The notes under the pieces were generated by a model. It was not told the DNA's origin. It saw nothing but the letters and a program-made list of their open reading frames with translations, and did not search any database. Made by a program: the position numbers and the translations under genes. From a virus, in IMG/VR virus record IMGVR_UViG_3300026488_000009, positions 1-33,533 of that record: a stretch of 33,533 nucleotides of DNA; one strand, 5' to 3'. The number at the start of each line of letters is the position of its first letter. Position 1 is the stretch's first letter. Of this stretch, positions 1-33,533 are shown piece by piece.

Positions 1-127
1 GAAGTTATAGCCGAAAGCATACTAAACATCATTTCGGAAATGAAGAGGGAGTAAATCCCTCTTCATAATCCCATCAACTTGATGATATACCTAATAACAA
101 TTACCTGAATAATCCCTGCAATTGTTA
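1..127. repeat. terminal direct repeat, copy 1 (circular-assembly overlap)
   Basis: These 127 bases are identical to the last 127 of the window. The copy contains the end of a plus-strand gene and the end of a minus-strand gene, both of which continue across the junction. A perfect 127-base overlap is what an assembler using k=127 leaves on a circular contig, so this is more likely an assembly signature than a packaged terminal repeat. It shows that the genome is complete, either circular or circularly permuted. Confidence 0.93.
40..66. terminator. hairpin shared by convergent gene ends
   Basis: An 11-bp perfect inverted repeat (ATGAAGAGGGA at 40-50, its complement at 56-66) with a 5-base loop. 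It contains the TAA of the plus-strand winged-helix gene (52-54) and the TGA of the minus-strand membrane gene (63-65). Early and late transcription meet here, so a bidirectional terminator is the natural reading. A clear T-tract is missing on both strands, so efficiency is uncertain. The same element recurs at 33446-33472. Confidence 0.6.
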
Positions 128-311
128 AGCCTGCATAAACAATTCTTTCAACCTTCCTAAGCCTTTCCTCCAAATCCTTCATGCTTGAAACATGTCTTTC
201 ATGCTCGGCCTTCATGTTTCCCATTTCCTCCTTCATTCCTTTAATTTCTATCTTGATTTCCTTTACAGCTCCGTGAATCTCCAGAAGTAGCTTCTCAATG
301 TCAAACGGCAT
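63..311 (-). CDS. small coiled-coil membrane protein, XhlA/holin-like
   Basis: An 82-residue protein with a heptad-like charged helix (about residues 5-55) followed by one hydrophobic segment (about 58-80). This is the layout of haemolysin XhlA-type phage lysis accessories, where a cytoplasmic coiled coil sits before a C-terminal membrane anchor. It is the last gene of the late arm, directly after the holin-like and lysozyme genes, which supports a role in lysis or holin regulation. The ATG is at 309-311. No family-specific motif was recognised, so the call rests on topology and neighbours. Confidence 0.65.
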   Translation of the reverse strand: MPFDIEKLLLEIHGAVKEIKIEIKGMKEEMGNMKAEHERHVSSMKDLEERLRKVERIVYAGLTIAGIIQVIVIRYIIKLMGL

Positions 312-315
312 TTCC

Positions 316-732
316 CTACTCCTTCCTCGTTTTTATCGTTTGAGCAAGCATAGGAATGGTCTTTTCTGCACTTCTCCCGATTATATAGCCCCCTATCCCC
401 AGTTTTAAGAGAGCCCACATATCGGGGGGAATGGGTAAGAACTTCAAAGAGAAAAGAGGAGCAATGATGTAGTTGTGAGCTATGATGTAAACAAATACGA
501 GCATCGTTATTGGTCTCCAGTTTCGCTGAAGCCAACTATGTCCGGTAGCCTCAGCTATGATTATTTCTTTTTGCGACTCTAGTTCCTGTTCAATTCTGGA
601 GTATTCCTTAGACAAAAGTTCATTAGTAAGCTCAGCCTTTATCTTATTAGCTAAATCCTTATCTTCCACCTTCTTATCTATAACATCGGCGACCTTGCTA
701 ATTATCGTTGCCACTACTGGAAGCCAAACCAT
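316..732 (-). CDS. holin of the GTA/3TM type
   Basis: A 138-residue protein. The N-terminal half is helical and charged. It is followed by the motif SWLQRNWRP (residues 66-73), typical of the GTA_holin_3TM family, then a hydrophobic helix at about 75-95 and a second at about 104-121. Holins oligomerise in the inner membrane and release or activate the endolysin. The gene overlaps the lysozyme stop by one base and is followed four bases later by a second small membrane protein, forming a compact lysis cassette. Family assignment is from motif recognition. Confidence 0.8.
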   Translation of the reverse strand: MVWLPVVATIISKVADVIDKKVEDKDLANKIKAELTNELLSKEYSRIEQELESQKEIIIAEATGHSWLQRNWRPITMLVFVYIIAHNYIIAPLFSLKFLPIPPDMWALLKLGIGGYIIGRSAEKTIPMLAQTIKTRKE

Positions 733-1169
733 TACCCACCTCTGTAATCAGGGTGAATTTCTCCTGTTCCCATCATGTAAGCTAGCCTTTCAGCCCTCTT
801 GCCTACCTGCTTAGCCCATTTAGAGTTGAGCATTTCGTAACTTGCTTTCTTAAAGTCTTTCTCTTTAACGGCTTGAATGAACTTCTTAAAAGTAAGGAAT
901 CTGGGTTTTCCCAGATTGAAGAGCATATCAATAATAACAGCCTGCCTTACCTCATCTAAAGAAAGCCAAACGGTTGAGCCGAAAATTTCTGAAGCTTCTC
1001 TTATGGCTCTCTGAATGTCGTTTTCAAGCAAGTAAAGAGCCTCTTCTTTAGAAATTCCTACATCATCAAGGTTTCTACCTACACCGATGGTAAGCTTACC
1101 TACCGTATCTCTGTAAGGTTTTAACCTCAACCCCTCGTCTGTTATAAGCATCTTCTTAACCAATTCCAC
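732..1169 (-). CDS. T4-type lysozyme (endolysin, GH24 muramidase)
   Basis: A 145-residue protein with the catalytic triad pattern of phage T4 lysozyme: Glu12, Asp21 and Thr27, with the T4 spacing (T4: 11, 20, 26) and a TIGVGRN motif. It cleaves the MurNAc-GlcNAc bond of peptidoglycan at the end of infection. No signal peptide is visible, so it should depend on the adjacent holin. The start is GTG at 1167-1169, preceded by a GGGGG tract; an internal ATG at 1149-1151 would remove only six residues and keep the catalytic Glu. The gene lies between the permuted papain-fold hydrolase and the holin. Confidence 0.95.
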   Translation of the reverse strand: MELVKKMLITDEGLRLKPYRDTVGKLTIGVGRNLDDVGISKEEALYLLENDIQRAIREASEIFGSTVWLSLDEVRQAVIIDMLFNLGKPRFLTFKKFIQAVKEKDFKKASYEMLNSKWAKQVGKRAERLAYMMGTGEIHPDYRGG

Positions 1170-1171
1170 TT

Positions 1172-1663
1172 TTATCCCCCTATTGAAGCTCCCGAATATT
1201 CAAACCTTAAAAGAGGTGATTTTAGAAAAAGTCTAGGACTAACTTCTGCTGGGTGAGTGTTCTTTAGGAGCTCTACTCCAGCCTGCTTAAAAGCCGTAAA
1301 AACAAGCTCTGAACAGAACCACCGATTTTTTCTTTCCAGCTTCCGACTGCGGAGAGGAAAACCCAGAATGCCAAGCCAATCGTAAGGCTTACCTATTTGC
1401 TCTTTCAAGAAGCTCTCTATCCTTTCTTTTTGGCTTGGGCTAACATCAACGGAATAAACGCTGAATTCTGTTCCTGGCGTATGGGCTTCCGAGAACCAAC
1501 CTTTTCTAACCCCGTTCCACCAAGCCTCTATTACTACTGGGTCGTTGCAGTCTGCTATGTCTAAGCAGTAGGCTATATGGGTGTAAGGGAAGCCCCACTG
1601 CCACCAGCGAATTATTCTAGATGTAGAACTTATACCTTTAGAAGCTAAGACATAAGCCTTCAT
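1172..1663 (-). CDS. permuted papain-fold hydrolase (YiiX / NlpC-P60 superfamily)
   Basis: A 163-residue protein with candidate catalytic residues in permuted order: His29 (in YTHIAY), Glu46 (VVIEAWW) and Cys117 (WFCSE), and a KPYDWLG stretch at 92-98. The order His then Cys, together with the late NTHPAEVSP segment (135-143), fits the circularly permuted NlpC/P60 enzymes related to YiiX. Such enzymes cut amide bonds in peptidoglycan peptides or act on lipids. Its place between the 1301-aa virion protein and the lysozyme allows either a virion-borne wall hydrolase used at entry or a second lysis enzyme. The substrate cannot be read from the sequence. Confidence 0.75.
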   Translation of the reverse strand: MKAYVLASKGISSTSRIIRWWQWGFPYTHIAYCLDIADCNDPVVIEAWWNGVRKGWFSEAHTPGTEFSVYSVDVSPSQKERIESFLKEQIGKPYDWLGILGFPLRSRKLERKNRWFCSELVFTAFKQAGVELLKNTHPAEVSPRLFLKSPLLRFEYSGASIGG

Positions 1664-1664
1664 T

Positions 1665-4600
1665 TTAGTTCTCTCTCAATAAGTCCCTGTATTCCTGTAT
1701 TAGCTCCTTAATCTCTTTCCTATACTCCTCAGGGCTTATTTTACCTTTAGCCCTTAAAGCCCTAACCCTGTTAATCTTCTTTCTGATATCCAAGAGTTTT
1801 TCCTTCTTTGAGATAGCCTTAAAGGTTCTTAGCTCCTGGGTTGTGTATTCGTAAGTCGGAAAGCCAAATACACGAGGAAGTATAGGGTGGCGTGTTCTCT
1901 GTAAGTTCATTAAATTGGTAATTAGTCCAGGCATTATTGTCTGTTGCAGTATATACCATAGAACATTTGTAGCTACCTTACCTATGTATTTCGGATGCAA
2001 ACGAGAAGCTAAATAAGCGTCTGCTGGATCGTATATGTGCCTTCCAAACCTATCTTTATTGGCAAAGACCTGATAGAGCGTATAGGTAGGCAAGCCGAAT
2101 GCTCCAATATCCTTTAGAGCCTCTCCTCCTTTAAAGTGAACTAAATCGTCAACTGTATCAACTAACCAACCTTGAGGTATAACATAACTTAGCGGAATGT
2201 AATACCACCTTTTGCCGTCGTTGCTCCAGACAAGAGTCTGTTTTTCAGGTAGCCATTCAGGTTTATTCTTAAACGCCTCCTCTACCTTTTCTTTCCCGAA
2301 TTTCTCTTCTAGTTTTTTCTTTACTGTGTGAATAACGAGGTAAGGAAAAGCAAGGGTTAGCGTAGTCTGAACGGGCCTCTTTGTGAGAGCATAAACTAGT
2401 TGACTCCAAGACTTCTGCATATAGGTAGGGAATAGAGGAGCGAAGAGCTTTAAAGCTCCTCCGATGCCTACATTAGGATCTCTCATAGCCCTAACTAGAA
2501 CGCCGACAAGCGAGTAATCATAGTGAGCGTCTTGGGCTGTTTTAATTGCATCAGTTATACCTTTCTTTTCCCTTTCAAGGGCATAAATAAAGCGTGCAAG
2601 TTTCCAGGTGTCGTCAATAGCTGAGTAAAACTTTATCAGAGCTTCAGCAGGTTTAGACTGGTAGATTTCAGTTAGCTTTTTGAGATATTTATTTTTACTT
2701 GTGTCGTGAAGCTCCCTGATAACCCTTGCAACTTCCTCATCTGTAAAATTGGTGTGGAAAAGCCCTCTTTCCTTAGCTAGCTTATAGTAGCGTCCGTTAG
2801 TAGCTATCTCTCTTAAAGCCTTGCTGAAGTAGGTTAGAGGTCTATTAGCTCCGCTGTAATAATATTGGAATATGTTAGAGGTAAAGTTTCTAGGGACGGC
2901 AAACGGGTTAAGAGGCACTTTAGCAGTCTTAAATATAGCAGTCCAGACGGCCATCGTTTTATCAAAGGCGCTAACTAACCCGTCTGGGTCATCTGTTAAC
3001 CTCATAAATCCTTTCAACCAACCCGAAAACTTTCTATTAACTGGAAGCCCGGACAATACGCCGTATCTGAGCTTATCCTTATCTCCTAAACTAACCCAAC
3101 CTTCTCTTTCTAGTGCTTTTTTGTTTGCCTCTATTAGCTTTATTTTGCTGTTAGCTTCCTTAGCTAAACTTCTCAGGGTTTTAGTATCTACCCCTTCAGC
3201 CTGAAGCCATTTAATTAGCCTGTTTTTGACAAAGTAGGGAGAAGCCTCTTCAGGGAGTTTCGGGAACTTAGCCCTTATCTCTTTTGGAATCTTAACAACA
3301 AAACGCCTATCAACTATCTCAGGGATTTTGATTAAGTCCCTAAACCAGTAATCAAGCCCTACCGTTTTAGCTGATTTTGCTATTGTGTCCAGTATGGCAA
3401 TGGGAGCGTCCTCTACATAGCCCAGCTTCTCCCTCTTTTCTTTCGGTAGGGCCATTATGTTCTCTATCTTACGCCCGCTCTTAATTTCGGCCTGTTTGAA
3501 GCGTGAAAGGGCATCAAGCCCTACCTTCTCGTCAATCTGATAAAGCCTAGAAAGGTAGCGTCCCTTCCACTTGTTATACTGGTGTTTAGTGATGTATCCT
3601 CTTTCGTAGAGCTCCTTTGAGAGAACGTCTATATGATTTCCTACCTCGTCAAGTTTTTCGGCTATCTCTCTAAGCTCAGGCTCTTTTTGAGATGCTAGCT
3701 TTACCTTTTGTCTGAATCCTGGGCTTTCTAGATATTCTATAACAAAGCCGTGAGAGACCTTATCGCCCACCCATTTTCTAATAGCATCTACGTATCTATG
3801 CCCTCTTTCGGTATTGCTTGCAAAAACAGGCCTAGCTTTATCGTAAAGGCTGTAAACGATATTATCAGCCGTGTCCTCTTTTAAGAATCCCAGTCCGTAT
3901 TTATCAGCACCCAGATACTTTCTAAACAGTTGGCGTATGCTGTAAAAGAGTTTATTATCGCCTACTTTATTATCAATAGCTCTTATTACATCGTGAACGG
4001 CATCAAAGGCTTTAAATGGGTCAATGCCTGAGTGGAGGGTTGTTTCTTCGTTTTCTTTAATAGGTAAAAACCTATCGCCTATTTCTATTCCTTTGATGGG
4101 TTTATAGCTGGTTTTTATTTTATACCATTCTCTTTCTAAGCTATCCCATTTAAAACCATGCTGTTTAAGTATATCCTTAATAGGATAAGTGTTCCCTCTT
4201 ACATAAACATTATAATATTCTTTATCAAGTAGCAATCTGCCCTTTTTATCTTTCGGGATAAATCGCTCAACAACTATTTGAGCATCGCCAAGTTTCCCTT
4301 CCCATTTCTGTATCCATTCTTTTGTGCCATCATAGTTAACGGTTAATTCAATATCCAACTTGACATTAGGTTTAATTTCTCTAATAAGTTTTGGATATGC
4401 CGTATCGTCCTTTATTACTTTCCCTTTTACCCAAGTTTCGGGTAATTCTGTATCTTGAACAGGAGCATTAGTCTTTTCCAAAATCTCTTTAACCCTAGCT
4501 TTCTCATCTATCTCAGGCCTAATGTCCGAAATATCATCAACCTCATTAGCATCAACTTCTTTTGGAGGCTCTTTTTCTCTAACCCTCTGAGCTATTTCCC

Positions 4601-5570
4601 TTACCTTTTGCTCCCAGAGCTTTTTGTCTTTCTGGAGTTTGTTGGCTATTTTTTCTCTCAATTCCTCTTTTGTAGGCTGTGCAGGTCTGATATCATCAAT
4701 AGGCTCTGCTATATCTTCCGTAATCTTCGGAGGTTCTTTCTCCCTAACCTTAGTAATAACCTGCTTCTTAAACCCTTCCCATTCTTTTCTCTTAATATCG
4801 TCAACCTGTTTTAACCCTTTCGCTATAAACTCAGCTTTATTTTTCCTATATTCCTCTTTAAGCGTTCTAGCTACCTTGAGGCCTTCAGCTATGGCTTTTG
4901 CCTTATCCTTATCTCCAGACTTAACAGCCTCTTTGTAAGCTGTTTTAATCTCCTGCTCTACTCCATCTATTAGCTTATCTACATCGTCAATAGTAATGGT
5001 CTTTTTACTCCCGATTTCAGCTACAGTCTTTTTAGCTAGCCTACTCTTTAAACCCTCTACCACTTCTTTTGGGAGTTTGTTGGTTAACTTATCTGCAAAG
5101 TGTCCAACAATAAAACTAAAGGCTACATCAGCGGGAATCTTAACTACATCGGGAAGTCTATTCCTAACTGTGTTTTCATAAGCAGTAAAAGCCTCTCCAA
5201 GTATCGGTTCAGAAGCTAAGGCTGATACTGCACCCTTTACTATCCCTTTAACTCCTCCTGATGCTCCACCGAAAGCACCACCTACAACCGCAGTTTCAGG
5301 CTGTATATTAGACTCTACAACCCCTCCAGCCCCAGCAAACTTACTGATTATTTGCTTATAATAAGGCTTTAGGCTGGGAGTATTTTTCACCATATCGTCT
5401 AAAAACATTAAGAGCTGGTCGCCGTGCAGGTTTTGAACTTTCTCTTTTATCTTAGGAGCATAAGGCTTAAGTTCAGGAACTTTCTCTGATGCCTCTAGGA
5501 GGAATTGTTTTAAGCTGTCTTGAGTGTCTTTAACCTGCTTGCCCTCGTCAAATATATCTAGAATACCCAT
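1665..5570 (-). CDS. very large internal virion / polyvalent ejection protein
   Basis: A 1301-residue protein, the largest in the genome. The N-terminus is helical and contains a Gly/Ala-rich stretch near residues 85-125 that could insert into or cross membranes. Residues of about 150-370 are Lys/Glu-rich coiled coil with a repeated VREKEPPK module. The C-terminal third has hydrophobic segments such as LFAPLFPTYMQKSW, resembling the associated domains of large phage polyvalent proteins (LPD38-like, low certainty). Size, helical content and position at the end of the structural genes suggest a protein ejected with the DNA, like internal core proteins of short-tailed phages. No catalytic motif was identified. 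Confidence 0.7.
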   Translation of the reverse strand: MGILDIFDEGKQVKDTQDSLKQFLLEASEKVPELKPYAPKIKEKVQNLHGDQLLMFLDDMVKNTPSLKPYYKQIISKFAGAGGVVESNIQPETAVVGGAFGGASGGVKGIVKGAVSALASEPILGEAFTAYENTVRNRLPDVVKIPADVAFSFIVGHFADKLTNKLPKEVVEGLKSRLAKKTVAEIGSKKTITIDDVDKLIDGVEQEIKTAYKEAVKSGDKDKAKAIAEGLKVARTLKEEYRKNKAEFIAKGLKQVDDIKRKEWEGFKKQVITKVREKEPPKITEDIAEPIDDIRPAQPTKEELREKIANKLQKDKKLWEQKVREIAQRVREKEPPKEVDANEVDDISDIRPEIDEKARVKEILEKTNAPVQDTELPETWVKGKVIKDDTAYPKLIREIKPNVKLDIELTVNYDGTKEWIQKWEGKLGDAQIVVERFIPKDKKGRLLLDKEYYNVYVRGNTYPIKDILKQHGFKWDSLEREWYKIKTSYKPIKGIEIGDRFLPIKENEETTLHSGIDPFKAFDAVHDVIRAIDNKVGDNKLFYSIRQLFRKYLGADKYGLGFLKEDTADNIVYSLYDKARPVFASNTERGHRYVDAIRKWVGDKVSHGFVIEYLESPGFRQKVKLASQKEPELREIAEKLDEVGNHIDVLSKELYERGYITKHQYNKWKGRYLSRLYQIDEKVGLDALSRFKQAEIKSGRKIENIMALPKEKREKLGYVEDAPIAILDTIAKSAKTVGLDYWFRDLIKIPEIVDRRFVVKIPKEIRAKFPKLPEEASPYFVKNRLIKWLQAEGVDTKTLRSLAKEANSKIKLIEANKKALEREGWVSLGDKDKLRYGVLSGLPVNRKFSGWLKGFMRLTDDPDGLVSAFDKTMAVWTAIFKTAKVPLNPFAVPRNFTSNIFQYYYSGANRPLTYFSKALREIATNGRYYKLAKERGLFHTNFTDEEVARVIRELHDTSKNKYLKKLTEIYQSKPAEALIKFYSAIDDTWKLARFIYALEREKKGITDAIKTAQDAHYDYSLVGVLVRAMRDPNVGIGGALKLFAPLFPTYMQKSWSQLVYALTKRPVQTTLTLAFPYLVIHTVKKKLEEKFGKEKVEEAFKNKPEWLPEKQTLVWSNDGKRWYYIPLSYVIPQGWLVDTVDDLVHFKGGEALKDIGAFGLPTYTLYQVFANKDRFGRHIYDPADAYLASRLHPKYIGKVATNVLWYILQQTIMPGLITNLMNLQRTRHPILPRVFGFPTYEYTTQELRTFKAISKKEKLLDIRKKINRVRALRAKGKISPEEYRKEIKELIQEYRDLLREN

Positions 5571-5571
5571 T

Positions 5572-6675
5572 CTATTCCCCTAAGATTCCCCAATTTTTAA
5601 GAAAGGCCTTAGTTTCGTCTGGAGTTGAAAGGTTTAAAGATTGGCTCTTTTGAGCATTCTCAATACCGAGCTGTTTATTAGTTAACCTCTTCCTCTGCTC
5701 GTAAAGCCATTCTAACCTTTTAGCATCCTCAATAGCCTCAGGGCCTCCAGTCTGGGCAATTAAGTTAACGATGTTCTGAACAGCTTTAGGGTCATCACTT
5801 CCTAAAAGCATCATACTATCAAGCCTATACTTTTTCATCAGCTTGTTAATCTCACCATCTACCGCCTTAATCTTCTTGTCAAGCTCATTAATCTGTCGTT
5901 GTGCTTTCTGCTTCTGTATCTCGTTGCGTTCTTTCTGAATCTTGAGGTTCTCCGTCTTATACCACTTATCTAGGTCTAATTCTTTTGTCTCCTTAAGCCT
6001 ACGCCAATTAAACTTCTTAACCTCAAGCCCGTATTTCTTTTTGGCTAACCTCAGCTTCTCCCTTGCCTCTGGGGAAAGGCCAACCACAAACTCTTGAGGA
6101 ATGATGCTTTTTATCTGTTTTCCGTCGTTAACAATAAGGAGAGGAACTTTACGGTCTCCTAAGTCTAGAACTTGGAACTTCTCTAGTTTGGGTTGCTGGG
6201 GCTTAGGAGGAGAAGGTAGCCTTCCTGTTAAAACAAAGATAGACCTAGCGTAAGGAGTAAGCTCCCCATAAACCTTATCAAAAGGCCCTTTCCAGTCTTG
6301 GGTCATATCAAGGTAAGCCCCGAAAGTTTCGGGCTTAACGCTTGATAATAGGCCTATATTATCGCTAGGAGTATAACCCAACTCACTCTCAGCTATACTT
6401 CCGAAATCAGAAGCATTTAGTCCATATTTATCGGGATTAAGAATAGGACGGTTATCTATGTAGGTTGGAGAGTTGAGCCTATCAAACCATTGAGCCCTTC
6501 TCTGAAGTTCAGCATTTGCAAGCTCTTGCTCTATCTCAGCCTGTTTTCTCATTCTATCAATAGCTAGCTTATTCTGAAGTTCCATCATTTTCTTTTTATA
6601 AGCCTCCTCTAGTCCCGAAAGGAGACCTCTGGTAAACATATCAGACCATATAGCCTCTCTTGACTGTAAAATCAT
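5572..6675 (-). CDS. coiled-coil structural/internal virion protein, unknown
   Basis: A 367-residue protein, not recognised. The N-terminal 65 residues and a long segment at about 225-350 are Lys/Glu/Gln-rich and predicted helical. A Pro-rich spacer (PSPPKPQQPK) lies near residue 150. The ATG overlaps the stop of nothing upstream but forms an ATGA junction with the preceding gene (6672-6675), and the next gene starts one base after its stop, so translation is probably coupled. Its place between tail-associated genes and the giant internal protein suggests it is a second ejection or internal core component. Confidence 0.6.
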   Translation of the reverse strand: MILQSREAIWSDMFTRGLLSGLEEAYKKKMMELQNKLAIDRMRKQAEIEQELANAELQRRAQWFDRLNSPTYIDNRPILNPDKYGLNASDFGSIAESELGYTPSDNIGLLSSVKPETFGAYLDMTQDWKGPFDKVYGELTPYARSIFVLTGRLPSPPKPQQPKLEKFQVLDLGDRKVPLLIVNDGKQIKSIIPQEFVVGLSPEAREKLRLAKKKYGLEVKKFNWRRLKETKELDLDKWYKTENLKIQKERNEIQKQKAQRQINELDKKIKAVDGEINKLMKKYRLDSMMLLGSDDPKAVQNIVNLIAQTGGPEAIEDAKRLEWLYEQRKRLTNKQLGIENAQKSQSLNLSTPDETKAFLKNWGILGE

Positions 6676-7325
6676 AGAAGCCCTCCTAATTTAGCTCCTA
6701 AAACCTTTCCAGCTCCAGCCAACACCGAGCCTAAAAGCCCTCCAGAACCGTTTATTCCTATCGGTGTAGCGTGAACTCCGTAGCGTGCTAAATCTTCCTT
6801 TAAGAACATATTGAGAGGGTCTAGGTAACCTACTTGATATTCCATCTCAGCAGGCTTTAAGCCGAGTAGAGACATGCTTGCTAGCTGATTGGCTAAACTT
6901 TGACCCAATCCCAACCCTTTTAAGTACTCTTCTTTATTCCTTAAAGCAGAACGCTGAAGACCGTAAGCTGGGATTTCCCCAAACGGAGTTTTAACGGTAG
7001 GAGCTTCAGGAACTGCTCTAAGGTAATCGGCATCGGGGAGAAGTTTTTGGGAATAATCCAACACGGACGATAAAAGCCCTTGAGTTTTTTCAAGCTGGTC
7101 TAGTAGCTTTTCCTTATACTGAGTGAGTTTAGAGGGGTCAAAAGCTAACCTCTCTCCGTTATCTGTTTTTTCGTAGCCACCTCCGAGCAAAACAGGAAAA
7201 ACATCGTGGTAGAATCCAGCTAAAACCTCATCGCGAGGCAAAACCAGTTTTTGAGCATCAGGGTATTTTATCTTAGGAGAAGAGCCGAATAAGGCGTGCT
7301 TGACGCCCTTAACCACACCACCCAT
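6672..7325 (-). CDS. putative tail/internal virion protein, unknown
   Basis: I place the start at the ATG of 7323-7325, nine bases after a GGAGG, giving 217 residues; the longer TTG form (7334) would leave no spacing to that Shine-Dalgarno. The protein has no recognised motif. It ends in a Gly/Leu/Ala-rich hydrophobic tail (GSGGLLGSVLAGAGKVLG), a composition often seen in phage internal or membrane-penetrating virion proteins. It overlaps the next gene by ATGA. Function inferred only from neighbours. Confidence 0.6.
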   Translation of the reverse strand: MGGVVKGVKHALFGSSPKIKYPDAQKLVLPRDEVLAGFYHDVFPVLLGGGYEKTDNGERLAFDPSKLTQYKEKLLDQLEKTQGLLSSVLDYSQKLLPDADYLRAVPEAPTVKTPFGEIPAYGLQRSALRNKEEYLKGLGLGQSLANQLASMSLLGLKPAEMEYQVGYLDPLNMFLKEDLARYGVHATPIGINGSGGLLGSVLAGAGKVLGAKLGGLL

Positions 7326-7326
7326 T

Positions 7327-7632
7327 TTATTCAACCTCCTTTTCTAGCACATAGCCAACCACCTTATAATTATACTTTCTCACAAAACCTTCAGGCCTTC
7401 GTCTAGTTGCGAACCTTATCTTTTTAGCCCCTATTTCCTTTGCAAGAGAGTTAATGAACTTATCCATCTTTTTACCGCTTCCTTTCGTTGCGTAAACGTG
7501 CAGGAGACCTAGAACATCGCCGTCAACTTCATAGATAATGAAGCCGTAGGGGAGTAAAAGGAGATTTCCGTCTAAAAGCTCTGTATCCCCGCTTTTCCTG
7601 AAGTAATCCTCAAGCCACTCTTTGGGTATCAA
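7327..7632 (-). CDS. small GNAT-fold-like protein in the virion gene cluster
   Basis: A 101-residue protein read from a TTG (7630-7632) with a GGGG tract upstream. The strand-turn-strand GFIIYEVDGDVLGLLHVYATKG, the following helix and the closing FVRKYNYKVVGYVLEKEV resemble the second half of a GCN5-type acetyltransferase fold, although the full acetyl-CoA loop is not evident. GNAT-like mini-proteins are often found among short-tailed-phage tail genes, where their role is unclear. It may be a structural relic of the fold rather than an enzyme. Confidence 0.5.
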   Translation of the reverse strand: MIPKEWLEDYFRKSGDTELLDGNLLLLPYGFIIYEVDGDVLGLLHVYATKGSGKKMDKFINSLAKEIGAKKIRFATRRRPEGFVRKYNYKVVGYVLEKEVE

Positions 7633-8391
7633 TTAAATCCCCATCAATGAAGTTAAGAGGCCAACGGCTGGTGCTGGGTTGTAGCTTTCGTTAAATGACA
7701 CTCTGAAATTATTGCTAACATTTGAACCTGAACTCTTAGAGCGATTTTGAGCTACCCTCAGCAAGCTTCCATAACTTGGGGTTAAGCTACTGAGAACCCC
7801 AAGAGTTTTTAACGGCCAATACAGCCCTTCTTTTTGTCTTTCAAGTTCAAGCTTTGTGGCCGTATTAATGTAATCAGTAATGAACTTACCGAGGGTGTTG
7901 GATAAGGCTTTACTAGCTACCGAACTATCAAGAACCCCTCTATTAGCTAAATTTGTTATCAACCTTCCGGCAAGAGAATTTATAACAGGCCTCCTATTAA
8001 GGAGGAGGTTAGAAAGGTAGGTCTGATTCATTTCCTCTAATGTTTTTAACACACCCCTATTGGGACGCCCAGACCTTACTTGCCCAAGGTTTGCTGTTAA
8101 AAGATTGTTAAGCCTTCTGAATGTAGGAAGTGCTGTTTGTAGAGCTTCGCTAGGCAACCCGCTGTATCCCCAGCTTTCGCTTGAGGAATAAGAACTTGAA
8201 TACCCGCTTCCGTAAGAGCCTCCTCTACTGTGAGCTGTAAGTCTATTCCAATTAGCCCCTGATAAGTTAAGCCCTGAACTGCCACTATTAGAGGATGCCC
8301 TCTTAGAAGCAGAAGGCCAATTATTTCTATTTCTTTCCTCTTGAATCATTTTATTAAGAAGCTGTAAGCTTTTCCATTGTCCAAAAGTCAT
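7633..8391 (-). CDS. Ser/Gly/Tyr-rich virion-associated protein
   Basis: The start is set at the ATG of 8389-8391, preceded by GGGAGGAG and overlapping the upstream stop as ATGA, giving 252 residues; the GTG at 8403 is a longer alternative. Residues of about 30-75 are a low-complexity Ser/Gly/Tyr segment, probably disordered. The C-terminal part is helical with the phrase RGVLDSSVASKALSNTLGKF, a pattern I associate with small internal or tail-tip proteins of phages. It lies between a small unknown gene and the GNAT-like gene. Function unassigned. Confidence 0.6.
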   Translation of the reverse strand: MTFGQWKSLQLLNKMIQEERNRNNWPSASKRASSNSGSSGLNLSGANWNRLTAHSRGGSYGSGYSSSYSSSESWGYSGLPSEALQTALPTFRRLNNLLTANLGQVRSGRPNRGVLKTLEEMNQTYLSNLLLNRRPVINSLAGRLITNLANRGVLDSSVASKALSNTLGKFITDYINTATKLELERQKEGLYWPLKTLGVLSSLTPSYGSLLRVAQNRSKSSGSNVSNNFRVSFNESYNPAPAVGLLTSLMGI

Positions 8392-8786
8392 AGCTCCTCC
8401 CACTCAGGAAAACCAAGGTTATTAACATCAACAAACTCACCAGCTAGTATTTTTTTCTTTGCCTGCCTGTAAACATCTTTAACCCTCTGAACCCAAGCGA
8501 CTCTAACTGCAACTTTGATTAACTGTTCCCAATGCTTTCGCTCAGCCTCAGGGAAAGCGTTGAGAACTTCATTAAGGGTCGTCTGTTTGTCCAAAAGCTG
8601 ATTGGCATACATCCCGCATTTTTTATAAATCTCATCACTTGTATATTTTGGGTTGATTAATAAAAGTGCTGCACCGTGGTATTCTTTGTCTGCTATATCA
8701 GACTGCTGTTTAATCCTTGGATATCTTTCAAGGATATAATCGGTCGTGATAGAGTCAAGGTTTGCTAACAAAACCCCCTTAATCAT
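8388..8786 (-). CDS. hypothetical protein in tail gene cluster
   Basis: A 132-residue, mostly helical soluble protein that I do not recognise. It has no signal peptide or membrane segment. It starts at the ATG of 8784-8786, overlapping the fibre stop, and ends overlapping the next start as ATGA, so it is translationally embedded in the structural operon. Placement directly after the fibre gene would suit a fibre chaperone or attachment protein, but nothing in the sequence proves this. Confidence 0.55.
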   Translation of the reverse strand: MIKGVLLANLDSITTDYILERYPRIKQQSDIADKEYHGAALLLINPKYTSDEIYKKCGMYANQLLDKQTTLNEVLNAFPEAERKHWEQLIKVAVRVAWVQRVKDVYRQAKKKILAGEFVDVNNLGFPEWEEL

Positions 8787-10902
8787 TTTTTACCTCCAGC
8801 CAGTCAACAATATGTAGAGGAGCGAACTTGCTTAAACTTAACGAAGCCACAGATGTCTGGGGCGTAAAATCGCTAATAGAGGGGGAAAAGTTGCTGATAG
8901 AATACTGGACTTCTTGAGCTTTAAAACCAACCATTTGAGTTATACTAAAACCGAATACACTTTGAGCCTGTCGTAGTTTTTTTAGTTTTAACAAACCAAC
9001 CGTTACTCTGTCGGCAGGGTCTCTTAGACTGCATGACATATAAAGATTGTCGTCATAAGAGTTAATTATTGATACACCGCACACCCACGAAACCCCAAAC
9101 CTATAAACCTCCTCTAATACTAAATCGGCACTCAATCTAGCGACAGCCCCATCTACCCTTGTAACAGCAAGGTAAACCTTGTTATTATGGGCATAAATAA
9201 CCTCTATACCAGGCGAAACATCATCCGCCGTTATCCTAACGCCCTTAAGGAGATTAAATTCTGTATCCAGTTTTAAAACCACTCCATTATCTTTTTCAGC
9301 AACATAGATATTATTACCATCGCAACTCATAAGGGCGTCATTATTAAACTTAACAGCCTTTAATAAAGAGAGATTCTCGTCAAACTTTAGTAATATTTTG
9401 CCAAAAAGAGCATAAATATTAACCCCGTCAGTCCCTAATGTATAGGTGTCTCCAGAAAGAGGAATCTTTACGCCTTTAATAAAATTCAGACTGCTGTCAA
9501 ACTTCAACAACACATGATAATTTTTTCTGTTAGAACTATCGTACCAATATGAACCAACATAGATATCCCCTCCTAAACAGGAAAAAATGTTGCTGACTTT
9601 TGAAAGATTTGTATCAAGAGATATCGTTTTAACAACGTTGCCGTCGTTATCCAGCTTTACTAAGTATTTGCCGTCTAAAGAGAGGATATAGCCATCATCT
9701 AAACCGATGCCAGATATACGGAAGCGGTTGTCATCAATCGCTAAACCCCACCTAAGATTTAAGGTGTGGTCAAACCCCATCAATATAGAAGAAGCAGTAT
9801 CAAGAGAAGCTCCTAAAAGAACCCCGCTACTGTTTAAACAACAGCTTGAATCATAGGCTTTAAATCTCTGCCTAAGCCGAATTATCTTATTATTACTCTG
9901 TTTCACCCTTCTTTTAAGAACCTGCCTGACTACCTCACTCCCAGAAACGACCTCAATGCTAATTAAAGCATTTAAATCCTCATCACTTTTTGGAAAAGTG
10001 ATAGAAAACCTCCCGTTTCCAACCTGCTCAACAACACCGCTAGAGCACTTTACGTTATAGCTGTCAACATTCTTATTGGCCGAAATAGTCAGCTCATAAG
10101 TTCGCCCACATTCTAAAATCTCCGAATTTAAAGCGAAATCGCACCTTAAAGGATTATCGCTAACAACGATTTGAACTTCCGTAGGTTCAGAGGTAAACCC
10201 ATCATCATTAACAGTATAACACTTAATTGTCAAAACATCGCCGTTAGAGGCATTAGTAGGGATCTCAAAGCTAACGCTATCCCCATAGGAAACAGAACCA
10301 TTTGGGAGTTCCCACTTGTAAGAAACACCGCCGATTGACTGTCCTCCTGTTGCATAAAGAACTACGGTTTCTCCTGCCTTCCCAGAGAAATTGCCGTAAA
10401 CAAACGGCTTTTTAACAAACCGAGAATTAAGCTCAATATGAGCATTTTTGTCGTGGTTATGAGCGTAAAGCTCCTCGCTGTCTATTCCATCGCTCTTAAT
10501 CGTTCCATCTGGATTATGAGCTACACTAAGAAAGTCCTTTAGATTAGAGGGAGAGAAACTAGGCTCAACAACTTTCTCGGCTTTAATTGTCCCATCTGGA
10601 TTAACTGAGGTAATCAGCAAATCGTTGAGGCTCAGGTCAGAAAAAGAAATCTCTACCTTTTCTCCCTTGATAGTTCCATCTGGATTAACTGCGACCTTAA
10701 GTAAATCCTCAAGCTTCAAGTCCGTATATTCAAATTTAACCTTACTTGCAAACGGATAATGAAAAACCCCATCGTAGTCAAAGCTCTTAAAAAGCTCATT
10801 AAAATTATCTACATACTGCTGATGTTCGGCATTATGTTCATTTGCACTTATAGTTTCTCCAGCCGTATATACAGTAAGCCTATTTATTTTCTTGCTCCCC
10901 AT
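8779..10902 (-). CDS. tail fibre / receptor-binding protein with triplicated repeat, Ig-like part and beta-propeller
   Basis: A 707-residue protein. Residues of about 50-145 hold three copies of a ~29-residue unit, each ending in NPDGTIK. Residues of about 170-330 look like two beta-sandwich Ig/PKD-type domains (GETVVLYATGGQSIGG and YKWELPNGS). About 350-640 contain repeated blades of the form LKFD-x(3)-L-x(2)-K, as in NHL/YVTN-type beta-propellers. The last 60 residues are Ser/Phe-rich. The N-terminal repeats would be the virion-proximal stalk and the propeller the host-contacting head. It begins with ATGA overlap to the tail stabilisation gene. Receptor unknown. Confidence 0.75.
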   Translation of the reverse strand: MGSKKINRLTVYTAGETISANEHNAEHQQYVDNFNELFKSFDYDGVFHYPFASKVKFEYTDLKLEDLLKVAVNPDGTIKGEKVEISFSDLSLNDLLITSVNPDGTIKAEKVVEPSFSPSNLKDFLSVAHNPDGTIKSDGIDSEELYAHNHDKNAHIELNSRFVKKPFVYGNFSGKAGETVVLYATGGQSIGGVSYKWELPNGSVSYGDSVSFEIPTNASNGDVLTIKCYTVNDDGFTSEPTEVQIVVSDNPLRCDFALNSEILECGRTYELTISANKNVDSYNVKCSSGVVEQVGNGRFSITFPKSDEDLNALISIEVVSGSEVVRQVLKRRVKQSNNKIIRLRQRFKAYDSSCCLNSSGVLLGASLDTASSILMGFDHTLNLRWGLAIDDNRFRISGIGLDDGYILSLDGKYLVKLDNDGNVVKTISLDTNLSKVSNIFSCLGGDIYVGSYWYDSSNRKNYHVLLKFDSSLNFIKGVKIPLSGDTYTLGTDGVNIYALFGKILLKFDENLSLLKAVKFNNDALMSCDGNNIYVAEKDNGVVLKLDTEFNLLKGVRITADDVSPGIEVIYAHNNKVYLAVTRVDGAVARLSADLVLEEVYRFGVSWVCGVSIINSYDDNLYMSCSLRDPADRVTVGLLKLKKLRQAQSVFGFSITQMVGFKAQEVQYSISNFSPSISDFTPQTSVASLSLSKFAPLHIVDWLEVKND

Positions 10903-12509
10903 CAGGAGACCTCCAGAGAAAAGGAATCCAGTACAAACCTGTCCTTTGATATAATGATAAAATAGATGTAGTCCCCGCCTATTAGTTGCCTCAAGGGTTT
11001 AAAGAACGCTGAAGGATTAGACCACTTATCAGAATCCCAAACAGCAAAACCGTACCTTGCAATTTTGGGTAAACTCAAAGTAGCAAGGTTATATCCCGTG
11101 CTCCTCTTGAACACAGACAAAAGTATTTCGGCATCGTCAATCCCTGCACCATAAAGGGAAAACCTCTTTAGTAAAACCCTTCTAAAACCTCCTGCATTAA
11201 TAACCTTTGTGCTCAGCTTGTAGTAAATATCCTTGCCGTTATCCGTGTTAACATCAGCAAACTTAAAGACTGCGTTCTCTCCCCCAAGGTAAACTTCATT
11301 TTCAACAACTAACGCAGAGGTTATCTTTTCATGAAAAGCCAAAGAAGTAAAAGCTCTCCTGGTAGGAGTAAAAGTAAACCCAGAATAACCAGCAAAACCG
11401 AAGATAACATTTGCTATTGGGATAGGAATAAGAACATAGTCGTTATCCTCTATTAAGAACTTCTGGTTAATTTGTATAGGCTTTATATCTCCGTATTCTA
11501 CTATTGTTTTAAGACTGTAAAGCTGAGAGCCGTCCAGAAAGTAAAGGTCTCCTAAAGCGCTAACTATTTCCCTGTTTTTTGCCGAAACTCCTTTAGCTAT
11601 CAAGCCAACAACAAAAGTCTCTTCAGAATTGCCAGATAGAGCATAGATTCCCCTATCTTTCCCTTCCTTAAAGACTATCAGTTTATCGTAGAGCTGAGCA
11701 ATCGCTGAAATATCACTCTCATCCTTTGAGGCAACCTTAATAAACCCCCAGCGTGAGGGGTCTCTTATCTCTGAATAGTAAAGGCTATCGCCCTTAGCAA
11801 GCCAAATTCTTTCCTGCCTAAACTCTATAAAATCAGCTTTAACATCTAGAACATCTGAACAGGAATAAATAATCCTAATCTCCGTTCCGTTATCAGGTGC
11901 AGTATCAAAGGTTAGATTAACAGCCCCAGTATCATAGGCAACAGTTCCAGACAAGGAAGTCCCAGAAATACCTCCTTGCCCATCATCAGTAGCCTCATAC
12001 TGCGTTCCTTGAATTGTGTATTTAACTTTCACGCTGTTAGAGCTAACCGGGACTTCAGAGGTGGAGTAAGAATACGATTTAGTAGCACCATCCCCAGTTC
12101 CGACTAGCTCGTCGTGGTAAAGAAAATCGTCAATAGTTCCAAAAGCAGAGCCGTCCCAATACTTTAGCTTTCCTCCGTCTGCAATCCAGAGCTTTCCGAG
12201 AGCAACCTGAAAATAGACATCTCCGCTCTCGTGCTCCCCGATTTCTGATAAGGAAGAGCCGTTCCACTTATAGACCTTTCCATCCTTGCAGGCTACATAA
12301 AAGTCGCTCTGAAACTTGGCGATTTCTACAACTTCGGCTGGAGTATCAAAGAGCTTAATAAATCCGGGTCTAGCGACTAACCTACCAGTATTAGAGACAT
12401 AAAAATTAACGCAGGACTGGAGCTCATTATCTCTAATGAGTGCTGGGTCTTGTGTGTTGTTAACTCCTCTCCAGTCTCCAAAAGTTATAACCCTTGCCCT
12501 CTTGTACAT
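10902..12509 (-). CDS. tail stabilisation / tail tubular-like protein
   Basis: A 535-residue beta-rich protein. The opening (GDWRGVNNTQDPALIRDNELQ, then a segment ending in RLVARPG) is typical of short-tailed-phage proteins that close the head-tail channel, such as P22 gp10-like and tail tubular B-like proteins. Short repeated blades with Tyr-Lys-Trp and Gly-Lys motifs follow. Residues of about 130-210 form an inserted module (GDGATKSYSYS ... DDGQGGISG ... GTVAYDTGAVNLTF) that is shared by many phage tail proteins. It sits between the connector and the fibre, as expected for a tail hub. Confidence 0.75.
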   Translation of the reverse strand: MYKRARVITFGDWRGVNNTQDPALIRDNELQSCVNFYVSNTGRLVARPGFIKLFDTPAEVVEIAKFQSDFYVACKDGKVYKWNGSSLSEIGEHESGDVYFQVALGKLWIADGGKLKYWDGSAFGTIDDFLYHDELVGTGDGATKSYSYSTSEVPVSSNSVKVKYTIQGTQYEATDDGQGGISGTSLSGTVAYDTGAVNLTFDTAPDNGTEIRIIYSCSDVLDVKADFIEFRQERIWLAKGDSLYYSEIRDPSRWGFIKVASKDESDISAIAQLYDKLIVFKEGKDRGIYALSGNSEETFVVGLIAKGVSAKNREIVSALGDLYFLDGSQLYSLKTIVEYGDIKPIQINQKFLIEDNDYVLIPIPIANVIFGFAGYSGFTFTPTRRAFTSLAFHEKITSALVVENEVYLGGENAVFKFADVNTDNGKDIYYKLSTKVINAGGFRRVLLKRFSLYGAGIDDAEILLSVFKRSTGYNLATLSLPKIARYGFAVWDSDKWSNPSAFFKPLRQLIGGDYIYFIIISKDRFVLDSFSLEVS

Positions 12510-13073
12510 CTAAGCCTCAAAGGGAAGATTAAGAGGTATCTCAGAAAAGCCGTATCTGCTTATGAGTTTTATTAGCTTCTGCTCAAAGAGTGCCGATAAG
12601 CTCTGCTCAACAGAAGTGTTAAACTCATTCCTGTTAAGTGCAAGAAAAGCAACCATTTCAATCAAAAGGTTGTTAAAGTAAGATGGAAGAACTAAGTCAT
12701 CGTCTAAGCTCTTATAGTGCTGGGGATAGGCATAATAAAGGAGAGTTAAGGGGCTAACTCCAGCTTCAATTTTATTTCCAATCAACTTATAGGTTAATTC
12801 TCCCTGCTTTATCTGAGCTGATGCTGGGACGGGCTTTAGCTTTTTGTCTTTCCAAAAGACCCCATCCTCTACAACAAAATCATCAGGTAAGGAATCCCCA
12901 GAATTAAGAGTAGCTGTTTTGAGAAATCGGCTGAACTGCTTGTTAATGCAGGTATCAGCTATGTAATCCTGAACTCTATTTAATATCCTCAAAAGCTCGT
13001 CGTCGCTGTATTCTATTTTCGCCGTATCATTTATCGTTTCCCTAACTTGAATTAAGACATCGGCTACTTTCAC
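12510..13073 (-). CDS. head-tail connector / tail tubular A-like protein
   Basis: A 187-residue helical protein. It opens with a motif typical of gp6-like connectors: a start of the form VADVLIQVRETINDT, then YSDDELLRILNRVQDYIADT, followed by a short beta part (GDSLPDDFV) and a final helical region. It probably forms the adaptor ring between portal and tail hub. The start is GTG (13071-13073) with AGAGG upstream, and the next gene follows directly. Assignment is from overall pattern and position. Confidence 0.65.
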   Translation of the reverse strand: MKVADVLIQVRETINDTAKIEYSDDELLRILNRVQDYIADTCINKQFSRFLKTATLNSGDSLPDDFVVEDGVFWKDKKLKPVPASAQIKQGELTYKLIGNKIEAGVSPLTLLYYAYPQHYKSLDDDLVLPSYFNNLLIEMVAFLALNRNEFNTSVEQSLSALFEQKLIKLISRYGFSEIPLNLPFEA

Positions 13074-13315
13074 TTTAACCTCTTTAAGGTTTTGGCAAGG
13101 CTAGCCCTTTTAAGAAGTAAAGGAGTAACTTTTATTCTCCTCTTTTCTCCATTAACGGTGTATTCTACGACGTCGCCTACTGCTGAGCTTAAAATCTTGT
13201 TCAGAAGAGCCATCGGTATCGGCTGATCTTCTGGTATCCCCAACTGCTTGTGAAGAGCTCCTTTCTTTATCTTTATCCTTTTGCTCCCCAATACTATCGT
13301 CTGATATTTTGCCAT
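13070..13315 (-). CDS. small basic head protein
   Basis: An 81-residue Lys/Arg-rich protein, not recognised. The ATG at 13313-13315 has a good GGAGG seven bases upstream. The gene begins inside the preceding reading frame (13152-13457) and shares 164 bases with it in another frame. Its stop overlaps the connector start. Position between capsid and connector suggests a minor head or head-completion protein. Confidence 0.6.
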   Translation of the reverse strand: MAKYQTIVLGSKRIKIKKGALHKQLGIPEDQPIPMALLNKILSSAVGDVVEYTVNGEKRRIKVTPLLLKRASLAKTLKRLK

Positions 13316-13457
13316 CTAACTCCTCCACAGGCTTAAAGCCGAGTTTAAGGAATTCGGAAACTAAAACTTCTGGGACATCTACGATTTCTTTACCTCTTGT
13401 GTTAACACCACAAACCATACTTGCAGAAGCTAGGTATTCAGGCTTTTTCATAAGCAT
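13152..13457 (-). CDS. small phage head-cluster protein with out-of-frame overlap
   Basis: A 101-residue protein that starts with ATG at 13455-13457, overlapping the upstream TAA. Its first ~48 residues (including EIVDVPEVLVSEFLKLGFKP) resemble small conserved phage head-region proteins. The remainder, rich in Ser, Asp, Lys and Arg, is encoded by the same DNA as the first two-thirds of the next gene. The N-terminal part is well supported; the C-terminal tail could be a passive by-product of the neighbour's frame. Confidence 0.6.
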   Translation of the reverse strand: MLMKKPEYLASASMVCGVNTRGKEIVDVPEVLVSEFLKLGFKPVEELDGKISDDSIGEQKDKDKERSSSQAVGDTRRSADTDGSSEQDFKLSSRRRRRIHR

Positions 13458-13744
13458 TACACATCCCCTTCAGAACAGCGAAATTGCGGATTCTCCCTTA
13501 AGAACTTCCTCAAAGCGTTATCGTCGTTCATTATCTCAAAAAACTTCTCAGGAGGAAGAGACATTAGGACATCTAAAGGGATAGAAGCCACTTTACGGGC
13601 TGTTTTCTTTTTAGAAAAACCTTTCCCTATAACCTTTTTCTCTTCGTAGTTATCCTTTACTGCATCCGTATAGTCAACCTTTTTAGCAAGGCGGAGCTCT
13701 CCGCTCCGCCTATCAAACTCAAGCAAAAAAGCCTTAATTCTCAT
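13457..13744 (-). CDS. small hypothetical head-cluster protein
   Basis: A 95-residue soluble protein, not recognised. It is lysine-rich in the first half and helical in the second (PLDVLMSLPPEKFFEIMND). The ATG is at 13742-13744. It is tightly packed between the 78-aa gene and the next small gene, with a TAATG junction downstream. Position suggests a minor virion or assembly protein. Confidence 0.55.
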   Translation of the reverse strand: MRIKAFLLEFDRRSGELRLAKKVDYTDAVKDNYEEKKVIGKGFSKKKTARKVASIPLDVLMSLPPEKFFEIMNDDNALRKFLRENPQFRCSEGDV

Positions 13745-13745
13745 A

Positions 13746-13982
13746 CTAACCGTCCATATCTATATAGTTCCACTTACCACCTGCATAGATATAAAGTCGC
13801 TTACCAGGAGTAGTAGAGTTCGTATCCTCAACGACTCTAATGTCAAAGTCGCTTTGTGGAGATGGAGGAGTATAAGAAGCAAAACCTCCCCCAAAATCCC
13901 CTGAGTCGTAAGCGATAAGCCCAGAGGCTATCGCATTAGGCTTCTTTTCTTTACTATTCTGAAAAACTAAATTGCCTCCCAT
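13746..13982 (-). CDS. small head decoration-like protein
   Basis: A 78-residue Gly/Ser-rich protein of beta character (KRLYIYAGGKWNYIDMDG at the C-terminus). It lies 11 bases after the capsid gene stop. Small beta proteins at this place are often capsid decoration proteins or short fibre-type domains; neither is proven here. The ATG is at 13980-13982 and follows a Shine-Dalgarno-like GGGAG. Confidence 0.5.
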   Translation of the reverse strand: MGGNLVFQNSKEKKPNAIASGLIAYDSGDFGGGFASYTPPSPQSDFDIRVVEDTNSTTPGKRLYIYAGGKWNYIDMDG

Positions 13983-13993
13983 TTTCTCCCTCT

Positions 13994-14866
13994 TTATCCG
14001 AGATTAATTATCCTTGCCTGAGCCTTCTCGGCCCTAACTTCAAGGGTTAGCTCTCCAACAACAACTTGTTCAAACCTATCGGCTGCTACTGGAATTTCCT
14101 TTTTCTTAAACGGCCTAAGATAGGCAATTTTTAGGTATTGCTTATCTAGAACAAACAGGTCTGTGTCGGGCATCCACCTATCAGCTACAACCCTAACCAT
14201 TCCGAAGTCGCTTTCGTAGATATCAACCCTAGCGACTAGCTTGTTCTCATCAGCTTCAATCGTTTTCATAGCACCAGCAGTAAAGCTGGAAATCTTCCTT
14301 TTGTTCTTACCAGAGACAACTACAACATTAGGGTCTCCTCCAGCTTCCCAGCTCTTCTGGATAGCGTCGTTGAGCATATCCTCAGTAAGAGCACTATTTC
14401 CAGCGTCAATAACATTAGTAGAAACAAATGCTGGGATTCCTCCCATCTTTCTAGCAGTAGAGCTGTCTCCCTCTACCGCTGAATTGTTCCTGATGATTGC
14501 ATATTCAACATCTCTACCTATCTCCTTAAGAGCTTTGGCCATCTGGTGAGCTAGCTCATCCTTAATGCCAGCCTTAAGGACAGCCTGCTGGGTTTCAGAA
14601 ACGCCGTAGCCCTGAGCGAAAATCTGAGTCCAGTTTCCTTTTCTAACTCTAGGTTGTGGAGCTTCTACGGTGTATTCTGAACCTTCAACAATAGCGTTAT
14701 CTTTCGGAGCTCTGAGCTCTTCCTCAAGCCACTCGTGGTAGGTAGATTTTGCGGTAGTTCTACCAAACATAGAGTAAAGAGGAGTTTTGTCCGGGCTAAT
14801 CATCGTAATAACATCGGATAAGTCCTCTCTATTTCCAACTGCTGTATAGGTTGTTTCGTAAGCCAT
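13994..14866 (-). CDS. major capsid protein (SU10-like, HK97 fold)
   Basis: A 290-residue protein whose N-terminus (NREDLSDVITMISPDKTPLY) is characteristic of the SU10-type major head proteins (DUF5309), a branch of the HK97 fold. Further family-like segments are EWLEEELRAP, the E-loop-like region before residue 110, and the closing RFEQVVVGELTLEVR. It has no N-terminal scaffold domain, consistent with the separate scaffold gene just upstream. The ATG (14864-14866) is preceded by TAGGAGGTAAA, as expected for a highly expressed gene. Confidence 0.9.
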   Translation of the reverse strand: MAYETTYTAVGNREDLSDVITMISPDKTPLYSMFGRTTAKSTYHEWLEEELRAPKDNAIVEGSEYTVEAPQPRVRKGNWTQIFAQGYGVSETQQAVLKAGIKDELAHQMAKALKEIGRDVEYAIIRNNSAVEGDSSTARKMGGIPAFVSTNVIDAGNSALTEDMLNDAIQKSWEAGGDPNVVVVSGKNKRKISSFTAGAMKTIEADENKLVARVDIYESDFGMVRVVADRWMPDTDLFVLDKQYLKIAYLRPFKKKEIPVAADRFEQVVVGELTLEVRAEKAQARIINLG

Positions 14867-14876
14867 CTTTTACCTC

Positions 14877-15905
14877 CTAAAGGAATTGTTTTAACATTTC
14901 TATTTTCTCCTCTTCAGGAGCGGTAGCAAAACGCCTTAGGTCAAACTGATTCTGTGCTTGAGCTTGGCCTTGACCTGAGGGCTCAACTTTTGGAGGTTGC
15001 GGTGCTTGTCTAGCTTGAGCTTGCGGTTGAGCTTGAGGCTGAGCTTTATTCAGGTTATACCATTCTCTTCTGCACTCATCCCAGAAAGAAAGAACGGTAT
15101 CTAGGTCTCCAGTCTGAAGAGCGTTAACTATCTTCATAGCCTCTTGGAAAGGCATCTGGGCCAACTTCTGCTGAGCGTAAACGTCAATCTCCTCAAAATG
15201 AGGTTCGGACTGCTTAACCTGAAGTATTTTATGTTGGACGGCCTGTTGGCTTGCTATCTGGTTCTGGATGTTCTGAAGAGCTAAATTGAACGCCGCTATG
15301 TGCTTGGGGTTAAACTCGTCAAACTCCTCCCCAAGCTCAGCTTCAACTATCCTCTTTGCTTGCTCAGTAATAACATCTAAAAAGTTCTGCTGTTGCTCAG
15401 GCTGTGCCATTTGGCTTACAACCTGGAATTTCTGAGCAAGCTCTGGGTGCTTTTGTGCCAAAGACACAAGCTCAGGGTCGTTCATAAACTCTTTAGCAAG
15501 CTCTGGATGGCTTAACGCCTTGTCCAGGAGCTTTTCAACAACCTTCCTTTCTTCTGCTAGAGCTTGTGTCTTACGGGTGTAATCAGCCTGCATTGACTTA
15601 TAGAAGGGCACAAGCTCTGGAGGAATGCGGTTAGGATCTAGCTTACCAATCCCTAACTGCTCAATTTCCTCCTTTGTGTAGTAGCGTTGCTCTTCCTGAG
15701 GCTCGTTCTGTTCGCTAGTCTCTTCAGCTTCGGGTTGCTCTCCGCCTTCGGAGAGTCCCAGAACCTCATCAGATACTACTAAATTGCCGTCATCGTCTAA
15801 AAACACTTCAGGCTTTTGTTCTACTTGCTCCGTTGTTTGTTCCTGCGTAGCGTTAGCGTCCTGGCTAACGGGTTGCTCCATCTGCTGGAGTCCCTGATTT
15901 TCCAT
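14877..15905 (-). CDS. capsid scaffolding protein
   Basis: A 342-residue, Glu/Gln-rich protein with an acidic disordered N-terminus, a helical middle (residues of about 75-290) and a Gln/Ala/Pro-repeat linker (PQAQPQAQ type) before a short C-terminal helix that ends in EKIEMLKQFL. This composition, the C-terminal helix and the position immediately before the capsid gene are those of a phage scaffolding protein that directs procapsid assembly. No protease domain was seen. An AGGAGG lies shortly before the ATG (15903-15905). Confidence 0.8.
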   Translation of the reverse strand: MENQGLQQMEQPVSQDANATQEQTTEQVEQKPEVFLDDDGNLVVSDEVLGLSEGGEQPEAEETSEQNEPQEEQRYYTKEEIEQLGIGKLDPNRIPPELVPFYKSMQADYTRKTQALAEERKVVEKLLDKALSHPELAKEFMNDPELVSLAQKHPELAQKFQVVSQMAQPEQQQNFLDVITEQAKRIVEAELGEEFDEFNPKHIAAFNLALQNIQNQIASQQAVQHKILQVKQSEPHFEEIDVYAQQKLAQMPFQEAMKIVNALQTGDLDTVLSFWDECRREWYNLNKAQPQAQPQAQARQAPQPPKVEPSGQGQAQAQNQFDLRRFATAPEEEKIEMLKQFL

Positions 15906-15951
15906 AACTTTCCTCCTTACTTTTCTGTTTTATAAAGAGTTTTCGCTCATT

Positions 15952-16251
15952 TCAACCGTCGCTAGGCGAATTTAATTCCTTCCTAAAGTGCTCCTTGAGC
16001 TCTTTTTCAGCCAATTTTCCGTTATTAATAACCCTGTTCAGGGCCGTTTCCAACCTCTGTAGGGCTCTGAGTTCCGAGAGTATCAGCTCCCACTTCTCCT
16101 TCGGACTCTCCGTCCACTCCTTGAACAGGGCCTCCTTGCATTCGTTGATAAGCTTCAAGAGCTCGTTCAAGCACGGCTCTAGGGCTTGCATCCTCTTGAA
16201 CTGCACCTGCAAGTGCTGGATTCTCTCCTCCAGCTTGCTGTAATACTCCAA
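15952..16251 (-). CDS. overprinted coiled-coil protein within the portal 3' end
   Basis: A 99-residue, strongly helical protein (leucine-rich heptads throughout, KLEERIQHLQVQFKRMQALE at the start). It begins at a TTG (16249-16251) with AAGGAGG and a five-base spacer directly upstream, inside the portal gene in another frame. The overlap with the portal is 227 bases, then it continues 73 bases past the portal stop. The portal product of this region is Gly/Pro/Glu-rich and looks disordered. A strong ribosome site and protein-like heptads argue for translation. It could be a small head assembly protein; this is inferred from location only. Confidence 0.55.
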   Translation of the reverse strand: MEYYSKLEERIQHLQVQFKRMQALEPCLNELLKLINECKEALFKEWTESPKEKWELILSELRALQRLETALNRVINNGKLAEKELKEHFRKELNSPSDG

Positions 16252-17992
16252 GTTGGCCTCCTTGTTGCATTTGAGGTTCTGTTAATAGTTTATCAACAGC
16301 CTTAAAGCCTAAAAGCTGGAAGTAGCGTTTAACTACTTCATAAAGGTTTTTAGGCGTAGCAAGGCCGAACTGCATCAGTTGAGGGTACATACTCATTATC
16401 TCTTTCAGGTTTTGAAGCATTTGTTCCTTAGCTCCTACGCCTACTCCAGCCTCAATTACCAGGTCAAACTCACCCTTAAGGTCATCTGGTCTAATAACTA
16501 ACGGTTCATTTGTAAGCCTTATCACGGTGGCCTGGTCTATAAAACGCTGATTAAGTTCAACCAAGAAACGGAATAGGTCTTTTACTCCGGTTTCAGCGAA
16601 AATACGGGCAATAAGCTCAAGTCTTTGGTTGGCAGCCTGCATTATAAGCTGAATGCCAGTAGCAGTATGGTTCAACGACCTTCCATCAAGCCCTTGATTG
16701 TAGCGAGTTATCCCAGTCCTGTTTTCCTTTATGCCTTCCCAATACTCAAGGAAGCTATAAGTCCAGGGGGCTAAGGGCCTAACAGGGAAAGGTTGTATCG
16801 CTTGCTGAGGAATACCATCAACCCTGATGTAGGGAGCTCCATTAACCAAGTCGTTAAGGTTAACCTTACTCTCATCTATAAACACCTTCGGGTCGTTGTT
16901 AAGGCCGATGTTGACAATTATTTGCCTTATGATAGCCGTCTTAACGTCCTGAACATCCTTAAGAACATCGCCAAACCCTTTGCCCCAAATTTGGTAAGGC
17001 TCAAGAATAGGCGTTAAAACAAAGAACGGAGGGCGTTTGTAGATGTTCTCAACCACCCTCAGAACCTTATTTCCTACGACCGTTACGATTACATCTTCTA
17101 AAAGCCCATCGCCGTTGATATCGTATTTTGTATAGCACTCATAAAGAGTGAACCTACGCCTTGCATCGTCGGGCTGATTTACCATAAAATTCTTACTAGG
17201 CATCAAGTAAGGGTCAACTGAGGAAATAAAACTAGCCCCGTTATCGCCTTCCTCTAGAAGCTCCCTAACTTTTTGCTCATCATACCAGCCGTCTTTTGCT
17301 CTTCTAAGTAAGTAATCAGCAGTAACAAGTTTCCTGTGGGCTACAAAGGGACTCTCTTCTATTCGCTTAGCGTTCGGGTTGAAAATGAACTCAGAAGCAG
17401 GGATATTCTCAAGGATAGGCTGATTCTTTGATAAGAGTTTAACCTTGAAAGTTAAGTCAATCATTCCGTTTTCAAGAGTTTTAGCCTCAATAATCTCAAT
17501 GGCCGGGTCGTCTTTAGCCGCTAAATACTCATCAATTCCAACAACTTGGCTAAACTTCCTTTCCTCAAACTCCCTCACCCAGTAGGCCTTGATGATGCCC
17601 AGCCCTGTAATAAGTGCGTCCTTGAACCAGCGGTAGAAAATCATGAAGCCTGGATTTTGCCTCTGGATTTGCCAATTGATGAGTTTCTGCATAATCTCAG
17701 CTGATTTGTCGTCCTCAACCGTCCTTCCTTTTACAACTATTACATCCTGCCCGCCGAAAAAAATTCGCATCAGGCTGGGCATAGCCCATTCTATTTGATC
17801 CGCAACATCAGTTGAGGTAAAGGAGCTGAGCTCAGCTAGCTTGGGAAATTTTTTAGCGTAGTAGTCCGGGTCTGCATTGTAAAGCTGGTAGCGTTCCTTT
17901 ACTTTCGGTTCTATCTGAGACTGATAAAAACTCTCAGCATTCTGTATATCCTGCTGAACCTTACTCAGAAGCTCATCAATATTTACCTGCAC
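16025..17992 (-). CDS. portal protein
   Basis: A 655-residue protein resembling P22/SU10-type portals: the opening helices and the segment SFTSTDVADQIEWAMPSLMR (residues of about 56-75), the GLGIIKAYWVREFEE block, and the KDVQDVKTAIIRQIIVNIG stem-helix region are typical. It forms the dodecameric ring for DNA packaging and tail attachment. The start is GTG at 17990-17992. The last ~75 residues are low-complexity and share DNA with a second reading frame. It lies downstream of the large terminase, as usual. Confidence 0.88.
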   Translation of the reverse strand: MQVNIDELLSKVQQDIQNAESFYQSQIEPKVKERYQLYNADPDYYAKKFPKLAELSSFTSTDVADQIEWAMPSLMRIFFGGQDVIVVKGRTVEDDKSAEIMQKLINWQIQRQNPGFMIFYRWFKDALITGLGIIKAYWVREFEERKFSQVVGIDEYLAAKDDPAIEIIEAKTLENGMIDLTFKVKLLSKNQPILENIPASEFIFNPNAKRIEESPFVAHRKLVTADYLLRRAKDGWYDEQKVRELLEEGDNGASFISSVDPYLMPSKNFMVNQPDDARRRFTLYECYTKYDINGDGLLEDVIVTVVGNKVLRVVENIYKRPPFFVLTPILEPYQIWGKGFGDVLKDVQDVKTAIIRQIIVNIGLNNDPKVFIDESKVNLNDLVNGAPYIRVDGIPQQAIQPFPVRPLAPWTYSFLEYWEGIKENRTGITRYNQGLDGRSLNHTATGIQLIMQAANQRLELIARIFAETGVKDLFRFLVELNQRFIDQATVIRLTNEPLVIRPDDLKGEFDLVIEAGVGVGAKEQMLQNLKEIMSMYPQLMQFGLATPKNLYEVVKRYFQLLGFKAVDKLLTEPQMQQGGQLGVLQQAGGENPALAGAVQEDASPRAVLERALEAYQRMQGGPVQGVDGESEGEVGADTLGTQSPTEVGNGPEQGY

Positions 17993-18167
17993 GCTCCCTT
18001 ACCTCCCTGAAAATGAGTAAAAACGCAACTGTAAAGCAAATAAGGGCGAATCCTCCGAAAATGCCTGATGCAAAACAATGAGACTTTAAGAGATTTGATA
18101 TAATGGCGTTAACAACCCCTAAGCCTGCACTACCTAGTAAAATTTTCTCTTCAGGCGTGTACTTCAT
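17976..18167 (-). CDS. two-helix small membrane protein
   Basis: A 63-residue protein with two hydrophobic segments (about residues 9-29 and 31-53) and a charged C-terminus. It overlaps the portal start by 17 bases and begins ten bases after the terminase stop, preceded by TAGGAGGTTAG. Its function is unknown. A membrane protein between terminase and portal is unusual; a pinholin-like or membrane-associated packaging role would be speculation. Confidence 0.55.
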   Translation of the reverse strand: MKYTPEEKILLGSAGLGVVNAIISNLLKSHCFASGIFGGFALICFTVAFLLIFREVRERAGKY

Positions 18168-18177
18168 TTCTAACCTC

Positions 18178-19629
18178 CTAAACTGGACTCCATTTTAATA
18201 CAGGAGCTACCTCAACCCTGCGTGGTGCAGGGGGCTTGGCTATTTGCTCCTGGTAGGCAAGGGCGTCAATAAGGTCGTCGTGCTTGCCTCTTGGGAAAGT
18301 AAGGAGTTCTGTTTCCATCTCGTCTAACCAATCGGCCAGGTCTGGAAAGTAGATGAGCCCCTGCTGGAATCTGGGCTGAAGTGCTTTGATTCTAATCTCT
18401 TTCTGCTTTGAAGCCTTCAGCTCTTCAATGTTGAAAAAGATATTCCTACGCCTCATCTCCTTTTCAAGGAAGTGCTGAAATGCCGCCTGATACTGGACTT
18501 TTTCTATTCCCACAACTTCAGGACGGTATTTCTGAACAGCCCAGAAGAGCTTTTCCATCGTTGTAGATGGGTCAAAACGGCCGTAAATCACATCAAGCAC
18601 ATACCAGCGGTTGTTCTCATCCACGGCAACGACACAGATGGCTGTATAATCGGCCGTCTCTTTCTCAGAAATAGCAAGGTCAACCGTGATATAGACTCGG
18701 CAATTTTGAACTAACTTCTGCTTTTCATTCGGCGAATAGTAGCGAAACCACTCACGCCTGAACACCTGATTTTCGGCCGCGATGCTTTGGCATAGACGCT
18801 CTCTATACCAGATTTCTAGCTTCCCGGCCTTGCGGTAGGCCTCTTTTTCTTTGAGCAAGTAGTCCAGAGAAAACTTCTCCGGCCAAGCTGGATTCCCAGC
18901 CTCGTCAAGAGCCGGGATTCTCATCGTCTTAAAGCCTAGCTCTTTAGCGTGCTCAAAGACCCTCTCTATCAAGCACTTTTCGCCGAGGTTGTTGCCTATC
19001 ATAAAAATCCTTGAGTTTTTCCCTAGAGGCTTAACATCGCTCAAAAACCAGTCCCAGTCTTTTTCTAGAATCGTAGGGCTCTGAGCATCCTCAAAGTCCT
19101 GGACATCATCCATAATTACGATATCGGGGCGACGACCGTTCCAGTTGATACCTCGCAAGGTAGCCCCCTTACCGTAGGCCTCTATTCGCACTCTGCACCC
19201 TTCCCAGTCGTGCAGTTCTACCTCGTAGGCCTCAGCTGATTGCTCTATTACTTGCTTTGTGTTGAGCTGAAAAAGAGGATCGGACTGGTGAATAGCGGCA
19301 ATCTCTTTAAGCTTCTTTGAAGCGTTGCGTTGGTTTCGCAGAACTAAGACAATATACTGTTCGGCTTGAGAAGGGAACATTAAGCGATAGAGGGGGAAAG
19401 CCTTTGCGACATATTCACTTTTAGCACTTTCCCTGAAGGCTTCAATCGCAAAGTTTTCCTTGCCGTGCAGGAGGATATCAGAAATCTGATAATGAAAATC
19501 GGCAGGCTTAACCCAGTTTTGAGTGTCGGCCAAGAGCAAATAATAAAAAGCAGGCAAAGAACTCCTAGCCCGCTTGAGCACCTCTACATAAAGATTTTCA
19601 ATATCTACCTTCTTTCTACGCCTTCTCAA
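18178..19629 (-). CDS. terL: terminase large subunit
   Basis: A 483-residue ATPase-nuclease that drives DNA packaging. The ATPase half shows a deviant Walker A (RESAKSE, residues 66-72) and Walker B (DIVIMDDV, 169-176). The RNase H-like nuclease half shows Asp317 (TVDLAIS), Asp327, Glu376 (GIEKVQ) and the Asp pair 451-452 (KHDDLIDALAY). The start is a TTG (19627-19629) after GGGAGATTGA. It directly follows the small terminase gene, separated by an inverted repeat. Confidence 0.93.
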   Translation of the reverse strand: MRRRRKKVDIENLYVEVLKRARSSLPAFYYLLLADTQNWVKPADFHYQISDILLHGKENFAIEAFRESAKSEYVAKAFPLYRLMFPSQAEQYIVLVLRNQRNASKKLKEIAAIHQSDPLFQLNTKQVIEQSAEAYEVELHDWEGCRVRIEAYGKGATLRGINWNGRRPDIVIMDDVQDFEDAQSPTILEKDWDWFLSDVKPLGKNSRIFMIGNNLGEKCLIERVFEHAKELGFKTMRIPALDEAGNPAWPEKFSLDYLLKEKEAYRKAGKLEIWYRERLCQSIAAENQVFRREWFRYYSPNEKQKLVQNCRVYITVDLAISEKETADYTAICVVAVDENNRWYVLDVIYGRFDPSTTMEKLFWAVQKYRPEVVGIEKVQYQAAFQHFLEKEMRRRNIFFNIEELKASKQKEIRIKALQPRFQQGLIYFPDLADWLDEMETELLTFPRGKHDDLIDALAYQEQIAKPPAPRRVEVAPVLKWSPV

Positions 19630-19650
19630 TCAATCTCCCTAACTTACTCA

Positions 19651-19676
19651 CTATAACAAATCAATATTTGTTATAG
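19651..19676. repeat. 11-bp inverted repeat between terminase genes
   Basis: CTATAACAAAT at 19651-19661 and its exact complement at 19666-19676, with a CAAT loop. It sits between the small terminase stop (19678) and the large terminase start (19629). There is no T-tract, so it is not a standard terminator. It may adjust translation of the large subunit, or be a terminase recognition site; neither is shown. Confidence 0.6.
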
Positions 19677-19677
19677 C

Positions 19678-20070
19678 CTACTCAAGCCCTTGCTCGTCAA
19701 GGCGCTTCTTAACTTCAAGCAGGCGATTTTGGACATTCAAATCAAGCCCGCCTGAGAGTTCAAGCTTCTCTGCTAGCTCTCCTCTCATCTTAAAAAACAA
19801 CTCTATTGCTCGCGTGTTTCCTTTTCTTGCTTTTTCTATTAGTGCTCTCATTACATCAGAGTAGTATTTAGCTGATGCTTTTCTAACTAACTGAGCTCTA
19901 AGCTCGTAAAAATCAGCAGAACCTATCTCAGCAATTCTTTTCCTGATGTAATTGTAGTTAAGCCCTGCTTTCTCGCAGGCTTGTAGCAGATTAAGTTCCC
20001 AATTTTCGGGCTCACACCATACCAAGAGCAACTTCTGAAGTTTTTTAGGTAGCCTTTCAAACTCAAGCAT
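19678..20070 (-). CDS. terS: terminase small subunit
   Basis: A 130-residue helical protein. Residues of about 25-50 form a helix-turn-helix-like segment (LLQACEKAGLNYNYIRKRI), followed by a helix at about 55-85 and the phrase ARKGNTRAIELFFKMRGELAEKLELSG, which is common at the oligomerisation region of small terminases. It recognises the packaging site and regulates the large subunit. Position directly upstream of terL supports the call. Confidence 0.8.
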   Translation of the reverse strand: MLEFERLPKKLQKLLLVWCEPENWELNLLQACEKAGLNYNYIRKRIAEIGSADFYELRAQLVRKASAKYYSDVMRALIEKARKGNTRAIELFFKMRGELAEKLELSGGLDLNVQNRLLEVKKRLDEQGLE

Positions 20071-20116
20071 TCCGTTACCCTCTCGCTACTCACTCTAACG
20101 AGTGTTTTTCACTTTT

Positions 20117-20380
20117 TCAACCGCCACTAAGCGAACTAATCCACTCCTTGAGTTCACGAGGGTCAAATCGCCATTTGCCGTCGGGCAACTTCTTAGCAGG
20201 AATAACCCCCGCCTCAGCTAACCTCTGAACATACCTTTCCCCGACATTGAGCACAAAAGCGACCTCTACGGGTCTCATCAACCGTGAAAAACAGACTTCC
20301 GTCTCTAAACTATCTATATCCTCTCTCTCTCGTTCACCGATTCGTCCTCTATTCCTTTTTTCTCTCCTCTCTAATACCAT
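20117..20380 (-). CDS. excisionase/MerR-type helix-turn-helix protein
   Basis: An 87-residue protein. After a very basic N-terminus (RREKRNRGRIGEREREDIDS), residues of about 34-80 match the HTH_17/excisionase pattern: a Pro-Val-Glu-Val-Ala helix, recognition helix (GERYVQRLAEAGVIPA) and wing (KLPDGKWRFDPRELKEWI). Such proteins bind DNA as architectural or regulatory factors. It lies between the resolvase and the small terminase genes, so it may regulate the late arm or be a packaging accessory. No integrase partner is present. Confidence 0.75.
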   Translation of the reverse strand: MVLERREKRNRGRIGEREREDIDSLETEVCFSRLMRPVEVAFVLNVGERYVQRLAEAGVIPAKKLPDGKWRFDPRELKEWISSLSGG

Positions 20381-20425
20381 TGCACCCCCAAATTGAATTT
20401 GAGCGAATATATCAACGCTAGAATA

Positions 20426-20887
20426 TTATTCCGATTTTACGGTAAATTTCCGACGGCCGAACTCAGCAATCAGCACGGCCTCAGCCCGTCCGTCCTTCTT
20501 TCCAATTTCACCGTGAGGAAAAAGGGAAAGTGCTTTTTGAATGGAAAGGAGCTTGCGTTCTTTTTTGCTGAGCTTGTTAGGGTAGTGGAACTCTTTTTGC
20601 CAAGTGCGGGGCGGAACTTCCTCAACTGCTATTTCAAGAGCGACAAGAGAACCGATAAGCTCTCCGTAGTGCTTCATTAAACGCGAAGTTGAGACTACGC
20701 CTTGACCCGGAAAGGCTTGCTGTTTCTCTATAAAAACACGCAGTATTTTTTCTTTTCTTTCTTTCACTAACCTTACAAACTCAAAAAGCGAAGGCATATC
20801 GTATACTTCAAGATTAGAGGCGTCTAGCGACAAAAAGCTGATTGCTCCTTTTTTTCCAGGGTCTATTCCAACTACCAACTTTTCCAT
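20426..20887 (-). CDS. RuvC-like Holliday junction resolvase
   Basis: A 153-residue RNase H-fold nuclease. Likely metal ligands are Asp9 (GIDPGKKGA), Glu54 (FIEKQQA), Asp132 and Glu136 (KKDGRAEAVLIAE), in the order used by RuvC-family resolvases. It would cut branched DNA before packaging, which fits its place as the first gene of the late arm just ahead of the terminase. Upstream is the divergent control region with a minus-strand promoter at 20919-20947. The Shine-Dalgarno before ATG 20887 is weak (GAAAG). Confidence 0.88.
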   Translation of the reverse strand: MEKLVVGIDPGKKGAISFLSLDASNLEVYDMPSLFEFVRLVKERKEKILRVFIEKQQAFPGQGVVSTSRLMKHYGELIGSLVALEIAVEEVPPRTWQKEFHYPNKLSKKERKLLSIQKALSLFPHGEIGKKDGRAEAVLIAEFGRRKFTVKSE

Positions 20888-20918
20888 CTTTCTTTTTCTC
20901 TTCTCTCATTTCCTCTCT

Positions 20919-20947
20919 ATTCTATCATAAATATCAGTAGTATTCAA
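20919..20947 (-). promoter_or_regulatory. candidate late-arm promoter
   Basis: Read on the minus strand: TTGAAT (20947-20942), 17 bases, TAGAAT (20924-20919), about 30 bases before the resolvase start. The -35 box touches the edge of the 24-bp palindrome at 20947-20970, so a protein bound there would control it. Confidence 0.5.
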
Positions 20948-20970
20948 TACTCTATACATGTATAGAGTAT
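20947..20970. promoter_or_regulatory. 24-bp perfect palindrome, candidate operator
   Basis: ATACTCTATACA followed by its exact reverse complement. It lies in the divergent intergenic region, next to the -35 box of the minus-strand promoter. Length and symmetry fit a dimeric repressor or activator site. Confidence 0.65.
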
Positions 20971-20974
20971 ATAA

Positions 20975-21008
20975 AAGGGGGAGGCTTTTTATAAAAAGCC
21001 TCCCCCTT
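20975..21008. repeat. 34-bp perfect palindrome (hairpin/cruciform)
   Basis: Sixteen-base arms (AAGGGGGAGGCTTTTT and complement) around a central AT. The GC-rich part is at the base and the A/T part near the loop, and no T-tract follows, so it is not a textbook intrinsic terminator, though it would insulate the divergent arms. It is equally compatible with a single-strand initiation hairpin. Confidence 0.75.
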
Positions 21009-21044
21009 ACTTAAGTAACTTAAGTATTTTAAAATACTTAAGTA
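21009..21044. repeat. iterons: three copies of ACTTAAGTA, within a 26-bp palindrome
   Basis: ACTTAAGTA occurs at 21009-21017, 21018-21026 and 21036-21044, in register at steps of 9 and 18 bases. Bases 21018-21043 are also a perfect 26-bp palindrome. Upstream of a possible initiator gene such iterons suggest a replication origin or an autoregulatory operator. Confidence 0.6.
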
Positions 21045-21202
21045 TTTTATAGGACTTGGAGCGATTGAAAATCAAGGGTTTTAGAGCCTGATTTTTTGAA
21101 TTTGTTATTAAGTTTCATTCGCTTGAACGAAAGATTCTAATTATTGATAGTATGTTTCTGAAATACTGATACAAAGATTCACGAGATTGAAAGACTCTTC
21201 TA

Positions 21203-21231
21203 TTGCATTGAAAGTCTATATCATTTATAAT
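21203..21231 (+). promoter_or_regulatory. early promoter for the Rep-like gene
   Basis: TTGCAT (21203-21208), a 17-base spacer and TATAAT (21226-21231), 31 bases before the ATG at 21262. A consensus sigma-70-type promoter. Confidence 0.75.
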
Positions 21232-21261
21232 AAGAGAAACGATTCTATAAGGAGGTGCGGG

Positions 21262-21930
21262 ATGTATGTTCCGAAGTTTCTAGTTGAAGTTCCTCTTCTA
21301 GAAGGCATTGTAAAGGGCAAAAGAAGAGCGGGGAAGGACGGCAAATATAAAATAATAAACCCGCTCTCCCCAACTTCTTTTAAGCTCTTGCTTTTGAGTT
21401 GGACGGAGCAAAGAATTGCTAGCGAACATATCTCAAAGCTAACTAAAAGGCCTGCATCGTTAGTCTTGAGGCAAGTTAGAAACGAGCTTTCTTCTATCGT
21501 GCTAGACGACGAAAAACTTTTTGAAGTTTCAGAGATTAAGCCTTTTGGGAATCAACGCAGAATTGATTACAGAGTCCACGCTCAGTTTAGAGAGTTGTTT
21601 GAGGAGGGAAAGGTTAGGATTGAGGCTGAGGAGCTTTATTCTACGAGCAACTCAACGCAGATAGACACTCTTGTTTTAATGCTTTCAAAACGCCCGCAAA
21701 GAGTGAATTATCTAGATTTTCTAGCGTTTTACCTGCTTGGCATCCCTTTGTCTTTCCTTGATACCCTCAACGACAATCATGCTTTCTCTTTCTCTCAGCG
21801 AATCAACCGAGCCCGTGAGAGAGTCCTAAAAGCCTGCAAACTATTGAACCTCAATACTTCCTACGAGCTCACCCGCATTCCAGTCGGCCGTTATACAGCC
21901 CGTTGGTTCAAAGTTTTAGAGTTTAAATAA
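21262..21930 (+). CDS. putative DNA-binding protein, possible replication initiator
   Basis: The start is the ATG at 21262 after AAGGAGGTGCGGG, giving 222 residues. The protein is basic and appears to have two winged-helix-like parts: an N-terminal one (SFKLLLLSWTEQRIASEHIS, about residues 38-60) and a C-terminal one (FSQRINRARERVLKACKLL, about 172-190). A tandem winged-helix layout is that of iteron-binding plasmid Rep proteins (Rep_3/RepA type), and iterons lie just upstream. I do not recognise a family signature, so a transcriptional regulator is the alternative. A weak hairpin follows its stop. Confidence 0.5.
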   Translation: MYVPKFLVEVPLLEGIVKGKRRAGKDGKYKIINPLSPTSFKLLLLSWTEQRIASEHISKLTKRPASLVLRQVRNELSSIVLDDEKLFEVSEIKPFGNQRRIDYRVHAQFRELFEEGKVRIEAEELYSTSNSTQIDTLVLMLSKRPQRVNYLDFLAFYLLGIPLSFLDTLNDNHAFSFSQRINRARERVLKACKLLNLNTSYELTRIPVGRYTARWFKVLEFK

Positions 21931-21950
21931 ACCTTGAGACACAAGGTTTT
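21929..21950 (+). terminator. weak hairpin after the Rep-like gene
   Basis: AAACCTTG, loop AGACA, CAAGGTTT, then a single further T (8-bp stem), overlapping the gene's TAA. It is A/T-rich and short, so termination would be partial. A boxA-like element follows 11 bases later. Confidence 0.4.
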
Positions 21951-21960
21951 AACGCTTTTC

Positions 21961-21982
21961 GTTCTTTAAAAGTTGAATAAGG
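21961..21982 (+). promoter_or_regulatory. boxA-like element, copy 1
   Basis: GTTCTTTAAAAGTTGAATAA plus GG. It matches the element at 25954-25975 at 18 of 22 bases. The core resembles bacterial boxA (CTTTAA/CTTTGA with an AA-rich extension), the RNA site used for NusB/NusE-dependent antitermination ahead of rRNA and phage operons. It lies between a weak terminator and the next promoter. Confidence 0.5.
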
Positions 21983-21985
21983 GGG

Positions 21986-22014
21986 TTGACAAGAGAGGAG
22001 GGAGGGAATATCAT
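21986..22014 (+). promoter_or_regulatory. promoter for the 222-aa acidic protein gene
   Basis: TTGACA (21986-21991), a 17-base purine-rich spacer, TATCAT (22009-22014), 33 bases before the ATG at 22048. Confidence 0.7.
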
Positions 22015-22047
22015 TAGTGATAGAAAACAACTGAAAGGAGGTGCGAG

Positions 22048-22716
22048 ATGGTTACTAAGAATCAAATCATTGAAGCAATCAACAAAACCCTTTCAAAAGA
22101 GGAGAGGGAATATTTCTTCGCCTACGAGACCGTTGAGCAAGTCGCTGAGGAGCTCCTCAACAAAGGTTACCACTACCTTGAAAGTGGAGGTAGCGATAAT
22201 CTCTATCTGTTCTGGGATTACTGCAATAATGAGTTAATCGCCCTTGAAGGTACTTACGAAGGTGATGCTCACGCAGATAGCCCTGAGAGAATAGAATGGG
22301 TCTATCGTCAAAACTTCTATGCTCTTCTTGAACTGTATCAAAACAAGCTCAATTGTCTCTCACGAGAAGCAATTGAGTTTCTCCGCAATGCTTTAGCAAA
22401 CTATAATGAAGCTAAAAATTTCACGAGAGAGTGGATTAGAAACACAGTTGACGAAGAACTTGACGACGTACTTGACATCATTTTCTCCCGTCGCCGTCCG
22501 TCTATCCCAGAAGATAAAGAAGAATTTGAAGAAATAGTCGAAGACTTCGCGGAAGAAGTTGCAGATTATATTACGTGGACTATTGATGAAAATGAATTAT
22601 TCCCATTCGAGGTTGATGCGGATGATGTCCTAGAGGTTGACGGCGAGACAATTTGTGAGGCCGTGCGGGATAGGTTGCCTCGTGAGATAGAAGAGGAGAG
22701 AAAGAGAGAGGCTTAA
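22048..22716 (+). CDS. acidic hypothetical protein
   Basis: A 222-residue protein, very rich in Glu and Asp, especially after residue 145. Family not recognised. The ATG at 22048 follows AAGGAGGTGCGAG. It has its own promoter and is closed by a strong terminator, so it is an isolated early unit. Strongly acidic early phage proteins are sometimes DNA mimics that inhibit host nucleases or polymerase; that is only a possibility here. Confidence 0.7.
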   Translation: MVTKNQIIEAINKTLSKEEREYFFAYETVEQVAEELLNKGYHYLESGGSDNLYLFWDYCNNELIALEGTYEGDAHADSPERIEWVYRQNFYALLELYQNKLNCLSREAIEFLRNALANYNEAKNFTREWIRNTVDEELDDVLDIIFSRRRPSIPEDKEEFEEIVEDFAEEVADYITWTIDENELFPFEVDADDVLEVDGETICEAVRDRLPREIEEERKREA

Positions 22717-22735
22717 CTATACAAAATCCTCCTTT

Positions 22736-22762
22736 AAAAGCCCCTTGAAAGGGGCTTTTTTT
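22736..22762 (+). terminator. intrinsic terminator
   Basis: AAAAGCCCC, loop TTGAAA, GGGGC, then seven T residues. A canonical Rho-independent terminator located 20 bases after the stop of the acidic protein gene. Confidence 0.9.
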
Positions 22763-22792
22763 ATGCCCTCATTTTTTCGGGTGGCATTATAA

Positions 22793-22812
22793 TTTCACTT
22801 ACTCCACCTCAA
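22793..22812. repeat. 20-base exact repeat, leader copy
   Basis: TTTCACTTACTCCACCTCAA, ending 13 bases before the primase-helicase ATG. The identical 20-mer recurs in the same gene at 23196-23215. The copy includes CCACCTC, complementary to the GGAGGT type of ribosome site used by this phage. Confidence 0.8.
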
Positions 22813-22825
22813 GCCGGAGGTAAAA

Positions 22826-24814
22826 ATGAACCTTGAACAAGCAGTAGATATTTTTCAAAGGAGATTTCCTAATCATAATTTTAGTTGGCGTTTTTATCCC
22901 ACGAGAGCGATGGGATTATGCCCGTTTCACGATGATACCCGCCCGTCGTTTAACATCTACGAGATGGACGGGCGATTTTACTATAAGTGCTTCGCCTGTG
23001 GAAAATCTGGGATGGTTGGTAAAAGCGGGGGAGAAGTCCCCCGTGATTTAAAGGAGGTGCGAGATTGGTTGCGGATTGCGTGCCAATCCGCACTTAATAA
23101 TTATAAGTCAACAGCTTTGATTGTCAAGATAGGCAAGCCAAACCTTGAGGACGCCATCAAGTTCTACCGAATCGGCCTCATCACGAAAGAGTTGGTTTCA
23201 CTTACTCCACCTCAACTTAAAAAACTGTTTAACGAAAAGCTAGGGGGACTAGAAAAGTATCTAAGCTGGTTTGTCTTTCCTTATTTCAGCCTTACAGGGC
23301 ATTTGGTAGCACTTAAGCTTAGAAATGTAGAGGAAAATTCCCGCTCTTCTAGAGTGCTGAAGCTGGTTAAAAAGCCCGTTCCTTGCTATTTCGGAGGAAT
23401 GGGATTCTTAAAAGACTTCATTAAACAGCAGGACGGCTGGGTTTACCCCTGCGTAATAACGGAAGGGGAAACAGACGCTATTTCTGTTTATGCCGATAGT
23501 TTAATCCCAGCCCTTGCGGTAGGTTCAGCATCAAATTACCGATTCCTCTTAAAAGAAAGACTAAGTCAATACAACTATTTCCCCCTAATCTTCCCTGATT
23601 TTGACCAGCCTTCCTTGAAAAGTCCCGGTGCAGGGATTGAGGCTCTCTTTAAGTTAGAAGAGCTCAGAAGGAAAGAACAAGTAAAAGAGAAAATCTACTG
23701 TTTAGTTTCCCGTGAGGTTTACGGTGGTGGTAAGGATGTAAACGACGCTATAAGAACCGGGATACGGGTTCAGGACATCCTCAAAGAAGGAAGGATAGAG
23801 GAACTCTCTACCGCCGTTCAGGACTTTAAAGAGGAATGGACGGCGTATAAGAGGGAGAGGTATAGGAAAGTCGCCGATAAGCTCAAAGAGGAGCTTCCAG
23901 CTCTTGCTCCTGTTTACCCAGACTTTCTAGGCCTTGAGGAAACGCCTTATGAGGTTAACGCAAGAGATTTATTGCAGATGCAGGTTATACAGGAAGAGGC
24001 TATTTTAAGCAGGTTTCCCGTTCGGAAAATTAGTGTTATATCGGCTTTTGGAGGTATAGGAAAAACAACTTGGGCGATGATAACAGCACTTAGAATAGCA
24101 AGGGATGAGGGACTTAAATGCCTTTTATGGACTACTGAGCACGACGAAAACAGCTTAGCTGAGAGGCTAAGGGTAGTTGTAGCACTAAAAGAGTTCTGGG
24201 AAGAGAAAGGGTTAGAGCTGGTAAGTTTCAGGATAAATAGACCTGAGCCCTTTATAACCCTTGACGGCAAGGAGCTTAATAAAAAAGCATTCTTTGAACT
24301 GGAGGAGCTTCTTGAAAAATACGATGTTCTTTTCCTTGATCCTCTTCTTTCCTTTGTTGGCGGGGAGGAGAACGACAACACCATCATTAGACAAGTCTTT
24401 GATGCAATCCACGAGATACTTAAAAAAGAGAAATTTCAAGGCAAGCGAAAGGCCGTTATTTTCCTGCACCACTTTAATAAGTATGCCTTAAGGGATGCCA
24501 AGATAACAGAGAAGGACATACAGGAGGAGAAAGATGGGCAAATTTACCTGAAAATGGAAGCCGTGCAGAAGTTAGAGGCTTCCGTAAGGGGTGCTTCAGC
24601 TATAACTGATAGTGCCCGATATGTAGAGGCGTTAATAAAAACAGATACCGCCCGCTACTGCGTTACCATAAAAACGAACGAGAGAACTAGAAAGATGGGC
24701 TACGGGGAGAGAATCCCTGAGCTTCCGAAAGTTGACTACGATTCCCAGCCGATAGAGGAATCTCAAACTGAAGCTGAAACCGATTATGAGGATTTTGAGA
24801 GCTTTGATTTTTAG
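22826..24814 (+). CDS. primase-helicase (CHC2 zinc finger, TOPRIM, RecA-like ATPase)
   Basis: A 662-residue fusion. A CHC2 zinc finger is formed by Cys32, His35, Cys55 and Cys58. A TOPRIM primase core follows (Glu213 in ITEGETDA; Asp-Phe-Asp 258-260). The C-terminal half is a RecA/RepA-type ATPase with Walker A AFGGIGKTT (407-415), Walker B DVLFLDP (500-506) and a His-His motif (548-549). It would unwind the genome and lay RNA primers, recruiting host polymerase, since no phage DNA polymerase is visible. The ATG follows GGAGGTAAAA. Convergent with the minus-strand pair downstream. Confidence 0.92.
   Translation: MNLEQAVDIFQRRFPNHNFSWRFYPTRAMGLCPFHDDTRPSFNIYEMDGRFYYKCFACGKSGMVGKSGGEVPRDLKEVRDWLRIACQSALNNYKSTALIVKIGKPNLEDAIKFYRIGLITKELVSLTPPQLKKLFNEKLGGLEKYLSWFVFPYFSLTGHLVALKLRNVEENSRSSRVLKLVKKPVPCYFGGMGFLKDFIKQQDGWVYPCVITEGETDAISVYADSLIPALAVGSASNYRFLLKERLSQYNYFPLIFPDFDQPSLKSPGAGIEALFKLEELRRKEQVKEKIYCLVSREVYGGGKDVNDAIRTGIRVQDILKEGRIEELSTAVQDFKEEWTAYKRERYRKVADKLKEELPALAPVYPDFLGLEETPYEVNARDLLQMQVIQEEAILSRFPVRKISVISAFGGIGKTTWAMITALRIARDEGLKCLLWTTEHDENSLAERLRVVVALKEFWEEKGLELVSFRINRPEPFITLDGKELNKKAFFELEELLEKYDVLFLDPLLSFVGGEENDNTIIRQVFDAIHEILKKEKFQGKRKAVIFLHHFNKYALRDAKITEKDIQEEKDGQIYLKMEAVQKLEASVRGASAITDSARYVEALIKTDTARYCVTIKTNERTRKMGYGERIPELPKVDYDSQPIEESQTEAETDYEDFESFDF
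23196..23215. repeat. 20-base exact repeat, intragenic copy
   Basis: Same 20 bases as 22793-22812. Here it is coding, giving VSLTPPQ at about residues 124-130 of the primase-helicase. Repeat distance is 403 bases. Confidence 0.8.
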
Positions 24815-24823
24815 AAAGAAAAG

Positions 24824-24845
24824 AGGGCTGGGTTTTCCCAGCCCT
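24824..24845. terminator. bidirectional terminator between convergent genes
   Basis: A 9-bp GC-rich stem (AGGGCTGGG / CCCAGCCCT) with a TTTT loop, between the primase-helicase stop (24814) and the minus-strand stop (24866). Read on the minus strand it is followed by the T-rich CTTTTCTTTCT, so it should work best for the minus-strand pair. Confidence 0.75.
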
Positions 24846-24865
24846 TAAAGGTGATAGGAGGGAGG

Positions 24866-25645
24866 TCAGCAATGGCTTAATTTATTTAATAGCAAAAATA
24901 TCAAAAAAATCACTATCCCTAAAAATGTTCCAGCTATCGCTGGGAATCCCTCATCTTTTGTTATGTGGTATTTCGGTTGCGGTGGTTCTTTAAACACCTC
25001 TAATTCTCTTTTCACTAACTCTTTTGTAAAATCAACAAGCTTTTTGAAAAGCTCCCTATTCCTCTCTTTTGCCAACTTTACTGCTTCTTTTTCTGCCCAA
25101 TCAACCTCATCGCTATCAAGCTCATAAGGGAACATTGAAATCAAAAACAGAAACTCTTTTTCTACGAGTTTGTAAAAATCCTCAAAAGCTTTAGTCCCTT
25201 CTAAGCAGATTTCTGAAACAAAATAAGGTTTAGGTGTATTCTTATCGCATCTGTCAAGCACAATGCAGGTACTTAAATTCCCTTTCCACGAAAAAACCAA
25301 ATTTAGTTCTCTTAATTTTTCAACTAAGAGATAATAAACAGCGTTCTGTATTTCGTCTTTCGTTTTGAGTCGCAATGCATCAATAACGCCTTCAATGTAA
25401 AAATTATCACCAAGTTTTTCCTTTAAAAACTTGCGTTTGTTTGCTATCCTAAAGTCCTCAAAAGAAGACTTTGATTTTTCTATATACAAATTGCGTAGTT
25501 TCTTTTTAAGAGAAACTCTATTAATACATGGTATAATAAGGCATTCGTCGGACAAGAAGAGCAACCTATAAAAATTAAATATTTTTTCATAATCAGCCCT
25601 TTGCAGTTCCCTTTCTAACTCCTCTCTGCTGATATCGAGTATCAT
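24866..25645 (-). CDS. tail-anchored protein of unknown function, partner of the regulator gene
   Basis: A 259-residue protein, Lys/Glu/Leu-rich and soluble for about 230 residues, ending in one hydrophobic segment (about 232-254, FPAIAGTFLGIVIFLIFLLL) and a short polar tail. A large cytoplasmic domain held by a C-terminal anchor is therefore likely. No motif was recognised. It starts 14 bases after the regulator's stop, with GGAGGGGGA before the ATG, so the two are co-transcribed. In temperate phages, genes expressed with the repressor often act in superinfection exclusion or abortive defence; this is inference. Confidence 0.65.
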   Translation of the reverse strand: MILDISREELERELQRADYEKIFNFYRLLFLSDECLIIPCINRVSLKKKLRNLYIEKSKSSFEDFRIANKRKFLKEKLGDNFYIEGVIDALRLKTKDEIQNAVYYLLVEKLRELNLVFSWKGNLSTCIVLDRCDKNTPKPYFVSEICLEGTKAFEDFYKLVEKEFLFLISMFPYELDSDEVDWAEKEAVKLAKERNRELFKKLVDFTKELVKRELEVFKEPPQPKYHITKDEGFPAIAGTFLGIVIFLIFLLLNKLSHC

Positions 25646-25659
25646 TCCCCCTCCGCTCT

Positions 25660-25860
25660 TTATGTAATTTTCTGCTCTCTTTCCCAGTCTTCTATCCCTA
25701 CTTCCCCGTTAGTTGCTTTATATATCTTCATTATGTAATTAGCACGAGGTTTAAATCTCCCGGTAATCCAGCGGTAAATATTCACCTCTGGAATTCCTGT
25801 TCTTTTTGCAAACTCCTTAGCTGTTATTCCTTCTTTCTTAAGCCATTCTCTAAGCGTCAT
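25660..25860 (-). CDS. Cro/CI-type helix-turn-helix regulator
   Basis: A 66-residue protein with an XRE-type HTH: LREWLKKEGITAKEFAKRTG then a recognition helix (VNIYRWITGRFKPR), and a short acidic C-terminus. It is small, as Cro proteins or minimal repressors are. The start ATG (25858-25860) follows AAGGAGGAGAAA. It diverges from the plus-strand operon that begins at 26096, so it probably controls that switch. It has no cleavage or dimerisation domain. Confidence 0.8.
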   Translation of the reverse strand: MTLREWLKKEGITAKEFAKRTGIPEVNIYRWITGRFKPRANYIMKIYKATNGEVGIEDWEREQKIT

Positions 25861-25909
25861 TTTCTCCTCCTTGCTTTGTTTTCTTTTAATTTATTCCTCA
25901 CTATCACTA

Positions 25910-25938
25910 TTGACAACCTAGCAGATATGATATATATT
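25910..25938 (+). promoter_or_regulatory. promoter of the right early operon
   Basis: TTGACA (25910-25915), a 17-base spacer and TATATT (25933-25938). A near-consensus promoter for the operon starting at 26096, lying in the gap that diverges from the HTH regulator. Confidence 0.8.
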
Positions 25939-25953
25939 ACGAAGTAAGCTAAA

Positions 25954-25975
25954 GTTCTTTGACAGCAGAATAAGG
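25954..25975 (+). promoter_or_regulatory. boxA-like element, copy 2
   Basis: GTTCTTTGACAGCAGAATAA plus GG, 16 bases after the -10 box, so close to the 5' end of the transcript. It shares 18 of 22 bases with 21961-21982. The GTTCTTTGA core resembles the boxA motif found ahead of bacterial rRNA operons. Confidence 0.5.
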
Positions 25976-25977
25976 AG

Positions 25978-26064
25978 GCCAGAGGGAGTAGGGTTAAGAG
26001 CCCGAAGTCCAGCAGGCTTGCCCTGTGAGGGTTGGCAAGCCCTCCGTAAGTGGTCGCCTCTGGT
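25978..26064 (+). ncRNA. structured leader RNA (three-way junction)
   Basis: A closing stem CCAGAGG/CCTCTGG (25979-25985 with 26057-26063) encloses two hairpins: GGGTT/AGCCC (25991-25995 with 25999-26003) and GGCTTGCC/GGCAAGCC (26015-26022 with 26034-26041, 11-base loop). An alternative stem GAGGG/CCCTC (26027-26031 with 26040-26044) competes with the second hairpin. The region ends 18 bases before the Shine-Dalgarno of the 84-aa gene. It matches no riboswitch class that I can recall; a phage antitermination or regulatory RNA is possible. Confidence 0.5.
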
Positions 26065-26095
26065 TGTGGAGAGAAATTTTAAAAGGAGGTGTGGG

Positions 26096-26350
26096 ATGAG
26101 TGTTGAGTTCTTAGGAAATTACGAGCTACCAGGAGTGGATTGCCTTCCGCCGTTTGAGCTTAAATGGAAGTACGGCTCAATGGATTTAGAGGTTGAAGAG
26201 CTAAAGGTTAAATTCGGTTTGAGAGAGGTTTATATAAAAAAAGATAAGATAATTGTTGAGGCGTTTGGAAAAACTTTTGTTATCAAAGATGGCTCAATAA
26301 CTACTTGTGATAAGTCCGAGCCTGAAGATATTGATGACATTGAATTTTAG
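26096..26350 (+). CDS. small hypothetical early protein
   Basis: 84 residues from the ATG at 26096, which has AAAAGGAGGTGTGGG directly upstream; the longer frame from 26018 would run through the structured leader and is not credible. The protein is beta-rich with an acidic C-terminus (EPEDIDDIEF). Not recognised. It is the first gene of the right operon, and the next Shine-Dalgarno begins at its stop. Confidence 0.65.
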   Translation: MSVEFLGNYELPGVDCLPPFELKWKYGSMDLEVEELKVKFGLREVYIKKDKIIVEAFGKTFVIKDGSITTCDKSEPEDIDDIEF

Positions 26351-26361
26351 GGAGGTGCGAG

Positions 26362-26589
26362 ATGTGGATTGAAACTTATAGAGGAACTATGGTTAATGTT
26401 AAAACGATAGAGGCCGTTTGGGTAGGAAAAAAGGAAGTGGGCGATAAGTATTGCGATGCTCTTATAGTGAGAACTACATCAGGAAATACTTATTTTGTTG
26501 ACCTCTTTAACTCTAAGAATGAGGCGGAAGAGGCAAAGATTAAATTATGTAAACAACTATTGGTATTAGAGGTTCAGAATGAACTTTGA
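26362..26589 (+). CDS. small hypothetical early protein
   Basis: A 75-residue protein with short beta strands (YRGTMVNVKTIEAVWVGKKE) and a C-terminal helix. It resembles small phage proteins of SH3-like character only vaguely. The ATG follows GGGAGGTGCGAG. It overlaps the next gene by 11 bases. Function unknown. Confidence 0.6.
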   Translation: MWIETYRGTMVNVKTIEAVWVGKKEVGDKYCDALIVRTTSGNTYFVDLFNSKNEAEEAKIKLCKQLLVLEVQNEL

Positions 26590-26770
26590 ATTTATACTCA
26601 AGGCTGAGGAGAAAGCCTTAGCAAAGAGAGAAGCTGAAATGGAGCTAGGCAAGGCTAAAGCTTATCTGAAGGGGCTAAAAGAGAACGTAGAGTTGTTAGG
26701 ATTCGGGTTTTCAGCCCAAGAGGTTCAGGAAATTATAAGCAAACTTGAGGAAATAAGGAGGAGGTTATGA
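26579..26770 (+). CDS. small coiled-coil protein
   Basis: A 63-residue helical protein (Glu/Lys/Ala-rich, about residues 5-40 and 45-63) that overlaps the previous gene by 11 bases and the dUTPase start by four (ATGA). There is no strong Shine-Dalgarno, so translation is probably coupled. Function unknown. Confidence 0.55.
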   Translation: MNFEFILKAEEKALAKREAEMELGKAKAYLKGLKENVELLGFGFSAQEVQEIISKLEEIRRRL

Positions 26771-27210
26771 GGGTAAAGAAATTAGACCCACGAGCAAAAC
26801 TTCCGACGCTAGCTTATGAAAGGGCGTTAGGCTACGACCTTTATGCCCTTGAAGATATAGAGATTCCCGCCGTTAGTGAGGATGGCGGGATAGGGATGGC
26901 AAAGGTAAGGACGGGGATTGTCATTGAGCTTCCACCAATGTGGGGAGCTTTTATTAAAGATAGGTCGTCAATCGCTACTAAGCGTAGGTTGGTTTGTATC
27001 GCTGGGGTGATTGACCCTGATTATAGAGGGGAAATAATCGTTTGCCTTGAGAATCATTCAGGAAGGATACAGAAAATCAAGGCTGGGGAGAAAATAGCCC
27101 AGCTAGTTCCTATCCCTGTTTTGGGTGCTCCGGTGATAGAGACTGAGGAGTTATCGGGAACTAAAAGAGGAGCTAACGGCTTTGGAAGTTCTAATAAAGG
27201 AGGTGAATAA
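26767..27210 (+). CDS. dut: dUTP diphosphatase
   Basis: A 147-residue trimeric-type dUTPase with all five motifs: LGYDLYA (21-27), DRSSIA (65-70), GVIDPDYRGEI (80-90, Asp83 the likely catalytic base), GEKIAQL (107-113) and RGANGFGS (134-141). It converts dUTP to dUMP and diphosphate, keeping uracil out of phage DNA and supplying substrate for the ThyX encoded downstream. Motif 5 is followed by a short tail. Good GGAGGAGG before the ATG; the stop overlaps the next start. Confidence 0.96.
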   Translation: MRVKKLDPRAKLPTLAYERALGYDLYALEDIEIPAVSEDGGIGMAKVRTGIVIELPPMWGAFIKDRSSIATKRRLVCIAGVIDPDYRGEIIVCLENHSGRIQKIKAGEKIAQLVPIPVLGAPVIETEELSGTKRGANGFGSSNKGGE

Positions 27211-28013
27211 TGGAAGTTAAGACTGTTGAAGAAGTGAAAATCAAAGTAGCCGAAGAGATGCAGAAGAGATGGCTTGATTTAAGCCAAATCAAAGGATGGC
27301 TAAACGGCCATAAAGGGATTCCTCAAGAGGCTCAGGAGCAGATAGCTGAGCAGATTAAGGCCCTCTTTGCTGAATACGGTCTACGCCCAGATTTAGGCCA
27401 TATCGTAGTTTTGGGCGATAGGCCATATGTAACAAGGGAGGGCTTACTCTACTATGCACGCAAAAGCGGTCAACTTCAAGGTATTAAGGTAGAGATAGTT
27501 GAGCGTCAAAAAGATTTTTGTTTAGTAAAAGCTACCGTCTTAACTAAAGACGGCGGAGAATTTGAGGCTTATGGGGATGCCTCTACGAGCAATACTAATA
27601 GGATGGTTAGCCCTCACCTTATCAGGATGGCTGAAACGAGGGCTATAAACAGAGCTCTTAGAGAGGCCTTCCCAATAGGTTTATGTAGCTACGAGGAACT
27701 TGGGGAGGCTGATATAGACATATCAGTAGAGCCTGCTGCAAGCGAACCGAATTCTCCTTCTCCTTCTCCTACTAAAACTTCAAACAGAGGGGTTAGTAGG
27801 AAACAGATAGGGTACATAAAGAAGCTCCTTAAGGAAGTTTTTGGGGAGAAGGCAGAGGAGGAAGGTAAGAGAATGATTGCTGTTTACGGTAAATCTTCCT
27901 CAAAGGAGCTTACCTCTAAGGAGGCATCGGAGATTATTGACACACTTAAAAAGCTAAAGGAAAACAAGGAGAAAAAGGAAGGAGGCGGAGAGTATGACTA
28001 CGATTTTGAATAG
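27210..28013 (+). CDS. single-strand-annealing-type recombinase (ERF/Rad52-like)
   Basis: A 267-residue protein. The core (residues of about 40-165) has the beta-sheet/helix pattern GDRPYVTREGLLYYARKSG, KATVLTKDGGEFEAYGDAS, and the helix HLIRMAETRAINRALREAF (137-154), a signature of phage annealing proteins of the ERF/Rad52 superfamily. The tail (about 192-255) carries a RKQIGYIKKLLKE ... LTSKEASEIIDTL motif frequent at the C-termini of phage recombination proteins. Role: annealing of single strands in replication and repair. It overlaps the dut stop by one base. Exact family uncertain. Confidence 0.75.
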   Translation: MEVKTVEEVKIKVAEEMQKRWLDLSQIKGWLNGHKGIPQEAQEQIAEQIKALFAEYGLRPDLGHIVVLGDRPYVTREGLLYYARKSGQLQGIKVEIVERQKDFCLVKATVLTKDGGEFEAYGDASTSNTNRMVSPHLIRMAETRAINRALREAFPIGLCSYEELGEADIDISVEPAASEPNSPSPSPTKTSNRGVSRKQIGYIKKLLKEVFGEKAEEEGKRMIAVYGKSSSKELTSKEASEIIDTLKKLKENKEKKEGGGEYDYDFE

Positions 28014-28080
28014 CTTGGACTAGATTTTATCTTTGTAGAGAACTAAAATAAGTAAGTCCATAATTCCAGCTCCTTTTCAG

Positions 28081-28129
28081 TTAGAGGTTTGGATTTCAAG
28101 GAGGGCCCCCACCCTCCTTGAACCTCTAA
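28081..28129 (+). ncRNA. compound RNA hairpin between recombinase and RAMP-like genes
   Basis: An inner 11-bp stem TTCAAGGAGGG/CCCTCCTTGAA (28095-28105 with 28112-28122) lies inside an outer stem TTAGAGGT/ACCTCTAA (28081-28088 with 28122-28129), with a one-sided bulge. No T-tract follows. The inner arm contains an AAGGAGG sequence held in duplex. Upstream, TGGACT/AGTCCA words can also pair. Could be a processing site or attenuator. Confidence 0.55.
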
Positions 28130-28161
28130 TTTAGAACCATCAAAAACAAAGGAGGGGAACT

Positions 28162-28899
28162 ATGCGAAGTCTTATTCAAGATAGAAAAAAAGTAGTTTTG
28201 CGATTTATTAGGGATGTACTTGGAGTAGCCCCAAGCTCCCCTCAAATTTACGAGAGGTATCTCCTTGAAAAGCTCAATAAGGAGATAGACAAGATAGAGC
28301 GGAAGCTAGCGAAAAAGAACTTGAGAGAAGAGGAAAGGGCAATACTTGAGAATCAATTAAGGAGCTTGCAGGATGAGTTAGCTAATTTACCAGAAGTTGT
28401 AGAAAATACGGAGAAAGCTACTCAGTTTTACAGAGCTCCTTATGGAGAGTATGAAGTCCCCGTAATCCGAGCCCACCAGGTTCAGGGGTTTTTCAAAGAG
28501 GCGGGCAATAACTTCAAGGATGTATTTAAAATCAAGGCTCTAAGGGACAAAATAAGCAAGTATGTCCGGGTTCAACCCATCAACTTATTTATTTACGACG
28601 AGGAGATAAAGCCTGAAAACCTGGTTGATGAACCTGATGGATTCCTTGAGCGTCCTTTACAAGCCATGACCCCGCAAGGGCCTAGAGTATCAATAGCAAA
28701 ATCGGAGGTTATCTATTCAAACGAAGAGAAAGGTTTTAAGCTAATAGAGTTTGAGGTAATCCTGTTTAAGAATCCTCACTTTGACTTTTCGCTACTTGAA
28801 ACGCTTATGAGAGAACTAGGGCCTTACGGTGGAATAGGACGATGGAGGAATGCGGGCTACGGGGCGTTTGAGGTTGTTAAAATAGAAGATGTTAAGTAA
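28162..28899 (+). CDS. phage protein with RAMP (Cas7-like) sequence features
   Basis: A 245-residue protein. Seen: a VPVIRAHQVQGFFKEA block (99-114), comparable to the IPGSSLKG-type block of Cas7/Csm3; ERPLQAMTPQGPRVSIAKSE (163-182); and a C-terminal glycine-rich loop GGIGRWRNAGYGAFEV (223-238) of the kind that marks RAMP-fold proteins. From memory, related phage proteins of unknown function share these blocks. No CRISPR array or other Cas gene is nearby. It sits between an annealing protein and a 5/6-base periodic DNA track. A nucleic-acid-binding, filament-forming role is inference. Start ATG after AAAGGAGGGG. Confidence 0.6.
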   Translation: MRSLIQDRKKVVLRFIRDVLGVAPSSPQIYERYLLEKLNKEIDKIERKLAKKNLREEERAILENQLRSLQDELANLPEVVENTEKATQFYRAPYGEYEVPVIRAHQVQGFFKEAGNNFKDVFKIKALRDKISKYVRVQPINLFIYDEEIKPENLVDEPDGFLERPLQAMTPQGPRVSIAKSEVIYSNEEKGFKLIEFEVILFKNPHFDFSLLETLMRELGPYGGIGRWRNAGYGAFEVVKIEDVK

Positions 28900-29364
28900 T
28901 GGCGTTGTTATGCAAGACGCAGTAGTGGTGCAGTGGAGCAGAACGAGGCGTTGTAATGGTGTGGCAAAGTGAGGCTGGGTTTTGGTTAAGCTGGGCCACG
29001 CGGAGGCGGTGCTGGGGTAAGCCGGGTTTCGGTTAAGCACAGAGTGGCCGAGTAATGGCAAGGCTTCCTATGGCTTTGTGCTGGTATGGCTTTGCCGTGT
29101 ATTGGTTAGGTCAAGTAGGGCGACGGCCGAGTAGAGCACGGTTCTGTCAAGCAGAGGCAAGGCGGAGCAAGGCAAACCCAAGTAAAGGCGGGGTTGGGCA
29201 AGGTTAGGGCACGGCCGAGCAGAGAACCGCTTCGGCAAAGGCGATGTCCAGCTTTTCTATGCACAGGCACAGCGGTGAACTGCTTAGCATCGGCACAGTA
29301 GAGAACTGCGTCGGCTAGGTATGGCAGTGTTTAGTGCGGGTGTGGCCCAGCCTAGTTGCGTGTT
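28899..29364 (+). repeat. degenerate pentamer track (NNRGY, with interspersed hexamers)
   Basis: From the stop of the RAMP-like gene, the sequence splits almost throughout into five-base units of the form NNRGY (for example atGGC, aaGGC, ggAGC, aaAGT), interrupted by six-base units NNNGGY. The hexamers recur at intervals of 5n+1 bases (11, 21, 26, 31 or 41), which keeps the G-Y at the unit end. There are about 90 units. It is visibly richer in GC than the neighbouring genes, and stop codons are frequent in plus-strand frames, so it is not coding. Its function is unknown. Confidence 0.85.
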
Positions 29365-29388
29365 GGGGGCTATGCCCCCTCTTCTTTA
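29365..29388 (+). terminator. hairpin before thyX, possible terminator
   Basis: GGGGGC, loop TAT, GCCCCC, then TCTTCTTTAA. The stem is short but all GC, and the T-tract is imperfect. It closes the pentamer track 24 bases before the ThyX ATG. Confidence 0.45.
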
Positions 29389-29411
29389 AACTACCAGAAA
29401 AAGGGGGAGTT

Positions 29412-30293
29412 ATGAAAAAGCTAAAGTATATTAAAAAACTTGGAACGAAGAGCGTTTATTCTTATGAAAATCCACCAATTTGCAAGGTAGAACTCTGGGA
29501 TTTCAGTAGGGCTAACGAAAACGACGAGGCAAGGAAAGAGGCCGTTTGCCTTGTGGCTTCTATTAGCTACGGGAATAAATACTGTAAAGACCCTAACAAG
29601 CTTTGGAATCTGCTCATAGAAAGAGGACATGAGAGTCCGTTTGAGTTTGTGAGATATGTAGATTGGGTTCCTCATCCATTCTACCCAAGCTTTAAAAAAC
29701 ACCATCTTATTTTAGGTAATTTACGCGAAGCAGATTATCAAGAAAATAACGGGAAGTTTGCTAATGAAATTATTGCTACCTTCAAGCTCAAAGTCCCCAT
29801 TTTTGTCGCCCGCCAGATTCAAAGGCATAGGGCTTTCAGCTACATGGAAATAAGCAGGCGGTATGTGAAGGGGGAGAAGGTAAAGTTTGAGTTTTGGAAA
29901 CCACCGCAGTCCGATAGTTTAGATATAACTAATGCTTTAGCTACCGAATACTCCTTAATGTGTGATTTGCAAAAAACGCTACTGGATAAAGGACTTAAAC
30001 CCGAACAAGCCCGTGCATTTTTACCGTTAGGCCTCTATACCCAATTCTGGATGCAGGGCGATTACCGAGCTTGGGCCAACTTTTTTATCCACCGTTTGCA
30101 TCCAGAAGCACAAGAGGAAACTCGCCTAGTTGCTCAATCAATGTGGGAGCTCCTCAAGGAACACCAACCTGAGATTATAGAAAGGATGGCTAATCATCTT
30201 GATGAGTGGATAAGAGACTGCAACCCGATGTTTAGAGTAGCAAGAGAGAGAAAGGCTGAGTGGTTTAAACGGAATTGGTTGGAGGGGCGATGA
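29412..30293 (+). CDS. thyX: flavin-dependent thymidylate synthase
   Basis: 293 residues from the ATG at 29412, preceded by AAGGGGGAG; a GTG at 29334 would extend through the hairpin and is unlikely. The ThyX signature RHRAFSYMEISRRY (138-151) and the GHESPFEF block (72-79) are present, and the C-terminal region contains the expected Arg-rich helix around residues 230-250. It methylates dUMP to dTMP using FAD, NADPH and methylene-tetrahydrofolate, continuing the pathway from the phage dUTPase. Overlaps the next gene as ATGA. Confidence 0.95.
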   Translation: MKKLKYIKKLGTKSVYSYENPPICKVELWDFSRANENDEARKEAVCLVASISYGNKYCKDPNKLWNLLIERGHESPFEFVRYVDWVPHPFYPSFKKHHLILGNLREADYQENNGKFANEIIATFKLKVPIFVARQIQRHRAFSYMEISRRYVKGEKVKFEFWKPPQSDSLDITNALATEYSLMCDLQKTLLDKGLKPEQARAFLPLGLYTQFWMQGDYRAWANFFIHRLHPEAQEETRLVAQSMWELLKEHQPEIIERMANHLDEWIRDCNPMFRVARERKAEWFKRNWLEGR

Positions 30294-30517
30294 AAATACT
30301 TATAGCAATCTCTGCTTTCTTATTTTGGTCTGCCGTCCTGTTGGCATTAATAGGTTATTTTGTTAGCGACGAATGGCTGGAAAAACAAATAATAAAAGAA
30401 GTTTTTGTTTATTTATTTCTGTCTCCTTTTTTATTTTTGTATCTCATTGGAATCATTATATATGGTTGTTTGCTTTATATAAAAAGGCGAGTAGGTAGGA
30501 AACTTTGGTGGAGGTGA
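30290..30517 (+). CDS. small two-helix membrane protein
   Basis: 75 residues from the ATG at 30290, which overlaps the thyX stop and follows GGAGGGGCG. Hydrophobic helices at about 3-24 and 38-63, then a basic tail (IKRRVGRKLWWR). Function unknown. Coupled to ThyX translation. Confidence 0.6.
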   Translation: MKILIAISAFLFWSAVLLALIGYFVSDEWLEKQIIKEVFVYLFLSPFLFLYLIGIIIYGCLLYIKRRVGRKLWWR

Positions 30518-30520
30518 GCA

Positions 30521-30721
30521 ATGAAAGCGTACAGACAGCCAATTTGGGAAGAAGCAAGAACAATAGTTGAGTTATTGAGCCAACACCATATCAACAAAAG
30601 CGAAGCAATTGAACGTATTTTGTTTGCGATTGCAGAAGCTACAGAAGAGGAGAGAAAGATAATTAAGGATTGTAATGCGAGTTATCAAGAAATAAAAATG
30701 AAACTTGATTTAGGGAACTAG
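30521..30721 (+). CDS. small helical hypothetical protein
   Basis: A 66-residue helical, mildly acidic protein. Not recognised. The ATG at 30521 follows GGAGGTGAGCA, three bases after the previous stop. No membrane segment. Confidence 0.55.
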   Translation: MKAYRQPIWEEARTIVELLSQHHINKSEAIERILFAIAEATEEERKIIKDCNASYQEIKMKLDLGN

Positions 30722-30781
30722 CGATTAATCTCTGCCTTTTGGGCGGAGTGGCTTAGTAAAAATAAATGGAGGGGGTTTCGA

Positions 30782-31066
30782 ATGAACCTCAAAGACCTAC
30801 TGAAGAGGAAAGAGAGTTTCTTCGTCAGCTACGAAGTCAATGTAGATATGTGGGATGCTGAGAACTTTGACCCAGAAGTTGACTTCTTTGACCTGGAAGA
30901 TATGCTGGCATCTCGCTATTGGCTAAAGTGTTTAGAGGCAGCGGGGAAACTAACAGAGGAAGAAAAGAAGAAGCTAAATGAGATAGAAGTCGATTTTGCG
31001 AGAAAAGGTATTCCGGGGTTTGTAAAAGCTCGTTTCCCAGCTGTTTACGACAAGTGGATAAAATGA
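30782..31066 (+). CDS. small acidic hypothetical protein
   Basis: A 94-residue acidic, helical protein (FDPEVDFFDLEDMLASRYW at about 30-48). Not recognised. The ATG follows GGAGGGGGTTTCGA. About 60 bases separate it from the gene before and 70 from the one after; these gaps hold no clear feature. Confidence 0.6.
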   Translation: MNLKDLLKRKESFFVSYEVNVDMWDAENFDPEVDFFDLEDMLASRYWLKCLEAAGKLTEEEKKKLNEIEVDFARKGIPGFVKARFPAVYDKWIK

Positions 31067-31136
31067 GTACTTGTTGGATTATTTGAGGATGTTTGTAGAG
31101 AGTTGATCTACGGAAGCCCAGTTTAGGAGGTTAGTT

Positions 31137-31487
31137 ATGGATTTCAATATTTATGAGTTGTTATATGCATTACACAATACCCATAGTGTTTTAGGAGTAT
31201 TATTGATTGTAATAGGCATAATAGCTGGGACGATTAGTTTTATTGGAGGGTTGTTCTCAAATTCAAATAAGACCACAGGGATATTTATAATTACTCTCCT
31301 TTTATCTGCATTGTTAATGGAGTATGGAGTCGTTTTAAACCATAGACTTAAACGAAGATTAGTGAACGACTATATAGCAACGCACAACTTGAATAGGTGC
31401 GAAGTGTTAAAAGAGTTGTCAAAGTTTGATAAAAACGATTGGCTAGATGTTTATTATAGGGAATGCATTAAAGGAGGAGGGCAATGA
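31137..31487 (+). CDS. two-helix membrane protein
   Basis: A 116-residue protein with hydrophobic segments at about 17-40 and 47-68, then a soluble basic-helical tail of about 45 residues. Not recognised. The ATG follows GGAGGTTAGTT, and it overlaps the next gene by ATGA. It is one of several early membrane proteins in this arm; take-over of host envelope functions is possible but unproven. Confidence 0.6.
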   Translation: MDFNIYELLYALHNTHSVLGVLLIVIGIIAGTISFIGGLFSNSNKTTGIFIITLLLSALLMEYGVVLNHRLKRRLVNDYIATHNLNRCEVLKELSKFDKNDWLDVYYRECIKGGGQ

Positions 31488-31717
31488 AGAAAGAGTTTAC
31501 AATCAAAGTTAAGATAGAAGAAAGATGGATACCTCATTTTCTGTCAATGCTTAAAATGATGGAATATTGTGGAAAAGTTGGGAAAAGTAGGTATGTGTGT
31601 ATTATGGCAGATGGTGATGGAGATTTTCATCCAGAGTTTGAGTTCGAAAATGTTGAGTTTAAGGAGGTTAAACCTGTTAAAGAAACACTTTCTGTGTATG
31701 TCTATGACGCAGGTTAA
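31484..31717 (+). CDS. small hypothetical protein
   Basis: A 77-residue protein of alternating beta/helix pattern (EFTIKVKIEERW then a helix, then two strands). Not recognised. Coupled by ATGA to the previous gene and preceded by AAAGGAGGAGG. A short ferredoxin-like fold would suit the pattern, but this is a guess. Confidence 0.55.
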   Translation: MKKEFTIKVKIEERWIPHFLSMLKMMEYCGKVGKSRYVCIMADGDGDFHPEFEFENVEFKEVKPVKETLSVYVYDAG

Positions 31718-31738
31718 TCTAATTAGAGGGGGTAAACA

Positions 31739-32038
31739 ATGGGACACTCTAAAGACAAAGATTTGGAAGCGATTAAAGCATTTGAGGAGCATATTGAGAC
31801 TTTTCGTAAGCGTTTAGTTGAATCCTCCGCCCTCCAAAAACAGGAGGGCGGTAATCACTACAAAGACTTTGCTATTCAGCCTATCGAGTTTATCTATAAA
31901 AACAACTTGGCGTTTTGTGAGGGGAATATAATTAAGTATGTGTGTAGGCATAGGAAAAAGAACGGAATTGAGGATTTAAGGAAGGCTAAGCATTACTTGG
32001 AAATTTTAGCTGAGCTTGAATACGGAATGAAGCTATGA
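31739..32038 (+). CDS. DUF3310 protein (T7 gp1.7-related domain)
   Basis: A 99-residue protein. Residues of about 37-93 carry the DUF3310 pattern GGNHYKDFAIQPIEFIYKNN, FCEGNIIKYVCRHRKKNG, then a Leu/Ala-rich helix (DLRKAKHYLEIL). This domain occurs in phage T7 gp1.7, a nucleotide kinase, and in many small phage proteins; whether the short form is an enzyme is not known to me. Its place among ThyX, dUTPase and PAPS-reductase-like genes suits nucleotide metabolism. It overlaps the next gene as ATGA. Confidence 0.85.
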   Translation: MGHSKDKDLEAIKAFEEHIETFRKRLVESSALQKQEGGNHYKDFAIQPIEFIYKNNLAFCEGNIIKYVCRHRKKNGIEDLRKAKHYLEILAELEYGMKL

Positions 32039-32829
32039 TTGAAAAGATTGTTTTTGTAGGTGTAAGCGGAGGGAAAGATAGCACCTTAACTCTTGCTCTT
32101 GCCCTTGAGAAGTATAGAGGAACTAGTATTCCTGTTGTTGCTGTTTTTGCAGACACTAACTGGGAACACCCATTGACTTATCAATACCTTGATGAGCTTG
32201 AGGAATTCTTCGGGATTAGAATTCATAGAGTTGGCTACGGAGGTGGTTTGCCTGCTTTACTCAAAAAACTCAGAATCTTTCCTTCCCCACGCCGACGGTT
32301 TTGCACTCGCTCGTGCAAAACCGTCCCAACTTACCGTTTTTATGAACAACTCTATTTTCACTTTCCTTTTAAGGTCGCTGGAGTTTGGTATGGACTTCGC
32401 CGAGACGAAAGTGTAGCAAGAAGGAAGATAGAAGACTGGGAACTCCCGGCTGGTTCAAAAACTCGTTTTGGAGAGAGATTCCCCTTTGCTATCCATTTTC
32501 GCTATCCAATAAAAAACCTCACCAAAGAGCAGGTCTTTCGGGAACTTAAAAGAAGAGGAATACCCTTAAACCCACTCTACTTAATGGGATATAATAGAGT
32601 GGGTTGTTATCCGTGTTTCTTATCTCAAAAAGATATAAAACAAGTGATTGTGTCAGCTCTGAAGGGCGATGAGGTTGCTCAAGAAAGAGTTTCTCAGCTC
32701 ATTTGCTGGGAAAGGGAACATGGAAAAACAGTAAATATAGATGCTTCTATTCGTGTGCTTATAGAAAAAGCAAAGAGGGAATATGAACAAACATCTAAAA
32801 TACTGACCCTTCCTTTTGAGGAGGTATAG
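32035..32829 (+). CDS. PAPS reductase-family ATP-pyrophosphatase-like protein
   Basis: A 264-residue protein with the PP-loop SGGKDS (11-16), the CTRSCK pair (Cys90, Cys94), GLRRDES (120-126) and GCYPC (Cys191, Cys194). Four cysteines can bind an Fe-S cluster or zinc. The layout is that of the phage PAPS-reductase/DndC-like family, which includes adenylyl-transfer and sulfur-insertion enzymes. No other Dnd or sulfur-pathway gene is visible, so substrate is open (DNA, tRNA or a sulfur nucleotide). The DNA at 32294-32325 is a perfect hairpin across the Cys90/Cys94 codons. Confidence 0.85.
   Translation: MIEKIVFVGVSGGKDSTLTLALALEKYRGTSIPVVAVFADTNWEHPLTYQYLDELEEFFGIRIHRVGYGGGLPALLKKLRIFPSPRRRFCTRSCKTVPTYRFYEQLYFHFPFKVAGVWYGLRRDESVARRKIEDWELPAGSKTRFGERFPFAIHFRYPIKNLTKEQVFRELKRRGIPLNPLYLMGYNRVGCYPCFLSQKDIKQVIVSALKGDEVAQERVSQLICWEREHGKTVNIDASIRVLIEKAKREYEQTSKILTLPFEEV
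32294..32325. repeat. 13-bp perfect inverted repeat inside the PAPS-reductase-like gene
   Basis: GACGGTTTTGCAC (32294-32306), loop TCGCTC, then the exact complement GTGCAAAACCGTC (32313-32325). It encodes residues of about 87-97, including Cys90 and Cys94. Perfect 13-bp stems inside coding sequence are unexpected; see findings. Confidence 0.8.
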
Positions 32830-33225
32830 ATGGAGGAGCTCAGGGAGGAGGTAGAGAGCTTTAATCCAGAGGCTTTAAAGAAATTTAGTTTTCAATTCTT
32901 TGGAAGTAGAGAGATAGCTAGAGAGCTAAAGAGGGTATTGTGGAGAGCAATTAAGGGCGGACTTGAGCTCCCGCCCTTTAGAGTTGACGCTTACGCTGGA
33001 GAGATTTGGCTTATCCTATACGACGAGGTTGATGAGGAAAAACTTAGTCAAATTCTGAGCTCAGTCAAGTTTGAGGAAAAGCCTCAACCTAAACTTGAGC
33101 CTGAGCCTAAGCCGAAGCCTAAACCTGAAGTCAAGAAAACCAAAAAGGAGGTGCGAGGTGAAAGAAGGACTGGTGGTATCAAAAAAAGACCTCGTAAGAT
33201 TCGGTTCACTCTTGAGCTCAGCTAA
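32830..33225 (+). CDS. hypothetical protein with Lys/Pro/Glu repeat tail
   Basis: A 131-residue protein. Residues 1-80 are a mixed alpha/beta domain (ELREEVESFN, RELKRVLWRAIKGGLELPPF). Residues of about 83-105 are a low-complexity KP/EP tract and the last 30 are strongly basic, a likely nucleic-acid-binding or disordered tail. Not recognised. The ATG follows the upstream TAG directly, with GAGGAGG before it. The last 68 bases overlap the following gene in another frame. Confidence 0.6.
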   Translation: MEELREEVESFNPEALKKFSFQFFGSREIARELKRVLWRAIKGGLELPPFRVDAYAGEIWLILYDEVDEEKLSQILSSVKFEEKPQPKLEPEPKPKPKPEVKKTKKEVRGERRTGGIKKRPRKIRFTLELS

Positions 33226-33460
33226 GAGTCTAATTAGGCTTAAGATTCTGCTTTACCTATACCAACACGAGACTTTTAAGAGAATAGAAACGGTAGAGAG
33301 GGATTTAAAGTATGGGAGCGACAGAATCGCCGAAGCCATTAGAGGGCTTGAGAGATGGGGCTTGGTTAGGCGTAGGGAAATGTTTGTAGAGCTTACAAGC
33401 TTAGGCGAAGTTATAGCCGAAAGCATACTAAACATCATTTCGGAAATGAAGAGGGAGTAA
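33158..33460 (+). CDS. winged-helix DNA-binding protein
   Basis: The start is set at the GTG (33158-33160) after AAGGAGGTGCGAG, giving 100 residues; the upstream ATG at 33071 would add a low-complexity Leu/Ser/Lys segment read out of frame from the neighbouring KP tract. The protein has a winged-helix pattern: helices around 18-35 and 40-55, recognition helix (GSDRIAEAIRGLERWGLVRR) and wing (EMFVELTSLGEVIAE). It is the last early gene, so it may act in the early-to-late switch; inferred. The gene ends within the 127-base repeat. Confidence 0.75.
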   Translation: MKEGLVVSKKDLVRFGSLLSSAKSLIRLKILLYLYQHETFKRIETVERDLKYGSDRIAEAIRGLERWGLVRRREMFVELTSLGEVIAESILNIISEMKRE

Positions 33461-33533
33461 ATCCCTCTTCATAATCCCATCAACTTGATGATATACCTAA
33501 TAACAATTACCTGAATAATCCCTGCAATTGTTA
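33407..33533. repeat. terminal direct repeat, copy 2
   Basis: Exact copy of bases 1-127. It holds the last codons of the winged-helix gene that ends at 33460 and the 3' end of the minus-strand small holin-like gene. Removing one copy leaves a 33406 bp circle. Confidence 0.93.

What the first reader, a model, noticed from the sequence alone, without database searches (positions are those of the whole stretch)
28899..29364. Non-coding track with a strict 5-base rhythm (NNRGY) and in-phase hexamers
About 90 consecutive units read NNRGY, and six-base NNNGGY units are inserted so that distances between hexamers are always 5n+1. A compositional bias alone would not keep this register for 466 bases. 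The region is GC-rich, carries stop codons in plus frames, and ends at a hairpin. A function for this in recombination, packaging or as an RNA is not described to my knowledge. I recall GGCAAGGC-like tracts in other phages near recombinase genes, but cannot verify that here.
Basis: partly seen in the sequence, partly recalled or inferred. Interest (0 to 1): 0.88.

Follow-up and report, generated by a model that had tools for sequence, protein, structure and literature searches.

The report
Phage VIPR-type guide RNA array
The odd five-base rhythm is most likely a long guide-RNA array sitting beside a Cas7-like (Vipr) gene in a virus of bacteria; it belongs to the recently described VIPR class that phages use against rival phages, and it differs from the best-studied examples in being punctuated every 26 to 36 bases by a six-base unit.

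Summary
The period-5 track is real: segmentation score 37 against a shuffled mean of -19 and maximum of -5. Its rule is one conserved G followed by a non-G every 5 bases, with a doubled G in the 6-base units; 'strict NNRGY' holds for about 70% of units. Directly upstream lies an unannotated 245-aa gene (28162-28899) that folds like Cas7/Csm3 (Z 12.8). Of 183 non-duplicate relatives of this gene, in phages and prophages of many bacterial phyla, 175 carry the same kind of track beside the gene on the same strand. The preprint PMC13142463 (April/June 2026) describes exactly this pairing as VIPR: a phage RAMP protein plus RNAs of alternating GGY/NN that recognise DNA non-contiguously and repress competing phages. 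I file this as a VIPR system, not of the characterised SUSP1 type. Its array is continuous, has no interspersed tails, and is punctuated by hexamers spaced by 4-6 pentamers, far from random. I found no natural targets in 4.7 Mb searched (both strands counted), so the decoding rule and target are untested for this subfamily. Whether the punctuated form is already in the preprint's supplement could not be checked.

The parts
28095..28122 (+). 11-bp hairpin followed by a T-rich run: likely terminator of the upstream (RecT-like) unit, setting off the vipr-array cassette
28162..28899 (+). vipr-like gene, 245 aa, RAMP/Cas7 fold; extra helical insertion at residues 27-74 shared in the alignment with Hydrogenobaculum phage 1 and absent from gut relatives
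28891..29369 (+). punctuated period-5 array (putative vrRNA array): pentamers Y-N-N-R-G and hexamers Y-N-N-N-G-G; begins at the stop codon of the gene
29365..29380 (+). intrinsic-terminator-like hairpin at the 3' end of the array
   Evidence: a similar G-rich hairpin ends the shorter array of the sibling phage in L222

Best explanation
The track is a non-coding RNA array transcribed with, or just after, the gene in front of it. The gene makes a small Cas7-like RAMP protein (Vipr). Copies of the protein line up along the RNA, each gripping one 5-base unit through its conserved G and neighbouring base; the hypervariable bases between the grips are presented as a gapped guide that pairs with double-stranded DNA of competing phages or other mobile elements, blocking their transcription. 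Shown here: the track, its grammar, near-constant linkage and co-orientation with the gene, the Cas7-type fold, remote homology to the SUSP1 Vipr, conservation of G against fast-changing N, and a terminator after the array. Inferred from the published system: transcription and processing, RNA binding, the gapped code, repression of rivals. My own inference: hexamers, spaced by 4-6 pentamers, mark repeated sub-modules of 26-36 bases (processing sites, or one register correction per helical turn of the filament).
For: Same grammar learned independently from five tracts. 175 of 183 non-duplicate loci have a tract within 700 nt of the gene, all on the gene's strand; median distance 27.5 nt; 61 upstream, 114 downstream. 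AF2 model pLDDT 90; best solved matches are type III Cas7/Csm3 and type VII Cas7, Z 12.2-12.8; profile search of the PDB puts type VII Cas7 and Csm4 first (E 5e-4 and 3.5e-3). Profile-profile match to the SUSP1-type Vipr family, E 1.5e-5, probability 80%, over the G-loop half. G positions change about four times less than N positions between related arrays (0.04 against 0.14-0.17). Sibling phage with the same neighbour (ThyX) has a different array with the same grammar. Hexamer spacing far from geometric: 848 and 798 gaps of 4 and 5 pentamers against 232 and 191 expected. Published mechanism: PMC13142463.
Against: No target found: decoding with 0-3 skipped bases gave no excess over shuffled units in the fetched loci. 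The units are less regular than the published YNNGG and no invariant 3' tail is seen. No conserved accessory (vap) gene. No expression data. hhalign probability to the SUSP1 family is only 80%.
Confidence: 0.85

Rival explanations
1. The array is a titration sponge or decoy: Vipr, or a host RNA-binding protein, binds the G-containing units in many copies and the variable bases carry no information (as GGA motifs in CsrB-type RNAs do for CsrA).
For: Many near-identical protein-contact motifs and an array length that varies widely, median 544 nt, up to 1845 nt; no target found.
Against: A Cas7-fold partner that in VIPR uses such RNA as a guide (PMC13142463); the variable positions are near maximal entropy and are wholly different between sibling phages, as guides are.
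Confidence: 0.08
2. The track is a DNA-level element, such as a loading, annealing or packaging site for a recombinase with a 5-base step (RecT-like annealing protein encoded at 27210-28013).
For: A RecT-like gene lies upstream (phrog_10056 E 1.3e-4); the 5-nt step of RecT-family filaments is from memory, not tested.
Against: RecT-like genes are near only some loci; the Cas7-like gene is the near-constant partner, and the strand is always that of the gene, which a DNA site would not require.
Confidence: 0.03
3. A VIPR relative that acts on RNA rather than DNA (type III-like), binding target transcripts through the same gapped code.
For: Closest solved folds are RNA-targeting type III Csm3 and type VII Cas7.
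Against: Characterised VIPR binds double-stranded DNA and silences with either strand targeted (PMC13142463).
Confidence: 0.1

Closest known systems
VIPR systems (Viral Interference Programmable Repeat), PMC13142463 / doi 10.64898/2026.04.26.720920
   Same: Phage-encoded small RAMP protein; flanking non-coding array of pentanucleotide units with conserved G-containing motif and hypervariable bases; array upstream or downstream of the gene; minimal locus
   Different: Characterised SUSP1-type RNAs are 9-16 pure YNNGG units plus an invariant tail, about 100 nt each. Here the array is continuous (about 92 units), the first G is relaxed to R, hexamers recur every 5-7 units, and no tail is seen. 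Main text mentions 'a related consensus' (fig. [quoted passage not shown] S18), which may be this form; the supplement was not readable here
SUSP1-type Vipr in Escherichia phage SUSP1 (likely ALH47069, KT454805) and Gordonia, Mycobacterium, Pseudomonas, Vibrio phages
   Same: C-terminal G-loop half aligns; GGY/NN or GCA/NN arrays flank the gene
   Different: Separate short arrays, hexamers only at array ends in SUSP1; about 20% identity to the window protein
Type III and type VII CRISPR Cas7 backbone proteins (Csm3, type VII Cas7)
   Same: Fold (Z 12-13), glycine-rich C-terminal motif
   Different: No CRISPR array or other cas gene seen in the window; guide units are 5-6 nt with internal variable bases, not repeat-spacer

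Membership tests
VIPR (system as a whole) | Small RAMP protein with RRM core and G-loop | tested here: met
   Pfam RAMPs E 0.0028, below its cut-off; AF2 model and PDB matches; G-loop motif GIGxWRN..G conserved in the alignment. Thumb not examined separately
VIPR (system as a whole) | Homology to the described Vipr protein | tested here: met
   hhalign of 42-row family against 7-row SUSP1-type family, E 1.5e-5, probability 80%; remote. The SUSP1 gene was identified by me from its flanking arrays, not from an accession in the paper
VIPR (system as a whole) | Flanking non-coding array of pentanucleotide units with conserved motif and hypervariable bases | tested here: met
VIPR (system as a whole) | Consensus GGY/NN or a related consensus | tested here: inconclusive
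   Window is R-G-Y/NN with hexamers; gut relatives are nearer GCA/NN. Limits of 'related consensus' are in a supplement not readable here
VIPR (system as a whole) | Encoded mainly by phages or proviruses | tested here: met
   Window is a virus record with terminase and other phage genes; 332 and 329 relatives in IMG/VR scans
VIPR (system as a whole) | Accessory vap gene, typical but not stated as obligatory | tested here: inconclusive
   No protein family other than the Cas7-like gene is shared by most loci
VIPR (system as a whole) | Gapped DNA recognition, xNN with one skipped base | tested here: inconclusive
   No excess of gapped matches over shuffled units in the 4.7 Mb searched, both strands counted; true targets may lie outside
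VIPR (system as a whole) | RNA expressed and bound by Vipr | not testable with these tools
   needs RNA-seq and pull-down
VIPR type II (SUSP1 / P. fulva clade) | 9-16 YNNGG units followed by an invariant structured 3' tail | tested here: not met
   Array is continuous, about 92 units with hexamers, only a terminator hairpin at the end. So not filed under this type
CRISPR-Cas | Array of long identical direct repeats with unique spacers | tested here: not met
   No tandem-repeat array reported over the track; structure is 5/6-base units

The most novel reading that the evidence does not exclude
A two-level guide array: 5-base units carry the guide, and a more conserved hexamer, consensus CAANGG in gut phages, punctuates it every 4-6 units, acting as a processing signal or as a once-per-turn register correction of the Vipr filament, so that one continuous transcript yields many overlapping guides. 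This would be a VIPR variant with its own decoding rule.
Probability: 0.4. Interest if true: 0.75.

Novelty: new member of a known kind. Interest (0 to 1): 0.58.

Why it matters
VIPR is proposed as an RNA-guided system that predates CRISPR and reads DNA with a gapped code. This report shows that a large subfamily, with more than 300 virus records in IMG/VR and with relatives in genomes of several bacterial phyla, keeps the Vipr-plus-array pairing but uses a punctuated array. That gives a natural experiment on which parts of the code are fixed, and it explains an unannotated repeat type found in many gut and rumen phages.

Tried and rejected
Coding: the track carries stops in plus frames and no ORF of 80 aa or more lies within it on the plus strand. 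Tandem Repeats Finder reports nothing there. Rfam: no family over the tracks, so no hammerhead at the gathering threshold in the loci scanned. Secondary structure: z -1.76 for the whole track, not a strongly folded RNA. Target search: subsets of variable positions, skips 0-3, three hexamer offsets, windows of 8, 14 and 30 units, shuffled-unit controls; no consistent excess. The 28/28 and 60/60 hits at skip 3 with hexamer offset 1 use the track's own 5/6-base spacing, so I take them to be copies of tracks left unmasked; this was not traced hit by hit. Some 30-unit settings exceeded their single shuffle by a few fold at scores near the noise; the hits I inspected at 14 units were low-complexity. 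One SUSP1 guide decoded by the 1-nt rule and scanned exactly in IMG/VR gave no hit, so exact scans have little power. The first target script timed out. A blastn query of degenerate GGC repeats found nothing, as expected for such a query. RecT-type recombination and packaging roles rejected on linkage.

Full report
What is there. In 28899-29364 the best parse into NNRGY and NNNGGY units scores 37, against a shuffled mean of -19.5 (sd 4.5, maximum -5 of 1000), and nothing else in the window comes near (-28 at best). Autocorrelation peaks at 5, 10, 16, 21, 26 and 31. A hidden Markov model trained without any prior motif learns: G, then C or T, then three variable bases, with an optional second G. 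The strict NNRGY wording holds for about 70% of units; the G and the following non-G are the firm part.

The gene in front. The 245-aa ORF at 28162-28899 ends where the track begins. It has a sub-threshold Pfam RAMP match, a sub-threshold NCBIfam Csm4 match, and a confident AF2 model (pLDDT 90) whose best solved neighbours are Cas7-type backbone proteins, Csm3 and type VII Cas7, at Z 12-13. A terminator-like hairpin at 28095-28122 and another at 29365-29380 set gene and track apart as one unit.

The pair travels together. Relatives at about 30% identity in gut phages and in Hydrogenobaculum phage 1 have a track of the same grammar right after the gene, or in MT835477 right before it. Scans with an alignment found 332 and 329 relatives in IMG/VR and 51 matching stretches (50 loci) in GTDB genomes. 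In 183 non-duplicate loci, 175 have a track within 700 nt, on the gene's strand. Of the eight without one, L010 and L134 are cut off at the contig end, L079, L121 and L128 have weak tracks under the threshold, and in L025 the strong track lies farther away, by a second Vipr. The sibling phage IMGVR 3300037333_000117 keeps gene, array, hairpin and ThyX in order, but its array is shorter and of different sequence.

Constraint. Between related arrays the G changes at 0.04 per site against 0.14-0.17 at the variable sites (pairs are not independent). This is what a protein-contact G with free guide bases would give.

What it is. PMC13142463, a bioRxiv preprint of April 2026 (version 2, June 2026), describes VIPR: a phage RAMP protein, Vipr, and vrRNAs of alternating GGY/NN that recognise DNA through the NN bases with one skipped base per unit, and repress rival phages. 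In SUSP1 the likely vipr is ALH47069; its flanks carry pure YNNGG runs. My family matches the SUSP1-type family by profile comparison, E 1.5e-5, probability 80%. L025 carries both kinds: a SUSP1-type Vipr with a pure YNNGG block, and a window-type Vipr. So I file the window as a VIPR system, though not of type II.

What differs. In 159 tracks, 3222 hexamers lie among 15120 pentamers. Gaps between hexamers cluster at 4-6 pentamers (848, 798 and 400 against 232, 191 and 158 expected), so modules are 26-36 nt. In 140 of 157 tracks the hexamer's variable bases are less free than the pentamer's; in gut phages the hexamer is CAANGG. In the window the hexamer bases are only slightly less free. Arrays are continuous with no interspersed tails. 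The preprint's main text mentions a related consensus and staggered overlapping arrays, which may cover this; I could not read its supplement.

Function. The guide role is inferred. My own search for gapped targets, in 4.7 Mb (both strands counted) of phage and prophage DNA fetched here, found no consistent excess over controls for any rule. This does not argue strongly against guides, since published targets were found in a pan-genome and mostly in satellites and prophages, but it leaves the rule for this subfamily open.

Noticed in passing
L025:1256-2187 and 3151-3876: One phage contig (IMGVR 3300013426_000044) carries two Vipr proteins of different families, a SUSP1-type one near a pure YNNGG block and a window-type one at 5001-5588.
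   Followed up: partly
L005:3911-4598: Hydrogenobaculum phage 1 (KP282676) has an unannotated array; the annotated CDS ALG96926 (L005 4146-4316) lies inside it and is probably not a gene.
   Followed up: no
L143:6117-6650, L071:2633-3146, L142:11856-12079: Second arrays of the same grammar away from the recognised vipr gene (about 1.2 to 4 kb) in the same contigs, with no second vipr found beside them.
   Followed up: partly
window:28162-28899, residues 27-74: Two long helices inserted in the Vipr of the window; the alignment shows the same insertion in Hydrogenobaculum phage 1 and not in gut relatives; role unknown.
   Followed up: no
L198, L183, L168: Very long arrays of 1.3 to 1.8 kb next to the vipr gene.
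   Followed up: no
window:21009-21057: AT-rich 9/18-base tandem repeat (ACTTAAGTATTTTAAAAG) between the divergent gene blocks; may be an operator or origin element.
   Followed up: no
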